From Actinomycetota bacterium (GTDB taxonomy: Bacteria; Actinomycetota; Thermoleophilia; Gaiellales; Gaiellaceae), in assembly GCA_003161615.1 (NCBI GenBank), contig PMOB01000006.1, forward strand, positions 124,001-188,000: a stretch of 64,000 bases of DNA. The letters run 5' to 3'. The notes under the pieces are model-generated. The model searched no databases. It had not been told where the DNA came from and saw nothing but the letters and a program-made list of their open reading frames with translations. Within the stretch, counting starts at the first letter, position 1. Every line of letters starts with the position of its first letter. A program made the translations under genes and the position numbers. Positions 1-64,000 of the stretch are shown here, piece by piece.

Positions 1-2
1 GG

Positions 3-272
3 CTCGCTCCGGGCGACGCGAAGATCCTCCGCAACGCCGGCGCCCGGATCGACGACGGCGTGCTCGCGGCACTGGCGCTCGCCAAGGAGCGGCTCGGCGT
101 GACCCGCGCGATGGTCGTCGCCCACACGGATTGCGCCGCAGTGCAAGCCGGTCAGGAGGAGATCCTGCGCGCCGACGTGGAGATGCTCCGCTCGTCTCCC
201 GAGCTCGCCGACGTCGAGGCCGGCGGCTTCGTCTACGACGTCGAGACGGGCTTGCTCTCCCGGATCTGCTGA
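3..272 (+). CDS. Beta-carbonic anhydrase, C-terminal part (cut by window edge)
   Basis: Only the last ~89 codons are present; the start lies before the window. Beta-class carbonic anhydrases interconvert CO2 and bicarbonate using zinc held by Cys, His and Cys. The visible part has the conserved KILRNAGARIDDG stretch and an HTDC motif that supplies the His-x2-Cys zinc ligands, followed by a short helical tail. The family call is good; the enzyme's missing N-terminal half, including the first zinc Cys, cannot be checked. Its 3-prime end overlaps the end of the converging histidine kinase gene by 40 bp. Confidence 0.8.
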   Translation, partial: LAPGDAKILRNAGARIDDGVLAALALAKERLGVTRAMVVAHTDCAAVQAGQEEILRADVEMLRSSPELADVEAGGFVYDVETGLLSRIC

Positions 273-1924
273 GGGATCACCAGCTCGAAGCGGGCGCCAC
301 GGTCGCGCGGGTCGTAGACGAGATCGCCACCGTGCGCCTGCGCGTACGCGCGCGCGATCGCGAGCCCGAGTCCGTGGCCGGTGTCGCCGCCGCCGCGAGC
401 GAAGCGGTCGAAGATCCGTCCCTCGAGCTCGCTCGGAATCCCCGGGCCGCAGTCCTCGACCGCGATGCGGAGGTGACGGTCACGCTGCTGGGCCACGATC
501 CGGATTGGCGGCGCGCCGTAGTGCGCGGCGTTGACGAGGAGGTTCGTGATCACGCGCTCGAGCACGAGCGGATCGACGACCGCGGCGAGATCGTCCGGGA
601 CGTCGATCTCGATGCCGTCGGTGACCGGCAGAGCTCCCTTCACGACGTCGTAGATCGCCGCCTTCAGCACCACCGGTCGCGGATCGACGCTGACCGCCCT
701 GGCGTCGAGACGCGAGAGGTCGAGCAGCTCCTCGAGCAGCCGTCGCAACCGCTCGCCCTGCTCGACGCCGACCCGCAAGAGCTCCTCGCGGAGCTCTTCA
801 CCAAGTTCCGGGCCGCGCTCGGCGAGCGTCTTGAGGACTCCGTAGACCGCCGTCGACGGCGTCCGGAGCTCGTGCGAGGCGATGGCCACGAAGTTGAGCT
901 TGAGCTGGTCGAGCTGGACGGTCTCCTCGTGCAGCCGCGCGCGCTCGATCGCGATGGCGACGCGTTCGGAGACGAGCTGCAGCAGCTCGATCTCGTCTCG
1001 CCGGAATTCCCGCAGGGTCAGCGACCCGACGTGAAGGACTCCGAGCGACCCGCCTCCGACGATGAGCGGCACGCCGAGCATCGACTTGATCCCCTTCTCG
1101 CGGAGGATCGGGTTCCAGACGGGGTACTCGTCGACGTCGATCGTCTGAGGTCGCCCTTCCGCTGCGACCTTGCCCGCGAAGCCGGCGCCGAGCGGGATGC
1201 GCACGCCCTGTTCGACCTCCTCCTCGATGCCGAGCGCGGCGCGCGCGACCAGCTCCTTCGAATCGTCGTCGAGGAGGAGCACGGCACACGTGTCGGCGCG
1301 GAGGATCTCCCGGATCCGCGGCAGGAGCACGGAAAGGAGCTCGTCGACCTCGAGGTGCGCGAGCGCGGCGTCGGTGACGACCTGGATGTTCTCGACCCGC
1401 TCGCGCGCCGCGCGCTCCGCCTGGAACAGGCGCGCGTGGTCGATCGCGAGCGCGGCGCGGTCGGCGACCAGTTGCAGCAGCTCCACCTCGTCCGCTTCGA
1501 AATCGCGATAGACGAGCGAGCCGACGTGGAGGACTCCACCCACCTTGCCCTCGACGACGAGCGGCACGCCGAGCATCGACTTGATCCCCTTCTCGCGGAG
1601 GATCGGATTGAGGACGTCGCCGTGGTCGACGTCGTCGAGGACGAAGGGGCGCTTCTCCGCGGCGATCCGGCCTGCGAAGCCGCCGCCGACCGGAATGCGG
1701 ACGCCTTGCTCCACCTCCTCCTCGATCCCGAGCGCCGCGCACGCCACGAGCTCGTTCGTCTCCTCGTCGAGCAGGAGGATCGCGCAGGTGTCGACGTCGA
1801 GCAGCTGGCGCGTGCGGATGAGGAGCGCGTCGAGCAGCTGGTCGAGCTGCAGGTGCGCCAGGGCGGCGTCGGTGACGGATTGGAGGCGCCTGACCTGCTC
1901 CGCAGTCGATTCCCCCTGCCTCAT
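233..1924 (-). CDS. Sensor histidine kinase with two tandem GAF domains
   Basis: A 563-residue cytoplasmic kinase without membrane segments. Two GAF domains (about residues 20-165 and 190-330) are clearly similar to each other, sharing GIEEEVEQGVRIP and ILREKGIKSMLGVPL, so they arose by duplication. A HisKA domain follows with the phospho-acceptor His351 in SHELRTP, then a HATPase domain with the N box (NLLVNAAHYG), DCGPGIP and GHGLGLAIA. The GAF pair probably senses a small ligand or redox state; the ligand is unknown. No response regulator is adjacent, so it is orphan here. It starts 30 bp after the repaired end of the upstream membrane protein and probably shares its transcript. Confidence 0.93.
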   Translation of the reverse strand: MRQGESTAEQVRRLQSVTDAALAHLQLDQLLDALLIRTRQLLDVDTCAILLLDEETNELVACAALGIEEEVEQGVRIPVGGGFAGRIAAEKRPFVLDDVDHGDVLNPILREKGIKSMLGVPLVVEGKVGGVLHVGSLVYRDFEADEVELLQLVADRAALAIDHARLFQAERAARERVENIQVVTDAALAHLEVDELLSVLLPRIREILRADTCAVLLLDDDSKELVARAALGIEEEVEQGVRIPLGAGFAGKVAAEGRPQTIDVDEYPVWNPILREKGIKSMLGVPLIVGGGSLGVLHVGSLTLREFRRDEIELLQLVSERVAIAIERARLHEETVQLDQLKLNFVAIASHELRTPSTAVYGVLKTLAERGPELGEELREELLRVGVEQGERLRRLLEELLDLSRLDARAVSVDPRPVVLKAAIYDVVKGALPVTDGIEIDVPDDLAAVVDPLVLERVITNLLVNAAHYGAPPIRIVAQQRDRHLRIAVEDCGPGIPSELEGRIFDRFARGGGDTGHGLGLAIARAYAQAHGGDLVYDPRDRGARFELVIPQQIRESKPVSTS

Positions 1925-1954
1925 GCCGGCGGTCCTGCCCTGTCGGGCTGCGAT

Positions 1955-2486
1955 CTAAGCGCTGCGGGAGTGGCGGCGCGCGAGAAGGAACGCCCCCGAA
2001 GAGGAGCCCGGCGGCGACCTCGGCGATCGTCACCGACCGGTAGCGGATCGGATTGACGGAGATCCGCCGCGCGAGCGGCTCGAGACAGAGCGCCGCCGCG
2101 ACGAGCAGAGCTCCGAAGAGCGCGCGTCCACTCCGCCACTGCTGGCCGAACCAGCCGAAGAGCGGTCCGGTCGCGAGCCCGCCGACGAGGACGGTGCGCT
2201 CGCTGTAAAGGAAGCCGCGGACGGTCGCCACCGTGACGTGCGCGTTCTCCGCAGGGCTCAGCGTCATGACCGCGTACCCGAGCAGGGCCACGTACGTCGC
2301 GGCGAGACCGAGCAGCGCGGCACGACGTTGCTCCCGCTGGGTCGCACCGGCGGCGAAGGCGAGGACGAGCCACGGCGCGGAGAGCAGGCTCACGTCGGCG
2401 GCCCAGGGGTGCGCGGAAAGGCTGCCGAGGTACTGGTCGCCCGCGCCGAAGGCGGCGGAGAGCACGAGCACGATCACGACCCCCAC
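1955..2486 (-). CDS. DUF6518-like multi-pass membrane protein, frame broken near the 3-prime end
   Basis: About 165 residues of hydrophobic helices (opening VVIVLVLSAAFGAGDQYLG) resemble the DUF6518 family of unknown function. In the sequence as given the frame runs on without a stop through the histidine kinase in a different frame, which is implausible. A run of five C at 1993-1997 marks the break: with one base fewer the protein would finish with a natural last helix (LLFGAFLLARRHSRSA) and stop at 1955, 30 bp before the kinase start. Either a homopolymer sequencing error or a real frameshift mutation. Start is GTG 2486, preceded by TACGAT with 7 nt spacing. Confidence 0.6.
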
Positions 2487-2493
2487 GATCCGG

Positions 2494-2499
2494 ATCGTA
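2494..2499 (-). promoter_or_regulatory. Predicted -10 for the DUF6518-like gene
   Basis: TACGAT, 7 nt before GTG 2486; lies just upstream of the preceding gene's stop region, so kinase expression need not depend on the SnoaL gene. Confidence 0.5.
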
Positions 2500-2502
2500 C
2501 GA

Positions 2503-2847
2503 CTAGGGGCCGGCGAACGGGATCGAGCCGTGGAAGTTGGCGATCTTCCCGTCCTTCACGACGAGCGTCAGCCGGAACGGCGCGCGCAGATCCCCCGCGA
2601 CGATCTCGCCGAATGCCGCGAACCCGTCGGTGTGGAACTGCACGACGTCCGTGTATTCCCACCGGAACGGCTCGCCGTCGGCGACGGCGGTGAGGTAGTC
2701 GACGACCGCTTCACGGTCGGCGGCATGAGCCGACGTGCCGATCAGGACGGCGTTCTCGTCGAAGAGCGCGATCAGCGCATCACGATCTCGGGCGTCGATC
2801 CCGGCTTGGAGCGTGCGGAGGATCGCCCACGCGTCGTCGAGCGTCAC
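2503..2847 (-). CDS. SnoaL-like / NTF2-fold protein
   Basis: A 114-residue protein with the NTF2-like cone fold signature: an N-terminal helix (AGIDARDRDALIALFDENAV) and closing beta strands (FRLTLVVKDGKIANFHG). Such proteins are small-molecule isomerases, hydrolases or ligand binders; the substrate here cannot be read from sequence. GTG 2847 overlaps by 4 bp the stop of a 21-codon reading frame, suggesting coupled translation. It is followed after 16 bp by the DUF6518-like gene and the kinase. Confidence 0.75.
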   Translation of the reverse strand: MTLDDAWAILRTLQAGIDARDRDALIALFDENAVLIGTSAHAADREAVVDYLTAVADGEPFRWEYTDVVQFHTDGFAAFGEIVAGDLRAPFRLTLVVKDGKIANFHGSIPFAGP

Positions 2848-2909
2848 GACTTGCCGATCAGCTCGATGCGATAGTCGTCCGGAACGTCAACCAAGCCGGA
2901 GAGTTGCAT
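2844..2909 (-). CDS. Possible 21-residue upstream ORF (leader or remnant)
   Basis: ATG 2909 opens a 21-codon frame (MQLSGLVDVPDDYRIELIGKS) whose TGA overlaps the GTG of the SnoaL-like gene in a GTGA junction. TAGACC lies 5 nt upstream of the ATG. It may be a coupled leader peptide or simply the last codons of a decayed gene; the protein sequence itself gives no function. Confidence 0.3.
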   Translation of the reverse strand: MQLSGLVDVPDDYRIELIGKS

Positions 2910-2917
2910 ACGGTGGT

Positions 2918-3346
2918 CTAGTCGGCTGCCTGCGGCGGGACATCCCCGTCACCGCCGCCCGAGACGATCCGGCCGTTGGCTCGAATCTCAAAGCGCCAGG
3001 AGTGGTGCAGCGTTCCTCTCGGCGGGCCGCCTGTGCGGAACTTCCTAGCCGGCCAAAACTCCGTGAACGTAACGGTCGTCGAGCGACCCGTATGGCTGAC
3101 TTGAGTCTGGCAGGTGCCCTTGATGCTAAGAGCGATGCCCGGACCAGGGATAAGACAACCGGTTCGTGTTCTTGCGTTGGGAAACATCCGGAAGCTTTGG
3201 CCGGTGTTGCCCAGGACGCGGGCAATCGCAATGTCGGCCGGTGTTGAAGGGACGGTGCCGGGCATCGGCGGTTGGCTCGCTCGGTGGCTAGCGCCGCAGC
3301 CGGACGACGCGAGCGCGAGTAGAGCGAGCACGGATGCTCGTTTCAC
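2918..3346 (-). CDS. Hypothetical lipoprotein
   Basis: I chose GTG 3346, which gives a textbook lipoprotein signal (VKRASVLALLALASSGC, lipobox Cys at residue 17); an upstream ATG at 3385 would add 13 residues before the signal. The mature ~125 residues contain two further Cys and no recognised domain. The ending (RIVSGGGDGDVPPQAAD) is low complexity. Predicted anchored to the outer face of the membrane; function unknown. GC content is lower than in neighbouring genes. Confidence 0.55.
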   Translation of the reverse strand: MKRASVLALLALASSGCGASHRASQPPMPGTVPSTPADIAIARVLGNTGQSFRMFPNARTRTGCLIPGPGIALSIKGTCQTQVSHTGRSTTVTFTEFWPARKFRTGGPPRGTLHHSWRFEIRANGRIVSGGGDGDVPPQAAD

Positions 3347-3414
3347 ACCACTCAACACACCAAAGATACGACGCCGCGCGGGCAAGTGTCACGCTCGACG
3401 CGGGCGAGTTGCCA

Positions 3415-3807
3415 TCACTTTCCAGGCTTCTCTATTACTTCAATCCGGTATCCATCGGGATCCTGGACGAAGCAGATCAGCGAGCCGCCTTCGCGCACCC
3501 GGTACGGCTCCCGTTCCGGCTCGATGCCCTGAGCGGCGAGCTCTCCGAGCGCGGCCGCGAGGTCGTCGACGCCGACGGCGATGTGGCCGTAGCCCGTCCC
3601 GAGCTCGTACATGCGCTCGTCGTGGTTGAAGGTCAGCTCGAGGACGGCCTCCTGGCCGCCGATCCCGAAGAAGTAGTTCGTCGCCTCGAGCTCGCCGTTG
3701 CGGACGATGTCCATGTCGCGCTCGAAACGGAAGCCGAGCGCCTCGTAGAACGCGCGGCTCTTGGCCGGATCCGTGATCCGGACCATCGTGTGGAGGAATT
3801 CAGCCAT
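3415..3807 (-). CDS. gloA: Glyoxalase I-like VOC protein
   Basis: A single VOC module of 130 residues. Four expected metal ligands are in place: His6 (FLHTMVRI), Glu in AVLELTFNHD, His in GYGHIAVGV and Glu in YRIEVIEK, the pattern of lactoylglutathione lyase, which isomerises the methylglyoxal-thiol hemithioacetal. Actinobacteria generally use mycothiol instead of glutathione, so the cosubstrate is uncertain. ATG 3807 overlaps the end of the GNAT gene by 8 bp, indicating cotranscription. Confidence 0.85.
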   Translation of the reverse strand: MAEFLHTMVRITDPAKSRAFYEALGFRFERDMDIVRNGELEATNYFFGIGGQEAVLELTFNHDERMYELGTGYGHIAVGVDDLAAALGELAAQGIEPEREPYRVREGGSLICFVQDPDGYRIEVIEKPGK

Positions 3808-4318
3808 GCCGGGAATCTAGATCTTCCAGGAGAAGGGCGTAGAGGACAGAGTCGACCCACTCGCCGTCCTTGAGATACGCACTCCGCTTCCGTCCCTCCC
3901 GCACGTAGCCGACCCGCTCGGCGTGCGCGCACGCGCGCTCGTTGAAGGCGTAGATCTCGAGCTCCAGCCGGTGGAAGCCGAGCTCCCCGAGCAGGAGCCT
4001 CTGGAACTGGCGCGCCGCGTCGTCCGCGAGCCGCCGGCCGCGGAAGCGCGGGTGGACCGCGAGCCGCTCGAGTCGCGCGATCCGGCTCCGCTCGTTCGCG
4101 ACGTGGAAGCCGAGCGCGCCGGCCGGCTCGCCGTCGACCTCGATCACGAAGCGGCCGAAGGCGTCCGGCTCTGCCAGCGACCGCTCGATCTCCTCGAGGA
4201 TCGCCTCCCGGCTCGCCGCGGTGCGCGGGCCGAGAAACGGCCGCACGTCCTCGTCGGCGTTCAGCTCGACGAGGAAATCCGCGTCAGGCGGTTCCGCGCG
4301 CCTCAGCTCGACGGCCAC
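3800..4318 (-). CDS. GNAT family N-acetyltransferase
   Basis: 172 residues with the RimJ/RimL-like GNAT layout: N-terminal FLVELNADEDVRPFLGP, a central strand ARLERLAVHPRFRGRRLADDAA carrying the acetyl-CoA pyrophosphate loop (R-x-x-G/R-x-A form), and the late ERVGYVREGRKR element. Acetylates an amine of unknown identity, in the cytoplasm. It overlaps the DMT transporter upstream by 35 bp and the glyoxalase downstream by 8 bp. Confidence 0.85.
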   Translation of the reverse strand: MAVELRRAEPPDADFLVELNADEDVRPFLGPRTAASREAILEEIERSLAEPDAFGRFVIEVDGEPAGALGFHVANERSRIARLERLAVHPRFRGRRLADDAARQFQRLLLGELGFHRLELEIYAFNERACAHAERVGYVREGRKRSAYLKDGEWVDSVLYALLLEDLDSRHG

Positions 4319-5189
4319 GCGCGGACGCTAGTCGAACGGATCCCGTGGCGAGCGCGACCCCGCCGAGGATCAGCGCGAGGCCGAGGAAGGCGTAGAGGCC
4401 GAAACGCTCCCCAAGGAAGATCGCGCCGTAGGCGAGCGCGATCGGCGGCACGAGGTAGGTGACGAGCGTCGCGTACGCGGGGCCGGCGGACTGGATCAGA
4501 TGGAAGAAGAGGAGATAGGCAACGGCCGTCCCGACGACGCCGAGGACGAGGATCGCCATCACCGTCTCGCCGTGCCACATCCCGCTCGGCGCCTGCGCCA
4601 CGCCGGCGGGAAGCGTCGCGAGTGCGGCTATCCCGGTGGAGGCGAGCGCGACGATGAGAGGCGGCGTCCCCTTGAGATGGCGGCCGGCGAAGAGCGTTCC
4701 GATCGCGTAGCAGAGCGCCATCGCGACGACCGCGAAAGCGGCAAGGAGCTTCCCGTGCGGTTGCGCGCCGACGAGCAGCGCAACTCCGACGAAGCCGATC
4801 GCGAGCCCGGCGAGCCGGAAGCCCGTCACCCGCGCCTCGCGGAAGAACGCGAATGCGAGGACGGCGTTGAAGATCGGAACCGCTCCCTGGATGATCGATG
4901 CGAGGCCCGAGTCGATCCGCGTCTCGCCCCAGGAGAGGAGCCAGAACGGCAGCGCCGTGTTGACGATCGCGACGACGACGAGCCAGCGCCAGGCGCCCCG
5001 CAGCTCCTCGATCGTGCGACGCGCGCCGAGGCGGACGACCGCAACGATCGCGAGGACGATCGCAGCCGAGCCGATGCGCCCGAGGATCAGCGTCGACGGC
5101 GCAAGCTGCCGGTCGGCGATCTTGATGAGCATGAACGACGCTCCCCAGATCAGAGCGAGCAGCGTGAGGACGACGATCGGGCGGCGCAT
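4284..5189 (-). CDS. EamA/DMT-superfamily permease
   Basis: A 301-residue protein with about ten transmembrane helices in two EamA repeats; typical family patterns include LIWGASFMLIKIA at the start, SLGASIIQ-like GLASIIQGAVPIF, and LGERFGLYAFLGLALILGG in the second repeat. Members export amino acids or other metabolites; substrate unknown. The frame stays open upstream to 5819, but ATG 5189 gives the proper N-terminus and the upstream extension is antisense to purL. TACACA sits 6 nt before the ATG. Confidence 0.9.
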   Translation of the reverse strand: MRRPIVVLTLLALIWGASFMLIKIADRQLAPSTLILGRIGSAAIVLAIVAVVRLGARRTIEELRGAWRWLVVVAIVNTALPFWLLSWGETRIDSGLASIIQGAVPIFNAVLAFAFFREARVTGFRLAGLAIGFVGVALLVGAQPHGKLLAAFAVVAMALCYAIGTLFAGRHLKGTPPLIVALASTGIAALATLPAGVAQAPSGMWHGETVMAILVLGVVGTAVAYLLFFHLIQSAGPAYATLVTYLVPPIALAYGAIFLGERFGLYAFLGLALILGGVALATGSVRLASARGRRAEARGTA

Positions 5190-5240
5190 CTGCACTGTGT
5201 AACGCAACGACGCGCGGGCGTGTGAGATTCCACCGGAAGG

Positions 5241-7169
5241 GTGGCTAGACTGGATCGTCTGACGGAGGTCGCCGCCCAGTCGCTCCATCGCGCGCTCGGT
5301 CTCACCGACTGGGAAGCGAGCCGTATCCGGGAGCTGCTCGGTCGCGAGCCGAACCATTTCGAGATTCGTGTCTTCTCCCTCCTCTGGTCGGAGCACTGCG
5401 GCTACAAGCACTCTGCGCGGCTGCTGAAGCGGCTGCCCTCGGCGGGCAAGCGCGTCCTGCAAGGGCCGGGAGAGAACGCGGGAGTCCTCGACCTCGGCGA
5501 CGGGACTGCCGTCGCGTTCAAGGTGGAGTCGCACAACCACCCGTCGGCGGTCGAGCCGTTCCAGGGCGCCGCGACGGGAATCGGCGGGATCCTGCGGGAC
5601 ATCATCGCGATGGGCGCCCGGCCGGTCGCGCTCCTCGACGGTCTGTGGTTCGGCGAGCCCGACTTCCACTTCTGGCAGGCCGTCGCGGGAATCGGCCACT
5701 ACGGCAACTGCGTCGGCGTCCCGACCGTCGGCGGCCAGACCGTCTTCGATCCCGCCTACGCCTCGAACTGTCTCGTCAACGCGATGTGCGTCGGATTGCT
5801 CGACGCCGGACGGCTGCACTCGGCGAAGGCGAGCGGCCCCGGGCGGGTCGTCGTCCTCTACGGCGCGACAACCGGCCGCGACGGGATCGGCGGCGCCTCG
5901 GTGCTCGCGAGCGCGGAGCTGAGCGAGGACGACGCCGACAAGCGCCCGTCAGTTCAGGTCGGCGACCCCTTCACCGGCAAGAAGCTGATCGAGGTCTCGC
6001 TCGAGCTCGTCGAGTCGGGCCTCGTCGAGTCGCTGCAGGACTGCGGCGCCGCAGGGCTCGCGTCGTCCCTCTCCGAGATGGCCTCGGCCGGCACCGGCAT
6101 CGACGTCCACCTCGACCGGGTGCCGCTGCGCGAGGACGGCATGGAGCCGTGGGAGATCATGATCTCGGAGTCGCAGGAGCGGATGGTCGCGGTCGTCCGG
6201 CCGCAGATGCTCGACGCGGTGCGCGACGTGTGCCGGCGGTGGGAGCTGCCGTGCACGCCGATCGGCGAGGTGACGGGCTCGGGTGTCCTCCGCGCGTTCC
6301 ACGGCGGCGCGACCGTCGGCGAGATCCCAGCGCAGCTGCTGACCGACGAGTGCCCGCGCTACGAGGTCGAGCAGCGGGAGGAAGCGCGCTCCGTGCGTCG
6401 GCTCGACCCGCCGCCGTTCGAGGTGCGCGACGTGATCGAGCAGTACGACCACCTCGTCGGCTCGCGCACCGTCCGCCGGCCGGGCCTCGACGCGGCCGTG
6501 CTGCGGCTCCGGCCGTCGCTCCGGGGGCTCGCGGTCTCGCTGCAGGGCCCCGCGCCCGGAGAGACGAACGGCCTTCGCGCGGGCGTCCAGGCGACGCTCG
6601 GCGCCGCGCGCAACGTCGCGTGCTCGGGCGGCGAGCCGATCGGTCTGACGGACTGCCTCAACTTCGGCAATCCCGAGAAGCCGGAGATCGCGCACGAGCT
6701 CGCGCAGGCGATCGAGGGAATCTCGATCGCGGCAGAGGCCCTCGGGATCCCGGTCGTCTCCGGCAACGTCTCGCTGTACAACGACGCGGATGGGGTCTCG
6801 ATCCCGCCGACGCCGGTCGTCGGCTGCGTCGGCCTCGTCACGGACGTCCGCAGGGTGCCGGGACGCTGGCGGCGTGGCGACGCCGTCCTCCTCGCGATGT
6901 CGCCGGACGGCTCGCTCGCAGCGGAGGCGGCGCTGATCCGCTTCCTCTGGAAGGCGGCGCCGCACCTGAGCCTCAGCCACGACGTCGGCTCGAGCGGCGT
7001 TCACGGCGCGCTCGCCGAGGCGACGGCCTGGAGCGGCGGGCTCGAGGCGGACGTCGAGATTCCGACGGAGTACGACTCGCGCCGCGGCGCCGCGATCCTC
7101 GCCTGCTCGCCCGACCGTGTGGCGCGGCTCGGCTCGCGCGGCTTCGTCCGGATCGGCGAGGTTCGCTAG
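5241..7169 (+). CDS. purL: Phosphoribosylformylglycinamidine synthase, small-type PurL subunit
   Basis: Catalyses ATP- and glutamine-dependent conversion of FGAR to FGAM in purine synthesis, together with PurS and PurQ, neither of which is in this window. Two AIRS-like halves are visible, with WSEHCGYKHS, the KVESHNHPSAVEPFQGAATGIGG phosphate-binding region, DCGAAGLASS and GNVSLYN. At 642 residues it is shorter than the ~740 of many small-type PurL proteins but similar to other compact ones. The start is uncertain: GTG 5241 opens the frame, but TAGACT at 5246-5251 would place a leaderless 5-prime end near CTG 5259. It is followed 2 bp later by purF. Confidence 0.95.
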   Translation: MARLDRLTEVAAQSLHRALGLTDWEASRIRELLGREPNHFEIRVFSLLWSEHCGYKHSARLLKRLPSAGKRVLQGPGENAGVLDLGDGTAVAFKVESHNHPSAVEPFQGAATGIGGILRDIIAMGARPVALLDGLWFGEPDFHFWQAVAGIGHYGNCVGVPTVGGQTVFDPAYASNCLVNAMCVGLLDAGRLHSAKASGPGRVVVLYGATTGRDGIGGASVLASAELSEDDADKRPSVQVGDPFTGKKLIEVSLELVESGLVESLQDCGAAGLASSLSEMASAGTGIDVHLDRVPLREDGMEPWEIMISESQERMVAVVRPQMLDAVRDVCRRWELPCTPIGEVTGSGVLRAFHGGATVGEIPAQLLTDECPRYEVEQREEARSVRRLDPPPFEVRDVIEQYDHLVGSRTVRRPGLDAAVLRLRPSLRGLAVSLQGPAPGETNGLRAGVQATLGAARNVACSGGEPIGLTDCLNFGNPEKPEIAHELAQAIEGISIAAEALGIPVVSGNVSLYNDADGVSIPPTPVVGCVGLVTDVRRVPGRWRRGDAVLLAMSPDGSLAAEAALIRFLWKAAPHLSLSHDVGSSGVHGALAEATAWSGGLEADVEIPTEYDSRRGAAILACSPDRVARLGSRGFVRIGEVR

Positions 7170-7171
7170 CC

Positions 7172-8551
7172 GTGTGCGGCGTATTCGGTATCTATGGCCC
7201 TGGGCACGACGTCGCACGCCTGACGTACTTCGGCCTCTTCGCGCTCCAGCACCGCGGCCAGGAGTCGGCCGGGATCGCCGTCTCCGGCGACGGACGCCTG
7301 ACGGCGCTGCGCGATCTCGGGCTTGTCTCCCAGGTCTTCGACGAGCAGAAGCTCCGCGGCCTGCACGGGGAGGTCGCGATCGGCCACAATCGCTACTCGA
7401 CGACCGGCTCTTCGCAGTGGGCGAACGCGCAGCCGCTCGTCCAGCACGGCCGCGTACGCACCGTCGCGCTCGGGCACAACGGCAACCTGATCAACGTCGG
7501 GGAGCTGCGGGATGAGCTCGGCGCGAGCGGCATCCGCCTCGGCACGACCTCCGACAGCGAGCTCGTCGCGGCCCTGATCGCGAACGACGCGGCGCCGCTC
7601 GCTGAGGCGACGGCGAGCGCGATGCGGCGGCTCGACGGCGCCTACTCCATCGTCGCGCTCTCGGAGGGCCGGCTCGTCGCCTTCCGCGACGCGCACGGCT
7701 TCCGGCCCCTGGTGATCGGGAAGCTCGAGGACGCGTGGGTCGTCGCCTCCGAGACCTGCGCGCTCGACCTCGTCGGCGCTGAGCGCGTGCGGGAGGTGGC
7801 GCCCGGCGAGCTCGTCATCGCCGACGGTGACGGCCTCGAGGCGATTCAGGTTCTCGACCCCGCCGAGCGCAGCGCGCTCTGCATCTGGGAGTACTTCTAT
7901 CTCGCCCGGCCCGACTCCGACCTCGCTGGAGTGGAGGTGCACGGCGCGCGGGTGCGGATGGGCCAGCGCCTCGCACAGGAGGCCCCGGCCGAGGCCGACC
8001 TGGTCCTCCCCATCCCCGACTCCGGCATCCCCGCCGCGATCGGCTTCGCGCGCGAGCTCGGCATCCCCTTCACCGAGGGCCTGATCAAGAACCGCTATGT
8101 CCAGCGCACCTTCATCCAGCCGGGCCAGGAACTGCGGAAGCAGGGGATCAAGCTCAAGTACCACCCGGTCGCCGAGGTCTCGGGGAAGCGAGTCGTCGCC
8201 GTCGACGACTCGATCGTCCGCGGCAACACGACCGAGCAGATCGTCCGGATGCTGTTCGAGGCGGGCGCCACCGAGGTGCACGTCCGCATCTCGTCCCCTC
8301 CGGTCGTCGGCCAGTGCTTCTACGGGATCGATCTCGCGGATCCGGCGGAGATGATCGCGGCCGGCCGGACGGTCGAGGAGGTGCGGGAGCGGATCGGCGC
8401 GACGTCCCTCGCCTACCTCTCGCATGACGGGCTCGTCGAGGCGACGCAGCGGCCGGCCTCGACCTTGTGCCGCGCCTGCCTGACGGGCGACTATCCGACC
8501 GATGTTCCCGCCGAGGCCGCGAAGAACCGGTTCGAACCCGTGCGCACCTGA
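7172..8551 (+). CDS. purF: Amidophosphoribosyltransferase
   Basis: First committed step of purine synthesis: PRPP plus glutamine to phosphoribosylamine. The GTG start is followed directly by TGC, giving the N-terminal nucleophile Cys after Met removal with no propeptide. Class II glutamine amidotransferase features (LQHRGQESAGIA, GHNRYSTTG, LGHNGNLIN) fill residues 1-230. The phosphoribosyltransferase domain has the PRPP motif VVAVDDSIVRGNT near residue 343, and C-terminal Cys residues (CRACLTGDYPTDVP) occur where some PurF enzymes hold an iron-sulfur cluster. 459 residues, normal length. Confidence 0.97.
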   Translation: MCGVFGIYGPGHDVARLTYFGLFALQHRGQESAGIAVSGDGRLTALRDLGLVSQVFDEQKLRGLHGEVAIGHNRYSTTGSSQWANAQPLVQHGRVRTVALGHNGNLINVGELRDELGASGIRLGTTSDSELVAALIANDAAPLAEATASAMRRLDGAYSIVALSEGRLVAFRDAHGFRPLVIGKLEDAWVVASETCALDLVGAERVREVAPGELVIADGDGLEAIQVLDPAERSALCIWEYFYLARPDSDLAGVEVHGARVRMGQRLAQEAPAEADLVLPIPDSGIPAAIGFARELGIPFTEGLIKNRYVQRTFIQPGQELRKQGIKLKYHPVAEVSGKRVVAVDDSIVRGNTTEQIVRMLFEAGATEVHVRISSPPVVGQCFYGIDLADPAEMIAAGRTVEEVRERIGATSLAYLSHDGLVEATQRPASTLCRACLTGDYPTDVPAEAAKNRFEPVRT

Positions 8552-8553
8552 AA

Positions 8554-8559
8554 TAACCC
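8554..8559 (+). promoter_or_regulatory. Candidate -10 / RBS region for the VOC gene in the pur cluster
   Basis: TAACCC lies 7 nt before GTG 8567 and an AGGAG Shine-Dalgarno-like run lies between them, so this 15-bp gap could serve either as an internal promoter or only as a ribosome site. Confidence 0.3.
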
Positions 8560-8566
8560 AGGAGCG

Positions 8567-9178
8567 GTGCAGCTTTTCCACTACCACCTCGTCACGAGCC
8601 GCGTCCGCGAGGTCGAGGCGCGCTACATCGGCAAGCTCGGCTTCGACCTTGTCGCACGCCACGGCCGGATCGGCGAGGACCTGACCTCGTACGAGCCGGG
8701 GGTCTCGTGGGACGAGCTCGACGCGATGAGCTTCAAGCTGCGGCTGACCGAGCTCGAGAAGGGCGCGGTCAACGTCGTCGTCCAGCCCGGCCAGTGGCCG
8801 ACGCCGCGCGTCGATCACCTGGGGCTCGTGCTCGACGAGGACGAGTTCGAGGCAACGCTCGGCCGGGCGGACGCGAACGACCTCCGTGTGCAGGAGCACG
8901 GCGGCCGGCGAACGTTCGTCTCCACGAACGCCGGCTACCGGCTCGAAATCCATCCGCCGCGAGAGTGGATCGACGAGCTGCTCACACGCGACGACGAGCT
9001 GCAGCTTTCCGAGCTGCACCTGAAGGCGGAGGATCCGGGGGCGAAGGCGAAGGCGCTCGCGCAGCTCCTCGGCCTCGAGCGGCGCGGCAGCGACGTCACG
9101 GTCGGCGAGACGGTCGTCCGTTTCGTACGCGGCGGCCCGCAGGGCCGGCCGGAACTGTTCGGCGAGCTCTTCCTCTAG
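8567..9178 (+). CDS. VOC/glyoxalase-fold protein inside the purine operon
   Basis: 203 residues with two weakly similar VOC-like halves. The N-terminal part (FHYHLVTSRVREVEARYIGKLGF), VDHLGLVLDEDEF and YRLEIHPP mark the fold; His and Glu at the usual metal positions are present in the first half. The second half (ELQLSELHLKAEDPGAKAKALAQLLG) is another such module. Function unknown. Its place between purF and purM, with short gaps on both sides, suggests coexpression with purine synthesis. Confidence 0.7.
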   Translation: MQLFHYHLVTSRVREVEARYIGKLGFDLVARHGRIGEDLTSYEPGVSWDELDAMSFKLRLTELEKGAVNVVVQPGQWPTPRVDHLGLVLDEDEFEATLGRADANDLRVQEHGGRRTFVSTNAGYRLEIHPPREWIDELLTRDDELQLSELHLKAEDPGAKAKALAQLLGLERRGSDVTVGETVVRFVRGGPQGRPELFGELFL

Positions 9179-9186
9179 TCGCGCCG

Positions 9187-9192
9187 TAGACT
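9187..9192 (+). promoter_or_regulatory. Predicted -10 for purM
   Basis: TAGACT, 6 nt before GTG 9199; no Shine-Dalgarno. Suggests purMNH can be transcribed separately from purLF. Confidence 0.5.
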
Positions 9193-9198
9193 CGCCTC

Positions 9199-10092
9199 GT
9201 GGGGGAGGACGGACGGACGTACGACGCCGCGGGCGTCTCGCTGGCGACCGCCAACGCTGTCGTCGAGCGGCTTCGCGCCGCGGTCGAGTCGACCGGCGCG
9301 GGCGGGTTCGGGCAGTTCGCGGCACTCCATCCGCTCGGCGACGGCCGCTTCCTCGCCGCCTCCACGGACGGCGTCGGCACGAAGCTGATCCTCGCCCGCG
9401 AGCGCGGCGCTCTTCGCGCGTGCGGCGCCGACCTCGCCGCCCATTGCATCAACGATGTGATCACGTGCGGCGCCGACCCGCTCGTCCTCCTCGACTACGT
9501 CGCAGCCGCCCAAGTAGAGCTCGAGCAGGTCGCGGAGCTCGTCGAAGGAGCGGCGGACGTCTGCCGCGAGGCCGGCGTCGCGCTGATCGGCGGCGAGACC
9601 GCAGAGCTGCCGGGGATCTACCGCGACGGCGAGCTCGACTTCGCGGGCACGTGCGTGGGGATCGTCGACGAGCCCCTCGACGGCACCGCGATCGAAGCCG
9701 GCGATGTCGTCCTCGGCTTTCCGTCGGCCGGCGTCCACGCGAACGGCTTCACGCTCGTCCGCCGTGTGCTCGCCGAGGAGGACTACGACGGCGACGATCT
9801 CCTCGCGCCGACGCGCCTCTACCTCGACGACGTGCGCCGGCTGCGCGGCCGTGCGCGCGCCTTCGCGCACGTGACGGGCGGCGGGATCCTCGGCAATCTC
9901 GAGCGCGTCCTCCCCGCCGGGCGCACGGCGGAGATCGACTGGGACTCCTGGGAGCGGCCGCCTGTCTTCGGCTGGCTTGCCCGCCACGTCGCCGAGGACG
10001 AGCTGCGGCGCGTCTTCAACCTCGGGATCGGCTTCTGCGCCGTCGTGCCGGAAGCGGAACCTGGCGAGCTCGTGATCGGGCGGATCGCGTGA
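9199..10092 (+). CDS. purM: Phosphoribosylformylglycinamidine cyclo-ligase (AIR synthetase)
   Basis: Converts FGAM to AIR with ATP. The family's STDGVGTKLILA, HCINDVITCGADPLVLLDY, GGETAELPG and HVTGGGILGNLERVLP are all present. At 297 residues it is clearly shorter than the usual ~345; the N-terminus is trimmed and the C-terminal segment after NLGIGFCAVVPE is contracted. All catalytic regions remain, so it should be active. Its TGA overlaps the GTG of purN (GTGA). Confidence 0.95.
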   Translation: MGEDGRTYDAAGVSLATANAVVERLRAAVESTGAGGFGQFAALHPLGDGRFLAASTDGVGTKLILARERGALRACGADLAAHCINDVITCGADPLVLLDYVAAAQVELEQVAELVEGAADVCREAGVALIGGETAELPGIYRDGELDFAGTCVGIVDEPLDGTAIEAGDVVLGFPSAGVHANGFTLVRRVLAEEDYDGDDLLAPTRLYLDDVRRLRGRARAFAHVTGGGILGNLERVLPAGRTAEIDWDSWERPPVFGWLARHVAEDELRRVFNLGIGFCAVVPEAEPGELVIGRIA

Positions 10093-10628
10093 TCGGCGTC
10101 CTCGTCAGTGGCTCCGGGACGAACCTTCAGGCGCTGCTCGACGCCGGGCTCCCGATCGTCGCCGTCGCCTCGAACCGAAGCGACGCTCCCGCGCTCGCGC
10201 TCGCGCGCGCCTCGTGCCCGACCGCGGCCTTCGCGCTCGGCGACTTCCCAGACCGTTCGGCCCGCGACGCCGCGATGGCCGGCTGGCTCGCCGAGCAAGG
10301 CGTCCGCCTCGTCGTCCTCGCCGGCTACATGCAGCTGCTCACGCCGGCCTTCCTCGACCGCTTCCCGGACGCCGTCGTCAATGTCCACCCGTCGCTGCTG
10401 CCCGCGTTCCCCGGCGCGCACGCGGTGGAGGAGCAGCTCGCCGCGGGCGTCGAGGAAGCCGGCGCGACCGTTCACTTCGTCGACGAGGGCGTCGACTCCG
10501 GCCCGATCCTGCGGCAGGAGCGGGTGCCGGTCCTGCCCGGCGACACTGCGGAGAGCCTCCACGAGCGGATCAAGGCGGTCGAGCACCGGCTGCTGCCCGA
10601 GGTGGTGAGGGAACTGTGCGCGCGCTGA
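10089..10628 (+). CDS. purN: Phosphoribosylglycinamide formyltransferase
   Basis: Transfers formyl from 10-formyl-tetrahydrofolate to GAR. GSGTNLQALLDA binds the phosphate; NVHPSLLPAFPG carries the catalytic Asn and His, and VDEGVDSGPI carries the catalytic Asp. 179 residues, slightly short. Start GTG 10089 overlaps purM by 4 bp; the 3-prime end overlaps purH by 13 bp. Confidence 0.95.
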   Translation: MIGVLVSGSGTNLQALLDAGLPIVAVASNRSDAPALALARASCPTAAFALGDFPDRSARDAAMAGWLAEQGVRLVVLAGYMQLLTPAFLDRFPDAVVNVHPSLLPAFPGAHAVEEQLAAGVEEAGATVHFVDEGVDSGPILRQERVPVLPGDTAESLHERIKAVEHRLLPEVVRELCAR

Positions 10629-12148
10629 TCTCGACGTGGGACAAGTCCGGCCTGGACGAGTTCGCGCGGGGGCTCGTCTCGCTCGGCTGGCAGCTCGTCG
10701 CGAGCGGGAAGACGGCTGCGGCGCTCGAGGCCCTCGGCCTGCCGGTCGAGCACGTCGAGCAGCTGACCGACTCGCCGGAGATGCTCGGCGGCCGCGTCAA
10801 GACGCTCCATCCGCGCATCCACGCCGGCATCCTCGCCCGCCGCGACGACCCCGAAGACATGGCGACGCTCGCCGAGCACTCGATCGAGCCGTTCGATCTC
10901 GTCTGCGTCAACCTCTACCCGTTCGAGGAGGTCGCCGGGCGGCAGGGCGTCACCGAGGCGGAGGCCGTGGAGATGATCGATATCGGCGGGCCGTCGATGC
11001 TGCGCGGCGCGGCGAAGAACTTCGCCCATGTCGCGCCGGTCTGCAGCGCGGCACAGTACGGCCCGGTGCTGGAGGAGCTGCGGGAGAGCGGCGAGCTCTC
11101 GCTCGAAACGCGCCGGAAGCTTGCAGCCGAGGCGTTCGCGCATACCGCCGCGTACGAAGCGGCCATCTCGACGTGGTTCGGCGCCACGGAGGCGTTCCCC
11201 GACTCGCTCTTCCTGTCCCTCGAGAAGGCGCACGACCTGCGCTACGGTGAGAACCCGCATCAGCGCGCCGCCTACTACGCCGAGCGCGGCGTCCGCCGCC
11301 ACCTCCTCTCCCGCGTCGAGCAGCTGCACGGACCTGAGCTCTCCTTCAACAACCTCAACGACCTCTCGGGCGCGCGTTCGCTCGCACGCGAGTTCGCGCT
11401 GCCGGCCTGCGTGATCGTGAAGCACGCCAACCCGTGCGGCGTCGCGGTCGGCGCGACGATCGAGGAGGCGTACACGAAGGCGCTCGCGTCCGATCCGACC
11501 TCGGCGTATGGCGGCGTCGTCGTCCTCAACCGCGGCGTGCCACTCGCGCTCGCCGAGCAGATCGCGGTCTCGGCGGACCTCGTCTTCTCGCCCGGCTACG
11601 ACGACGACGCACTGGCCGCGATCCGCGAGCGGCGGAAGATGATCCGTGTCCTCCTCGATCGCGAGCGGCGCGCCGGCGAGTCCGGCGAGCGCCACTACAA
11701 GCGAGTGCTCGGCGGGATGCTCGTGCAGGACTCCGACGCCGAGATCGATGACCGCGAGGGCTGGGAGGTCGTTGCCGGCGAGGTGGACGAGACGCAGTGG
11801 GGCGATCTCGTCTTCGCATGGCGCGTCTGCAAGCACGTCGCCTCGAACGCGATCGTGCTCGCGAAGGATCTCGCGACGATCGGATGTGGCGCCGGCCAGA
11901 TGAGCCGCGTCGACTCCGTGCGGATCGCGGTCGAGAAGGCGGCGGAGTTCGGACACGACGTGCGCGGCTCGGTGCTCGCCTCCGACGCGTTCTTCCCCTT
12001 CCCCGACGGCCCGCAACTCGCGCTCGACGCGGGAGTCGCGGCGATCGTCCAGCCGGGCGGCTCGCGGCGGGACGAGGAGGTGACCGCGGCGGTCGCGGCC
12101 GCGGGAGCGGCGATGGTCTTCACCGGCCGGCGCCACTTCCGGCACTAG
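10616..12148 (+). CDS. purH: Bifunctional AICAR formyltransferase / IMP cyclohydrolase
   Basis: Last two steps to IMP. The N-terminal MGS-like cyclohydrolase domain (about 1-195) has LISTWDKSGL, GRVKTLHPRIHAGIL and IDIGGPSMLRGAAKN; the formyltransferase domain has RYGENPHQ, SFNNLNDL, IVKHANPCGVA and the C-terminal MVFTGRRHFRH. 510 residues, full length. GTG 10616 was chosen because the protein then begins at the family's usual RALIS strand; it lies inside the end of purN. Confidence 0.97.
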   Translation: MRALISTWDKSGLDEFARGLVSLGWQLVASGKTAAALEALGLPVEHVEQLTDSPEMLGGRVKTLHPRIHAGILARRDDPEDMATLAEHSIEPFDLVCVNLYPFEEVAGRQGVTEAEAVEMIDIGGPSMLRGAAKNFAHVAPVCSAAQYGPVLEELRESGELSLETRRKLAAEAFAHTAAYEAAISTWFGATEAFPDSLFLSLEKAHDLRYGENPHQRAAYYAERGVRRHLLSRVEQLHGPELSFNNLNDLSGARSLAREFALPACVIVKHANPCGVAVGATIEEAYTKALASDPTSAYGGVVVLNRGVPLALAEQIAVSADLVFSPGYDDDALAAIRERRKMIRVLLDRERRAGESGERHYKRVLGGMLVQDSDAEIDDREGWEVVAGEVDETQWGDLVFAWRVCKHVASNAIVLAKDLATIGCGAGQMSRVDSVRIAVEKAAEFGHDVRGSVLASDAFFPFPDGPQLALDAGVAAIVQPGGSRRDEEVTAAVAAAGAAMVFTGRRHFRH

Positions 12149-13096
12149 ATGTGTGACGTCGAGCCGGTTCCAGCCAGCGAGGCGGACGCCGTCTTTGGCT
12201 CCGAAGACGTGGACAGCTTGGAGCCACTCCGGCCCAGGCCGCTCGGCGCGACCGTCGGCGTATGGCGCGCTCGGCTCGGAGACGACTCGGCCGTCTTGAA
12301 GCTACTGCGACTGGACGCGAGTCCGAACCCGAACTGGGTCGCTTCTTCCGACCCGAAGCACCCTCGCTGGTGGCGCCGCGAACTGACGGTGCTGCAGGAC
12401 GGCGTCGTCGAGCGGTTGCAGCCGGAGCTGCGTCCTCCTCGTCTACTCCACACCGCGGAGCGTGAAGACGGCTCGCTTGCCGTGTGGCTCGAAGACCTCG
12501 GAGCACCCGCGAACTGGACCGTCGAGCACATCGCTGAAGTCGCCCGCCTACTCGGGAGGGCCCAAGCTCGTGTCGCACAGGAACATCTTCCTGGCGACCT
12601 ACCGCGCGGGTTCGTGCACGCTTACCTGGAGCCCCGGAAACAGCACCTCGCCGAACCATTCGCGTCGCTCCGCGAAAGGCTCCTCAGTCGGCTCGACGCG
12701 GCGCCGCAAACGCTCTGCCACTTCGATCTCCATCCGGCGAACGTCTTTCCGTCGAGGTTTGGAACAGTCGTGATCGACTGGGCCTACTGCGGCGTAGGCC
12801 CGCTTGGAAGTGATCCTGGCGTGCTCGCGTCAGACGCGATCGCCGATGAGGTCATCGCACCGCATGACGCTGGGCAGCTGGTCGATGCGGTCTGGGAGGC
12901 ATATCGGGACGGACTCGGCGACGACGACCTCGCGGCTGCGGCGGAACAGGTGTATGCGGTTGGGACGGCACTCCGGTACTCGTGGCTCCAAGCGTGGCTG
13001 GAGGGAACGTACGGCCCTCAGATGACGGAAACGCGCCGGCCGTTCGTCGCCGCGGCGCGTGGTGCCTTCCTAGAGCGCGCGCTCACGTTCCTCTAG
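12149..13096 (+). CDS. Aminoglycoside phosphotransferase-family kinase
   Basis: 315 residues with the APH/choline-kinase fold: catalytic loop CHFDLHPANVFP and metal-binding Asp in VIDWAYCGVG, an N-lobe lysine in AVLKLLRLD. Many such genes phosphorylate small alcohols or thiamine precursors rather than antibiotics, and substrate cannot be read here. It starts immediately after the purH stop (zero gap). Codon choice is less GC-biased at third positions than in the pur genes, hinting at later acquisition. Confidence 0.75.
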   Translation: MCDVEPVPASEADAVFGSEDVDSLEPLRPRPLGATVGVWRARLGDDSAVLKLLRLDASPNPNWVASSDPKHPRWWRRELTVLQDGVVERLQPELRPPRLLHTAEREDGSLAVWLEDLGAPANWTVEHIAEVARLLGRAQARVAQEHLPGDLPRGFVHAYLEPRKQHLAEPFASLRERLLSRLDAAPQTLCHFDLHPANVFPSRFGTVVIDWAYCGVGPLGSDPGVLASDAIADEVIAPHDAGQLVDAVWEAYRDGLGDDDLAAAAEQVYAVGTALRYSWLQAWLEGTYGPQMTETRRPFVAAARGAFLERALTFL

Positions 13097-13099
13097 TTC

Positions 13100-13105
13100 T
13101 AGGCT
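13100..13105 (+). promoter_or_regulatory. Predicted -10 for cystathionine beta-synthase
   Basis: TAGGCT, 7 nt before ATG 13113; overlaps the stop region of the APH-like gene. Confidence 0.55.
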
Positions 13106-13112
13106 TCCCGCG

Positions 13113-14501
13113 ATGGCGCGCGAGTATCCGACCCTTCTCGACCTCGTCGGGGGGACGCCGATCGTCCGTCTCGACAAGCTCTCCCCCGCCGGCCACGCCC
13201 GGATCCTCGCCAAGCTCGAGTTCCTCAACCCGGGCGGCTCGGTGAAGGACCGGATCGGGCTCGCGATGATCGAGGCGGCCGAGCGGGAGGGGAAGCTCAA
13301 GCCGGGCGGCACGATCGTCGAGCCGACCTCCGGCAACACCGGCGTCGGCCTCGCAATCGCCGCGGCGCGCAAGGGCTACCGCTGCATCTTCGTGATGCCC
13401 GACAAGATGAGCCAGGAGAAGATCTCGATGCTGCGCGCGTACGGCGCCGAGGTCGTGATTACACCAACGGCGGTCGACCACGACTCCCCCGAGTCCTACT
13501 ACTCCGTCTCGTCGCGGCTCGCCGAGGAGATCCCCGGCGGCTTCAAACCCGACCAGTACTCGAACATGGCGAACCCGCAGGCGCACTACGACGTCACCGC
13601 TCCGGAGATCTGGGAGCAGACCAACGGCGAGCTCGACGCGATCGTCATTTCCGTCGGCACCGGCGGGACGATCTCGGGCGTCGGACGCTGGTTCCACGAG
13701 AAGAAGCCGGAAGTGAAGATCGTCGGCGTCGATCCCGAAGGCTCGATCTACACCGCGCACGACGACTCCGAGCTCCACCCCTATCTTGTCGAGGGGATCG
13801 GCAAGGACACCTGGCCGGACACGATCGACCTGAAGGTCGTCGACGAGTGGATCCGCGTCTCCGACCGCGACTCGTTCCAGATGGCGCGCCGGCTGGCGCG
13901 CGAGGAGGGGATTCTCGCCGGCGGCTCCGCGGGCTCGACGATCTGGGGCGCGATCGAGGTCGCGAACCGCCTACCGGCCGACGGGACGGTTCTCGCGGTC
14001 ATCCCGGACTCCGGCCGCTCCTATATGTCGAAGTTCTACGACGACAACTGGATGCTCGAGCACGGCTTCGTCGAGCGGCAGGCGTCCCTCCCGACGGTGG
14101 ACGAGCTGCTCCACGCGAAGCACGGTGGCGAGGTGCCGGAGCTCGTGACGATCTCCGCGCACGCGAAGGTCGGCGAGGGGATCGACACGATGCAGCGCTA
14201 CGGCATCTCGCAGGTTCCGGTCGTGCGGGACGGACAGTGCGAGTCGCTCGCCGACGTGATCGGCTCCCTGCAGGACCGCGCCCTTCTCGAGCGCGTGTTC
14301 GGGAATCCCGACGCGGTGCACGAGGACGTTGCGGCCGCGATGCAGCCGCCCCTCGCCGCGGTCGAGGCGTCGGCGACGCTCGACGAGGTCTTCGCGACGC
14401 TGAGCGGCGGTACGAACGCCGTTGTCGTCGCGCGGGAGGGGAAGCCGGTCGGCGTCCTGACCCGCTCCGACCTGCTCGAGTTCTTGGCACGAAGCCGGTA
14501 G
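13113..14501 (+). CDS. cbs: Cystathionine beta-synthase
   Basis: PLP enzyme joining serine and homocysteine to cystathionine, first step of reverse transsulfuration. The catalytic core (about 1-320) has the PLP Lys in GGSVKDRIG, phosphate loop-like TSGNTGVGLA and GTGGTISG; two C-terminal CBS motifs (about 335-455; YGISQVPVVRDG and NAVVVAREGKPVGVLTRSDLL) form a Bateman module that could bind an adenosyl ligand. 462 residues, full length. A cystathionine gamma-synthase/lyase homologue sits at 25.6 kb, so both halves of transsulfuration are in this window. Confidence 0.95.
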   Translation: MAREYPTLLDLVGGTPIVRLDKLSPAGHARILAKLEFLNPGGSVKDRIGLAMIEAAEREGKLKPGGTIVEPTSGNTGVGLAIAAARKGYRCIFVMPDKMSQEKISMLRAYGAEVVITPTAVDHDSPESYYSVSSRLAEEIPGGFKPDQYSNMANPQAHYDVTAPEIWEQTNGELDAIVISVGTGGTISGVGRWFHEKKPEVKIVGVDPEGSIYTAHDDSELHPYLVEGIGKDTWPDTIDLKVVDEWIRVSDRDSFQMARRLAREEGILAGGSAGSTIWGAIEVANRLPADGTVLAVIPDSGRSYMSKFYDDNWMLEHGFVERQASLPTVDELLHAKHGGEVPELVTISAHAKVGEGIDTMQRYGISQVPVVRDGQCESLADVIGSLQDRALLERVFGNPDAVHEDVAAAMQPPLAAVEASATLDEVFATLSGGTNAVVVAREGKPVGVLTRSDLLEFLARSR

Positions 14502-14514
14502 CTACTCTCCGCGC

Positions 14515-14748
14515 ATGGCCGTCGAGAGACTCGAGTCGCTCTTGCGCGACGCATTTCCCGACGCAGCCGAGCTGCGCGTCGACGACCGCACCGGCGGCGG
14601 CGACCATTTCCAGGTGACTGTCGCGAGCCCGCGCTTCGAGGGGCTGTCGCTCCTCGACCAGCACCGCCTCGTCAACGAGGCGCTGGCCGAGCCGCTGCGC
14701 GACGGCACCATCCACGAGCTTCGGATCAAGACGAAAGGGACCGCATGA
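14515..14748 (+). CDS. bolA: BolA-family protein
   Basis: 77 residues with the BolA fold: LLRDAFPDAAELRV, then GGGDHFQVTVASPRFEGLSLLDQHRLVNEAL with the His that binds a shared iron-sulfur cluster with monothiol glutaredoxins. The stop overlaps the start of the glutaredoxin gene in an ATGA junction, direct support for a BolA-Grx partnership in Fe-S handling. TAGCTA lies 10 nt before the ATG. Confidence 0.92.
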   Translation: MAVERLESLLRDAFPDAAELRVDDRTGGGDHFQVTVASPRFEGLSLLDQHRLVNEALAEPLRDGTIHELRIKTKGTA

Positions 14749-15122
14749 GCGAGGTTGGCGACCGGATCAAGCAGGTGATCGACGACGAGCCCGTGGTGCT
14801 GTTCATGAAGGGCACGCCGCAGTTCGTGATGTGCGGCAACTCGGGCCGGGCGCTCGAGGCGCTGCGCGCGCAGGGCGCGCCGGTGACGACGGTCGACGTC
14901 CTTCCCGACCCGTCGATCCGCCAGGAGTTGTCGGAGCTGTCGGGCTGGCCGACGATCCCGCAGGTGTTCGTCGGCGGCGAGCTCGTCGGCGGCGCGGACA
15001 TCACGCAGGAGCTCGCGGAGTCCGGCGAGCTGAAGCGGATTCTCGAGGAGAAGCTCGGACCGGCTTACGGCGACAGCGCCGAAGAGCGCGTCGTCGACGT
15101 GCTCAGCGGCGCGACTCGATAA
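14745..15122 (+). CDS. grxD: Monothiol glutaredoxin (Grx4/GrxD type) with CGNS active site
   Basis: 125 residues; VVLFMKGTPQFVMCGNSGRALE, the cis-Pro loop (GWPTIPQVFVGGELVGGADI) and the glutathione-binding GG are all present. The signature is CGNS where nearly all relatives have CGFS; the single ligand Cys remains. These proteins carry or transfer [2Fe-2S] clusters with BolA. The C-terminus extends ~15 residues beyond the core. Its 3-prime end is overlapped on the other strand by a small lipoprotein-like ORF. Confidence 0.92.
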   Translation: MSEVGDRIKQVIDDEPVVLFMKGTPQFVMCGNSGRALEALRAQGAPVTTVDVLPDPSIRQELSELSGWPTIPQVFVGGELVGGADITQELAESGELKRILEEKLGPAYGDSAEERVVDVLSGATR

Positions 15123-15196
15123 GCCAAACGCCGATCAGGCGCGCTGCACGAGGCCAGTACGGCTCCGAGGAGCAGGAGCGGGATCGCACGCTTCAC
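15065..15196 (-). CDS. Possible 43-residue lipoprotein coupled to the duplicated lipoprotein
   Basis: GTG 15196 overlaps the TGA of the preceding 559-residue lipoprotein gene (GTGA), and the product starts with a convincing lipoprotein signal (VKRAIPLLLLGAVLASC, Cys at residue 17). Only ~26 residues follow before the stop, and the last part lies antisense to grxD. It may be a genuine tiny lipoprotein or the surviving start of a truncated one. Confidence 0.35.
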   Translation of the reverse strand: MKRAIPLLLLGAVLASCSAPDRRLAYRVAPLSTSTTRSSALSP

Positions 15197-16872
15197 TGCT
15201 GGGGAGCCTTGACGGTGACGCCGATCTCGCGCTGCACCCGGCCGATGAAGTTCTCGCCGAGGAGCGACGGCTGGTTCCCTCCGAGAATCTGGACGGCGAT
15301 CGGGTCGCAGATTCCGGACAGTCCCTTCGGCTCGATCGCGTCGACCGCCACGTGGGCGAGCACCGCGCCGCCCGCGTCGTGGAAGTCGAGCGTCACCGGC
15401 GTCGTCTGGACTAAGGGACACGGTGGCGTGCCGATGCCGGGCGGGACGATCGGCAGCGCGTCGAACCACCGCACGATCCGGGCGATCACGGCAGGGTTCG
15501 TGACGCGCTTCGCGAGCGTCGGCGTGGAGAAGTCGATCTCCCGGACGCCGGCCGGAATGCGCTCCTTCGGCGAGCGCGGATAGACCCAGACGACTTGCGT
15601 GTCGACCCGGAGGATCGTCGTGCCGGTGCGGGTCTGGAGCGCGCTGACCTCGAGGAACTTCGTATCGAACGGCTTGTTGTAGAAGTCGATCTGCTGGTTC
15701 GGCGGACTTCCTCCGCCGGAGATCCGGCCGCCGCCGGTCGTGAAGCCACGCGGCACGTCGTGAGCCTCGACGAATGCGATGACGCGGCTCAGGCTCGCCG
15801 GGACACGCCAGAAGCGGGTCTGGTCGATCGCCTCTCCCAGCGGCCTGCCGATGCTGTTCAACACGCCGCCGTATTCCTTCGGCGCGCCCGTCCGCTTCGC
15901 CCCCGGCGGCGGCCGGAAGTTGTGGAGAAGGACCGCGGCCTTGTGCTGTGCCTCCGCCTTGCGATGGCTCGCGATTCCCGCGACGTCCGTCGGGCCTATC
16001 CAGTTGGCGCCGATCAGCTCCTGCACGCGGTAGACGATGTTGCCGCCCAGGAGCGACTTCTCGGCATGTCCACCGATGCTGTACATCGCCGCAGAGCAAT
16101 AACTGGAGAACTCAGGCACGCTCGCCCGGGCGAGCGTCGCGCCGTGCGCGCCGCGGAAAACGAACCCAAAGCTGGGCTCGCGGCTGGGCGGGCAGCCTAG
16201 GTACAGGTAGAGCTGCTGGGCGATCTCGAGCCTGTCGAACCAGCGGACGATCGTCCGTACCTGGGTGGGATCCGTGACCTGCTGATCCGCGCGCGGACCG
16301 CGGATGTCGATCTCGCTCACACCCGCAGGCAGATCTTCGCGCTGCGCCGCGGACAACTGCCACACGACGACGACATCGACCCGCAGGAGAGACCCGCCGC
16401 CGCGAGCCTTGACCGCGGCGACGCTAAGGAGCCGTCCGGTGCTGCGGCCGCCGAAGCCGGGGACGGCATACGTCGCATAGGTGTTCAGAAGCCCGCCGTG
16501 CTCCCCGCCGGTGCTGGTCGTCCCAGCCGAGCCCCAACCGCGCAGCCGATGCCCTTCGATGGAGGCCTGGATCGCGGCGACAGATTCAGGGACGCGCCAG
16601 AAGCGTTGCCGGGCGACGCGCTTGCCGAAGATCGCCGCCCCGGGATCACGCTGTAGCCACCTGCCGGTGGGCGCCGAGCGAAGACGAGCGGCGCCCCGCG
16701 GTGGGACGTACTCGTCGAGCAACTGCTGCGCCTCCGCCGCGGCGGCTGCCTTTGTGTGAGCTGCGCTCGGGTGTTGGCGCGTCGCGACGTCGCTCACCTG
16801 CGGCGACGACACTGGGGCTGCGCCGCACGCTGTGAGGAAGCAGACGCCGACCAGGACGAGATAGCGCGTCAC
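15193..16872 (-). CDS. Lipoprotein with two tandem copies of one unknown domain
   Basis: 559 residues beginning with a lipoprotein signal (VLVGVCFLTAC, Cys16). Residues ~90-290 and ~335-555 repeat each other: RFWRVP-S, LRVD-x-x-VVW, LPAGVSEIDI / IPAGVREIDF, VT-P-x-x-V-x-x-IVRWFD, and SLLG-x-N-x-x-x-RVQ-x-x-IG occur in the same order in both. Each copy has paired cysteines, fitting an exported protein. I do not recognise the domain. GTG 16872 follows TATACC by 7 nt. Confidence 0.75.
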   Translation of the reverse strand: MTRYLVLVGVCFLTACGAAPVSSPQVSDVATRQHPSAAHTKAAAAAEAQQLLDEYVPPRGAARLRSAPTGRWLQRDPGAAIFGKRVARQRFWRVPESVAAIQASIEGHRLRGWGSAGTTSTGGEHGGLLNTYATYAVPGFGGRSTGRLLSVAAVKARGGGSLLRVDVVVVWQLSAAQREDLPAGVSEIDIRGPRADQQVTDPTQVRTIVRWFDRLEIAQQLYLYLGCPPSREPSFGFVFRGAHGATLARASVPEFSSYCSAAMYSIGGHAEKSLLGGNIVYRVQELIGANWIGPTDVAGIASHRKAEAQHKAAVLLHNFRPPPGAKRTGAPKEYGGVLNSIGRPLGEAIDQTRFWRVPASLSRVIAFVEAHDVPRGFTTGGGRISGGGSPPNQQIDFYNKPFDTKFLEVSALQTRTGTTILRVDTQVVWVYPRSPKERIPAGVREIDFSTPTLAKRVTNPAVIARIVRWFDALPIVPPGIGTPPCPLVQTTPVTLDFHDAGGAVLAHVAVDAIEPKGLSGICDPIAVQILGGNQPSLLGENFIGRVQREIGVTVKAPQQ

Positions 16873-16879
16873 TCGTCTA

Positions 16880-16885
16880 GGTATA
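16880..16885 (-). promoter_or_regulatory. Predicted -10 for the duplicated lipoprotein gene
   Basis: TATACC, 7 nt before GTG 16872; last base deviates from T. Confidence 0.4.
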
Positions 16886-16922
16886 CGCCGCCGCGGCGGC
16901 GTTTGTCACGCCGGAGCTGAAC

Positions 16923-17441
16923 TCAGCGGGTGGCTTTCCAGGTGGCGGTGCCGGAGTTCGCCATCCCGGAGAACTGGCAGCCGAGGCCCGTGATGAAGAC
17001 GGAGAACACCGCCGTGCCATGCGCCTTCCGTGCGGTGGTGAACACGCCGTTGAACGTGGCGCTGCCGGCGCCCGACCACCCAGTGGGACTCGGCGTGTAG
17101 AACTTGCCGTTCTTGATCGCCGACGGCTTCGCCGCCGCGCTGCCGCCGGCGCCCGAGCAGCTCCCCGACGGCGGCTTGATGGGGCCGCTGTATTCGTAGG
17201 AGAAGCTGAAGCGCAGCTGCTTGTGGTTGGCAGATACGGTGATGGAGACGCGACTCACGGTGAAGCTGCCGCTACCTCCGGTGCCCGAGCCGCCCTTGAG
17301 AATCTTCACCTTCCAGACGCCCGCCTTCGGCACGACCTTGCCCGACGAGGCGGTGGGAACGGCGCCGGACAGCCCGATCGCAGCTGTCGCCAGCGCGGTG
17401 ACAACCGCGACTCCCAGCCGACCGGCGCCTGAAGCGTTCAT
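16923..17441 (-). CDS. Secreted protein of unknown function
   Basis: ATG 17441 gives a signal peptide (LGVAVVTALATAAIGLSGAVPTAS) and a 172-residue product; the frame stays open upstream but those codons overlap the divergent peptidase. The mature part is Ser/Gly/Thr rich with beta-strand patterns (SFTVSRVSITV, LRFSFSYEYSG, FNGVFTTARKAHGTAVFSV) and two Cys, suggesting a small beta-sandwich outside the cell. No family recognised. Starts 13 bp from the divergent M23 gene. Confidence 0.6.
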   Translation of the reverse strand: MNASGAGRLGVAVVTALATAAIGLSGAVPTASSGKVVPKAGVWKVKILKGGSGTGGSGSFTVSRVSITVSANHKQLRFSFSYEYSGPIKPPSGSCSGAGGSAAAKPSAIKNGKFYTPSPTGWSGAGSATFNGVFTTARKAHGTAVFSVFITGLGCQFSGMANSGTATWKATR

Positions 17442-17454
17442 CCCGCTCAGGTCT

Positions 17455-18468
17455 ATGCCGCCGAGCGCGCGGTCGCATCGGGGCAATCGCGGATGGTGTA
17501 CGGCGGGACTTTGCCTCGCGTTCCTGCTCGTCCTCGCACCACCGGCAGGAGCTGCCCGCACGCACTCGCTCGCCTACCACTGGCCAGTCAAGCCGTTCGA
17601 CCGCGAACATCCAATCCGGGCGCTGTTCGGTGACCCGCGCACCCTCGCCACCGATCAGCCGTTCGGCCGGACCGGCTCGGGCGACGGCGGCGTCTACTCC
17701 TTCCACAACGGCGTCGACATCGTCGCCGACCCGGGGACGCCGGTCTATCCGGTCGTCTCCGGCCGCGTCGTGCTCGCCGGCAGGGACGAGATCGTCGTCC
17801 GCACGCCCGACGGGCGCCGCTTCCAGTACTGGCATCTGCACCGCAGCGTCCGTCGCGGCCGGCGGGTCGTCGTAGACCGGACCGTGCTCGGTGTGGTCCA
17901 GTCACCGCAGGACCACGTCCATCTGGGCGAGATCGACTCGGGGATTGCGCAGAACCCGCTCGCCCCCGGCCATCTAGGTCCCTACCACGACCACACGGCT
18001 CCGGAAGCGACCGGCCTGTACATCGAGAACGGCGCCGGGCCCGTCCCGATGGCGACGAGTCTGCTCCGAGCCCATGAGCGGCTGGCGGTCGCCGCGGTCG
18101 ACGAGCCGGATCTGTTCTTCCCCGGCGCCTACTCGAACCTGCCCGTGTCGCCGGCCCTCGTCGAGTGGCGGCTGCTCCATGCCGGGGCGTGGACTCCCTG
18201 GCACACGAGCGCCGACTTCCGGAAAACCGAGCCGCCGGCGTGGCACTTCTGGCAGGTCTACGCCCCCGGCACGTACCAGAACTCGCCGGTCTTCGACCAC
18301 CAGCTTTACCCCGGCACGCCCGGCCAGTATCTCTTCCGGATCGACCTCGGCGCCGGTCGTCTCAGCCCGGGCAGCTACACGCTCGAGGTCCGGGTCGCCG
18401 ACATTCGCGGGAACAGCTCGACCAGTTCTTGGCCGCTGCGGATCGCCGGCCGAGCCGTTCCGCGTTAG
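17455..18468 (+). CDS. Secreted M23-type (LytM) metallopeptidase-like protein
   Basis: 337 residues with a signal peptide ending near PPAGAA. The M23 core has the zinc ligands His and Asp in FHNGVDIVADPGTPV and His-x-His in DHVHLGEID, with QYWHLHRS between them. Such enzymes cut peptide cross-links in the cell wall. The C-terminal ~120 residues look like an Ig-type beta domain (YLFRIDLGAGRLSPGSYTLEVRVAD). ATG 17455 chosen because it gives the signal peptide. Confidence 0.8.
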   Translation: MPPSARSHRGNRGWCTAGLCLAFLLVLAPPAGAARTHSLAYHWPVKPFDREHPIRALFGDPRTLATDQPFGRTGSGDGGVYSFHNGVDIVADPGTPVYPVVSGRVVLAGRDEIVVRTPDGRRFQYWHLHRSVRRGRRVVVDRTVLGVVQSPQDHVHLGEIDSGIAQNPLAPGHLGPYHDHTAPEATGLYIENGAGPVPMATSLLRAHERLAVAAVDEPDLFFPGAYSNLPVSPALVEWRLLHAGAWTPWHTSADFRKTEPPAWHFWQVYAPGTYQNSPVFDHQLYPGTPGQYLFRIDLGAGRLSPGSYTLEVRVADIRGNSSTSSWPLRIAGRAVPR

Positions 18469-18526
18469 AGCGGCATTGGACCGGTGCGGCTACTTTCGCT
18501 GTGCTGTCTTCGAGGAGGCGACACGG

Positions 18527-19648
18527 ATGAAACGGCTTTCTCCCATTGCTCTGATCCTGGCCATCGGCGGAACGGGGCTCGCGCTGGCCGGGAGCGCCTC
18601 CGGCACCACGCCGAAGGGCGCCTCCGTCCGGCATGTCGGGCAGCCGATCGAGGCGGTCGCCATCGACGGTGCGCGCATCGCCTATGACGCCGGCGCGAAG
18701 TACGTGATCCGCCACGGCGTCATCAACAAGGTGCTCGTCTGGGACGTCGCCACCGGCACGACGACGAAGGTGAGCGGCAACAAGACCGCCGGAGTCGACG
18801 ACTCGAGCACCGGCGCCGGCGTCTTCGCCCTCGCGATCGCCCGCACACGTGTCGCGTGGATGACGAACCAGGGCGGCAACCTCGAGGGCGACGACGCTCT
18901 TCTCACCTCGTCCGTCACGAGCCCGAAGGAGAAGCAGGTGGCGACGGCGCAGCGCTCCGGCGAGAACTGCCCCGGCCGCGAGCCGAACAACTGCGCGGGC
19001 AACTGGCTCGGCGGGCTCGTCGGGGCCGGCAGCATCCTCGCGGCGAACCGCTGGACGACGGACGCCACGGGGGCGATCACGACCGGTGGGCTGTACCTGC
19101 TCAACGGGACGAAGCTGAAGCAGATCGTGCCGGGGGTCGATTCGGTCGAGGCAGCCGCGGCGGACGGCGGACGGCTGGCCGTGCTCCGCTCCACCGGGTC
19201 GATCGAAATCGTCTCGCCCACCGGGAAGGGACTGGTGAGCGTGGCGCCGGCGCCGCGCGTAAAGGAGATCGCGCTCAGCGGCAACAACCTCGTCGTCCTG
19301 AAGCTCGGGGGGAAGCTCACGCTGTACAACGCGACGACTGGTGCCCCGAAGAAGTCGCTGACCGTTCACGGCAATGTGTCGAAGGCGGGGAACCTCGGCG
19401 TCGCCGGGAACATCGCCGTCTACACGACCGGCTGCGGCCCGTACGCCGCCTGTCCGGTCGGCTCCATCCGCGTCGTCAACCTGACGACGGGCAAGGACGC
19501 GTGGCTCGCCACGCTCAGCGGCGGAGTCAACTTCGCCAAGATCGACTCCGTCGGGCTCGCGTACGCCGGCAACGGCTGGCACTCCACATACGGCAAGGGA
19601 ACGCTCGTCTTCGTCCCCTTCAACCGGGTGGCGGCAGCCGTTTCGTGA
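18527..19648 (+). CDS. Secreted beta-propeller-like protein
   Basis: 373 residues; signal peptide (SPIALILAIGGTGLALAGSASG) then repeated short strands with the pattern of propeller blades (GARIAYDAG, VLVWDVATG, GLYLLNGTKL, GRLAVLRSTGSIEIVS, NNLVVLKLGGKLTLYNATTG, GSIRVVNLTTG). Paired Cys (ENCPGREPNNC, TGCGPYAAC) fit an extracellular location. Function unknown. A GAGGAGG ribosome site lies 9 nt before ATG 18527, one of few clear Shine-Dalgarno starts here. Confidence 0.7.
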   Translation: MKRLSPIALILAIGGTGLALAGSASGTTPKGASVRHVGQPIEAVAIDGARIAYDAGAKYVIRHGVINKVLVWDVATGTTTKVSGNKTAGVDDSSTGAGVFALAIARTRVAWMTNQGGNLEGDDALLTSSVTSPKEKQVATAQRSGENCPGREPNNCAGNWLGGLVGAGSILAANRWTTDATGAITTGGLYLLNGTKLKQIVPGVDSVEAAAADGGRLAVLRSTGSIEIVSPTGKGLVSVAPAPRVKEIALSGNNLVVLKLGGKLTLYNATTGAPKKSLTVHGNVSKAGNLGVAGNIAVYTTGCGPYAACPVGSIRVVNLTTGKDAWLATLSGGVNFAKIDSVGLAYAGNGWHSTYGKGTLVFVPFNRVAAAVS

Positions 19649-19649
19649 G

Positions 19650-19655
19650 TAACCT
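19650..19655 (+). promoter_or_regulatory. Predicted -10 for the DUF2277 gene
   Basis: TAACCT, 7 nt before ATG 19663, beginning just after the upstream stop. Confidence 0.5.
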
Positions 19656-19662
19656 CCGGCCC

Positions 19663-19944
19663 ATGTGCCGGAACATCAAAACGCTCTACAACTTCGAGCC
19701 GCCCACGTCCGAGGACGAGGTTCGCGCGGCCGCGCTGCAGTACGTCCGCAAGATCAGCGGCTTCGCAAAGCCGTCCAAGGCGAACGAAGCTGCGTTCGAG
19801 CAGGCCGTGGAGGAGGTCGCCGCTTCGTCGATGGCGCTCCTCTCCTCCCTCGTTACGTCGGCTCTACCTCGGGACCGCGAGGTCGAGGCGGAACGGGCGC
19901 GCGAGCGAGCGCGGAAGCGCTTCCCCGCCACGGCCACGTCGTAG
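19663..19944 (+). CDS. DUF2277 family protein
   Basis: 93 residues beginning with the family hallmark MCRNIKTLYNFEPP and containing VRKISGFAKPSKANEAAFEQAV, which is almost invariant in this actinobacterial family. All-helical, cytoplasmic, function unknown. The C-terminal tail (EAERARERARKRFPATATS) is charged. Full length for the family. Confidence 0.9.
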   Translation: MCRNIKTLYNFEPPTSEDEVRAAALQYVRKISGFAKPSKANEAAFEQAVEEVAASSMALLSSLVTSALPRDREVEAERARERARKRFPATATS

Positions 19945-20129
19945 CGCGCCAAGTCAGCCGCCGCCGCGGACGCGGTTCAGACGCCATGGCCTCTGCGTCA
20001 CGCAGCTGGTTCCACAGCTCCTGCGTTCTGAGCGCCACCGAGACACGCTCGGCGTAATCGATCGCTCAGCTGTGGTAGGTCGCGATGGAGAGGCGCGGCA
20101 TGCCCTCAGGGTACGCGCGCCCACCGGAC
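19945..20129 (+). other. Gap of 185 bp with a possible minus-strand gene remnant
   Basis: No intact gene. On the minus strand a stretch near 19950-20060 reads as coding-like helical sequence (RVSVALRTQELWNQLRDAEAM) but lacks its own start and an upstream stop interrupts it, so I read it as a decayed small gene. Confidence 0.25.
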
Positions 20130-20300
20130 CTACGGGCGCTTTTCGTCTCCGGCGTAGTCGATCAGAGTGCCAGTCGGCGTTGCGCCTTTAGCCCCCGTCG
20201 ACGTTCTCCAGGCGGCTATCTCCTGTGCCTCGGCGTACTCCTCCAGCTGCCGCTGCCGCCGCTTTGCCAACCACGCCTTGATGCTCGTCACGATCGACAT
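20130..20300 (-). CDS. Small hypothetical protein (56-62 residues)
   Basis: ATG 20300 gives SIVTSIKAWLAKRRQRQLEEY..., an amphipathic, Arg/Gln-rich helix followed by a loop; an in-frame ATG at 20318 would add six residues. No domain recognised. Composition is lower GC than the core genes. Kept because it is open, starts sensibly and overlaps nothing else. Confidence 0.4.
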   Translation of the reverse strand: MSIVTSIKAWLAKRRQRQLEEYAEAQEIAAWRTSTGAKGATPTGTLIDYAGDEKRP

Positions 20301-20387
20301 ATCGAGAGTCTGCCTCATGCTACGAACGAGTTGCGCGACGCTGAACTCGCCGCTCTAGAGAACCCGCAGAAACCGGCATTCTCCTGC

Positions 20388-20393
20388 TATAAC
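20388..20393 (+). promoter_or_regulatory. Predicted -10 for the DeoR-type regulator
   Basis: TATAAC, 7 nt before GTG 20401 (10 nt before ATG 20404). Confidence 0.45.
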
Positions 20394-20400
20394 CGGCAGG

Positions 20401-21150
20401 GTGATGTTGGCGGCCGAGCGTAGAGACGAGATCCTCGCGAGGCTGGGTCGTGATGGTCGGGTTGTGGTGGCTGAGCTGGTTGTGGGTCTGAGCGTTTCCG
20501 AGGACACCATCCGTCGCGACCTGCAGGAGCTTGGTGAGATGGGGCTTCTCCAGCGGGTGCATGGTGGTGCTCTTCCGTCGCCGCCGGCGCTTCCTTTTGA
20601 GCGCCGCTTGGAGATCGGTCAGCAGGAAAAGCGGGCGTTGGCGATTGCGGCGTTGCCGCTCGTTGAGTCGGCTCGGACGCTCGTCCTCGATGGCGGTACG
20701 ACGGCGGTTGAGCTGGCAAGCCGTCTTCCGTCGAGCTGGGAGGGAACGGTCGTCACGAACGCACCGCCTGTAGCCGCGGCCTTGGCCGGCCATCCGGGGG
20801 CTGGGGTCGTCGTCGTTGGCGGCAGGTTGCTGAAAGCTGAGCAGGTGACGGTTGGCCCGGTCGCTGTTGACGCGTTTCGCGCAGTGCATGCCGACGTCTG
20901 CGTGCTCGGCGTCTGCGCCCTCGATCCCTTGGTTGGTGCTACCGCCGTGGACGGCGAGGAGGCACATGTGAAGCGGGCGATGGTCGGCTGCTCGCGGAAG
21001 GTCGTCGTGCTCGCGACGAGGGACAAGCTGCACACCTCGTACCCGTGGGTGGTCGCCGGCCTTGAAGAGATCGACGATCTAGTCACCGACGGCCCCAAAG
21101 ATCTGACGAACGCGTTCGCGGTGGCCGGCGTGAATGTGGTGGCGGTATGA
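20401..21150 (+). CDS. DeoR-family transcriptional regulator
   Basis: 249 residues: N-terminal winged helix (RRDEILARLGRDGRVVVAELV, recognition helix SEDTIRRDLQELGEMGLLQRVHGGAL) and a C-terminal sugar-phosphate sensor (DGGTTAVELASRLP, VVVVGGRLLKAEQVTVG). The family represses carbohydrate operons and is released by phosphorylated sugars. Its TGA overlaps the MFS gene start (ATGA), so it probably controls that transporter. Third positions here use unusually many T and G for this genome, suggesting horizontal transfer. GTG 20401 or ATG 20404 are both possible starts. Confidence 0.93.
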   Translation: MMLAAERRDEILARLGRDGRVVVAELVVGLSVSEDTIRRDLQELGEMGLLQRVHGGALPSPPALPFERRLEIGQQEKRALAIAALPLVESARTLVLDGGTTAVELASRLPSSWEGTVVTNAPPVAAALAGHPGAGVVVVGGRLLKAEQVTVGPVAVDAFRAVHADVCVLGVCALDPLVGATAVDGEEAHVKRAMVGCSRKVVVLATRDKLHTSYPWVVAGLEEIDDLVTDGPKDLTNAFAVAGVNVVAV

Positions 21151-22307
21151 GTCCGCGGCTCTCCACGTTTCTCGTCTTTGGCGTCAACGGGGCGATGATC
21201 GGGACCTGGGTCGCGCACATTCCGTGGCTGCAGGACCATCTCGGCGTCTCGAAAGCGACACTCGGCCTTTGCCTGCTCTGTATGGCAGCCGGGGCTCTCG
21301 TTTCGATGCCGGTGACGGGCCACTTCCTCGACCGGCTCCCGAGCGCGTCGCTCACGCGATGGACGACCCTCGTGTTCTGCCTGATGCTGCCGCTGCCGTT
21401 GCTCGCAAACGGCCCGTACATGCTCGCGGCGATCCTCTTTGTGTTTGGAGCGAGCACGGGCGCGATGGACGTCTCGATGAACGCTCACGGCGTCGCGATC
21501 CAGGAGCGGCTCGCTCGGCCCGTGATGTCGTCGTTTCACGGAGGCTGGAGCGTCGGCGGCTTCATCGCCGCCGGATTGGTCGCCCTCGCAGCGGCGGCCG
21601 GCCTCGACCCGCGCATCGAGAGTGTGATCGTCGGCGTCGCGTTGTGGTTGTTGAGCCTTTGGATCACCCGACGGCTCGGTGCGTCGTCCACGCACACGGA
21701 GGGCCACGGCCTTGCACTCCCGACCAAGCCCGTGCTCCTAATCGGCGGCCTCTGCTTCCTGGTCATGCTCGCCGAGGGCGCCATCGGCGACTGGAGCGGG
21801 ATCTACCTCAAGCACAGCACCGGTGCGAGTGCCGCCACGGCCGCGCTTGCCTTCACTGGTTTCTCGCTTGGCATGGCGACCGCCCGCCTGGGCGGCGACT
21901 TCATCAACGCGAAGCTTGGCGCCGGAAGGCTCGTTCGGGCCGGAACGGCGCTCGTCGCGCTCGCACTCGCGGGCGTGCTCCTGATCGGCCAGACCGGTCC
22001 CGCGATCATCGGCTTCGTCCTCTGCGGCCTCGGAATCGCCAACGGGACACCTCTCCTCTTCAGCGCCGCAGGACGAATCGATCCGCCCGGCCCCTCACTC
22101 GCAGCGGCCTTCACACTGGGCTATACGGGGTTCATCGTCGGCCCGCCCCTAATCGGCGTCCTCTCCGACCAAATCGGGCTACCACGCACGCTAGTCCTGC
22201 TCGTGATCGCCCTTGGCGCGGTCACCGTGCTCGGAGGGAGGGCCCTGACCGGACAGAACGACCAATCAGACCGCGCCAAGCCCACCGTCGTCGAGCTCAC
22301 AACCTGA
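21147..22307 (+). CDS. MFS transporter (YbjJ-like)
   Basis: 386 residues, twelve predicted helices, opening with FLVFGVNGAMIGTWVAHIPWLQDHLG, which matches the YbjJ-like branch of sugar/fucose-type MFS carriers; GAMDVSMNAHGVAIQ and GDWSGIYL are also typical of that branch. Substrate unknown; the overlapping DeoR gene hints at a sugar or derivative. The first of three copies of a dispersed repeat begins 33 bp after its stop. Confidence 0.88.
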   Translation: MSPRLSTFLVFGVNGAMIGTWVAHIPWLQDHLGVSKATLGLCLLCMAAGALVSMPVTGHFLDRLPSASLTRWTTLVFCLMLPLPLLANGPYMLAAILFVFGASTGAMDVSMNAHGVAIQERLARPVMSSFHGGWSVGGFIAAGLVALAAAAGLDPRIESVIVGVALWLLSLWITRRLGASSTHTEGHGLALPTKPVLLIGGLCFLVMLAEGAIGDWSGIYLKHSTGASAATAALAFTGFSLGMATARLGGDFINAKLGAGRLVRAGTALVALALAGVLLIGQTGPAIIGFVLCGLGIANGTPLLFSAAGRIDPPGPSLAAAFTLGYTGFIVGPPLIGVLSDQIGLPRTLVLLVIALGAVTVLGGRALTGQNDQSDRAKPTVVELTT

Positions 22308-22340
22308 GGTGAGCAGGCAGCTCTCTGCGCTCGTCGGCCG

Positions 22341-22372
22341 GGCCAGTGCTCGCGAATGTCCCCTGAGCCAGG
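22341..22372 (+). repeat. Dispersed repeat R, copy 1
   Basis: GGCCAGTGCTCGCGAATGTC followed by CCCTGAGCCAGG. Starts 33 bp after the MFS stop. Contains the ATG at 22356 that opens the next reading frame. See copies at 22612 and 23169. Confidence 0.75.
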
Positions 22373-22412
22373 CGATCTTGACTCCAGTGGCTCACGAGTA
22401 AAGGATCGGCTC

Positions 22413-22604
22413 GTGACCTATGGGCCCGCCACAATCTTGTTCTTCGTCGCGCTCTACTTCGTTCCGACGGTCGTTGGGGCGGTGCGGCGTGTGCCCAACA
22501 TCGGCTCTGTGATCGTGATCAACGTCTTCCTCGGGTGGACGTTCATCGGCTGGGTCGTAGCTCTCGCCATGGCCAGCAGGAGCGTTCCCGCACGGCAGAG
22601 CTGA
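22413..22604 (+). CDS. Superinfection immunity (Imm)-like small membrane protein
   Basis: Two hydrophobic helices separated by a basic loop (ILFFVALYFVPTVVGAVRR ... VIVINVFLGWTFIGWVVALAMA), the pattern of the T4 superinfection-immunity family, which is common in bacterial chromosomes with unknown roles. An ATG at 22356 lies inside repeat copy 1 and would add 19 polar residues; I prefer GTG 22413 just before the first helix. 63 residues from that start. Repeat copy 2 follows 8 bp after the stop. Confidence 0.7.
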   Translation: MTYGPATILFFVALYFVPTVVGAVRRVPNIGSVIVINVFLGWTFIGWVVALAMASRSVPARQS

Positions 22605-22611
22605 CTGGCCT

Positions 22612-22640
22612 GCGCCAGTGCTCGGGAATGTCCCCCGAGC
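22612..22640 (+). repeat. Dispersed repeat R, copy 2
   Basis: GCGCCAGTGCTCGGGAATGT followed by CCCCCGAGC. The core can fold as GCTCGGG / CCCGAGC. 8 bp after the stop of the Imm-like gene. Confidence 0.75.
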
Positions 22641-22683
22641 GTGCGGCCTGGCGCGCGTCGATGCGATGCGGGCGCTGCTGGAG

Positions 22684-22689
22684 TAGCGT
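22684..22689 (+). promoter_or_regulatory. Predicted -10 for the 22698 gene
   Basis: TAGCGT, 8 nt before ATG 22698. Confidence 0.4.
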
Positions 22690-22697
22690 CAAGAGCC

Positions 22698-23117
22698 ATG
22701 CTAGGGAGGGGACGATCGGCGCGAGCACTGCGATGGCCGGCGATCGGCCGCGCCGGCATCGTCATGCTGTTCATCGCTCTCCTGTACACCGCCGGCGGAG
22801 GAGGCGGGCCGAACTATCTGCCTCGTCCCACGATCGCCTGCCTCCGGGCCAACGGCTTCGCCGTTTCCTGGCTGCCTTCGCCGTACAGGCGGCCGGAGCA
22901 GCGTAAGCATTGGGTGACCAGATGGATCGGCCGCGACGGTCAGGGTCTGAGGGCCACCTTCGCCCCGAGTCCGGCACTGGCCCGCCGGCTGGCTCCGATC
23001 TCGCGCTACCCGTTCCAAACGCCCTGGACCTGGCGCAACGTCATCTTCTCGCACCACACCGCCACCGAGGACGGGCCGATCGTCAGCTGTCTAGGAGACC
23101 CGCCCCGCGGACGATGA
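22698..23117 (+). CDS. Hypothetical membrane-anchored protein
   Basis: 139 residues: basic N-terminus, one helix (AGIVMLFIALLYTAGGG), then an extracytoplasmic domain with two Cys (TIACLRANGF, IVSCLGDPP). No family recognised. ATG 22698 preferred over upstream codons because it begins the basic pre-membrane segment and has a -10 at proper spacing. Repeat copy 3 lies ~50 bp after the stop. Confidence 0.5.
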   Translation: MLGRGRSARALRWPAIGRAGIVMLFIALLYTAGGGGGPNYLPRPTIACLRANGFAVSWLPSPYRRPEQRKHWVTRWIGRDGQGLRATFAPSPALARRLAPISRYPFQTPWTWRNVIFSHHTATEDGPIVSCLGDPPRGR

Positions 23118-23168
23118 GCCAACCCGACGAGCGCTCGTACCGTTCCAACTCACAGAACGGTTCGCTTG

Positions 23169-23199
23169 GGCCAGTGCTCGGGAATGTCACCTGAACCAG
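23169..23199 (+). repeat. Dispersed repeat R, copy 3
   Basis: GGCCAGTGCTCGGGAATGTC followed by ACCTGAACCAG; same orientation as the others, in the gap between a plus-strand gene end and the end of a converging gene. Confidence 0.75.
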
Positions 23200-23215
23200 C
23201 GGGTGCGCGAAGCCG

Positions 23216-23869
23216 CTATTTCCAGAGTTGCGGTGGCTGGCCCGTGACGCGGATCGACTGAACGCGACCGCTTCGGCCCAGAGTGACGACCCAGCCAGCC
23301 TTGCTCAGCTTGCTGCTCGGGCTTAGCCGGAAGGTCTCGACGAACGCGACTTGCCGAACGTCATTGGATGGCTCGGCGACTGTCGAGCATGTACCCGCCA
23401 AACTCCTGCTGCTGGTCGGCGACTGGGTGCCGCCGCGCGGGATGGCGCAGCGGAGGTACAGGGCCGGGGTGTCGGGGAAGATTCGGAACCAGCGACTCGC
23501 GTGCAGTGCTCGTGCGATGGTGGAAACCTCGGACGCAGTGAGGCCCCAGTCGAGGCCGACCTTGTGGCTGGCCAGATCGACTCCAACTTCGAGGTAATGC
23601 GCGCCACAAGGCCCGGGAGCGCCGGGACCTGGGCGCGGACATCCGACCCGGAACGCATGGCGACTCTTCATCCGGATCATCGCCCAGCGCGCATGACCCG
23701 GACGGGCGCCCCAGATCCGAACGGTCTCAATGCGAGTGATTGTCGCGTGCGCGTTGCCGTAGTACTTGGCCTCCTTATGCGCGACGGACTGCAGCGAGAA
23801 TCCGCCCGCGTAGGCGGCGGCCGCGCCAGCGCAGAGAAGGAACGCGAAGACGGTCACGATGCGACGCAT
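23216..23869 (-). CDS. Secreted protein of unknown function
   Basis: ATG 23869 (two codons into the open frame) is favoured because TATAAC lies 8 nt upstream and it starts RRIVTVFAFLLCAGAAAAYAGG, a signal peptide. The 217-residue product has several Cys (RVGCPRPG, GPCGAHYL, LRCAIPRGG, GTCSTVAE), consistent with disulfides outside the cell. I recognise no domain. Confidence 0.55.
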   Translation of the reverse strand: MRRIVTVFAFLLCAGAAAAYAGGFSLQSVAHKEAKYYGNAHATITRIETVRIWGARPGHARWAMIRMKSRHAFRVGCPRPGPGAPGPCGAHYLEVGVDLASHKVGLDWGLTASEVSTIARALHASRWFRIFPDTPALYLRCAIPRGGTQSPTSSRSLAGTCSTVAEPSNDVRQVAFVETFRLSPSSKLSKAGWVVTLGRSGRVQSIRVTGQPPQLWK

Positions 23870-23877
23870 GCCCACCG

Positions 23878-23883
23878 GTTATA
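23878..23883 (-). promoter_or_regulatory. Predicted -10 for the 23869 gene
   Basis: TATAAC, 8 nt before ATG 23869. Confidence 0.4.
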
Positions 23884-23980
23884 CGTCACCCGACGCCGTG
23901 ATTGTCACTAGCCGCGAGACCGCCCGAGGTAGAACGCTCGTCTGGGCCAGTGGGTCTGCCGCCTGACGGCGCCTGCCCCG

Positions 23981-24499
23981 CTACTTCGCGGTGCCGGAGA
24001 GGATGAAGGCGACGAGGTCGTCGATCTGTGACGACTTGAGCTGCGTCCCGAACGTCTTGGGCATGAGCCCGTCTGTGTAGCCCTTCGCGATGTAGGCGCT
24101 CGGATCCGTGATCGACTGCTTGATGAACGCCGCGAGCGCCATGTTGCCGTCGGCCTTCGCGTCGGTCGCCGGCGCCGTGTCGAGATTCGGCCCGATCGTC
24201 CCGCTCGAGTTCGCCGGCGCGAACGTGTGACACGACGCGCAGCCGCTCGACGCGAACAGCGCCTTCCCCGCTGCGACGCTGGCGCCACCGCCCGAGGACG
24301 TGGTCGTCGGAGTCGTGGACGGAGTTGAGACCGTGCCGCCGACGTTGACAGTGACGGTCGCCGGCGGCTTCGTGCCGAGCGACGTGTAGTGCCCGACCGC
24401 CCAGCCGGCGAAGCCGGCCGGGAAAAGGAGCATGACGAACACGATCCAGATGAGGACCTCGCCCGTCGAGGTCCACGGATTGCGTTTCCGGCGCGCCAC
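23981..24499 (-). CDS. Membrane-anchored monoheme cytochrome c
   Basis: 172 residues from GTG 24499. One N-terminal membrane anchor ([22 protein letters not shown]), a Thr/Ser-rich linker, then a class I cytochrome c domain with heme motif CASCH and axial Met in GLMPKTFG. It transfers electrons at the outer face of the membrane, perhaps to an oxidase not encoded here. The frame is open 14 codons further upstream, but a -10 at 24508 supports the GTG. Confidence 0.9.
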
Positions 24500-24507
24500 G
24501 ATTCGTG

Positions 24508-24513
24508 AGGCTA
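24508..24513 (-). promoter_or_regulatory. Predicted -10 for the cytochrome c gene
   Basis: TAGCCT, 8 nt before GTG 24499; divergent from the YcaQ-like promoter 30 bp away. Confidence 0.45.
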
Positions 24514-24542
24514 TCCACTCGCGCCGAGCTGCGCTGCACAAC

Positions 24543-24548
24543 TAGATT
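24543..24548 (+). promoter_or_regulatory. Predicted -10 for the YcaQ-like gene
   Basis: TAGATT, 7 nt before GTG 24556. Confidence 0.5.
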
Positions 24549-24555
24549 CGGGACG

Positions 24556-25578
24556 GTGAGGGATCGCTGGACTACGTCCGACGGCGTGCCGGTCTCGGTC
24601 GAGGAGGCGCGGCGGATCGCGGTCCGCGCACAGGGCCTCGACGGGCGCAAGGAAGGCCTGCTCGAGACCGTCCGCCGGCTCGGTTTCCTCCAGCTCGACC
24701 CGATCTCGGCTGTCGCGCCCCCGCAGCATCTCGTCCTCTGGAGCCGCCTCGGCCCGTTCGACACCGCCGAGCTCGACCGGCTCCTCTGGCAGGAGCGGAA
24801 GCTCGTCGAGTGGCGCGCGTTCGTCTATCCGATCGAGGACTTGCCGATCCTCAAGGCGCTGATGGGACGGAACGACCGCCCGATGGACAAGCGCGTCAAG
24901 GCGTGGCTGAAGGAGCACGCCTCGTTCCGCCGCTACGTCCTCAAAGAGTTGCGCGAGCGCGGGCCGCTCCTCTCCCGCGAGATCGAGACGCACCAAAGCC
25001 GCGTCGGCCAGGGCCAGCACGACTGGTGGGGCGTGCGACAGATGGGTCTGATGCTCGAGATCCTCGCCGGTCAAGGCGAGGTCGCCGTCGTCGGCCGGCG
25101 CGGCAAGCAGCGCGTCTGGGATCTCGCCGAGCACTGGTATCCCGAGACCGAGACGCTCCCGCTGAAGAAGGCGCTGGCGCTGCGGGAGGACAAGCGCTTC
25201 CGTGCGATCGGCGTCAAGCTCGTCCGCGGACAGCTGCTCGCCCACCCCGAAGCGCAGGACGGCGCCGCCGGAGACCGCATCACGTTCCTCTCCCCCTTCG
25301 ACCGGCTCGTCCACGACCGCGACCGCGCCGAAGCCCTCTGGAACTTCTACTACCGGCTCGAGATGTACGTCCCTGCGGCGAAACGCGAGTACGGCTACTA
25401 CGTCCTGCCGATCCTGAAGGGCGACCGCATCGTCGGCCGGATCGAGCCCGTCTTCGACCGGCGCGAGAAGGTGCTGCGGGTGAACGGGCTGTGGTGGGAG
25501 AAAGGCCAGCGGCCGCTGAAGCTCGACAAGCCGCTCGCGAGTCTCGCCTCGTTCCTCGGCGCGGAACTAGAGTCCTGA
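24556..25578 (+). CDS. YcaQ/AlkX-family DNA glycosylase-like protein
   Basis: 340 residues of the HTH_42 (winged-helix) family that includes E. coli YcaQ and Streptomyces AlkZ, glycosylases that remove bulky or interstrand-crosslinked bases. The catalytic region shows QLD within [10 protein letters not shown], the Q-x-D form typical of the YcaQ branch rather than the Q-x-Q of AlkZ. Further family marks are [14 protein letters not shown] and [15 protein letters not shown] 24556 chosen from promoter spacing; an upstream GTG at 24505 would overlap the cytochrome promoter. Confidence 0.85.
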
Positions 25579-25580
25579 GC

Positions 25581-26726
25581 ATGGACTTCGAGACGCGCGC
25601 AATCCACGCCGGGCAGGAGCCCGATCCCGCGACCGGCGCGATCATCACGCCGATCTACCAGACCTCGACGTACGTCCAGTACGCGGTCGGCGAGCACAAG
25701 GGATACGACTACTCGCGCGTCGCCAACCCGACCCGGCACGCGCTCGAGACCGCGCTCGCCTCGCTCGAGTCGGCGGAGTACGGCATCGCCTATTCCTCCG
25801 GGCTCGGCGCGACGACGACGCTCTTCCATCTCCTCAATCCCGGCGATCGCGTCGTTCTCATTGCTGACGTCTACGGCGGCGTCTACCGGATGACCTCGCA
25901 GGTCTACGAGCCGAAGGGCTACCGCTTCGAGTACCTGCCGGCGGAGGAGTTCCCGAACCTCGCCGAGCATCTCGACGACTCGACGCGGATGGTCTGGCTC
26001 GAGTCGCCGTCGAACCCGATGCTCAACGTCGTCGACATCCGCGCCGCCGCTGACGCAGCCCACGCCGCCGGCGCGCTCCTCGTCGTCGACAACACCTTCG
26101 CGACGCCGTATCTGCAGCGCCCGCTCGAGCTCGGCGCCGACGTCGTCGTGCACTCGACGACGAAGTACCTCGGCGGACATTCCGACGTCGTCGGCGGCTT
26201 CGCGGCGACGAACGACCCGACCGTCGCCGAGCGCCTGCGCTTCCTCCAGAAATCCCTCGGCGCGGTGCCCGGCCCGTTCGACTGCTGGCTCGTCCTGCGC
26301 GGGATCAAGACGCTCGCCGTGCGGATGCGGCAGCACTGCCTGAACGCGGCGGCGATCGCCAGCGCGCTCGAGCGGAACCCGCGCGTCGAGCGCGTCCTCT
26401 ACCCCGGCCTGCCGCGGCACCCGGGCCACGAGATCGCCGCGCGGCAGATGCGCGACTTCGGCGGGATGGTCTCGTTCCTCGCGGAATCGCCGGAGGAAGC
26501 GGAGCGGCTGGCGGCGTCGACGCACCTGTTCCAGCTGGCCGAGTCGCTCGGCGGCGTCGAGAGCCTGATCGAGGTGCCGGCGCGGATGACCCACGCGGCA
26601 ACCGCCGATGCGCCGTTCGCAGCGCCGCCGAACCTCGTCCGCCTCTCCGTCGGGATCGAATCGGCCGAAGATCTCGTCGAGGATCTCGAGGCGGCGCTCG
26701 TCCCCGCCTCGGCACGCTCCCACTGA
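25581..26726 (+). CDS. metB: Cystathionine gamma-synthase / gamma-lyase family PLP enzyme
   Basis: 381 residues of the Cys/Met-metabolism PLP family: ETRAIHAGQEPDPATGA, TSTYVQ, YDYSRVANPTRHALE, LVVDNTFATPYLQRPLELGADVVVHS and the PLP lysine in STTKYLGGHSDVVGG. Either synthesises cystathionine from an activated homoserine or cleaves it; the sequence alone does not separate these. With Cbs at 13.1 kb a lyase role in reverse transsulfuration is plausible. Starts 2 bp after the YcaQ-like stop and ends 1 bp before ppa. Confidence 0.93.
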   Translation: MDFETRAIHAGQEPDPATGAIITPIYQTSTYVQYAVGEHKGYDYSRVANPTRHALETALASLESAEYGIAYSSGLGATTTLFHLLNPGDRVVLIADVYGGVYRMTSQVYEPKGYRFEYLPAEEFPNLAEHLDDSTRMVWLESPSNPMLNVVDIRAAADAAHAAGALLVVDNTFATPYLQRPLELGADVVVHSTTKYLGGHSDVVGGFAATNDPTVAERLRFLQKSLGAVPGPFDCWLVLRGIKTLAVRMRQHCLNAAAIASALERNPRVERVLYPGLPRHPGHEIAARQMRDFGGMVSFLAESPEEAERLAASTHLFQLAESLGGVESLIEVPARMTHAATADAPFAAPPNLVRLSVGIESAEDLVEDLEAALVPASARSH

Positions 26727-26727
26727 C

Positions 26728-27222
26728 ATGAGCAACGCGGACGTCGTCTTCGTCGAGATCCCGGCGGGGTCGCGCAACAAGTACGAGTGGGACGAAGGCC
26801 TCGGCGGCATCGTCCTCGACCGGCGCCTCTTCACGGCGATGGCGTATCCCGCCGACTACGGCTTCGTCGAGGGGACGCTCGCGGAAGACGGCGATCCGGT
26901 CGACGCGCTCGTGCTCGTCTCCGACCCGACCTTCCCCGGCTGCCGGATCCGCGTGCGCGCGATCGGCGTCTTCCACATGGAGGACGAGAAAGGCCCCGAC
27001 GAGAAGCTTCTCTGCGTGCCGCTCGGCGACCCCGCCTTCGAGCGCATCGCCGACATCCACGACGTCCAGAACGAACTGCGCGACGAGATCGAGCACTTCT
27101 TCCAGCGGTACAAGGACCTCGAGCCGTCGAAGCGGACGGAGACGCGCGGCTGGGGGAACCGGAGCGAGGCGGACAAGATCCTCGCGGCCGCCCGCGAGCG
27201 GCGTAACGCCGAGTTGTCCTGA
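26728..27222 (+). CDS. ppa: Inorganic pyrophosphatase (family I)
   Basis: 164 residues; hydrolyses pyrophosphate and drives biosynthesis forward. Signature regions VEIPAGSRNKYEWD, MAYPADYGFVEGT and the metal-binding DGDPVDALV are intact, as is the later DEKLLCVPLGD. Full length and cytoplasmic. ATG 26728 lies 1 bp after the metB stop, so the two are cotranscribed. Confidence 0.96.
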   Translation: MSNADVVFVEIPAGSRNKYEWDEGLGGIVLDRRLFTAMAYPADYGFVEGTLAEDGDPVDALVLVSDPTFPGCRIRVRAIGVFHMEDEKGPDEKLLCVPLGDPAFERIADIHDVQNELRDEIEHFFQRYKDLEPSKRTETRGWGNRSEADKILAAARERRNAELS

Positions 27223-27236
27223 GGAACCGAGCGGCG

Positions 27237-27242
27237 TAGGCT
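27237..27242 (+). promoter_or_regulatory. Predicted -10 for the 27250 gene
   Basis: TAGGCT, 7 nt before ATG 27250. Confidence 0.5.
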
Positions 27243-27249
27243 CGCCGCG

Positions 27250-27882
27250 ATGCCAAGCGAGCTGGAGAAGGAGCTCAAGCGCCTCGAACGCGAGCTCAAG
27301 AAGGAGCTCCGAGCCGCGAACCCAGTGACGCTCGTCGTCCAGCTCGCGCTCGCGCTGGCCGGAATCGGACTCGTCGGAATCGCACTCGCGGGCGTTTGGG
27401 GCGCGTGGCACGAGACGACCACCAAGCAGACGATCGGCGCGACGACGACGACCGTGGCGACGGCCGCTGCCTGGTCGGACACGTTGGTCGCGAGCCTCTT
27501 AGGCAGCGGGCTGCTGCTGGTCTTCGCGGGAGCGTTCTTCACCCGGATCACCGGTCTCACGCTGCCCGGCGGCCTCGGTATCACGGTCGCCGCGCAAGCC
27601 AAGCTCGCGCAATCGCTCGCCGCCCGGGCCGCGACGAACGAATCCCTGCAGGATCCCGTTACGTTCCGCGCCGCGTACGTCCGCGCCCTCGTGCACTACC
27701 GCGACCTTTCGCACACGTGGGCGCACGCGGCACCTGCCGTCAGCCGGATCAAACTCGGTGACAACATTGATCTTGGTGAGATGGCGTATACGAGGAGCAC
27801 CGGAGTGCGCGCCTCGGAGGCACCGGCGACTCTCGCCGACGCCGCCGTCGACAAGGCGCTGTCGGACCTCGGACTCGAATAG
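27250..27882 (+). CDS. Hypothetical protein with coiled coil and two membrane helices
   Basis: 210 residues. An N-terminal charged helix with heptad character (LEKELKRLERELKKEL), two hydrophobic segments (~27-52 and ~78-100) around a Thr-rich loop, and a cytoplasmic helical tail. No family recognised. Topology suggests an N-in, C-in protein. Stands alone between ppa and the MBL gene, with its own promoter. Confidence 0.6.
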   Translation: MPSELEKELKRLERELKKELRAANPVTLVVQLALALAGIGLVGIALAGVWGAWHETTTKQTIGATTTTVATAAAWSDTLVASLLGSGLLLVFAGAFFTRITGLTLPGGLGITVAAQAKLAQSLAARAATNESLQDPVTFRAAYVRALVHYRDLSHTWAHAAPAVSRIKLGDNIDLGEMAYTRSTGVRASEAPATLADAAVDKALSDLGLE

Positions 27883-27888
27883 CCCCAC

Positions 27889-27894
27889 TAGGAT
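27889..27894 (+). promoter_or_regulatory. Predicted -10 for the MBL-fold gene
   Basis: TAGGAT, 6 nt before GTG 27901. Confidence 0.55.
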
Positions 27895-27900
27895 CGGGGC

Positions 27901-28755
27901 GTGGCGTCGCCGGAGCCGATCGACCTCCTCCACCTCGGCCGCGAGCGGGTCATCGCGAGCTACCTCCTCGACACCGAGGACGGACCGGCGCTGCTCGACT
28001 GCGGCGCGTCCACGACCGTCGACGCGCTCAAGGCCGGCCTCGCGGCGCGCGGGTTCGCGCTCACCGACATCCGCCACCTTCTGTTGACCCACATCCATCT
28101 CGACCATGCCGGCGCGGCGGGAACGCTCGTCCGCGAGCACCCTGGCCTGCAGGTGCACGTCTCGCCGATCGGCGCGCCGCACCTCGTCGATCCCGAGCGG
28201 CTGGAGAAGAGCGCGCGCCGGCTCTACGGCGACTCGTTCGACTCGCTCTGGGGAGAGCTCGCGCCGGTGCCGGCGGAGAACGTCCACCCGGTCGACGGCG
28301 CCGTGCTCGGCCTCGAGTCCTTCCCCTCGCCGGGCCACGCGTCGCACCACGTCTGCTACCTCGACCCCGACGGCACGCTCTACGCCGGCGACGCGTGCGG
28401 CGTGCGTGTCCTCCCCGGCCGCTTCGTCCTGCCGCCGACACCGCCGCCCGAGGTCGACGTCGAGGGGTGGGAGAACACGCTCGACGAGATCGAACGCCGG
28501 AAGCCGGAGCGGCTCGCGCTCATCCATTACGGCGTCGCCGAGGACGTCGCGCGGCATCTGACCGAGCTGCGGCTGACGCTCCTCGACTGGGCGGAGTCGG
28601 TCGAGGGCGGCGCGAGCGAGGAGGAGTTCGTCGACTACGCGCTCGCCGAGTTGCACGACTCCGGCGAGGACGTCGACTCCTACGAGCAGGCGATGCCGTT
28701 CTGGCAGTCGTACCTCGGCCTCAAGCGTTGGGCCGAGAAGAAGGTCCGGGAGTAG
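27901..28755 (+). CDS. Metallo-beta-lactamase-fold hydrolase
   Basis: 284 residues with the dinuclear zinc motif THIHLDHAG, downstream His in PGHASHHV, bridging Asp in LYAGDACG and final His in LALIHYG. A C-terminal helical part (about 225-284) resembles that of family members acting on thioesters or similar small substrates. Substrate unknown, cytoplasmic. Its TAG stop overlaps the -10 of the next gene. Confidence 0.9.
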   Translation: MASPEPIDLLHLGRERVIASYLLDTEDGPALLDCGASTTVDALKAGLAARGFALTDIRHLLLTHIHLDHAGAAGTLVREHPGLQVHVSPIGAPHLVDPERLEKSARRLYGDSFDSLWGELAPVPAENVHPVDGAVLGLESFPSPGHASHHVCYLDPDGTLYAGDACGVRVLPGRFVLPPTPPPEVDVEGWENTLDEIERRKPERLALIHYGVAEDVARHLTELRLTLLDWAESVEGGASEEEFVDYALAELHDSGEDVDSYEQAMPFWQSYLGLKRWAEKKVRE

Positions 28756-28758
28756 GCT
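28753..28758 (+). promoter_or_regulatory. Predicted -10 for the PPOX gene, overlapping the previous stop codon
   Basis: TAGGCT, 6 nt before GTG 28765; its first three bases are the MBL stop TAG. Confidence 0.5.
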
Positions 28759-28764
28759 CCGCTC

Positions 28765-29166
28765 GTGCCGCGCGTCCCCGTTCCACCCCAGGTCGACGCT
28801 TTCCTCGCCGCCGCGAACCCGGCCGTCGTGGGCACGGTCAGCCCGAACGGCACGCCTCACACGGCAGCCACTTGGTACGACTGGGAGGACGGACGAATCC
28901 TCCTGAACATGGACGAGAGCCGCCTGCGGCTCCGCTACCTCCGCGCCAACCCGTCCGTCGCGCTCACCGTCCTCGGCACGAACGACTGGTACGCGCAGGT
29001 CACTCTGCTCGGCCGCGTCGTGGAGATCGAGGACGACCCCGACCTCGCGGGCATCGACCGTCTCTCGATCCGCTACACCGGCCGGCCGTTCGCCAATCGC
29101 GAGGCGAAGCGGGTCAGCGCGTGGATGGAGCCAGAGCGCTGGAGCGCCTGGCCTCTTCCCGAGTAG
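28765..29166 (+). CDS. PPOX-fold (FMN/F420-binding) oxidoreductase
   Basis: 133 residues of the split-barrel flavin-binding class: VDAFLAAANPAVVGTVSPNGTPH at the start, TWYDWEDGRILLNMD, RLRYLRANPSVALTV and GRVVEIEDDP. Length and pattern resemble actinobacterial F420-dependent members, but FMN cannot be excluded. Converges with the SDR gene, stop against stop without a gap. Confidence 0.85.
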   Translation: MPRVPVPPQVDAFLAAANPAVVGTVSPNGTPHTAATWYDWEDGRILLNMDESRLRLRYLRANPSVALTVLGTNDWYAQVTLLGRVVEIEDDPDLAGIDRLSIRYTGRPFANREAKRVSAWMEPERWSAWPLPE

Positions 29167-29904
29167 CTACTGGTCGCGAATGATCCGCGCGCCCGACGCC
29201 TGGTTGCGCGCCTTGACGACGATCTCGTCGACGTTCACGTGCCACGGCCGGGTGAGCGCGAAGACGATGCACTCCGCGATGTCCTCGGGGTGCAGCGGGT
29301 CGACGCCGCGGTAGACGGCCGCGGCCTTCTCCTCGTCGCCCTTGAAGCGGACGAGGGAGAACTCCGTCTCGGTGAGTCCCGGATCGACGGTCGTAATCCG
29401 GATCGGCCGGCCGAGGAGATCCTCGCGGAGCGCGTACGTGAAGCCCCGCTCGGCGAACTTCGCGGCGACGTACGTCGCACCGCCCTCGTAGGCGACGCGG
29501 CCCGCGACGGAGCCCATGTTCACGATGTGCCCCCAGTCGCCGAAGTGCGGCAGGCAGAGGCGCGTCATCCGGACGAGACCGGCGACGTTGACGCCGAAGA
29601 CGGTCGCCTCGTCCTCCTCGCTCGACTCGTCGAACGGCGCGCGACCGAGGGCGAGACCGGCGTTGTTGACGAGGATGTCCAGCCCGCCGAGCTGCTCGAT
29701 CGCCGCGGCGACGAAACGCGCGCAGCTGTCCTGCTCGGTGACGTCCAGCTCGAGCGCGATCTCGGTCTCGAGCCGTTCGACGCGGCGCGCGCCTCCCGCG
29801 ACGCGCACGCCCGCCTCCGCGAGCGCCCGCGCGGTCGCCCGTCCGATCCCGGACGAGGCGCCGGTGACAATCGCGCGCTTCCCGGTCAGATCCTGCGCAG
29901 CCAC
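29167..29904 (-). CDS. Short-chain dehydrogenase/reductase
   Basis: 245 residues: Rossmann motif TGASSGIG, NNAG, catalytic Ser in MGSVAGRVA and Y-x-x-x-K in TYVAAKF. NAD(P)-dependent oxidoreductase, cytoplasmic, substrate unknown. The insertion SSEEDEAT and the PGLTETEFSLVRF segment resemble YdfG-like serine/3-hydroxy acid dehydrogenases. GTG 29904 chosen over 29937 because TAAAGT lies 8 nt upstream and the protein then starts at the usual place. Confidence 0.9.
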   Translation of the reverse strand: MAAQDLTGKRAIVTGASSGIGRATARALAEAGVRVAGGARRVERLETEIALELDVTEQDSCARFVAAAIEQLGGLDILVNNAGLALGRAPFDESSEEDEATVFGVNVAGLVRMTRLCLPHFGDWGHIVNMGSVAGRVAYEGGATYVAAKFAERGFTYALREDLLGRPIRITTVDPGLTETEFSLVRFKGDEEKAAAVYRGVDPLHPEDIAECIVFALTRPWHVNVDEIVVKARNQASGARIIRDQ

Positions 29905-29912
29905 GACTTCGG

Positions 29913-29918
29913 ACTTTA
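29913..29918 (-). promoter_or_regulatory. Predicted -10 for the SDR gene
   Basis: TAAAGT, 8 nt before GTG 29904. Confidence 0.4.
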
Positions 29919-30120
29919 TGGATGCGCCGCGCGCCACGTCTCGCCAGCGGCTAGCTGACGAGACGGCACGTCTACTCGTTCACGCTCACGCAGGCACAGG
30001 ACGGGAACGCCGTAGTCGTCCTCACGCGCATCAAGCCGTAACCGCGCGGCGGGGTTACCCGTTTCCCTTCCGATGCCCTGAAAGCGAACCCCGCTCGGGC
30101 GAAAAAGGAGGGGTCAATCG

Positions 30121-30276
30121 ATGCTTCTACTCGTCGTACTTGCTGTGCTGGCCATCATCGCCTTCGGTGTCGGCTTCACCATCCACTGGCTGTTCGTCGT
30201 CGCCGCGGTGCTCGCACTGATCTGGCTGATCAGCATGCTCACGGGTGGCTTCGGCCGTTCCGGCGCCCGGCGCTGA
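30121..30276 (+). CDS. 51-residue hydrophobic membrane protein (lmo0937-like)
   Basis: Two hydrophobic helices (LLLVVLAVLAIIAFGVGFTI and LFVVAAVLALIWLISML) and a short Gly/Arg tail match the tiny lmo0937-type membrane proteins, often stress-related, function unknown. An AAAGGAGG Shine-Dalgarno at about 30105-30112, unusually strong for this genome, lies 8-9 nt before ATG 30121. A long GC hairpin follows the stop, so it forms a monocistronic, highly translated unit. Confidence 0.75.
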   Translation: MLLLVVLAVLAIIAFGVGFTIHWLFVVAAVLALIWLISMLTGGFGRSGARR

Positions 30277-30310
30277 TAGCGCCTAGGCCGAACCGCATCT
30301 GAGGATGAGC

Positions 30311-30335
30311 CGGGCGGCCCATTGCGGGCCGCCCG
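30311..30335 (+). terminator. GC-rich hairpin after the 51-residue gene
   Basis: Perfect 10-bp stem, CGGGCGGCCC with GGGCCGCCCG, and a 5-nt loop, 35 bp after the stop. There is no T-tract, as is common for hairpin terminators in high-GC actinobacteria. Confidence 0.6.
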
Positions 30336-30356
30336 CTCGTGTGCGACCGTGGCTGC

Positions 30357-30518
30357 GTGTCCCAGTCGGTCGTCCTCCTCTGGATCCTTGCCCTCTTGCT
30401 CCTCGAGGTGCAGCACCTGAAGTGGATCTGGTGGGAGTACTGGGACTGTCGGAGGTGCGCCGTGAAGCACAAGGACTGTGCGTGCGGCGCGACCCGTGCC
30501 TGGGTCATGTTCCTCTAG
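30357..30518 (+). CDS. 53-residue membrane protein with a Cys4 tail
   Basis: GTG 30357 to TAG 30518. One helix (VVLLWILALLLLEVQHL), a Trp-rich border (KWIWWEYW), then DCRRCAVKHKDCACGAT, whose C-x2-C and C-x-C could hold a metal such as zinc. The frame is short but coherent: helix, aromatic belt and Cys cluster in one piece. No family recognised. Its stop overlaps that of the converging DUF5666 gene by 4 bp. Confidence 0.55.
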   Translation: MSQSVVLLWILALLLLEVQHLKWIWWEYWDCRRCAVKHKDCACGATRAWVMFL

Positions 30519-31510
30519 TCGCCGCCTCCGCCGCCGCCTCCGCCGCCGCCGTCGCCTCCGCCGTCACCATCGCCGGAGTCCTTTAGCTCGATCCGCGTCA
30601 GGGTCAGGACGCCGCCTGCAACCTCGCCCTTTGCCTCGACATTGCTGCCGGTGGTCAGGCCGTCGGGGAGCGTGAAGCCGTCCGGGATGGCGAGCGTCAC
30701 CGGGCTGGCGTTGTCCCCGGGCTGGATCGTGATCGAGGTCGCGTCGAGCGCGGTAACGGATCCCTCGACGTCGACGCGCGAGTCGCCGCCGACGCTCGAG
30801 CCGCCGTCGTCACCCTCCGAGTCCACCTTGATCTCGACGAGCGTAAGCGCCGAGCCGGAGATCGAGGCGACGATCTCCACCTCGCTCCCGACCTGGACGA
30901 GCGCCGGGAGGGTGATGCCGTCAGGGATCCCGACGACGGTCGCGATCTCCTCGCTCGAGAGCGTGATCGACGTCGCGTCGAGAGCCGTGATCGTGCCGGA
31001 GAAGTCGATGAGCACCGACTCCCCGAGCGACTGAACCGTCGTGCCGACGGGGCCGTTCTTGCCGAGCCGAACGTCCGTCTGGATCTTCTCGCCGGGCTTC
31101 AAGCCGCTGCGGACGGCCGCAAGCAGGCGCGTCCCGTGAGTGAGCCGGATGGCGAACGCGGTGCCGCCGCCGGCGACGAGGAGCTTCGCCCCGCGCGCCT
31201 TGACGACGGTGACGCGGAGCCGAGCGTGCTTCGCCCGCCCGATTGCGCTGACGCGCGTCGCGCGCAGCGAGCCGTCGGCGAGCTTCGTCCCGACGAGCGC
31301 GAGACGGGAGCCGAGACGCGTCGCACGCAACTGCTTGGCTGTGACGCGGGTGGATGTGACGACGCCGCCGCGCGAGGCAACGACAAGGACGTGGCGGGCG
31401 CTCTCCTTCGCGACGACGACGCCGTGGAGCTTGGCGGTAGTCGCAGCCTGCGCGCTCGCCGGGATCAGGAGTACGGCTGCGATAACCGCGAGAACGATGA
31501 GCTTGGGCAT
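30515..31510 (-). CDS. Secreted DUF5666-type repeat protein with polyglycine tail
   Basis: ATG 31510 is used because AAGGAG lies 9 nt upstream and a signal peptide ([19 protein letters not shown]) follows at once; earlier ATGs at 31522 and 31531 are in frame. 331 residues with repeated OB-like strands: [15 protein letters not shown] and [16 protein letters not shown] head two copies, each ended by LTLVEIK / LTLTRIEL. An Asp/Gly-rich tail ([13 protein letters not shown]) closes the protein. Function unknown. Confidence 0.7.
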
Positions 31511-31618
31511 TCCGGGCATCTCCTTGGTCATGGGCGATCGCGTTTGACTACGTCGCGGATCGCCGTCCCGGATTCGCCCGCGGGGTGGATTCACTCGTTC
31601 GAGCTACCCGTCCCCTAT

Positions 31619-31690
31619 GCCCCCAACGGGATTCGAACCCGTGCGACGGCCTTGAAAGGGCCGCGACCTGGACCGCTAGTCGATGGGGGC
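31619..31690 (-). tRNA. tRNA-Glu (UUC)
   Basis: 72-nt cloverleaf on the minus strand: acceptor GCCCCCA/TGGGGGC, anticodon loop CTTTCAA giving TTC, T-loop GGTTCGAATCC. CCA is not encoded. Confidence 0.95.
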
Positions 31691-31706
31691 TGCGGTCAAA
31701 ATACCG

Positions 31707-32123
31707 CTAGCGCGACTTGGCTTCGGGATACCGCTCGAGCCCGTCGTCGCGAAGCGGTTCCCACTCGCACGCGTAGTCCACGTACGTGTGCCACTGCGGC
31801 CGGATGTCGTGGCCGGGGTCGAAGAGACCCAGCCGGACGCTCCCGACTTCTCCCGTCTCCGGGTACTTGCTCCACAGCGCGCTGCCGCAGTTCGAGCAGA
31901 AGCACTTCGGCCAGCCGTCCCCGGGCGCGTACTCCCGCACGAGCTCCTCGCCGGCGAGCAGCCGGAACGAGCCGGGCGCTAGCCGCGCCTGCGCGGAGGC
32001 GGCGGTGCCGCTGCGGCGCTGGCAGCGTGTGCAGTGGCAGTAGCCGGCGCTCTTCGGCTCCTCCGTCACCTCGAAACGGACGCCGCCGCACATGCAGTGC
32101 CCGGTGTACGGAGGACCCGCCAC
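31707..32123 (-). CDS. GFA-family (glutathione-dependent formaldehyde-activating-like) zinc protein
   Basis: 138 residues with the family's cysteine pattern: [22 protein letters not shown] and [11 protein letters not shown] supply two zinc sites. Despite the family name, most members have no shown activity, and actinobacteria usually lack glutathione. The C-terminal half ([17 protein letters not shown]) is typical. Divergent from msrB with 41 bp between starts. Confidence 0.88.
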
Positions 32124-32129
32124 GCAGCC

Positions 32130-32135
32130 ACGATA
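32130..32135 (-). promoter_or_regulatory. Predicted -10 for the GFA gene
   Basis: TATCGT, 6 nt before GTG 32123. Confidence 0.55.
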
Positions 32136-32152
32136 ACCAGGTGCCGGATAGC

Positions 32153-32158
32153 TACGCT
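32153..32158 (+). promoter_or_regulatory. Predicted -10 for msrB
   Basis: TACGCT, 6 nt before ATG 32165. Confidence 0.55.
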
Positions 32159-32164
32159 CGCTTC

Positions 32165-32557
32165 ATGTCGAAGGTCGAGAAGTCCGAGCAGGAGTGGCGC
32201 CAGGAGCTGACGCCCGAGCAGTACCGCGTCCTCCGTGAGAAGGGAACGGAAGCGCCGTTCAGCGGCGAGCTCGACCACACCTTCGAGCCCGGCACGTACC
32301 GGTGCGCCGGCTGCGGCGCCGAGCTGTTCGACTCCGACGCGAAGTACGACTCCGGCTGCGGCTGGCCTGCGTTCTCCGCGCCCGCCGGCGAGGACGCGAT
32401 CGAGGAGGAGACCGATGCGGCGTACGGGATGGTGCGTACCGAGGTGCTCTGCTCGAGCTGCGGCGGCCACCTCGGCCACGTCTTCCCGGACGGGCCGCAC
32501 CCGACCGGGCTCCGCTACTGCATCAACTCCGCCGCGCTCAAGCTCGACGAGAAGTAG
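32165..32557 (+). CDS. msrB: Peptide-methionine (R)-S-oxide reductase
   Basis: 130 residues repairing the R epimer of methionine sulfoxide in proteins. Two zinc C-x-x-C pairs (CAGCGAELF and [12 protein letters not shown]) and the catalytic Cys in RYCINSAAL are present, with the GCGWPAF substrate loop. Complete, cytoplasmic. Stands immediately upstream of tRNA-Val. Confidence 0.96.
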
Positions 32558-32575
32558 CGGTACCGTTCTCGCGGC

Positions 32576-32648
32576 GGGCGGTTAGCTCAGCTGGGAGAGC
32601 GCCTGGTTTACACCCAGGAGGTCGGCGGTTCGATCCCGTCACCGCCCA
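32576..32648 (+). tRNA. tRNA-Val (UAC)
   Basis: 73 nt including discriminator A: acceptor GGGCGGT/ACCGCCC, D arm TAGCTCAGCTGGGAGAGC, anticodon loop TTTACAC giving TAC, T loop GGTTCGATCC. No CCA encoded. The next start codon is only 4 nt downstream. Confidence 0.97.
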
Positions 32649-32652
32649 CTCG

Positions 32653-33177
32653 ATGAGCGAAGTGAGCAAGATCGAGCACGAGATCGTCGGCGAGGCGGAG
32701 AAGGGTCTCCACCTGCACCACCATCTCGGTCCGCGGCGGGAGCGCGCGATGTTCGCGGCGCTCGGCTTCTTCGTCGGGCTCGGGATCACGCGGGGGATCA
32801 CGACCTGGCTCCACTACCGCGGCGCGGGCGCGAACGGCGGGATCATCATCCGCGGCGTCCACATCCACCACCTCGTCTTCGGGATCGTGGGGATGCTGCT
32901 CGTCGGCTACGCCTGGCTCCTGCTCTTCGCGTTCGAGGAGCAGCCGCGCCGCCTCTGGTTCCGGCTGACGGCGCTGGCCTACGGACTCTTCGCCGCGCTG
33001 ATCCTCGACGAGTTCGCGCTCTGGCTCAACCTTCGCGACGTCTACTGGCAGCACCAGGGACGCGAGAGCGTCGAGGCGATCGCGATCTTCGCCGGCCTGC
33101 TGCTCTGGGGTGTCCTGATCGCCCCCTTCGCGCGAGCGGTCTGGCGGCACCTGCGGGGTTGGCTCAGCACGCGGTGA
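32653..33177 (+). CDS. Multi-pass membrane protein of unknown function
   Basis: 174 residues, about four membrane helices. His-rich segments flank the first helix (GLHLHHHLGPRRERAMF and RGVHIHHLVFGIVGMLLVG), an arrangement that could coordinate a metal or heme. I recognise it as a hypothetical family only. ATG 32653 is 4 nt after tRNA-Val, so a transcript may run through the tRNA and be released by 3-prime tRNA processing as a nearly leaderless mRNA. Confidence 0.7.
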   Translation: MSEVSKIEHEIVGEAEKGLHLHHHLGPRRERAMFAALGFFVGLGITRGITTWLHYRGAGANGGIIIRGVHIHHLVFGIVGMLLVGYAWLLLFAFEEQPRRLWFRLTALAYGLFAALILDEFALWLNLRDVYWQHQGRESVEAIAIFAGLLLWGVLIAPFARAVWRHLRGWLSTR

Positions 33178-33195
33178 CGACGACGCGCCGGGGCG

Positions 33196-33396
33196 CTACG
33201 ACGACCCGACTTCGCGCTTGAAGACGAGGAGGTGCCCGTCCCGCTTGGCGCGCACGTCGGCGTCGAGGATGAGCGAGACGAGCTCCCAGCCATCGGCGCC
33301 GTACTTCCCCAGCACGTCCTCGAGGTCGTCCACCCGCAGCTTGTCCCGGCCGACCATCGAGGTCAGCACCTCTGTCGTGTACTCGAACTTGGGCAT
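33196..33396 (-). CDS. DUF4177 family protein
   Basis: 66 residues matching the small DUF4177 family: FEYTTEV at the start, LGKYGADGWELVSLI in the centre and HLLVFKREVG at the end. A compact alpha-beta protein of unknown role, widespread in Gram-positives. Full length. Confidence 0.85.
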   Translation of the reverse strand: MPKFEYTTEVLTSMVGRDKLRVDDLEDVLGKYGADGWELVSLILDADVRAKRDGHLLVFKREVGSS

Positions 33397-33402
33397 GCGG
33401 CG

Positions 33403-33408
33403 ACCCTA
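33403..33408 (-). promoter_or_regulatory. Predicted -10 for DUF4177, sharing TA with the divergent promoter
   Basis: TAGGGT (minus strand), 6 nt before ATG 33396; its first two bases are also the start of the plus-strand -10 at 33407. Confidence 0.55.
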
Positions 33409-33412
33409 CACT
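33407..33412 (+). promoter_or_regulatory. Predicted -10 for the 33419 gene
   Basis: TACACT, 6 nt before GTG 33419; overlaps the divergent -10 by 2 bp. Confidence 0.55.
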
Positions 33413-33418
33413 GGCGTC

Positions 33419-33619
33419 GTGGAAGCGGCCCAGGTGAGCCTTCTCCGCTGGCTGCGGCGGCAGCTGCGCCAGCCGATCCCGGCGCGCGAGCACCTCGAGG
33501 CGGCGGTCGAGAACAACGACGTCGGCGAGGCGCGGCGGCTGCTCGCCCGCTTCGAGTTCAGCGATGCGCAGCGGCGCAACGTCGAGCAGCTGCTCGACGC
33601 CTGGGAGAAGGCCCTCTAG
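33419..33619 (+). CDS. Small helical protein of unknown function
   Basis: 66 residues, predicted all-helical and charged (RWLRRQLRQPIP, EHLEAAVENNDVGEARRLLARFEFSDAQRRNVEQLLDAW). No family recognised. The ankyrin-like helix pair (VENNDVGEARRLLARFEF) is the only pattern. GTG 33419 supported by promoter spacing. Its end overlaps the converging PPOX gene by 4 bp. Confidence 0.6.
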   Translation: MEAAQVSLLRWLRRQLRQPIPAREHLEAAVENNDVGEARRLLARFEFSDAQRRNVEQLLDAWEKAL

Positions 33620-34224
33620 TAGAAGCCTTCGCGCCGCTTGTAGCGCTCGGCGCGCGCGTCCTCGTATTCGGAGACGTCGAGCTCGGGATCGGCGACCGCG
33701 CGAAGGATCTCCCCCGAGCTCGGCAGCTCGTCGCGAGACACGTGCTTCTCCGGGTCCCACAGCTCCGAGCGGAGCAGCGCCTTCGGGCACTGCGTGTACG
33801 CCTCCTCGACGGCGACGAGGATCCCGAGCTGCGGCGGCTTCCCCTCCACCGCGCTGTCGGCGAGCAGCTCCGCGTCGTCGACGATGCGCGCTCGGCCGTT
33901 GACGCGGAATGTGTCGTTCACCCCGGGGATCAGGAAAAGGAGCGCGATGCGGTCGTCGGAGAGGAGGTTCGTCAGCGAGTCGGCGAGCTTGTTGCCGGGC
34001 CGGTCGGGCAGGAGCAGCGTCCGCTCGTCGAGGATCCGGACGAAGCCGGCGGGGTCGCCGCGCGGCGAGACGTCGAGGCCGCCGCCGGGCCGTCCCGTGG
34101 CGACGACGACGAACGGCGAGCGCTCGACGAACTGGCGCGTGAGCGGGTTGAGCCGGTCGGCGATCTTCGCCTGCACGAGCTCGGACGGCTCGCCGAGGAT
34201 GTCGCGGAGCGCGGTCTCGTCCAT
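33616..34224 (-). CDS. PPOX-type flavoprotein (MSMEG_1061-like)
   Basis: 202 residues of the FMN-dependent split-barrel group: FVERSPFVVVATGRPGGGLDVSPRGDPAGFVRILDERTLLLPDRPGNKL is the family core (given here only as landmarks FVVVAT, DVSPRGD and LPDRPGNK), followed by GRARIVDD and the Cys-containing EEAYTQCPKALLRS. Probably reduces an electrophile or scavenges oxidised cofactors; substrate unknown. ATG 34224 shares one base with the stop of the enoyl-CoA hydratase gene (TGATG). Confidence 0.85.
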   Translation of the reverse strand: MDETALRDILGEPSELVQAKIADRLNPLTRQFVERSPFVVVATGRPGGGLDVSPRGDPAGFVRILDERTLLLPDRPGNKLADSLTNLLSDDRIALLFLIPGVNDTFRVNGRARIVDDAELLADSAVEGKPPQLGILVAVEEAYTQCPKALLRSELWDPEKHVSRDELPSSGEILRAVADPELDVSEYEDARAERYKRREGFY

Positions 34225-35021
34225 CACGTGAACTTCGGCGGCCGCTTCTCGCGAATCGCGGCGACGCCTTCCCGGACGTCCGGCCCGGTCATGTCGAGGA
34301 ACTCGAGCGCGAGCGAGGCATCGAAGATCGCGCCGGCCGCCTTCATCCACTCGTTGAGCGACAGCTTCGTGTGCGTCAGCGCCGCGCGGGAGCCGGCCGC
34401 GAGCCGCCGCGCGATCTCGAGCGCGCGCTCCTCGAGCTCCTCCTCCGGCACGCAGAGCGACACGAGCCCGATCCGCTCCGCTTCCACGCCGTCGACCTCT
34501 TCGCAAAGCAGCAGGTGGTACTTCGCCTTCGCCATCCCGCAGAGCAGCGGCCAGACGATCGCCGCATGGTCGCCCGCCGCGACGCCAAGCTTCGTGTGGC
34601 CGTCGACGATTCGAGCCTTCGGGCTCGCGACGGAGACGTCGGCGAGGAGCCCGACGACAAGGCCGGCGCCGACGGCAGGGCCGGTGATCGCGGAGACGAT
34701 CGGCGTCGGGCAGGCGAGCATGTTGTAGACGAGGTCGCGCGCCTCGTGGAAGACGCGCTGCCGCGTCTCCTCGTCGTCGGCGATCGCGAGCACGAGGTCG
34801 AGGTCGCCGCCCGAGCTGAACGCGCCGTCGGCGCCGCGGACGAGCACCGCCCGCGTCTGGGTGTCCTCCCCGATCGCCTGCCAGACGCGCGCGAGCTCGC
34901 CGTGCTGCGCCTCGCTGACCGCGTTGAGGCGGCCGGGCGCTCGCAGGGTCAGCCGGAGGATCCCGGGCTCTGGCCGGTCGATGTCCAGCGACGGGAACTC
35001 CTTGTCGTACGCGTGGGCCAC
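34224..35021 (-). CDS. Enoyl-CoA hydratase/isomerase family protein
   Basis: 265-residue crotonase-fold protein. Oxyanion-hole loops FSSGGDLDLVL and ITGPAVGAGLVVGLLAD are present. The position usually holding the second catalytic Glu reads AGDHAAIVWP, and DGHTKLGVAAGD matches hydratase-like members, so it acts on a CoA thioester but the exact reaction is open. Forms a two-gene unit with the PPOX flavoprotein. Confidence 0.88.
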   Translation of the reverse strand: MAHAYDKEFPSLDIDRPEPGILRLTLRAPGRLNAVSEAQHGELARVWQAIGEDTQTRAVLVRGADGAFSSGGDLDLVLAIADDEETRQRVFHEARDLVYNMLACPTPIVSAITGPAVGAGLVVGLLADVSVASPKARIVDGHTKLGVAAGDHAAIVWPLLCGMAKAKYHLLLCEEVDGVEAERIGLVSLCVPEEELEERALEIARRLAAGSRAALTHTKLSLNEWMKAAGAIFDASLALEFLDMTGPDVREGVAAIREKRPPKFT

Positions 35022-35028
35022 GAGGCAG

Positions 35029-35034
35029 ATCCTA
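35029..35034 (-). promoter_or_regulatory. Predicted -10 for the enoyl-CoA hydratase gene
   Basis: TAGGAT, 7 nt before GTG 35021. Confidence 0.5.
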
Positions 35035-35064
35035 CGGTCCGGCGGTACGCTCGTCGTGCAGCGC

Positions 35065-35137
35065 GGGCCGGTAGCTCAGTTGGTAGAGCAGCGGACTTTT
35101 AATCCGAAGGTCGCAGGTTCGATCCCTGCCCGGCCCA
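35065..35137 (+). tRNA. tRNA-Lys (UUU)
   Basis: 73 nt: acceptor GGGCCGG/CCGGCCC, TAGCTCAGTTGGTAGAGC D arm, anticodon loop CTTTTAA giving TTT, T loop GGTTCGATCC, discriminator A. No CCA encoded. Confidence 0.97.
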
Positions 35138-35138
35138 C

Positions 35139-36377
35139 TCAGAGCGTGGCTTCCTCCGGCACGTCGCGCAGCGTTCGGATCGGGGATGGCAGGAGGAAGA
35201 GAAGCCCCGACAACGCGCCGACGGTCGCGATCCAGAGCGTCGTATGCACGCCGATCGTCGTGCCGAGCACGCCGCCGAGCGCCGTTCCGACCGGACGGAC
35301 GCCGTAGTTGACGAGCTGAAAGCCGCCGGAGACGCGCGCGCGCACGGCCATCGGGATCGTTCCGGCCATCATCGCCCCGGCCAGGATGTCGAGCAGCATC
35401 AGGCCGATCCCCGAGAGCATCTCGGCGACGAAGAGGAAGACGAGGATCAACCAGTACGGCCCGCGCGCTGCCGGGATGAGAATCAGCGGCGCCGGGAAGA
35501 GGAAGCAGCCGAGGATGAACGCCGGGCCGAGCCCGATCCGGCGGGCGAGTGCACCGGTGAAGTAGGACGCGCCGAGTGTCCCGACCGCCGCGACGCCGAG
35601 CACGAGGCCGAGCGCAGCGGGACGCACGTGGAGGGAGCGCGTCGCGTAGAGCATGAACAGCGCGAAGAACATGAAGTTGAAGAGGTTGAGCGTCGCGACC
35701 CCTAGCAACTCCGCGCGGATGATCGGGTTGTCGCGGATCCACTGGATCCCCGACCACACGCCACCGCTCTCGCGCGACGCGCCCGGCGGCTCCTCGGCGT
35801 CGATCCGTCCCAGGAAGATCGCCGACCAGATGAACGAGACGGCGTCGACGGCGAGCGCGTACGGGCCGCGCAGAAGCTGGACGAGCGTGCCGCCGAGGCT
35901 CGTGCCGACGAGGAACGACGCACCGCGCGTCCCGTGGATCAGCGAGTTCGCGGCGACGTAGTCCTCCCGCGGAACGATCGTTTGGAAGAAGCTCCCGTAC
36001 GCGACGTAGAAGAGGACGCTGAGGCTGCCGAGCAGGAAGGCGACGACGTAGAGCTGCGTCCAGGTCAGGTGGCCGAGCGCGTACGCGACCGGAATCGTCG
36101 CGGTGAGGAGCCCGCGTCCGATATCCGCGACGAGCATCGTCTGGCGCCGCTTCCCGCGCCGGTCGATCCAGACGCCCGCGTGCAGCGAGAAGAGAAGGTT
36201 CGGGATGAGATACGCGGTCGTGAGCACGCCCATCTGCCCGGCCGAGGCGTGCAGCGCGAGCACGGCCGTGAGCGGCAGGGCGATCGTCGTGATCTGGTCG
36301 CCGAGGAGCGAGATCGACTGGCCGAAGAAGTAGCGGCGGAAGTTCGCGTTCTCTCGGAGCAGCGGCGGGATGCGCAC
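35139..36377 (-). CDS. MFS transporter
   Basis: 412 residues, about twelve helices, of the macrolide-efflux-like (MefA/enterobactin exporter) branch: NFRRYFFGQSISLLGDQIT at the N-terminus, GVWIDRRGKRRQTMLVADIGR loop 2-3 and SLIHGTRGASFLVG. Likely exports a drug or siderophore-like compound. GTG 36377 begins the protein at the usual point; the longer open frame upstream is antisense to the divergent holin-like gene. Its end is 2 bp from tRNA-Lys. Confidence 0.88.
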   Translation of the reverse strand: MRIPPLLRENANFRRYFFGQSISLLGDQITTIALPLTAVLALHASAGQMGVLTTAYLIPNLLFSLHAGVWIDRRGKRRQTMLVADIGRGLLTATIPVAYALGHLTWTQLYVVAFLLGSLSVLFYVAYGSFFQTIVPREDYVAANSLIHGTRGASFLVGTSLGGTLVQLLRGPYALAVDAVSFIWSAIFLGRIDAEEPPGASRESGGVWSGIQWIRDNPIIRAELLGVATLNLFNFMFFALFMLYATRSLHVRPAALGLVLGVAAVGTLGASYFTGALARRIGLGPAFILGCFLFPAPLILIPAARGPYWLILVFLFVAEMLSGIGLMLLDILAGAMMAGTIPMAVRARVSGGFQLVNYGVRPVGTALGGVLGTTIGVHTTLWIATVGALSGLLFLLPSPIRTLRDVPEEATL

Positions 36378-36385
36378 GTAGCGAT

Positions 36386-36391
36386 GTTCTA
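36386..36391 (-). promoter_or_regulatory. Predicted -10 for the 36377 MFS gene
   Basis: TAGAAC (minus strand), 8 nt before GTG 36377; shares its TA with the plus-strand -10 at 36390. Confidence 0.45.
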
Positions 36392-36395
36392 CGAT
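36390..36395 (+). promoter_or_regulatory. Predicted -10 for the 36402 gene
   Basis: TACGAT, 6 nt before ATG 36402. Confidence 0.5.
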
Positions 36396-36401
36396 CGCGG
36401 C

Positions 36402-36791
36402 ATGTCGCTGATGCAGAGGACCCTCGTCTCCTGGGCGATCGACGCGCTCGCTCTCGCCCTCGCCGCGTGGATCTTCTCCGGCGTCTACGGCTCGGTTGCC
36501 GCGGTGATCGTCGCGGCGCTCGTCTTCGGGCTCCTCAGCTCGTTCGTCAAGCCGGCCCTCAAGCTCCTCACGATTCCGCTTGCGCTCGTCACACTCGGCG
36601 CCGCGTGGTTCGCGGTCGCGATGTTCATCCTCTGGCTGACGAGCGCCATCGTCGGCGGCTTCCACATCCACGGCTTCTGGACGCTCGTGGGCGCGACCGT
36701 CGTGGTCTGGGCCGTCGGAGCGGCGGCCGACCGCTGGCTCTTCCCGAGCCGTCGCAAGGGGAAGGGTTTCGAGCGTTTCGTTCGCGCCTGA
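36402..36791 (+). CDS. Phage-holin-4-type (YvlD-like) membrane protein
   Basis: 129 residues with four hydrophobic helices in the pattern of the holin_4_2/YvlD family: VSWAIDALALALAAWIF, VIVAALVFGLLSSFVKPALKLLTIPLALVTLG and the terminal FWTLVGATVVVWAVG. The FVKPALKLLTIPLALVTLG motif is diagnostic. In bacteria this family has no proven lytic role. ATG 36402 favoured; ATG 36384 lies inside the promoter. Confidence 0.88.
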   Translation: MSLMQRTLVSWAIDALALALAAWIFSGVYGSVAAVIVAALVFGLLSSFVKPALKLLTIPLALVTLGAAWFAVAMFILWLTSAIVGGFHIHGFWTLVGATVVVWAVGAAADRWLFPSRRKGKGFERFVRA

Positions 36792-36877
36792 ACGGAAAAC
36801 ACCGGCGAGCACGCGGCCGGCTCCGGCGGTGCGCGACGTGCGGGACGTCATCGATCCGTAGGAGTCGGCCGCAGGCT

Positions 36878-36883
36878 TAGTCT
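36878..36883 (+). promoter_or_regulatory. Predicted -10 for the histidine phosphatase gene
   Basis: TAGTCT, 6 nt before ATG 36890. Confidence 0.55.
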
Positions 36884-36889
36884 CTTCGG

Positions 36890-37474
36890 ATGCGCCTCTT
36901 CGTCGTCGCCCGCCACGGCCAGTCCCTCTTCAATGTCGACAAGATCGTGAACGGCGACCCTGAGCTCGATCGAGGACTGTCGGAACAGGGGATCGACGAG
37001 GCGCAGCGGCTTGGCAGCCAGATCGCGGCGCTGCCGCTCGACCTCGTCGCCATCTCCCCGTTCCCGCGCGCGCTGCAGACCGCCAACATCGCGCTCGACG
37101 GGCGCGAGGTACCGCATCTCGTCGACGACGACCTCGGCGACGTCCGGATCGGCGAGCTCGAGGGGAAGACGCTCGACGACTACCGCAACGCGCCGGCGCA
37201 TTCGAACCGCAAGGAACGCTTTCCCGGCGGGGAGAGCCTCGACGAGGCGGGGCTGCGCTACGTGAGCGCGTTCGAGCGGCTGCTTGCACGCGAGGAGCAG
37301 ACCACGCTCGTCGTCTGCCACGAGATTCCGGTGCGCTACCTCGCCAACGGCGCAAGCGGCAGCGACGACCTGAACACTCCGTTCCGCTTCATCGCGAACG
37401 CCGAGCCTTACCTGTTCGACGAGAAGTCGCTCGGACGCGCCGTCGCGCGGATTCGCGAACTAGCGAGCGCCTAG
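36890..37474 (+). CDS. Histidine phosphatase-family protein
   Basis: 194 residues of the phosphoglycerate-mutase-like superfamily: catalytic ARHGQSLFN, SPFPRALQTA, GELEGKTLDDY and the second His in VVCHEIPVRYLAN. Removes phosphate from a small molecule or sugar phosphate; exact substrate unknown. Its 3-prime end overlaps argF by 15 bp in convergent orientation. Confidence 0.88.
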   Translation: MRLFVVARHGQSLFNVDKIVNGDPELDRGLSEQGIDEAQRLGSQIAALPLDLVAISPFPRALQTANIALDGREVPHLVDDDLGDVRIGELEGKTLDDYRNAPAHSNRKERFPGGESLDEAGLRYVSAFERLLAREEQTTLVVCHEIPVRYLANGASGSDDLNTPFRFIANAEPYLFDEKSLGRAVARIRELASA

Positions 37475-38346
37475 CAACAGCGCCAGCAGTGCCTTCTGAA
37501 CGTGGAGGCGGTTCTCCGCCTCGTCCCAGATCGCGGAGCGCGGGCCGTAGAGGACATCCGCCGTCGCCTCCTCGCCGGGATGGGCCGGCAGGCAGTGGAG
37601 GACGAACGCGTCCGGCGACGCGAGCGCGAGCAGCGCGTCGTCGAGGCGGTAGGGCTCGAGCGCGCGCAGCCGCTCGTCCCGCTCGTCCTCTTGTCCCATG
37701 CTGATCCAGGTGTCGGTGACGACGACGTCCGCGCCTGCGGCTGCCTCGCGCGGGTCACGCACCGTCTCGACGCCCGGCGCCTCGAAGCCGGCCGGCGACG
37801 CCGCCACGACCTCGTAGCCGAGCAGCTCGCCGAGCGCGGCAAGCGAGACGAGGACGTTCGAACCGTCCCCCACCCACGCGACACGGACGCCCTCCAGCGA
37901 GCCAACCCGGTCGCGGATCGTGAGCGCGTCGGCCAGCGCCTGGCACGGATGCTCGTCCGCCGTGAGCGCGTTGATCACCGGAATCGTCGCCCACTCCCCC
38001 CACTCCTCGAGTTCGGCGTGCGCGTGCGTCCGGACGGCGATGACGTCGAGGTAGCGCGAGAGCGCGCGGGCCGTGTCGGGCAGCGACTCGCCGCGCGAGA
38101 TCTGAAGCTCCTCCGGCGAGAGCGCGATGGCGACGCCGCCGAGCTGCGCGATGCCGGCGGAGAAGGACACGCGCGTCCGCGTCGAGTGCTTCGAGAAGTA
38201 GAGGCCGAGCGTCGCGCCGGGCAAAAGCGGCTGCTTCGGCTGCTCGCGCAGCTCGACCGCGAGGTCGAGGATCGCCTCCGCCTCGGCGGGGACGAGATCC
38301 GAGATCCGCAGAAGGTCGCGGCCGGCCAGGGAGATGTCGAGGCTGT

Positions 38347-38353
<7 letters not shown>
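37460..38353 (-). CDS. argF: Ornithine carbamoyltransferase
   Basis: 297 residues. Carbamoyl-phosphate loop STRTRVSF, ornithine-site HPCQALADALTI and HCLPAHPGEE identify OTCase, which makes citrulline; HP replaces the more usual HR in the last motif. The protein is slightly shorter than average. ATG 38353 overlaps the end of argH by 7 bp, so argF is the eighth and last gene of the operon rather than sitting between argD and argR as in many actinobacteria. Confidence 0.95.
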
Positions 38354-42389
<4,036 letters not shown>

Positions 42390-42393
<4 letters not shown>

Positions 42394-43031
42394 GCGACCA
42401 CCGCCGTAGCGCCGATCTCCGCGACGAGCCCGCCGCGCGCGGCGTGCGCCGCCGCCAGCAGCTTGGGGACGATCCCGCCCTCGAAGCTGCCGTCGCCGAC
42501 GAGCGCCTCGGCGCGCTCGGCCTTGATCGACTCGAGCAGCTCGCCGTCGTGGAAGACGCCGGGCACGTCGCTGAGGAAGAGGAGCCGCTCCGCGCCGAGC
42601 CCGACGGCGAGCGCAGCCGCAGCCTCGTCGGCGTTGACGTTGAGCGGCCCTACCGCCATTGGGGTGACGACCGGGACGAGCCCAGCGGCGAGCGCAGCCT
42701 CGATCGCCGGCGGCGCCGACGGGATCGCGGTGCCGACGCAGCCGAGCTCCGGCCGCGGCTCCGCGAGGAGGCCGATCTCGTCGCCGTGGAGCGGAACCGC
42801 ACGCGGCCCGATCGCCGCGCAGACCTGCGCGTTGACCGCGGCGAAGCTCTCCCGCACGATCTCGAGCACCTCCGGAGTGGTCACGCGCCGGCCGCCGACG
42901 AACTGCGGCTCGAGCCCGCGCCGGGCCATCTCCTCGCTGATCTGAGGCCCCGCGCCGTGCACGACCACGCACGGCTCCTCCGGCAATTCGAGCGACCCGA
43001 CCGAAGCGCCGCCGACCTTGAGGACGATCAT
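42390..43031 (-). CDS. argB: Acetylglutamate kinase, shortened form
   Basis: 213 residues versus the family's usual 250-300. Present are MIVLKVGGASVG, VVVHGAGPQIS, FVGGRRVTTPE, LNVNADEAAAALA, FLSDVPGV and GGIVPKLLAAAHA. Missing are the N-terminal helix that builds arginine-sensitive hexamers and the C-terminal strand region after LVAEIGATAVVA. Catalytic motifs are intact, so it should be active but probably not arginine-inhibited. Overlaps both neighbours by 4 bp. Confidence 0.9.
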
Positions 43032-44194
43032 GAGCGGTACTCCGCGTTGATCGTCACGTACTCGTGAGACAGGTCGGTGGTGAGGTACTTAGCCTCGCCG
43101 ACGCCGAGCGCGAGGTCGAGCTCGATCGCGCAGTGACCGTTCGTCAGCTCCGGCTCGTCGCCGGTCGGGCTACCGGAGAGGAGCACCGGGACGCCGTCGA
43201 TCGCGATCGAGAGGAGGTCGGGATCGAGCCGCGCGTAACCGCCATTCCAGCGGGCCGAGCCGGCGGCGGATGCGATCCGCCCCCAGTTCGCGTCGTGCCC
43301 GTGCAGCGCCGTCTTGACGAGCGGCGACGTCGCGACGCGTTCCGCGATCGCGCGCGCCTCGGGCTCGGTTGCAGCGCCGCGCACCGCGATCTCCGCGAGC
43401 ACCGTCGCGCCCTCGCCGTCGGCGACGATCTGCCGCGCGAGGTCGGCGCAGACCTTCCGCAGGCAGAGCGCGAACTGCGCGTCGCACGCCGGCGTCCGTT
43501 CTGCGCCGCTTGCGCCGTTGGCGAGGAGCAGGGCGGTGTCGTTCGTCGAGCACTCGCCGTCGACGGAGATCGCGTTGAAGCTCGCGCCCACGGCCGGCCG
43601 CAGGAAGTCGATCGCCTCGCCGGGCTCGAGCGGGTAGTCGGTCGTGACGACCGCGAGCATCGTCGCGAGGTTGGGGTGGATCATCCCGGAGCCCTTGGCC
43701 ATGCCGCCGACGACGAACCCGTCCCCGCGCGAGAGGGACTCCTTCACGCAGGTGTCCGTGGTCATGATCGCCTCGGCGGCCGCGGCGCCACCCGCCTTCG
43801 AAAGCTGCAGCGCCGCGCTACGGATGCCGCCGAGGACTTTGTCGAGCGGAAGCGGAGCGCCGATCACTCCCGTCGAGAGGACTGCGACCTGCTCCGCCGG
43901 CAGCCCGAACAGCCAGGCCGCCTCGGCCGCCGTCGCGCGGGCCGCGATGACGCCCTGCTCGCCGGTCGCGGCGTTCGCAACGCCGGAGTTGACGACGACC
44001 GCCTGCGGCTCGGCGGCCGAGAGGTGCTCGCGCGAGACGATGACCGGCGCCGCCTGGACGCGATTCGCCGTGAACATCCCAGCGCCCGTCGCGGGCAGGA
44101 GCGAGCGGACGATGGCGAGGTCGCGGCGGCCGCTCTTCCGGATCCCGCAGTGGACGCCCGAAGCGACGAATCCTTTGGCCGCGGTGACGCTCAT
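43028..44194 (-). CDS. argJ: Bifunctional ornithine acetyltransferase / N-acetylglutamate synthase
   Basis: 388 residues. ArgJ self-cleaves before a Thr; the site is seen in HPNLATMLAVVTTD. Other landmarks are GSGMIHPN, STNDTALLLANG and HGHDANWGRI. It recycles the acetyl group from N-acetylornithine, so arginine synthesis is of the cyclic type. ATG 44194 overlaps argC by 4 bp. Confidence 0.96.
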   Translation of the reverse strand: MSVTAAKGFVASGVHCGIRKSGRRDLAIVRSLLPATGAGMFTANRVQAAPVIVSREHLSAAEPQAVVVNSGVANAATGEQGVIAARATAAEAAWLFGLPAEQVAVLSTGVIGAPLPLDKVLGGIRSAALQLSKAGGAAAAEAIMTTDTCVKESLSRGDGFVVGGMAKGSGMIHPNLATMLAVVTTDYPLEPGEAIDFLRPAVGASFNAISVDGECSTNDTALLLANGASGAERTPACDAQFALCLRKVCADLARQIVADGEGATVLAEIAVRGAATEPEARAIAERVATSPLVKTALHGHDANWGRIASAAGSARWNGGYARLDPDLLSIAIDGVPVLLSGSPTGDEPELTNGHCAIELDLALGVGEAKYLTTDLSHEYVTINAEYRS

Positions 44195-45150
44195 ACAAGG
44201 ACTCCGCTCAGCCGCAGCCCGGCGGTCTCGTCGAGGCCGAGCGCAAGGTTCGCGTTCTGGACGGCCTGCCCGGCGGCGCCCTTGCCGAGGTTGTCGAGCG
44301 CGCAGACGACGATCGTGCGACCGGTCGCCTCGTCGGCGAAGACCCCGATCTCGGCGCCGTCGGTGTGCTGGACGCGCGCGAGCTCGGGCGCGACTCCCTC
44401 CGGCAGTACTCGCACGACGTCGCTCGTCACGTAGGCCGCCTCGAGCAGCCCCCGCGCGTCGCCGTCGACGGTCGCGTAACACGTCGCGAGCAGGCCGCGG
44501 CGGACGGGCAGGAGGTGTGGGACGAAGCAGACCGGGAAGCCGAGCGCCTGCGCGATCTCCGGCGCGTGCTGGTGGCTGCCGACGCGGTACGGCGCCAGGT
44601 TCTCGAGCACGGAGCCGGCGTGCGAGCTCTCCTTCAACTCGCGGCCCGCGCCCGAGACGCCCGACTTTGCGTCCACCACGACGGAAGCGGGATCGAGTGC
44701 GCCGGCGAGCGGCGCGAGCGCGAGGAGAGCAGCGGTCGCGTAGCAGCCGGGATTGGCGATGAGCGGCCCCTCGGACGAGAACAGCTCGGGCAGCCCGTAG
44801 CTCCAGGCGCCGGGCACGGCCGAGTAGTACTGCGCGGCCACAGCCGGATCCGCAAGGCGGTGGACGCCGGAGAGGTCAACCACGACAGCGTCGTCAGGCG
44901 GCTCGACGGCTGCGGCGCGCTCGTTGCCGAGGCAGAGGAAGATGACTTCGGCGCCGGCCGCGAGCGCTTCGTCATTCGGGACGAAAGAGGGCAGCGAGCC
45001 GTTGAGCCGGACGTCGAGCGCCGAGGCTCCCTGACCGGCGAGCGAGTCGGAGCCGAGCGCGACGACGGTCAGCTCCGGATGCCGGAGCACGCGATCGAGC
45101 ACTTCCTGCCCGGAATAGCCCGACACGCCGAGGATTGCTGCGCTGTGCAC
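44191..45150 (-). CDS. argC: N-acetyl-gamma-glutamyl-phosphate reductase
   Basis: 319 residues, NADPH-dependent. Rossmann start AAILGVSGYSGQEV, catalytic Cys in NPGCYATAALLAL and His in HQHAPEI. A little shorter than ~345. First gene of the operon; its GTG lies 6 nt after a TACTAT -10, so the mRNA probably begins at or next to the start codon. Confidence 0.95.
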   Translation of the reverse strand: MHSAAILGVSGYSGQEVLDRVLRHPELTVVALGSDSLAGQGASALDVRLNGSLPSFVPNDEALAAGAEVIFLCLGNERAAAVEPPDDAVVVDLSGVHRLADPAVAAQYYSAVPGAWSYGLPELFSSEGPLIANPGCYATAALLALAPLAGALDPASVVVDAKSGVSGAGRELKESSHAGSVLENLAPYRVGSHQHAPEIAQALGFPVCFVPHLLPVRRGLLATCYATVDGDARGLLEAAYVTSDVVRVLPEGVAPELARVQHTDGAEIGVFADEATGRTIVVCALDNLGKGAAGQAVQNANLALGLDETAGLRLSGVLV

Positions 45151-45151
45151 C

Positions 45152-45187
45152 TATGCATAGTATGCGAAATAGTGCGTAATATGCAAC
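45152..45187 (-). promoter_or_regulatory. arg operon promoter with overlapping ArgR-type boxes
   Basis: A 36-bp AT-rich island in GC-rich surroundings. On the minus strand TTGCAT (45181-45186) and TACTAT (45157-45162) form a -35/-10 pair with an 18-bp spacer. TATGCATAGTATGC (45152-45165) and TGCGTAATATGCA (45173-45185) form two dyads of TGCATA-like half-sites of the kind bound by ArgR, covering both promoter elements. Binding would block polymerase directly. Confidence 0.7.
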
Positions 45188-45200
45188 CGTTCGCGCCTGG

Positions 45201-45206
45201 TAGCGT
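45201..45206 (+). promoter_or_regulatory. Predicted -10 for the DUF1684 gene
   Basis: TAGCGT, 6 nt before GTG 45213; diverges from the arg promoter 14 bp away. Confidence 0.5.
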
Positions 45207-45212
45207 CGCTCC

Positions 45213-45809
45213 GTGGCCGTTGCGGACACTTTGACCCTGCTCGACTGGAAGCGGCGCGTCTTCGCGCTCTACGCGGGGATCCGCGCCTCCCAAGACCCCG
45301 AGGACGCCTGGAATCTCTGGCGCGAGACGCGCGACGAGCTCTTCCGCACGCATCCCCAGTCGCCGCAGCCGGGCTATGCCGACCTCGCCTACTACGACTA
45401 CGACCCTGCGGCGCGCGTCCTCGCCGAGCTCGAGGAAGTCGACGCCGCGCCGGCGGCGATCGAGACGAGCGGGCCGGAACCCATGCTCTTCAAGCCGTTC
45501 GCGCTGGCGCATTTCGAGCTGCGCGGCGAGCCGCTGACGCTGGAGCTCGACTGGCTCGAGAGCTACGGCGGCGGCGTCTTCCTCTGCTTCCGCGACCCGA
45601 CGAGCGGCACCGAGACATACGGTGGCGGCCGCTACCTGCTCGACACGGTAAAGGGCGCGGATCTCGGGGAAGAGAACGGGAGACTCGTGCTCGACTTCAA
45701 CTTCTCCTACAACCCATCCTGCTCGTACGACCCGAGCTGGGTCTGTCCGCTCGCGCCACCGGCCAACCGGCTGGCTGTCGCGGTGCTTGCCGGAGAGCGA
45801 CATGAGTGA
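45213..45809 (+). CDS. DUF1684 family protein
   Basis: 198 residues. The family's marks are WRETRDELFRTHPQSP, a central ETYGGGRYLLDTVKGAD and the C-terminal DFNFSYNPSCSYDPSW-CPLAPPANRLAVAVLAGE (conserved Cys and Asn-Pro). Cytoplasmic beta-rich protein of unknown role. Its 3-prime end overlaps the tyrA start by 8 bp. Confidence 0.88.
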   Translation: MAVADTLTLLDWKRRVFALYAGIRASQDPEDAWNLWRETRDELFRTHPQSPQPGYADLAYYDYDPAARVLAELEEVDAAPAAIETSGPEPMLFKPFALAHFELRGEPLTLELDWLESYGGGVFLCFRDPTSGTETYGGGRYLLDTVKGADLGEENGRLVLDFNFSYNPSCSYDPSWVCPLAPPANRLAVAVLAGERHE

Positions 45810-47175
45810 CCTCCAAAGCCTCCGCGCCGAGATCGAGACGCTCGACAAGCAGCTCCTCGAGACGCTCAACCGGCGGCTCGAGCTCGTCGCCGCCGTCCGC
45901 CGCCACAAGGACGAGGCCGGCGAGCGCTGGATCGACCCCGAGCGAGAGGCCGAGCTGCTCAAGACGCTCGCCGCCGCGAACCAAGGGCCACTCTCCGAGC
46001 GGGGAGTGCGCTCGCTCTTCTCCGCGATCCTCGACGTGCTCAAGCAGGAGGTCGCGGCCGAGCGGTCCGGGCGCAGCGAGAAGGAAACAACGGCCGCACC
46101 GGCCCGCGCCGTCGACCGGCTGGCGATCGTCGGGACGGGGCTCGTCGGCACGTCGATCGCGCTCGCCGCCCGCCGCGGCGGTGCCACTGTTCGCGGCTTC
46201 GACGGGGACAAGGCGACGCTCGAGCGCGCGGCGGCACTCGGCTCGTTCTCTGCCGCATCCTCCCTCGCCGAGACCGTGGCCGATGCGGAGCTCGTCGTCG
46301 TCGCGGTGCCGGTCGGCGCCGCGCCCGCGGTCGTGCGCGAGGTGCTCGCCGCGGCCGGCCCGGAAACGGTCGTCACGGACGTCGCCTCGACGAAGCGTGC
46401 ACTCGCGGCGATCGAGGACGCCCGCTTCGTCCCCGGCCATCCCGTCGCCGGCGGGGCGACCGGCGGGCCTGCCCGCGCGGCCGCCGACCTGTTCGACGCC
46501 GCGACGTGGTTCCTGACGCCGACGCCCGCGAGCGCAGCGAAGAATGTCGAGCTCGTCGAGCGGTTCGTCGCCTCGCTCGGCGCGCGGCCGGTCCGCACCG
46601 ACGTCGAGGCGCACGACCGCCTGCTCGCGCTGACGAGCCATCTCCCCCACGCGCTCGCGAACGTCCTCATGCTCCGCGTCGCCGAGGCGGCGGAGGCCGA
46701 CGATGCCCCCTTCGCCTTCGCCGGCGCCTCGCTGCGGGAGATGACCCGGCTTGCCGGCGCGAACGCAGCGATCTGGAGCGACATCTTCCTCGAGAACGCC
46801 GACGAGATCGCGACCGCGATCGGCGGCTTCCGCTCCACGCTCGACGAGCTCGAAGTGGCGTTGCAGGCAGGCGACCGCGCTGCCGTCGAGCGCTCGATCG
46901 CCGCCGCGGCCACCGCCCGCGAGCGGCTCGAGTCCTTCGCCTACCGCACCGAGCCCGCCCAGCTGAACCGGATCCGCGTGCGCGTCCCCGACCGCCCCGG
47001 CGTCCTCGCGCGCATCACGCAGATCCTCGGCGCGGCCGGGATCAACATCGAGGACTTCGAGCTCCGCCACGTCTCGCCGGAGTACGGCGGCGTCCTCGTG
47101 ATCCTCGTCGCGGGCGCCGAGAACGCAGCGCAGACCCGCGAGCTCTTGCGCCGCGAAGGCCTCGCCGCCGCCTAG
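45802..47175 (+). CDS. tyrA: Chorismate mutase-prephenate dehydrogenase fusion with ACT domain
   Basis: 457 residues in three parts. Residues ~1-85 are an AroQ-type chorismate mutase (LRAEIETLDKQLLETLNRRLELVAAVRRHKD). Residues ~105-385 are a TyrA dehydrogenase: Rossmann GTGLVGTSIALAAR, VTDVAS, HPVAGG, and catalytic His in LTSHLPHALAN. Residues ~388-455 are an ACT domain (VRVPDRPGVLARITQILGAAGINIEDF). It should turn chorismate into 4-hydroxyphenylpyruvate under tyrosine feedback. ATG 45802 follows GAGAG. Confidence 0.92.
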   Translation: MSDLQSLRAEIETLDKQLLETLNRRLELVAAVRRHKDEAGERWIDPEREAELLKTLAAANQGPLSERGVRSLFSAILDVLKQEVAAERSGRSEKETTAAPARAVDRLAIVGTGLVGTSIALAARRGGATVRGFDGDKATLERAAALGSFSAASSLAETVADAELVVVAVPVGAAPAVVREVLAAAGPETVVTDVASTKRALAAIEDARFVPGHPVAGGATGGPARAAADLFDAATWFLTPTPASAAKNVELVERFVASLGARPVRTDVEAHDRLLALTSHLPHALANVLMLRVAEAAEADDAPFAFAGASLREMTRLAGANAAIWSDIFLENADEIATAIGGFRSTLDELEVALQAGDRAAVERSIAAAATARERLESFAYRTEPAQLNRIRVRVPDRPGVLARITQILGAAGINIEDFELRHVSPEYGGVLVILVAGAENAAQTRELLRREGLAAA

Positions 47176-48968
47176 GCGGCGTCGAGCGCGTCCACGCCGG
47201 CCTCGGCCTCGGCAACGCAGCGGTCGAACTCGGCGAAGGCGATCGCCCACGTCTCCGGGTTCTGCAGGTCGACGCCGAGGGGCTCCAACAGATCCTGCGG
47301 CGAGCGCGACGCGCCGCTTGCGAGGAAGTCGAGATAGGCGGGCGCGAAGCGCTCCGGGTCCTCGCGATACCGCGCGACGAGCGTGAACGCGACGAGGTGC
47401 GCGAAGGAGTACGCGTACGTGTAGAAGCGGACGTGGATGAAGTGCGGGATGTACGACCAGCCGAGCCGGTAGCCGTCGGGCAGCTCGACCGAGTCGGCGT
47501 AGTAGCGCGCGTTCTCCTCGAGCCATGCGCCCGCCAGCCGGTCGCTCGTCAGCGCCTTGCCCTCGCCGCGCTGACCGTACGCCCACTGCTCGAAGCGCGC
47601 CATCATCGTCTGCCGGAAGATCGCCGCGGAGGCGCTCTCGATGCGGTCGGCGAGGAGCATCGCGCGCGTGGACGGATCCTCCTCCGCCTGGATCAGCTCC
47701 TCGACCGCGAGGAGCTGCGTGAACGTCGACGGCACTTCCGCCAGCGCGAGACCGGTGTGGTACGAGCGGTAAGCCTGCCGCTCGAGCGCCAGCGCGCCGT
47801 GCACCGCGTGCCCGAACTCGTGGGCGAGCGTCGTGACGTCGCCGAGCCGGTCGGTGTAGTTCATGAGCACGTACGGGAGGATCGACTTCGAGACCGAGTG
47901 GCAGTACGCGCCGCCGACCTTGCCCGTGCGCGGCTCGGCGTCGACGTGGCCGCGCTCCAGGCACTCGCGGAAAATCTCCCCGAGCCGCGGCGCGAAGCCG
48001 GTCAGCGAGTCGTCGACCATCTGGACGGCCTCGTCCCACTCGATGCGCCGGTCGCTGCCGACGGGCGCGTACTGGTCGGCGAGCGCGAGCTTGTCGAGCC
48101 CGAGCACCTGCGCCTTGCGCTCGAACCAGCGGCGCGCGAGCGGATAGTTCTCCTCGACGGCGCGCATCATCGCCTCGACGACGTCGCCGTCCAGCTCGTT
48201 CATCCGGTTGGTCGGATCCATCGAGTTCGGGATCCCGCGCAGGCGGTCGATCGAGAGACGATCGCCGACGAGCGCGTCGTAACAGGCGGCCTGTACGTCC
48301 GCGACCTGCTCGAGCGCAACGTAGAGCGTCTCGAGCGCGGCGATGCGCAGCTCTCGGTCGGGATGGTGGACGTACGAGAGGAGCCGGTCGATCGTGTGCG
48401 GCTCGGGGCCTTCGCCGCCGTCGAACTCGACCGTCAGCGTCGCGAGCTCGCGGCCGTGCAGCGACTGCCAGGCGGAGATGGCAGGCCGGCGCGCATTGAG
48501 CGCCTGCTCCTCGCCCTCCGGCAGGACGTACGGCTTCTCCTCACGCGCGACCCGCAACCGGTGCGCAAAAGGCTCGAGCTCGCCGGCCGCGAGAAGCGCG
48601 TCCGCCTCGGCGTCGGAGAGCGCGATCCACTCGAGCTCGACGAAGAGGAGCAGGCTCTCGAGGTCGGAGGCTCGGTCGCGGGCGAGCGTCGCGAGGTCGT
48701 TCGTTTCGGCGTCCATCGCCTCGGTGTGCTCGCGCGCGGTCGCGTAGAAGTGGACGCGGGAGATGTCCTGCTGCAGCTCGTCGAGCTCGTCGAGGAGCTC
48801 GCGCAGTGCCTGCGGGCCGGCCGAGCCGACGGTGCCGCGGCGCCGAGTGGCGAAGTCGCGGGCGCGCCTCAGCAGCTCGTCCCACTCGCTGCGCGCAGTC
48901 TCGGCATCCGGCTCGAGATCGCCGAGATTCCAGCGGATTCCTGTTGCGCTGAGGGAGCTCACCGCCAT
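47172..48968 (-). CDS. pepF: Oligoendopeptidase F (M3 family)
   Basis: 598-residue cytoplasmic zinc peptidase that trims short peptides. Zinc motif LAHEFGHAVHG near residue 385 with the second Glu in ALAEVPSTF; N-terminal RWNLGDLEP and C-terminal YIPHFIHVRFYTYAYSFAHLVA are typical of PepF. ATG 48968 has TACGCT at 7 nt. The longer open frame upstream is antisense to the SCO1 gene. Its stop overlaps tyrA by 4 bp, converging. Confidence 0.95.
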   Translation of the reverse strand: MAVSSLSATGIRWNLGDLEPDAETARSEWDELLRRARDFATRRRGTVGSAGPQALRELLDELDELQQDISRVHFYATAREHTEAMDAETNDLATLARDRASDLESLLLFVELEWIALSDAEADALLAAGELEPFAHRLRVAREEKPYVLPEGEEQALNARRPAISAWQSLHGRELATLTVEFDGGEGPEPHTIDRLLSYVHHPDRELRIAALETLYVALEQVADVQAACYDALVGDRLSIDRLRGIPNSMDPTNRMNELDGDVVEAMMRAVEENYPLARRWFERKAQVLGLDKLALADQYAPVGSDRRIEWDEAVQMVDDSLTGFAPRLGEIFRECLERGHVDAEPRTGKVGGAYCHSVSKSILPYVLMNYTDRLGDVTTLAHEFGHAVHGALALERQAYRSYHTGLALAEVPSTFTQLLAVEELIQAEEDPSTRAMLLADRIESASAAIFRQTMMARFEQWAYGQRGEGKALTSDRLAGAWLEENARYYADSVELPDGYRLGWSYIPHFIHVRFYTYAYSFAHLVAFTLVARYREDPERFAPAYLDFLASGASRSPQDLLEPLGVDLQNPETWAIAFAEFDRCVAEAEAGVDALDAA

Positions 48969-48975
48969 CGCGAGG

Positions 48976-48981
48976 AGCGTA
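48976..48981 (-). promoter_or_regulatory. Predicted -10 for pepF
   Basis: TACGCT, 7 nt before ATG 48968. Confidence 0.55.
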
Positions 48982-49017
48982 CAGAGCCATGCAACGCGCT
49001 GCGATACTTGGCGGCGC

Positions 49018-50163
49018 ATGCGGTACCGCTGGATCGTCTGGGGCGCTGCGCTCGTCGTCGGGATCGGCGTCGGCGTCGGCGCGGCCGTCGCAACGCGAGG
49101 CTCGGGAGGGACGCCTGTCCCGAGCGTTCCGCAATCTCCGGCGGACGCGAATCCGCGGCTCGATCCGGGCACGGTCATGTCCGGGCGCGCTCCTGGCTTC
49201 ACGCTCACCGACCAGTTCGGGAAGCGCGTCTCGCTTGCCTCCTTCCGCGGCAAGGTCGTCGTCCTCAGCTTCAACGACCCGGAGTGCACGACGATCTGCC
49301 CGCTGACGACGACCGCGATGCTCCATGCGAAGGAGCTGCTCGGCGCGGCGGGGCGGGACGTCCAGCTGCTCGGCGTCGGCGCCAATCCCGTGGCGACCCA
49401 GGTGAAGTGGGTGCGCGCGTACTCGCGGGCGCACAACATGATGCGGAAGTGGCTCTTCCTGACGGGCTCGCTGCCACAGATGAAGCGCGTCTGGAAGAGC
49501 TACAACATCGCCGCCGCGGTCATCCAGGGGATGATCGACCACACGCCGGCGACGTACGTGATCGACACGCACGGTCACTTCTCCCGCCTCTACATCAGCG
49601 AGATGGCGTACTCGAGCGTCAGCCAGCTGGGAGAGGAGATGGCGCGCAGCATCGCCGCGCTCCTGCCCAGCCACCCGCGGATCCACGACAACCAGTCGCT
49701 CGCCCCGACCAAGCTCCTCGGGCCGCGCCGGGCTGTCAGCCTGCCGCGCGCCGGCGGTGGCACGGTCAAGCTCGGGCCGGGCACCGGCGCGCACCTCGTC
49801 CTCTTCTTCGACACCTGGGAGAGCGAGGTGCTCGACATGCAGGCGGGACTCGAGAGCCTCGGGCGGTACGCGCGCGCAGGCCTGCCTCCCGTCGTCGCGG
49901 TCGACGAGGCCGACGTCGAAGCCTCACCAGCGGCGCTGGGCAGCTTCCTCCACACGCTGCCGCACCCGCTTTCGTATCCGGTCGCGATCGACGCGAGCGG
50001 ACGCGTCGCCGACGGCTACCGCGTGCAGGATTCGCCGTGGCTCACGCTCGTCTCCGGCTCCGGCCGCTTCCTCTTCTACTACGACGTCGCGGCGAAGGGC
50101 TGGCCGAGCACGAGCTGGCTCATCCACCACGTGCGCGTCGGGCTGGCGCGGGCGCAGGGATGA
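49018..50163 (+). CDS. SCO1/SenC-like protein fused to a cysteine-free thioredoxin-like domain
   Basis: 381 residues. An N-terminal anchor (YRWIVWGAALVVGIGVGVGAA) faces the protein outside. Domain 1 (~50-215) is SCO1-like: copper ligands in DPECTTICPLTT (C-x-x-x-C) and the His in MIDHTPATYVID; such proteins load copper into cytochrome oxidase. Domain 2 (~245-380) has the thioredoxin fold pattern (HLVLFFDTWESEVLDMQAGLESL, then DSPWLTLVSGSGRFLFYYDVA) but lacks the C-x-x-C at TWESEV. The second domain cannot do thiol exchange and may bind a partner. Confidence 0.85.
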   Translation: MRYRWIVWGAALVVGIGVGVGAAVATRGSGGTPVPSVPQSPADANPRLDPGTVMSGRAPGFTLTDQFGKRVSLASFRGKVVVLSFNDPECTTICPLTTTAMLHAKELLGAAGRDVQLLGVGANPVATQVKWVRAYSRAHNMMRKWLFLTGSLPQMKRVWKSYNIAAAVIQGMIDHTPATYVIDTHGHFSRLYISEMAYSSVSQLGEEMARSIAALLPSHPRIHDNQSLAPTKLLGPRRAVSLPRAGGGTVKLGPGTGAHLVLFFDTWESEVLDMQAGLESLGRYARAGLPPVVAVDEADVEASPAALGSFLHTLPHPLSYPVAIDASGRVADGYRVQDSPWLTLVSGSGRFLFYYDVAAKGWPSTSWLIHHVRVGLARAQG

Positions 50164-50683
50164 CGGCGGCCCGGCCGATGCGCCAAGTCAGCGCGGCTGC
50201 GACGCTTCCCACCGAGACGACGTAGAGCATTCGCAGCCAGCCGGAGCTCGCGTCGGTGCCCGCGCCGATCCCGTGCGCGGTCGCCGCGATCCAGACCACG
50301 AACGTGAGGTAGTGGATCCGCCGCCAGCGCGCATGGCCAAGCCGCTTGCGCAGGAGATTCGAGACCGCGACAGCCGCGAGCAGCTCGACAGCGACGGTCC
50401 CGAGCGCGACCCAGAAGGGCCGGTACGACGTGGCGCCGGGGATGAGCACGGTCGCGATCGAGACGTGTGCGTAGCGGTCGAGGATGAGGGCGTAGACGTG
50501 GAGGACGATGAAGACGCCGGTCAAAAGCGAGAGGAACCGGTGGACGTCCGTGACGGCGAATGCGGGCCAGCGCGGCAGCCGCGCGCGCCCGGCGAGCAGA
50601 ACGCCGAGCAGGACGCCGCTCGTGAGAAGCGCGTACGCGACGACCCCCGCTGCGCGGGCGGCGTACCAGTCGATGCCGTTCAC
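50120..50683 (-). CDS. Ferric-reductase-like transmembrane (cytochrome b) protein
   Basis: 187 residues, five or six helices. Heme-binding His pairs appear in VTDVHRFLSLLTGVFIVLHVYAL and RRIHYLTFVVWIAATAHGIGAG, spaced as in the ferric reductase/MsrQ-like membrane domain. No NAD or flavin domain follows. It could pass electrons across the membrane. ATG 50683 overlaps the preceding gene's stop (ATGA); the 3-prime end overlaps the SCO1-like gene by 44 bp. Confidence 0.82.
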   Translation of the reverse strand: MNGIDWYAARAAGVVAYALLTSGVLLGVLLAGRARLPRWPAFAVTDVHRFLSLLTGVFIVLHVYALILDRYAHVSIATVLIPGATSYRPFWVALGTVAVELLAAVAVSNLLRKRLGHARWRRIHYLTFVVWIAATAHGIGAGTDASSGWLRMLYVVSVGSVAAALTWRIGRAAVIPAPAPARRARGG

Positions 50684-50952
50684 GAGGTAGCGGTCGCCAG
50701 CGGGACACTCCCGCCCGACGACGGCGCGATCGAGCCGCCGCCGAGCGAGGAGTCGTCCCGCCGGTTCACGGAGGAAGGAGAACTCCCGGACTGCGATTGG
50801 GTGCGGGTCGACAGTGAGCTCGCGGTCGCGGGATGCCCTCGCCAGGCAAGAGCGAGGACGACGGCAAAGCCGGCAGCGGCGGTGAGGGCGGCCGCCCGCT
50901 TGGCGGCTAGAGCGCGCCTCCGTCCTGCTTCGACTCTCGTCGGCTCGGGCAT
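50680..50952 (-). CDS. Small single-pass membrane protein
   Basis: ATG 50952 gives 90 residues: basic N-terminus, one helix (RAAALTAAAGFAVVLALAW) and a Ser/Gly/Thr-rich external tail (QSQSGSSPSSVN, LGGGSIAPSSGG). Coupled to the ferric-reductase-like gene by an ATGA overlap, so it may be an accessory subunit. The frame is open to 51018 but that part overlaps the divergent NlpC gene. No family recognised. Confidence 0.5.
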   Translation of the reverse strand: MPEPTRVEAGRRRALAAKRAAALTAAAGFAVVLALAWRGHPATASSLSTRTQSQSGSSPSSVNRRDDSSLGGGSIAPSSGGSVPLATATS

Positions 50953-51009
50953 GCCTTCAGTAAGCCCGCCGAGCGTGAGACGCACCTGTGGCGGCCCGAA
51001 GAAGGAGAT

Positions 51010-51720
51010 GTGAATCACGTGTCGGGAATCTGTGTCTTCTTTGCGAAACTTCGCCTCTTATCCCCCATCTGGGGGGTGGCTGCTCCGGCGGTTGGCTGCT
51101 CGACTGTGCCCACCACGCCGACAGCGAGCGGCCGCCAGGTACGACGGCCGCGCCCATCGACGGAACTTCCCTCCAGTCTCTTGCGGCCATTCCGCTACCT
51201 CATACTGTTGCTCGTTCTCGCCATTGCCATGGTGGTGGCTCTCGTGAAGCCGCTGCCGAGCCAGGCGGGCGAGACTTCGACGGGCACGAAGCACAAGCAC
51301 TCGCGGAGGCATGCCAGCCGGCGCCGCCATCTGATGGCGCAGCGCGCTGAGGAGACGCATTGGGGCCACAAGGTCGTGCGGTACGCGCGGCGCTTCATCG
51401 GCACGCCGTACGTCTGGGGCGGCTCGTCTCCTCGCTACGGCTTCGACTGCTCGGGCTTCGTCCGCTACGTCTACGGGCACTTCGGGATCTCGCTGCCGCA
51501 CTCGAGCTTCGCGGACATGTGGCGCGGCCGCCGCGTCCTGCGCAAGTACCTCAAGCCGGGCGACCTCGTCTTCTTCTACGGCGGAGGCCACGTCGGCATC
51601 TACATCGGCGGCAACCGCATGATCGACGCGCCGCACACCGGAGCCGTCGTCCACATCACCACGATGAACCTCTACGGCTACGAGTACTACGGCGCGCGCC
51701 GCATCGCCGCCCTGCGCTAA
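51010..51720 (+). CDS. NlpC/P60 cell-wall endopeptidase
   Basis: The catalytic domain (last ~120 residues) is clear: Cys in FDCSGFVRYVYGHFG, His in GGGHVGIYIGG and third residue His in DAPHTGAV. It cuts peptidoglycan stem peptides outside the cell. A membrane helix (YLILLLVLAIAMVVALV) precedes a basic linker. Start uncertain: GTG 51010 is too close to AAGGAG (51002-51007); GTG 51019 has better spacing; TTG 51181, just before the helix, would give the most normal protein and leave a ~170-nt structured leader. Confidence 0.82.
   Translation: MNHVSGICVFFAKLRLLSPIWGVAAPAVGCSTVPTTPTASGRQVRRPRPSTELPSSLLRPFRYLILLLVLAIAMVVALVKPLPSQAGETSTGTKHKHSRRHASRRRHLMAQRAEETHWGHKVVRYARRFIGTPYVWGGSSPRYGFDCSGFVRYVYGHFGISLPHSSFADMWRGRRVLRKYLKPGDLVFFYGGGHVGIYIGGNRMIDAPHTGAVVHITTMNLYGYEYYGARRIAALR
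51020..51180 (+). promoter_or_regulatory. Possible structured 5-prime leader of the NlpC/P60 gene
   Basis: If TTG 51181 is the start, this stretch is untranslated. It can form CCCCCA-tc-TGGGGG near 51062-51075 and several other GC stems. Actinobacterial NlpC/P60 genes are often controlled by the c-di-AMP (ydaO) riboswitch, but I could not match its conserved core here, so I give only a weak call. Confidence 0.2.
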
Positions 51721-52274
51721 GCCCCGAGCCGGAACGCGCGCTCGCCGAGCAGGAGATGCCCCGCGACCGGCGGATGGTCGCCATCGTCGCTCCACTCGAA
51801 GCCGGCCTGCGCGAGCGTGTCGTGAAACGGCAACTGGGTGACGCCGTCGAATGCGTGGATCAACTCGTTGAGGTACGCGATCTCGCGTGCTGCGCGCGCG
51901 TCGCCTGCCGACCAAGGCAGGACATCGGCGACGGCGAGGGATAGGCCCGCGTCCCGTCCGCGCTCGAGCATCGCCTCGAGGTTCCGCGCGGCGTCGTCCA
52001 CTGAGCAGCCCTTGACGATGTCGTTGATCCCGCCCTGCACGACGAGCACGTCCGCTCCGCCGAGAACGAGATCGAGCCGCCGCGCGATCTCGTCGGTCCG
52101 CTCGCCGTAGACCGCGGACGTCCGGAACTCGAGCGTCGGGTCGGCCTCCGCCGCCCACCATTGCCACTGGCTCCGCTCGTCGGGCGCCGGGATCCGTGCG
52201 CGCACGACCGGATCGGGATCCCAGAGTGGCGATCCCGCCGAGATCGAGTCGCCGACGACTGCGACTACGGTCAT
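51717..52274 (-). CDS. SGNH-fold hydrolase/esterase
   Basis: 185 residues: nucleophile Ser in VVGDSISAG (block I), QGGINDI (block III) and the catalytic Asp-x-x-His in DDGDHPP (block V). GDSL/SGNH enzymes cleave esters of lipids or sugars; no signal peptide, so cytoplasmic. ATG 52274 overlaps the upstream secreted-protein gene (ATGA). Its stop overlaps the converging NlpC gene by 4 bp. Confidence 0.88.
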   Translation of the reverse strand: MTVVAVVGDSISAGSPLWDPDPVVRARIPAPDERSQWQWWAAEADPTLEFRTSAVYGERTDEIARRLDLVLGGADVLVVQGGINDIVKGCSVDDAARNLEAMLERGRDAGLSLAVADVLPWSAGDARAAREIAYLNELIHAFDGVTQLPFHDTLAQAGFEWSDDGDHPPVAGHLLLGERAFRLGA

Positions 52275-53467
52275 TTCGGCAGCGCGAGCGCGCCGTGCCC
52301 GTAGTAGGCGCGCACGCGGGAGCGGAAATAGCCGCCGTCGTCGTCCGCCGAGAGCGAGGCGCGGGTGTTGCCGTCGATCGGGGCCGGGTTCGTCTCTCCG
52401 TCCTGCTGCGCGTCGCACGCGCACGTCGTCCCGTCGGCTCCGCCGCCGAACAAGAACCCCGCATAGCCGGCGCGGACGTACGCGCCCAGGTGCTTCCGCC
52501 AGTCGGCGCCGAGCAGCCACTGCACGCGGTTGTCCTGGTAATGCCCCCACGTGTTGTCCATCGCCCGCATGACCGTGTTCCCGAGCGGGATCTGCCAGGG
52601 AACCATCCGCAGCCCGGCGAGCCGCACGAACGTCGCGCCGTAGAAGAGGTGGCGGTGGAAGTCCGCCGCCTTGAACCACGTGTTCGGGTTCCCCTCGATC
52701 TTGTCGTAGAAGCCGGCGTCGCGATCGGAGTAGTCCTCGAACGCGATGTCGAAGTGCGCGTGGAGGGAGCGGTAGAAGCGGGCCGACCGCGCGGCGTAGG
52801 CGCGCACCGTCGAGTCCGGCGGTTTCTCGTAGACGATGTCGTGCTTCGTCCCCCAGCCGCTCATGTGGTACGCGAGGATCGCATTGGGGGCGAGCTGGTT
52901 CCGGAGCCGCACCCACTCCTGCGCGAAGTGGACGGCACCGGGCACCGTGGCCGCGTCGTCGTTCCGTGACGCCTGCTCGAGGTAGCCCCAGAAGTCCGGC
53001 TCGACGTGCACGACGACGGGCTTGCTGCCGCCGATCCGGTGGAAGAGCAGGCGGACGTCGCTCCAGTAGGCGCGCATCACGGCCGGGCTGTGGAGGTGCG
53101 CGAGGTCGGTCGTCGCCTCGTCCGTCCCGGTCGGATTCGACTGGAGAAGCATGTAGTACGTCAGCACCGGGATCACGTGATGAGCCCACGAGTCGCGGAC
53201 GTACATCGAGGCGAACGTCCCGTTCGGGTTCCACGTCGCCCAGCCGCTACCGGTGTTCACCCCGCCGGCGAGGTACTGGTAGCGGAAGCCGAACGGCGCC
53301 GAGGCGCGGAGAGCCGCGGCGCCTCCGGGCGAGTCAGTCAGTCCGATCTGGAGCGTGCGCGGCCAGCCATGCGGGAGCGGCGGCAGCGAGTGGGTCGTCT
53401 CGCGGTGCGCGGCGGCAGGCGCGGCTCCGGCAAGCACAAGCGCGAGCAGCAGGACGAGGCGGCGCAA
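52271..53467 (-). CDS. Secreted glycoside-hydrolase-like protein of unknown family
   Basis: TTG 53467, two bases after the XRE gene stop, gives a signal peptide at once (RRLVLLLALVLAGAAPAAAH) and 398 residues. The mature part reads like a TIM barrel: QIGLTDSPGG, FRYQYLAGGVNTGSGW, HHVIPVLTYYMLLQ, KPVVVHVEPDFWGYL (possible acid residues), ILAYHMSGWGTKHD, FDIAFEDYSDRDAG and GYAGFLFGGGADG. The end has a Cys pair (TTCACDA). Glycan hydrolysis is a guess from fold pattern only. Coupled with the XRE and SGNH genes. Confidence 0.6.
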   Translation of the reverse strand: MRRLVLLLALVLAGAAPAAAHRETTHSLPPLPHGWPRTLQIGLTDSPGGAAALRASAPFGFRYQYLAGGVNTGSGWATWNPNGTFASMYVRDSWAHHVIPVLTYYMLLQSNPTGTDEATTDLAHLHSPAVMRAYWSDVRLLFHRIGGSKPVVVHVEPDFWGYLEQASRNDDAATVPGAVHFAQEWVRLRNQLAPNAILAYHMSGWGTKHDIVYEKPPDSTVRAYAARSARFYRSLHAHFDIAFEDYSDRDAGFYDKIEGNPNTWFKAADFHRHLFYGATFVRLAGLRMVPWQIPLGNTVMRAMDNTWGHYQDNRVQWLLGADWRKHLGAYVRAGYAGFLFGGGADGTTCACDAQQDGETNPAPIDGNTRASLSADDDGGYFRSRVRAYYGHGALALPK

Positions 53468-53468
53468 C

Positions 53469-53759
53469 TCAGGAGTCGAGCGGCACGAGCTCGACGATGA
53501 GATCGCACTGCAGCGCTTCGGCGATACGGAGGAGCGTGTCGATCCGCGGCGGCCGGCCGCCACGCTCGAGGCGGGCGATCGCGGACTGCGTCGTCCCGAC
53601 CCGCTCGGCGAGCTCGCGCTGGGAAAGGCCTATCGCGGCGCGCTGCTCGGCGACGCGGTCGGCGATCTGCGCGAAGAACCAGCCGCGGTCGCCGGTGGCA
53701 AACCGCTCGTGCAGCCGCTCGACCGGCCCCTTCGCCTCTACAGGTCCCTTACCAGCCAT
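53469..53759 (-). CDS. XRE-family HTH regulator
   Basis: 96 residues with a central helix-turn-helix (RAAIGLSQRELAERVGTTQSAIARLERGGRPPRIDTLLRIAEAL; the recognition helix is TTQSAIARLE). The N-terminal arm (VERLHERFATGDRGWFFAQIADRVAEQR) is helical. Could be an antitoxin-like or local regulator; no toxin gene is next to it. First gene of a three-gene unit with the secreted protein and SGNH hydrolase. Confidence 0.88.
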   Translation of the reverse strand: MAGKGPVEAKGPVERLHERFATGDRGWFFAQIADRVAEQRAAIGLSQRELAERVGTTQSAIARLERGGRPPRIDTLLRIAEALQCDLIVELVPLDS

Positions 53760-53766
53760 ATCGGGA

Positions 53767-53772
53767 ATGCTA
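53767..53772 (-). promoter_or_regulatory. Predicted -10 for the XRE gene, overlapping the MOSC stop codon
   Basis: TAGCAT, 7 nt before ATG 53759; it runs into the TGA-side end of the MOSC gene (53770). Confidence 0.5.
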
Positions 53773-54546
53773 TGCGGGAACGACGGAATCGCCTACCCGA
53801 ACGCGTCCCGGCACCGCGACGCCGCAGTAGACGCCGAACGGAAGCGGCTCGGCCACGCCCTCGCGGCGGTAGGCGGCGAGGACATTGAGCGTGTCAAAGG
53901 CGAACTCGGAGGTGTCCGGATCTCGTGTTGTGACGACGCAGCGCCCGACGTCGCCGAGCGGCATAAGCACAGCGTCGCCGACGCGAACGTGTCGCCCGAT
54001 CCACTCGTCCTCCTCATGGGCTGCGACGCCGTCGATCTCGAACAGCATCCGGAACTGGCGTCCATCGGGCGGGCTCGCCGCTCCCGCCTCCGCACCCAGC
54101 CGCTCGAGCGACGCGCGCGAGACGATCGACGCCCAGCCACCGCGGTCCGCGCCGCGGTCGACGGCTCCATGCTCTGACCACAGAAGCGTGAGCGGCTCGC
54201 CGGCGAGCTCCGTGAGCGCCTCCTGCCACGGGCCGGACACGACGCGCGAGGGGTGGTCGACGCCATAGAGAGTGGCCTCGACCGGCTCGCCGGGCTCGAC
54301 GACTCCCTCGAGCCGCTCGCCACCGGGAAAGGCGAGCGCGAGCTTCCGCGTCGACTCGTCCCACTCCGGACGGACCTGCATGAGCTGCGGGAAGCGCTTG
54401 CCGTTCGCGAGCCGTGCATCCGCGTCGAGCAGCCAGAAACGGCGGTCGCCGACGACGCCCGCCCGCGTGAGCTCCACCTCCTCCGGATGCACGACGTGCA
54501 GCGCCTTCACCGGCGCGATCGAAATCCTCACCACGTGGCCCTCCAC
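53770..54546 (-). CDS. MOSC-domain protein (MOSC N + C)
   Basis: 258 residues: N-terminal MOSC_N beta barrel (RISIAPVKALHVVHPEEVELTRAGVVGDRRFWLLDADARL) and a C-terminal MOSC domain whose conserved Cys lies in DVGRCVVTTRDPDTSE, the presumed molybdenum cofactor ligand as in mARC-type enzymes. Likely reduces an N-hydroxylated compound or carries sulfur; electron partner unknown. GTG 54546 shares a promoter core with the divergent SDR gene. Confidence 0.9.
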   Translation of the reverse strand: MEGHVVRISIAPVKALHVVHPEEVELTRAGVVGDRRFWLLDADARLANGKRFPQLMQVRPEWDESTRKLALAFPGGERLEGVVEPGEPVEATLYGVDHPSRVVSGPWQEALTELAGEPLTLLWSEHGAVDRGADRGGWASIVSRASLERLGAEAGAASPPDGRQFRMLFEIDGVAAHEEDEWIGRHVRVGDAVLMPLGDVGRCVVTTRDPDTSEFAFDTLNVLAAYRREGVAEPLPFGVYCGVAVPGRVRVGDSVVPA

Positions 54547-54552
54547 GCCTTG

Positions 54553-54558
54553 ACGATA
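54553..54558 (-). promoter_or_regulatory. Predicted -10 for the MOSC gene
   Basis: TATCGT (minus strand), 6 nt before GTG 54546; shares TA with the plus-strand -10. Confidence 0.6.
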
Positions 54559-54562
54559 ACGT
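54557..54562 (+). promoter_or_regulatory. Predicted -10 for the SDR gene
   Basis: TAACGT, 6 nt before GTG 54569. Confidence 0.6.
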
Positions 54563-54568
54563 CAGCCC

Positions 54569-55333
54569 GTGGACACGGGCCTCTCGGGCAAGAGCGTTCT
54601 CGTCACCGGCGGCGCCGGCGGGATCGGCTCGGCCTGCGTGCGGGCCTTCGCCGCCGAGGGCGCACGGGTCGTCGTCCACTACAACACGAGCCGCGACCGC
54701 GCTGAGGAGCTCGCAGCCGAGGTCGGCGGCATTGCCATCGCGGCGGATCTCACCGACGAGGCGCAGGTCGACGAGCTGTTCGCGCAGGCGGGGGACGTCG
54801 AGGTATGCGCCGCGATCGCCGGCTCTTGGCCGCGGGAGGACGAGCCGGTCTGGCAGCTGCCGCTCGAGCGCTGGGAGGCGACGCTGCGGGCGAATCTCAC
54901 GGCGACGTTTCTCACGGCGCGCGGCTTCCTGCGGGTCGTCGAGCGCACCGGCCACGGCAACCTCGTCCTCGTCGGCTCGACCGCCGGCCGCTTCGGCGAG
55001 GCGGGTCACTCGGATTACGCCGCGGCGAAGTCCGCGCTCCAGGTCGGGCTTCTCCTCAGCCTCAAGAACGAGATCGTCCGGATCGCGCCGCGCGGCCGCG
55101 TCAACGCCGTCGCGCCGGGCTGGACGTACTCCCCGATGACGCGCGGCGAGCTCGACGAGGCGCTCGTGACGCGGCTCAGCCGGACGATGGCGCTCCGCAA
55201 GGTCGCGGTCGCGGAGGACATCGCGCGCGCCGTCGTCGTCCTCGCCTCCGACGAGCTTTCCGGCCACATCACCGGTGAGCTCGTGACGGTGGCAGGCGGG
55301 ATGGAAGGCCGCACCGTCCACCCAGAGGCATGA
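54569..55333 (+). CDS. Short-chain dehydrogenase/reductase
   Basis: 254 residues: TGGAGGIGSACVR cofactor loop, catalytic Ser in LVGSTAGRFG and Y-x-x-x-K in SDYAAAKSAL, and the C-terminal GHITGELVTVAGGM typical of FabG-like reductases. The usual NNAG reads AAIAG (CAAIAGSW), an atypical but tolerated variant. Substrate unknown. Its stop overlaps the methyltransferase start (ATGA). Confidence 0.9.
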   Translation: MDTGLSGKSVLVTGGAGGIGSACVRAFAAEGARVVVHYNTSRDRAEELAAEVGGIAIAADLTDEAQVDELFAQAGDVEVCAAIAGSWPREDEPVWQLPLERWEATLRANLTATFLTARGFLRVVERTGHGNLVLVGSTAGRFGEAGHSDYAAAKSALQVGLLLSLKNEIVRIAPRGRVNAVAPGWTYSPMTRGELDEALVTRLSRTMALRKVAVAEDIARAVVVLASDELSGHITGELVTVAGGMEGRTVHPEA

Positions 55334-57141
55334 GCCGCTTCCTCGAACGGCTGTCGCAAGGCCCACCCGTCGTCGCCGACGGCGGGATGGGCGCGCTGCT
55401 CACGAGCGTCGTCCCCGGTCTCCGCTGTCCGGAGGAGGCGAACCTCCGCGCGCCCGAGAGCGTGCTCGAGGTGCATCTCAACTTCATCCGCGCGGGCGCG
55501 GAGCTGATCGAGACGAACAGCTTCGGCGCGAACCGGGCGAAGCTCGGCCGCCACTTCCTCGCCGACGAGACCGAGGCGATCAACGCCGCCGCGGTGCGCG
55601 TCGCCCGCGAGGCGCGGGAGGTGTCGGGGCGGGAGGTCTTCATCGCCGGCTCGATCGGACCGCTCGGAGACGTCGAGCTGCGCGGCCTAGACCCGGCCGA
55701 GCTCGTCGCCGAGCAGGCGCGGATCCTCGAGGGCCGCGGCGTCGACCTGTTCATGGTCGAGACGTTCTTCGAGCTCGACGCGCTCGAGACGGCGCTCGCG
55801 GCGGTGCGCTCCGTCTCCTCCCTACCGGTCGTCGCCCTCCTCACCTTCGACGCCGACGGCGAGACACTCGCGGGGGTCACTCCGGAGGAGGCGGCGACGC
55901 GGTTGCGCCCGCTCGGCCTCGCGGCGTTCGGCGCGAACCACGGCGCCGGTCCCGCCGCGGCGCTCAGCGCGCTCGCGCGGATGCAGGCGCAGGGAGACGC
56001 CGCGCTCGCCGCGCTTCCCAACGTCGGTCTCGCGAGCATGTCGGGGCAGCGGATCGTCTTCCCCCATGCAACGCCCGCCTACTTCGGCGAGTTCGCGGCA
56101 AGGGCGCAGGAGCTTGGCGCGCGGCTGATCGGCGGCTGCTGCGGGACGACGCCGTCGCAGATCGAGGCGATCCGCGCGGCGGTCGACGAAAAGCGGCGGC
56201 CGACAGGCTCGTTCCTCGTCGAGCAGCGAGAAGAGGCGACGCAACCCGCCGCCGCCAAGACGGAGACGCAGCTCGCGACGCTCCTGCGGAACGGCGAGTT
56301 CGTCGTCTCCGTCCAGGTCGACCCGCCGCTCGGGGCGAATCCGGAGGCGCTGATCGAGACTGCCCGAGCCGTCCGCGATTCGGGCCGCGCGCAGTTCGTC
56401 GACGTCAACGACAATCCGCGCGCACGGGCGCGGATGAGCGGGATCATGGCCTCGGTCGCGATCGAGCGGTTCACCGGGGTGGAGACGATCCCGCACCTGA
56501 CTCCGCGCGACATGACGATCACGGGGCTCGAGTCGATCCTGCTCGGCGCGCACGCCGAGGGCGTCCGCAACATCCTCGCCGTGACGGGCGACCCACCCGA
56601 GGCCGGCGACTACCCGGGCACCGGCGCCGTCTACGACGTCGACGCGATCGGGCTCGTAGAGCTGATCGCGAGACTCAACGCGGGCGAGGACTGGCACGGC
56701 CGCGCGATCGACGCGCCGACCTCGTTCTTCCCCGGCGTCGCCGTCAACCCGACGGCCGACGACCTCGGGCTCGAGGAGGAACGGTTCCACCGCAAGATCG
56801 CCGCCGGCGCGCGCTTCGCGATGACGCAGATCCTCTTCGACCTCGAGCCGCTCGAGGCGTTCCGGGAGCGGCTCGGCGGCTGGCCGGTACCGGTGCTCGT
56901 CGGCGTCTGGCCGATCCGGACGACGGAGACGCTGATTCGCGTCCACAACGAGGTGCCCGGGATCGTCGTGCCGGAGCACGTGCAGGAGCGATACCGGGCG
57001 GCGGGCGCGGATGCGCGCGCGGTCGGACTCGAGGTCGGGCGCGAGCTGATCGCCGGCGCGCGCGAGCTCGCGCACGGCGTCTACGTCATGGCGCCGTTCC
57101 GGCAGCCGCTCAACGTCGTCGAGCTCTTGCCGGAGATCTAG
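55330..57141 (+). CDS. Bifunctional homocysteine S-methyltransferase / methylenetetrahydrofolate reductase
   Basis: 603 residues in the YitJ-like arrangement. Residues ~1-285 are a homocysteine methyltransferase barrel: DGGMGALLTS, zinc Cys residues in GGCCGTTPSQI. Residues ~310-600 are an MTHFR barrel (VDPPLGANPEALIE, NILAVTGDPP, FFPGVAVNP, RFAMTQILFDLE). It makes and uses methyl groups for methionine synthesis and complements the transsulfuration genes elsewhere in the window. Complete. Confidence 0.93.
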   Translation: MSRFLERLSQGPPVVADGGMGALLTSVVPGLRCPEEANLRAPESVLEVHLNFIRAGAELIETNSFGANRAKLGRHFLADETEAINAAAVRVAREAREVSGREVFIAGSIGPLGDVELRGLDPAELVAEQARILEGRGVDLFMVETFFELDALETALAAVRSVSSLPVVALLTFDADGETLAGVTPEEAATRLRPLGLAAFGANHGAGPAAALSALARMQAQGDAALAALPNVGLASMSGQRIVFPHATPAYFGEFAARAQELGARLIGGCCGTTPSQIEAIRAAVDEKRRPTGSFLVEQREEATQPAAAKTETQLATLLRNGEFVVSVQVDPPLGANPEALIETARAVRDSGRAQFVDVNDNPRARARMSGIMASVAIERFTGVETIPHLTPRDMTITGLESILLGAHAEGVRNILAVTGDPPEAGDYPGTGAVYDVDAIGLVELIARLNAGEDWHGRAIDAPTSFFPGVAVNPTADDLGLEEERFHRKIAAGARFAMTQILFDLEPLEAFRERLGGWPVPVLVGVWPIRTTETLIRVHNEVPGIVVPEHVQERYRAAGADARAVGLEVGRELIAGARELAHGVYVMAPFRQPLNVVELLPEI

Positions 57142-58274
57142 GGCGCGCAGCTCTCGGTGGAGACGGCCTTCCGCCCGGCCTTGGCGAGATCGGCACGGAC
57201 GATCGAGGCGGGGACGCCGTAGCCGCCCGGAGAGTCCTTCTGCTTGGCGAAGATCTCGGCCTCCACGGCGCCACTCGTGTCGATCACCGGGCCGCCCGAG
57301 TTGCCGGGCTCGATGTTTCCCGCCAGGGCCGTAATCGACCGGTCTACCGGCCGCCCGAGGGCGTCCTGCGTCAGCGCGTTCGCGGTGCGTCCCACGCGGC
57401 CCGGCACCGCAGTCAGCCTCCCGTCGAGCGGATAACCCGTGATCGCGGCCGACGCGCCGTCACGCGGGTCGGCGAGGCGAAGCGGCTGCTCGCCGGCGCC
57501 GGCGATGCGGAGGATCGCAACGTCGTTGTGGGAGTCGAAGAAGACGACCACGGCGTCGCGGGCGAAGGTCTCGCCCGGGATGCGGACGATCGTGTCCCGC
57601 TCGCCGGCCACGACGTGAGCCGCGGTCACGACGAGGTCGCTGCTCGCGAACCAGCCGCTTCCCTCCACTCCGACTCCGCAGGCCGTCCCGAGCACCTTGA
57701 CGACGCGGGTCAGCGACGACCGGATGGCCCGGTTCCGCAGCACGCCGGTCGACGGCGGCAGCGTCGGCGCGGCCGGCCCGGCGATGGAGGGGAACGGATC
57801 GATCCGCGCGAGGAGGTTGAGGAGCGTGCGCGGCGGCAGGGCGGCGTCGAGCCGCTGCACGACCCACGAGCGCTGGATGTCCTGGCGGAACCTCGTCTGG
57901 CCGGGCGTGAGGAGCGCGACCGCGGCGCCGACCCAGACGACCGCGAGGCCGGTCGCAGCGCCGAGGAGCAGGCCGCCGGCCGAGTCGAGGTACCGAAGCG
58001 GGGTCAGCCGCAGCCCGCCGCGGATCGCGGAGCCGGCGAGGAGCGCGGCGATCTGGAGGAGCGTGGCGCCGAGCACGGCTCCGACAAGTCCCACGACCGG
58101 CGTCCACACGGAGCCGGCGCCGCCGCTGAGGAAGTACGGCGCGACGCGGGAGCCGGCGTACGCGCCGCCGGCGAGGCCGACGAGGGAGAAGGCGCTGAGG
58201 ACGAGCCCGCGGCGCAGGCCGGCGAGCGCGGCAAGGACGACGATCGCGAGCGCGATCCAGTCGACGAGCGTCAC
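57138..58274 (-). CDS. marP: MarP-like membrane serine protease (CvpA + trypsin fold)
   Basis: 378 residues. Four N-terminal helices form a CvpA domain (WIALAIVVLAALAGLRRGLVLSAFSLVGLAGG); a periplasmic chymotrypsin-like protease follows with His in VVTAAHVVAG, Asp in SHNDVAILRI and Ser in EPGNSGGPV. Cys in GTACGVG and the last-residue region ESCAP can form the activity-controlling disulfide known from Mycobacterium MarP, which protects against acid and oxidative stress. Converges on the MTHFR gene with 4 bp overlap. Confidence 0.92.
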   Translation of the reverse strand: MTLVDWIALAIVVLAALAGLRRGLVLSAFSLVGLAGGAYAGSRVAPYFLSGGAGSVWTPVVGLVGAVLGATLLQIAALLAGSAIRGGLRLTPLRYLDSAGGLLLGAATGLAVVWVGAAVALLTPGQTRFRQDIQRSWVVQRLDAALPPRTLLNLLARIDPFPSIAGPAAPTLPPSTGVLRNRAIRSSLTRVVKVLGTACGVGVEGSGWFASSDLVVTAAHVVAGERDTIVRIPGETFARDAVVVFFDSHNDVAILRIAGAGEQPLRLADPRDGASAAITGYPLDGRLTAVPGRVGRTANALTQDALGRPVDRSITALAGNIEPGNSGGPVIDTSGAVEAEIFAKQKDSPGGYGVPASIVRADLAKAGRKAVSTESCAP

Positions 58275-58280
58275 CGCGGG

Positions 58281-58286
58281 AGCGTA
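58281..58286 (-). promoter_or_regulatory. Predicted -10 for marP
   Basis: TACGCT, 6 nt before GTG 58274. Confidence 0.55.
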
Positions 58287-58332
58287 GTGGCGCGGCCGGT
58301 GGACGGGAGCACGGCTACACTGGGCCGACCGC

Positions 58333-58406
58333 GGGGGCGTAGTTCAGCTGGTTAGAACGCCGGCCTGTCACGCCGGAGGTCGCGGGTTCGAGTCCCGTCG
58401 CTCCCG
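58333..58406 (+). tRNA. tRNA-Asp (GUC)
   Basis: 74 nt: acceptor GGGGGCG/CGCTCCC with one G-U pair, anticodon loop CTGTCAC giving GTC, T loop GGTTCGAGTCC, discriminator G as expected for Asp. It marks the boundary between core genes to the left and accessory sequence to the right. Confidence 0.96.
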
Positions 58407-58710
58407 TTCTTCTCGCTCGAAGGTCGCCATGCCGGAGCGGGCGCCCATCTGGGCTGCTTCGCCGCGAGCCGCTCCATCGCAGTGACCACAGGCTCGGCGC
58501 GCGAACGGTCAAGCGCGGACCGATCTGGAATTGGGTTCGTTTCGAATATCGCCCGGGAAGCACCGTACGTTGTCTAATCCGACAACATACCCTCATCCCT
58601 CGGATGGGGGAATTCGCTTGAAATTGACCGCCCCAGTACCACGAAAACGACGCCGGCGACGCCTTCCCTGTGCCGGGGCAATCCTGTCCTGGGGGACAAC
58701 GAGGTGGAAG
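58407..58710 (+). other. 300-bp region without a gene, two inverted repeats
   Basis: GTTGTC-6 nt-GACAAC lies at 58569-58586 and a 9-bp stem CCCTCATCC / GGATGGGGG with 3-nt loop at 58590-58610. Base composition is lower in GC than the core. The open frame of the next gene extends back to 58531, but those codons look non-coding (Arg-rich, no domain). The hairpins could form the leader of the next gene's mRNA. Confidence 0.4.
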
Positions 58711-59349
58711 ATGGCCACGGAGAAGCAGATTGCGGCGAGTCGCGCCAACGGCAAGCTGTCACGCGGACCGAAGACGCCCGCAGGAAAGGCGCGGGCACGC
58801 CTGAACGCTCTCAAGACGGGACTCTCTGCAGCGGACAGCATGATCGTCCTGCTGCCGGGCGAGAGCCAGTACGAGTTCGATGCGCAACGGGAACTGCTGC
58901 TTGCGGATCTCGAGCCGGTCGGCGCTCGCGAGGAGCGTCTTGCGGCGGAGGTGATCGACCTTACGTGGCGCCTACGTCGCGCTTCGAAGATCGAGCAGGG
59001 CATCCTCGTCCAGGGCGTCTCGGACGCCGACGAGGGCTACCTGACCGGAATCAAGCAGATGTTGGAGGTAACACACGCTGAGGTGATGCTGAGGGCCGCG
59101 GGGATCAAGGATCCGCAGGCGGTCGCCGAGGTCACCGACGCCGAACTCCACGAACAGCTCGAGGACATGATCGCCAAGGCTCGTGGCGAGAAGGAGACGG
59201 GTGAGGCTCGCCTCGGCGCCGCCTTCATGATTCATGCGGACGCATTCACGAGGCACAGCCGGTATGAGACTGCGCTCTTCAACCGCAGGAATCGGTTGCT
59301 CGAGATGCTCTCGGCACTGCAGGCGGAACGCCGTGGAGACGACAGCTGA
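58711..59349 (+). CDS. Unclassified SRANGKLSRGPKT-type protein
   Basis: ATG 58711 gives 212 residues. The N-terminus (EKQIAASRANGKLSRGPKTP-AGKARARLNALKTGLSA) belongs to a loosely defined family found scattered in soil bacteria, often in many copies and next to variable regions; function unknown. The rest is helical and charged (LLPGESQYEFDAQRELLLADLEPVGAREERLAAEVIDL), ending in a coiled-coil-like stretch. The basic N-terminus suggests nucleic acid binding, which is inference. Right of tRNA-Asp, followed by strong hairpins. Confidence 0.65.
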   Translation: MATEKQIAASRANGKLSRGPKTPAGKARARLNALKTGLSAADSMIVLLPGESQYEFDAQRELLLADLEPVGAREERLAAEVIDLTWRLRRASKIEQGILVQGVSDADEGYLTGIKQMLEVTHAEVMLRAAGIKDPQAVAEVTDAELHEQLEDMIAKARGEKETGEARLGAAFMIHADAFTRHSRYETALFNRRNRLLEMLSALQAERRGDDS

Positions 59350-59383
59350 TCGATTGCTGGAACGACCGAACTGACGGCTCGAC

Positions 59384-59415
59384 CGTGGCGTGCAAAGCCC
59401 GATCTGCACGCCACG
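59384..59415 (+). terminator. Strong hairpin after the 58711 gene
   Basis: Perfect 11-bp stem CGTGGCGTGCA / TGCACGCCACG with a 10-nt loop, 34 bp after the stop. No T-tract. Confidence 0.6.
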
Positions 59416-59424
59416 ACGAGCTCC

Positions 59425-59475
59425 GCTCGCTCGGTAGCCCCGAGTAGAATTCGATACATCGACTACCGAGCGAGC
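59425..59475. repeat. 13-bp perfect inverted repeat
   Basis: GCTCGCTCGGTAG at 59425-59437 and CTACCGAGCGAGC at 59463-59475 enclose 25 bp. Lies between two converging genes. Could be a terminator for the minus strand or the ends of a tiny decayed element. Confidence 0.55.
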
Positions 59476-59536
59476 CGGCTTGATTCCAATGTTGAGCTCC
59501 GGGAAGCATGGGCGATCCTCGGCACCCGAGACTTTT

Positions 59537-59872
59537 CTAGTGGCGGTTGAAGGCGAGTCGGCGCAGCTCGGCGACAGCCTGGTCCGGGGGCGTCCAGGTA
59601 CTGCCTTCTATCGGCGTCTCCGAGGTGCCGCCGAAGACGACCGGCCACACGCGCGTTGCGCCGCAGGCGCCGCACAGCAGCGGCGAGCGGGACATGTCGA
59701 GACCGGGCCGCCTCATCCGACCCTCCATCAGTGCCGGCACGCCGCACGCCCAGCAGGCGTCGCCGGTCGGCCACCACCAGACCGCGTACGGCCAGCTCGA
59801 CCCGGTGATCCGCAGAAGCCGGATCCAGGGCGGGCGCTCACGGCGCTGCTCCACGCTGGAAGGCGGCCTCAA
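59537..59872 (-). CDS. Small zinc-ribbon-like protein
   Basis: 111 residues with two C-x-x-C pairs (DACWACGVP and LLCGACGATR) separated by ~24 residues, a zinc-ribbon spacing. Trp-rich before the first pair (SWPYAVWWWPTGD). No family recognised. ATG 59872 overlaps the stop of the upstream membrane protein (ATGA), so the two form a small operon. Confidence 0.5.
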   Translation of the reverse strand: MRPPSSVEQRRERPPWIRLLRITGSSWPYAVWWWPTGDACWACGVPALMEGRMRRPGLDMSRSPLLCGACGATRVWPVVFGGTSETPIEGSTWTPPDQAVAELRRLAFNRH

Positions 59873-60126
59873 CGGCGACTCTCGAGTCCCAGGAGCGCGA
59901 TGTGGCCGATGATCGGGATGACGGCGGCGACCAGCAGCCCGGCGCGCACCGACCGGCCCTTCGCGACCATGATCAGCCCGCCCACGAGCGGGCCGACGAC
60001 GTAGAGGGCGAAGCCGACGGCGAGCCCGGCGGGCGCCGCGCCGCCCGAGAAGGCGGCGAGCACAGCGAGCGGGAGCAGGAGCCAGAGGAAGTCGGCGGAG
60101 CTGGGATCGCGCGCGCCGCCGCTCAC
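59869..60126 (-). CDS. Small two-helix membrane protein
   Basis: GTG 60126 gives 85 residues; an ATG at 60153 would add nine basic residues. Helices: FLWLLLPLAVLAAFSGG, GLAVGFALYVVGPLVGGLIMVA and a third weak one (AGLLVAAVIPIIGHIALLG). Function unknown. Coupled to the zinc-ribbon-like gene. Confidence 0.5.
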   Translation of the reverse strand: MSGGARDPSSADFLWLLLPLAVLAAFSGGAAPAGLAVGFALYVVGPLVGGLIMVAKGRSVRAGLLVAAVIPIIGHIALLGLESRR

Positions 60127-60640
60127 GTGGGCTCCGCGGCGTCGTCGAGCCAAACCTTCACGAGTATCTCGGCAAAGCGGTCGTTACCTCGCGCATCGTT
60201 GTCAGCAAAACGCCGAACGACGGCGCCCTATTTCCGGGCAGCAAGCTGCCGCGCCGGCGCGACCCGCAAAACAGGGAAGACCGAGTGACTCGACAGCGTT
60301 CTTAGCGATGACAACAGCGGGAGGGAGTCTCGAGTACGGGTGAGGCACGAAACATCGTCACAGCTGACCCTGACAACCGGGGTATCGACGTCCGCCATCG
60401 GCAACGACATCCCTGCCGCTGCGATCGTCTCGGTGGCCACACCGCCGTATGAGCTCCGTCTCGCCCAGCCGGAGGTCGCCGGTTCGAGTCCGGCTAGTTC
60501 CATCCGTTGTGGAATCACAACGAGTTCCCTGCAAACGGGCCAGTTATCGGGTCTCATCGCTCGCGAAGGAAAGGTGGCAGGTACGAACCCTCGATCGAGT
60601 CGACTGTAGGGTTCACAATCCGGCCCCACCAGCCAAACGT
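60127..60640. other. ~500-bp region without an intact gene
   Basis: No frame with a convincing protein. A minus-strand open frame (60228-60629) contains AGLEPATSG, the familiar false peptide read antisense to a tRNA T-arm. The only recognisable item is the tRNA 3-prime remnant at 60468-60502. Confidence 0.5.
60468..60502 (+). repeat. tRNA 3-prime remnant (possible attachment site)
   Basis: GCCGGAGGTCGCCGG, T loop TTCGAGT, then CCGGC and TAGTTCCA reproduce the 3-prime arm of a tRNA; the T stem is perfect. A matching 5-prime acceptor (GGAACTA) and a sound D arm are absent. Its acceptor differs from the tRNA-Asp at 58333. Integration of mobile DNA into tRNA ends leaves just such fragments. Confidence 0.5.
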
Positions 60641-60642
60641 CC

Positions 60643-60927
60643 GCCGGTCACGTTGCCCTTCTCTTGCACTGGAACGGGCAGAGCTGGCAGGTCACGCCGG
60701 GCGCAACCCCACAGATGACGGATGGCTGGCCGACCATCGCAGCCGCCTGGGAAGGCTCAGCCTGGGCGATCGGCGACTGCCGGGTCGACAACATCATCGT
60801 CCAGTGGACACACGGGGCATGGGTCATCGCACCGCATCCTCCTGACCACCACTGGCGCACCAACCTGCCGGCCAAGTTCCGCCGCCGACACCTACCAACG
60901 TGCGCATCCCCTGCCGCAGGCGGATAG
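60643..60927 (+). pseudogene. Fragment of a propeller-type (WNG-repeat) secreted protein
   Basis: Reads LLLHWNGQSWQV, then WPTIAAAWEGSAWAIGDC and IIVQWTHGAWVIAP, typical of repeats in large secreted propeller proteins. No proper start and no remaining repeats; the tail after WVIAP looks non-coding. A decayed remnant. Confidence 0.45.
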
Positions 60928-60941
60928 CCCGGTCTCTGCCG

Positions 60942-60968
60942 CTAGGCGGAACGCTAGTGCGGGATCGC
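60942..60968. repeat. Inverted repeat, left copy (IR-L)
   Basis: CTAGGCGGAACGCTAG (imperfect palindrome) followed inward by TGCGGGATCGC. Pairs with 63917-63943, see there. Confidence 0.55.
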
Positions 60969-61039
60969 AGGGTGATGGCTTGTCGTTGGCCGTTCCGCCT
61001 CCGACTGGGACGCGTGGCTCAGGGCGATTCGAGGCTCGG

Positions 61040-61045
61040 TACGGT
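61040..61045 (+). promoter_or_regulatory. Predicted -10 for CDF gene 1
   Basis: TACGGT, 6 nt before GTG 61052. Confidence 0.5.
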
Positions 61046-61051
61046 TCGACT

Positions 61052-61810
61052 GTGAGCCATCTGAAGGCGGCTGACGGCACTGTCCTATGCGATCACCTGA
61101 TGGGAGCGCACGAGGACGACCACGACGGGCACGGCCATTCGCACGGTCTTGTCGATCGTTCGATCCTGCGCTCCCGCGCTGGGGTCAAGGCGGTGGCCGC
61201 GAGCTTGGCGATCCTCGGCGTCGCGGCCGGGGCGCAGTTAGCGATCTTCGCGTTCTCGCACTCCGTCGCTCTGCTCGCCGACCTGATCCACAACTTCGGC
61301 GATGCGCTCACCGCGGTGCCACTGGGTATCGCCTTCTTCCTCCGCAGCGTGCGCGGCGAGAGGCTTGCCGGGCTCGCGGTGGTGCTTGCGATCTTCGTCT
61401 CCGCCTGCGTCGCGTTCTACGTGACAGTGATGCGCTTCATCCACCCGCAGCACCTGACCCACCTGTGGGTGCTGGCGGCGTCCGGTGTGATCGGCTTCGT
61501 CGGCAACGAGCTCGCCGCTCAGGTGCGATTGAGTGCGGGCCGGCGACTGGCAAGCGCGGCGATGGTTGCCGACGGCAATCACGCTCGCATCGACGGTTTC
61601 GTCTCGCTCGGCGTAGTCGCGAGTGCGGCGGTTGTTGCGTTGGGAGCACAGGTCGCCGACCCGATCATCGGCCTCGCGATCACGCTCGTGATCCTGAAGA
61701 TCACCTGGGACTCCTGGAACACCGTGCGCAAGGCGGAGATCGACCTCGACCACATCGACGACGACCATAAGCACGAGCACCACGACCACGACCACGACCA
61801 CGACGGCTGA
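61052..61810 (+). CDS. Cation diffusion facilitator (CDF) 1
   Basis: 252 residues, six helices. His-rich N-terminus (HEDDHDGHGHSHG) and tail (HKHEHHDHDHDHDG) suit metal buffering. Metal site residues: HSVALLADLIHNFGDAL (D-x-x-x-(H/D) type) and VADGNHARIDGFVSL in helix 5. Exports a divalent metal such as zinc by proton exchange. The cytoplasmic C-terminal domain is mostly missing, replaced by the His/Asp tail. GTG 61052 chosen; ATG 61100 is possible. Confidence 0.85.
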   Translation: MSHLKAADGTVLCDHLMGAHEDDHDGHGHSHGLVDRSILRSRAGVKAVAASLAILGVAAGAQLAIFAFSHSVALLADLIHNFGDALTAVPLGIAFFLRSVRGERLAGLAVVLAIFVSACVAFYVTVMRFIHPQHLTHLWVLAASGVIGFVGNELAAQVRLSAGRRLASAAMVADGNHARIDGFVSLGVVASAAVVALGAQVADPIIGLAITLVILKITWDSWNTVRKAEIDLDHIDDDHKHEHHDHDHDHDG

Positions 61811-61828
61811 CTACGGCTACGGCTAGGA

Positions 61829-62770
61829 CTAGGGCTGGCGCTGTTCGCGCGTAGTGCTGGTGATGCTGAGCAGCCCTTGGTCAGGAGCATGATCGACCTG
61901 CAAGGTGGTGTGCTCGATGCCGAAGCGCTCGTCTAGGAGCCGTTCGAGTTCGCGGCGGATCGCGTGGCAGTCGTCGCCCTGGTGGACGAGCACGTGTGCG
62001 GAGAGGGAGGGGAAGCCGGAGCTGATCTGCCACACGTGTAGGTCGTGGATGTTCTCGACATGCGGGTGGGCGGCGACGGCGGCACCGATCTCCTCGACGC
62101 TCGCCCCCTCCGGGGCGGCTTCGAGTAGGACGCGGCCGGAGTCGCGCAGGAGGCCCCAGGCGGAGCGGAGCATGACCGCGGCGATGAAGAGGGCGGCGAC
62201 GCCGTCGGCGCGTGTCCAGCCGGTGGCGAGGATGACTGCCCCGGCGATCGCGGTCGCGATGAAGGCGATCAGGTCGGTGAGGATGTGCTGGAAGCTGCCC
62301 TCGACGTTCATCGACTCGCGATTTGCTTTCGCGAGCTGCCAGCTCGCCGCCAGGTTGACTGCGATCCCAACGAGGGCGACGACGAGGATCGCCGTCCCCG
62401 CTGCGGCGGGGGGTGTGACGAGCCGGTGGACGCCTTCGTAGACGATCAGCCCGGCGAGGACGAGCAGGGTGGCGCCGTTTGCTTGTGCGGAAAGGATCTC
62501 GGAGCGCTTGAGACCGAAGGTGAGGTTGCCGCCGGAGGGACGGCGCATGAGCTGAATGACGACGAGCGACATGACGAGCGCGCCCGCGTCGGTGAGCATG
62601 TGTGCGGCATCCGAGAGCAGAGCGAGCGAGTGGGCGAGGATGCCGACGACGACTTCGACGGCCATGAATGAGACGATCAGGGCAAGAGCGACCGAGAGTC
62701 GCTTGGCGTCTGTGCTCTCGCTGGCGCCGTGCGCATGCCCGCCGTGGTCGTGGCTGCGGACCGCGGTCAC
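61829..62770 (-). CDS. czcD: Cation diffusion facilitator 2 (CzcD/ZitB type)
   Basis: 313 residues, complete. N-terminal His cluster (HDHGGHAHG), helix 2 LALLSDAAHMLTDAGAL with the H-x-x-x-D zinc site, helix 5 FQHILTDLIAFIATA with the second H-x-x-x-D, and a full cytoplasmic domain (VENIHDLHVWQISSGFPSLSAHVLV). Zinc/cadmium/cobalt exporter. Stops 18 bp from CDF 1 in converging orientation. Confidence 0.93.
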   Translation of the reverse strand: MTAVRSHDHGGHAHGASESTDAKRLSVALALIVSFMAVEVVVGILAHSLALLSDAAHMLTDAGALVMSLVVIQLMRRPSGGNLTFGLKRSEILSAQANGATLLVLAGLIVYEGVHRLVTPPAAAGTAILVVALVGIAVNLAASWQLAKANRESMNVEGSFQHILTDLIAFIATAIAGAVILATGWTRADGVAALFIAAVMLRSAWGLLRDSGRVLLEAAPEGASVEEIGAAVAAHPHVENIHDLHVWQISSGFPSLSAHVLVHQGDDCHAIRRELERLLDERFGIEHTTLQVDHAPDQGLLSITSTTREQRQP

Positions 62771-62776
62771 CGGGTC

Positions 62777-62782
62777 ACGGTA
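62777..62782 (-). promoter_or_regulatory. Predicted -10 for CDF gene 2
   Basis: TACCGT, 6 nt before GTG 62770. Confidence 0.55.
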
Positions 62783-62820
62783 GCGACGGACAGGCGAGGC
62801 GTTGTTGCTTTCGGGCCACG

Positions 62821-62826
62821 TACGCT
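62821..62826 (+). promoter_or_regulatory. Predicted -10 for CDF gene 3
   Basis: TACGCT, 6 nt before GTG 62833; divergent from the CDF 2 promoter. Confidence 0.55.
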
Positions 62827-62832
62827 GCCGTC

Positions 62833-63483
62833 GTGAGCGTCACCGTCGAGCATCAGCGGCGGCTGGGCGTGCCGCCGTTGGAGGAGCGGGCGGCGCTTGA
62901 GCGGCGGGCGAAACTGCTCGCCTGGAGCGGAAACGCTTGGCATGTGGTCGAGTTCGGGATCGCGCTCGGCGCCGGTATCGCGGCCGGGTCGATCGCGCTC
63001 ATCGCGTTCGGTGGAGACAGCCTCGTGGAACTCGGCTCCGGAGGAATCATCGTCTGGCTATTCAGCAACAGCCGCGGCGCCTCGCAGATCGCCGAGCGGC
63101 GGGCACAGCAGATGATCGCCGTGAGCTACGCGCTCCTCGTCGTCTACATCGGCGCCGAGTCGATTCGCGACCTCGCAGGCTCCCACCACCCCGGTGTGAG
63201 CTGGGTCGGTGTCGGTCTCGCCGCGTTCACGGCTCCGACGATGCCGCTGCTCGCGCGCGCGAAGCGCCGAGTCGGGCGAGCGCTGAACTCGTCTGCGACC
63301 GTCAGCGAGGCAGGCCAGAACACGATCTGCGCCTACCTCTCGGTCGCGCTCCTTGTCGGGCTGCTCGCGAACGCGCTCGCGGGCTGGTGGTGGGCTGACC
63401 CCTCGGCGGCGCTCGTCATCGCGGTTGTCGCGCTTAACGAAGAGCGGAAGTCGTGGCGCGGCGAGTCGTGCGAATGCTGCTAG
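62833..63483 (+). CDS. CDF-like membrane protein 3, lacking the C-terminal domain
   Basis: 216 residues with about five or six helices. SIALIAFGGDSLVELGSG resembles CDF helix 2 (G-x-x-S/D-x-x-x-E) and NSSATVSEAGQNTICAYLS helix 5. The cytoplasmic domain is replaced by a short tail ending in ESCECC, three Cys that may bind metal. Resembles small cation transporters of actinobacteria found near mercury or copper genes; substrate unknown. Confidence 0.7.
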   Translation: MSVTVEHQRRLGVPPLEERAALERRAKLLAWSGNAWHVVEFGIALGAGIAAGSIALIAFGGDSLVELGSGGIIVWLFSNSRGASQIAERRAQQMIAVSYALLVVYIGAESIRDLAGSHHPGVSWVGVGLAAFTAPTMPLLARAKRRVGRALNSSATVSEAGQNTICAYLSVALLVGLLANALAGWWWADPSAALVIAVVALNEERKSWRGESCECC

Positions 63484-63533
63484 CCCGTCAACAAACACGG
63501 CGAGCAGTCGGCATGCGTCCTACTCCTGGAGAC

Positions 63534-63809
63534 CTAACCAGGTGGTGGAGCCGGCTCGGTTAGGCGGGCCCGCAGCCGTTCATAGCTCGCCTCGTCAATT
63601 TCGCCGCGCGCGAGGCGATGCTGGAGGATGCCGAGCGGGGTCTCGAATGGAGACGGAGTACCGCGCACCGTCGCATTCCCGCTGTCGCGTTCGCCCCGGG
63701 CCCGAAACGCCCACACCACCAACCCCACAATGATGACGAGGAAGAGAAGCCACAACAGTGACATCAAGACCCAGCCGCCTGCTCCCATTCCATCGTGCCC
63801 GTAATACAT
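63534..63809 (-). CDS. SHOCT-domain small membrane protein
   Basis: ATG 63809 (GGAGG upstream) gives 91 residues: YYGHDGMGAGGWVLMSLLWLLFLVIIVGLVVW contains one helix, and LGILQHRLARGEIDEASYERLRARL is the SHOCT motif, a short oligomerisation or targeting helix pair. Such proteins often accompany metal and copper genes. The frame is open to 63878 but the upstream part is Ser/Thr-rich and overlaps nothing useful. Confidence 0.82.
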   Translation of the reverse strand: MYYGHDGMGAGGWVLMSLLWLLFLVIIVGLVVWAFRARGERDSGNATVRGTPSPFETPLGILQHRLARGEIDEASYERLRARLTEPAPPPG

Positions 63810-63916
63810 GTGCGTGGCCTCCGTTTCCGACCCAGCTGTCCTCCCCGTGGAGGATACGTCGGAACCACCCGTCCCCACGCACCAGGCCGCTGTTTGCGAG
63901 CTCGAGGCGTCACACC

Positions 63917-63943
63917 GCGATCCTGCACTAGGCCGAACGCTAG
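63917..63943. repeat. Inverted repeat, right copy (IR-R)
   Basis: GCGATCCTGCA followed outward by CTAGGCCGAACGCTAG. The inner arm matches IR-L (60942-60968) in reverse complement at 10 of 11 positions; the outer 16-bp quasi-palindrome matches it at 15 of 16 when read directly. Together they enclose the three CDF genes and the SHOCT gene (about 3.0 kb). Confidence 0.55.
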
Positions 63944-64000
63944 TCCCGCGGCTTCACGCCGTAGGACCCGTTCAACTGGTAGCCGCGTAGAGCCCGTGGC

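Follow-up and report, generated by a model that had tools for sequence, protein, structure and literature searches.

Divergent gene junctions with a single shared -10 core as candidate bidirectional leaderless promoters in a Gaiellaceae actinobacterium

Can two leaderless genes that abut head to head be transcribed from one and the same -10 element? The question is raised by a junction (site 1) within a 64,000-nt stretch of DNA, referred to here as the window (positions 124,001 to 188,000 of contig PMOB01000006.1, assembly GCA_003161615.1; Actinomycetota, Gaiellaceae). A sequence-only reading of the window had listed this junction, together with two others (site 2, 36386-36395, and site 3), as pairs of opposite-strand -10 hexamers sharing one TA step, with leaderless-type starts on both sides and an intergenic region of just 22-24 bp. 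Each pair was interpreted as a compact two-gene switch. The coordinates and the letters of all three sites proved correct on direct reading. Based on our analysis, we regard sites 1 and 3 as strong candidates for bidirectional sigma70-type promoters, each with one symmetrical 10-bp core (ANNNTANNNT) and leaderless products.

Bidirectional promoters, in which one core is read both ways, have been described previously (Warman et al. 2021; PMC10268837, 2023; PMC12825309, 2026). This is possible because -10 elements are nearly self-complementary (PMC10268837; PMC12825309), and such promoters are defined by opposite-strand starts 7-25 bp apart (Warman et al.). The common start separations are 18, 10 and 23 bp, of which 18 bp is the commonest in E. 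coli, and 24% of the E. coli bidirectional promoters sit between divergent genes (PMC10268837; PMC12825309). Leaderless genes constitute about one fifth of the genes in Actinobacteria and carry a TANNNT motif approximately 12 bp ahead of the start codon (Zheng et al. 2011, PMC3160421; Cortes et al. 2013, PMC3898074).

The window, with a GC content of 70%, comes from a GC-rich soil actinobacterium whose assembly comprises 2.32 Mb in 35 contigs. Genes were called with a simple codon-based caller in 1.26 Mb drawn from three genomes, the start codons being our own calls. Upstream of starts, TANNNT had its maxima at gaps of 6, 7 and 8 nt (124, 69 and 31 of 1212 genes; background 2.6), and neither TANNNC nor TANNNG showed a maximum in the same gene set. 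When start refinement was allowed, the box was present in 279 of 1218 genes, and scrambled motifs in 30-37. A -35 signal upstream of the TANNNT boxes was looked for and none was found. The peak at gaps 6-8 is the signature of putative leaderless genes described for Actinobacteria (PMC3160421).

A TANNNT box precedes the start codon by about 12 bp in each gene of the pairs at sites 1 and 3 and in the plus-strand gene of site 2 (Table 1). At sites 1 and 3 the boxes of the two strands overlap by a single TA (33407-33408 and 54557-54558, respectively), with gaps of 6/6 nt, and for these two sites the sequence itself and the comparisons given below uphold the paired cores, the predicted leaderless starts on both sides and the 22-bp region as the putative whole promoter.

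Table 1. Features of the three divergent junctions of the window
Feature	Position	Strand	Basis
Site 1, candidate bidirectional core ACCCTACACT	33403..33412	both	sequence; strict composite absent from shuffles
Site 1, plus -10 TACACT	33407-33412	+	sequence
Site 1, minus -10 TAGGGT	33403-33408	-	sequence
66-aa DUF4177 protein, ATG 33396, 6 nt from site 1 core	33196..33396	-	Pfam PF13783
Conserved 66-aa protein, GTG 33419, 6 nt from site 1 core	33419..33619	+	genus conservation
Site 2, -10 TACGAT of holin-like gene (36402-36791), predicted leaderless, one-directional	36390..36395	+	conserved in relatives
Site 3, candidate bidirectional core ACGATAACGT	54553..54562	both	sequence; invariant positions in 10 junctions
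Site 3, plus -10 TAACGT	54557-54562	+	sequence
Site 3, minus -10 TATCGT	54553-54558	-	sequence
MOSC-domain protein, GTG 54546, 6 nt from site 3 core	53770..54546	-	Pfam MOSC_N and MOSC
Short-chain dehydrogenase/reductase (SDR), GTG 54569, 6 nt from site 3 core	54569..55333	+	Pfam adh_short_C2

The pairing does not extend to site 2 (GTTCTACGAT; gaps of 8 nt on the minus and 6 nt on the plus strand), which had been admitted because the core was allowed to begin with G and to lie 8 nt from a start codon. Its supposed minus-strand box, TAGAAC (36386-36391), located 8 nt from the GTG of an MFS gene (35139-36377), has C at -7. At gap 8, TANNNC occurs 3 times vs a background of 8.6 per position, whereas TANNNT reaches 31 with this gap and 124 with a gap of 6. 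As a hexamer without T-7 gives no -10 signal in these genomes, site 2 does not consist of two opposed -10 boxes, and the 90 nt upstream of the MFS gene contain no TANNNT. In three relatives (G001, G006 and G011), all of them without the reverse box, the plus box is kept as TACGATCGCCGCATG. A shared symmetrical -10 in the sense of Warman et al. is present at sites 1 and 3 and missing from site 2.

How frequent is the shared core? The spacing list of called genes is biased, some stretches of two genomes (G015 and G000) having been picked after pattern matches, and for this reason our frequency claims are built on whole-genome pattern counts, for which the own genome and 15 genomes of the same genus (16 in total) were used. 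The ANNNTANNNT core consists of two opposite-strand TANNNT boxes sharing one TA; the strict composite was CAY-N6-ANNNTANNNT-N6-RTG, and the backward pattern served as the control. There are exactly 2 strict composites in the window vs 0 in 100 dinucleotide shuffles. The whole own genome contains 3 of them and no match to the backward control. The 16 genomes contain 70 vs 4, a total that is not independent and yields p-values that are too small, since some of the junctions are common to related genomes through shared ancestry. When gaps of 6-8 nt are admitted on both sides, a search proposed by the sequence-only reading, the own genome has 20 matches vs 7 control, 16 of the 20 being placed between two divergent ORFs with strong coding scores, and the 16 genomes have 338 vs 41. 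RNNNTANNNT alone is depleted in the window (38 observed vs 105 expected), and the cores are therefore rare but well placed. The arrangement is clearly more frequent than expected from base composition, the point on which the earlier reading had staked its claim, and the class of candidate bidirectional leaderless promoters is a real one.

The junction at site 3 offers the most informative comparison. The SDR gene is 78-86% identical across the genus, and the gene lying divergent to it in nine relatives is one which, judging by its sequence (VRVHVISDIEGVAGIV...), we take to encode an M55-type peptidase. Across the ten SDR junctions (the window and these nine relatives) precisely the bases that the two boxes prescribe are invariant, namely A, T, A and T at core positions 1, 5, 6 and 10, and all six N positions vary (core variants: AGACTACTCT, AGACTACTGT, AGACTAGTCT, AGATTAACCT and ACGATAACGT). 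Where the SDR gene has no abutting divergent partner, position 1 is not A in 5 of 6 loci (G005, G016, L050, L055 and L058, the last three being more distant than the genus). The exception is G001, in which SDR follows an apparent tandem copy and the symmetry of the core is kept though no divergent gene is there; this case counts against our best explanation.

The M55 gene was not found in the genome of the window, the only match elsewhere in it being of 27% identity. In the relatives, the MOSC gene has its own -10 and is situated immediately downstream of M55 or close by. In the window it adjoins the core, and 6 nt separate the reverse box from its start codon, which agrees with the MEGRVVRIS start of the relatives. 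On the simplest reading, M55 was lost and the reverse half of the core thereby became available to MOSC. In four distant relatives (L047-L049 and L057) the M55/SDR pair carries TAGCGT or TAGCCT, which in our reading fits an 18-bp register with A-11 and T-7 reciprocal, vs the 23-bp register in the genus (L038-L046). One orthologous junction appears to have changed its symmetrical register.

At site 1 the plus-strand 66-aa gene is present in 13 of the 16 genus genomes (own included), with 63-91% identity in the others, and the DUF4177 gene was searched for in 30 relatives and not found. In 4 of the 7 relatives read (L224, L226, L229 and L230) the 66-aa gene begins 1 nt past tRNA-Val. The box in the remaining three is GACACT, GAGACT or AAGACT; all of these lack T-12 and, with it, the TA required for a reverse box, so the shared TA of site 1 is specific to the lineage with the divergent partner. 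In the four relatives with the 1-nt spacing, a leaderless mRNA might arise from the processing of tRNA-Val itself; in the window, other genes separate tRNA-Val (32576-32649) from the 66-aa gene.

These observations suggest the following mechanism for sites 1 and 3. The holoenzyme would read TANNNT on either strand, with no recognisable -35, and transcription would begin with the initial nucleotide of either start codon, the two predicted starts lying 23 bp apart, so that both mRNAs would be leaderless. Each polymerase binding event would go in one orientation, and exclusion would be confined to that event, basal expression of the two genes probably being largely independent. Such an arrangement would arise because two TANNNT boxes can share a self-complementary TA, which saves two matching bases at a head-to-head junction of leaderless genes.

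It might further be proposed that a 22-bp spacer with a single shared -10 is a standard divergent junction in leaderless-rich, high-GC actinobacteria, and that the cores act as docking sites at which partners are exchanged, since a distance of 6-8 nt from a core would suffice for any leaderless ORF to be expressed at once. The exchange of M55 for MOSC at site 3, the gain of DUF4177 at site 1 and at least 16 candidate junctions in the genome point in this direction; we nevertheless offer it tentatively, as a possibility of somewhat less than even weight.

The abundance of the TA-sharing register itself can be accounted for by base economy. TANNNT can overlap its reverse complement with two positions in common in just two ways, namely by TA (starts 23 bp apart) and as TANNNTA (18 bp). 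In the genus, with gaps of 6/6, the former was counted 70 times (control 4) and the latter 25 times (control 4), and the 31 non-overlapping spacings (0-30 nt) amounted together to 63 (control 3). The net ratio of the TA-sharing register to the mean non-overlapping register is 34.1, and 32.1 is expected from the sharing of two bases, with A = 0.181 and T = 0.172 as measured between divergent starts. That the 18-bp form is relatively rare agrees with the tendency of leaderless boxes to avoid A at -6, where it was found in 8 of 124. As the observed ratio matches base economy, there is no need to invoke additional selection for coupling; base sharing provides a simple quantitative account of the register without any regulatory switch being assumed.

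This bears directly on the earlier view that the paired genes must compete or alternate, i.e. that polymerase competition couples them in an anticorrelated or alternating manner and that this coupling is the reason for the arrangement. That polymerase binds in one orientation at a time is agreed, as a core cannot hold two polymerases at once, and competition becomes measurable when one direction is strongly activated (PMC12825309). However, five E. coli promoters with separations of 10-23 bp showed no interference at basal activity (PMC12825309), and competition is possible but not required, because the interference in E. coli appears only under strong one-way activation. Moreover, the partners are unrelated (DUF4177 and a protein of unknown function, MOSC and SDR) and differ between relatives: neither the MOSC pairing of site 3, where nine relatives have M55 instead, nor the DUF4177 pairing of site 1 is conserved. 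That unrelated genes are exchanged as partners speaks against a dedicated switch, as does the register frequency, and we consider a selected two-gene switch unlikely.

It is similarly improbable that only one direction is active per site, the reverse box being a by-product or relic of symmetry and the other gene being served by read-through or a different promoter, for although this holds for site 2 and would explain the symmetry kept in G001, it is at odds with the exact 6/6 spacing to both starts, the large excess over the backward control and the fact that junctions with a divergent partner retain the reverse -7 base.

The bidirectional leaderless reading of sites 1 and 3 thus combines elements already described, i.e. 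the geometry, the principle and the leaderless TANNNT promoter. The promoters of Warman et al. rely on the same symmetrical -10, and their 23-bp separation is that predicted, from spacing alone, at our sites. On the other hand, those promoters were measured in E. coli and Salmonella, have leaders and often -35 or activator sites, whereas both products of sites 1 and 3 are predicted to be leaderless and no -35 was seen. Under the strict consensus, the 23-bp register exceeds the 18-bp one in the genus (66 vs 21 net), unlike in E. coli. Leaderless TANNNT genes match our sites in motif and spacing, but were described as single genes (PMC3160421; PMC3898074), and sites 1 and 3 would be their head-to-head, shared form; the word 'divergent' does not occur in the text of Zheng et al. 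2011 (PMC3160421). A literature search, with subscription journals mostly outside its reach, yielded no description that we recognised of -10 cores shared between leaderless gene pairs. A shared core flanked on either side by a leaderless start may therefore be regarded as a mild twist, which extends the described 23-bp register to candidate leaderless pairs in a little-studied actinobacterial lineage. Such pairs would be very clean test objects, because about 22 bp fully specify the promoter and both 5' ends.

Two further observations concern neighbouring promoters. In the genome samples L125-L184 and the window, the TA of a leaderless -10 (TAGNNT or TAANNT) often belongs to the stop codon of the gene before it, as on the plus strand of L145 (TTCTAGACTCGAGGCATG). 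Among tandem pairs 9-11 nt apart, a stop-derived TA was present in 17 of 25 (G000), 4 of 7 (G015) and 11 of 15 (G016), and TGA was nearly absent as a stop. Another symmetrical core, ATCCTACGGT, lies at 35029-35038 of the window, 7 nt from the start of a minus-strand ORF (34224-35021) and upstream of tRNA-Lys (35065-35138), and is possibly a promoter common to this putative leaderless gene and the tRNA.
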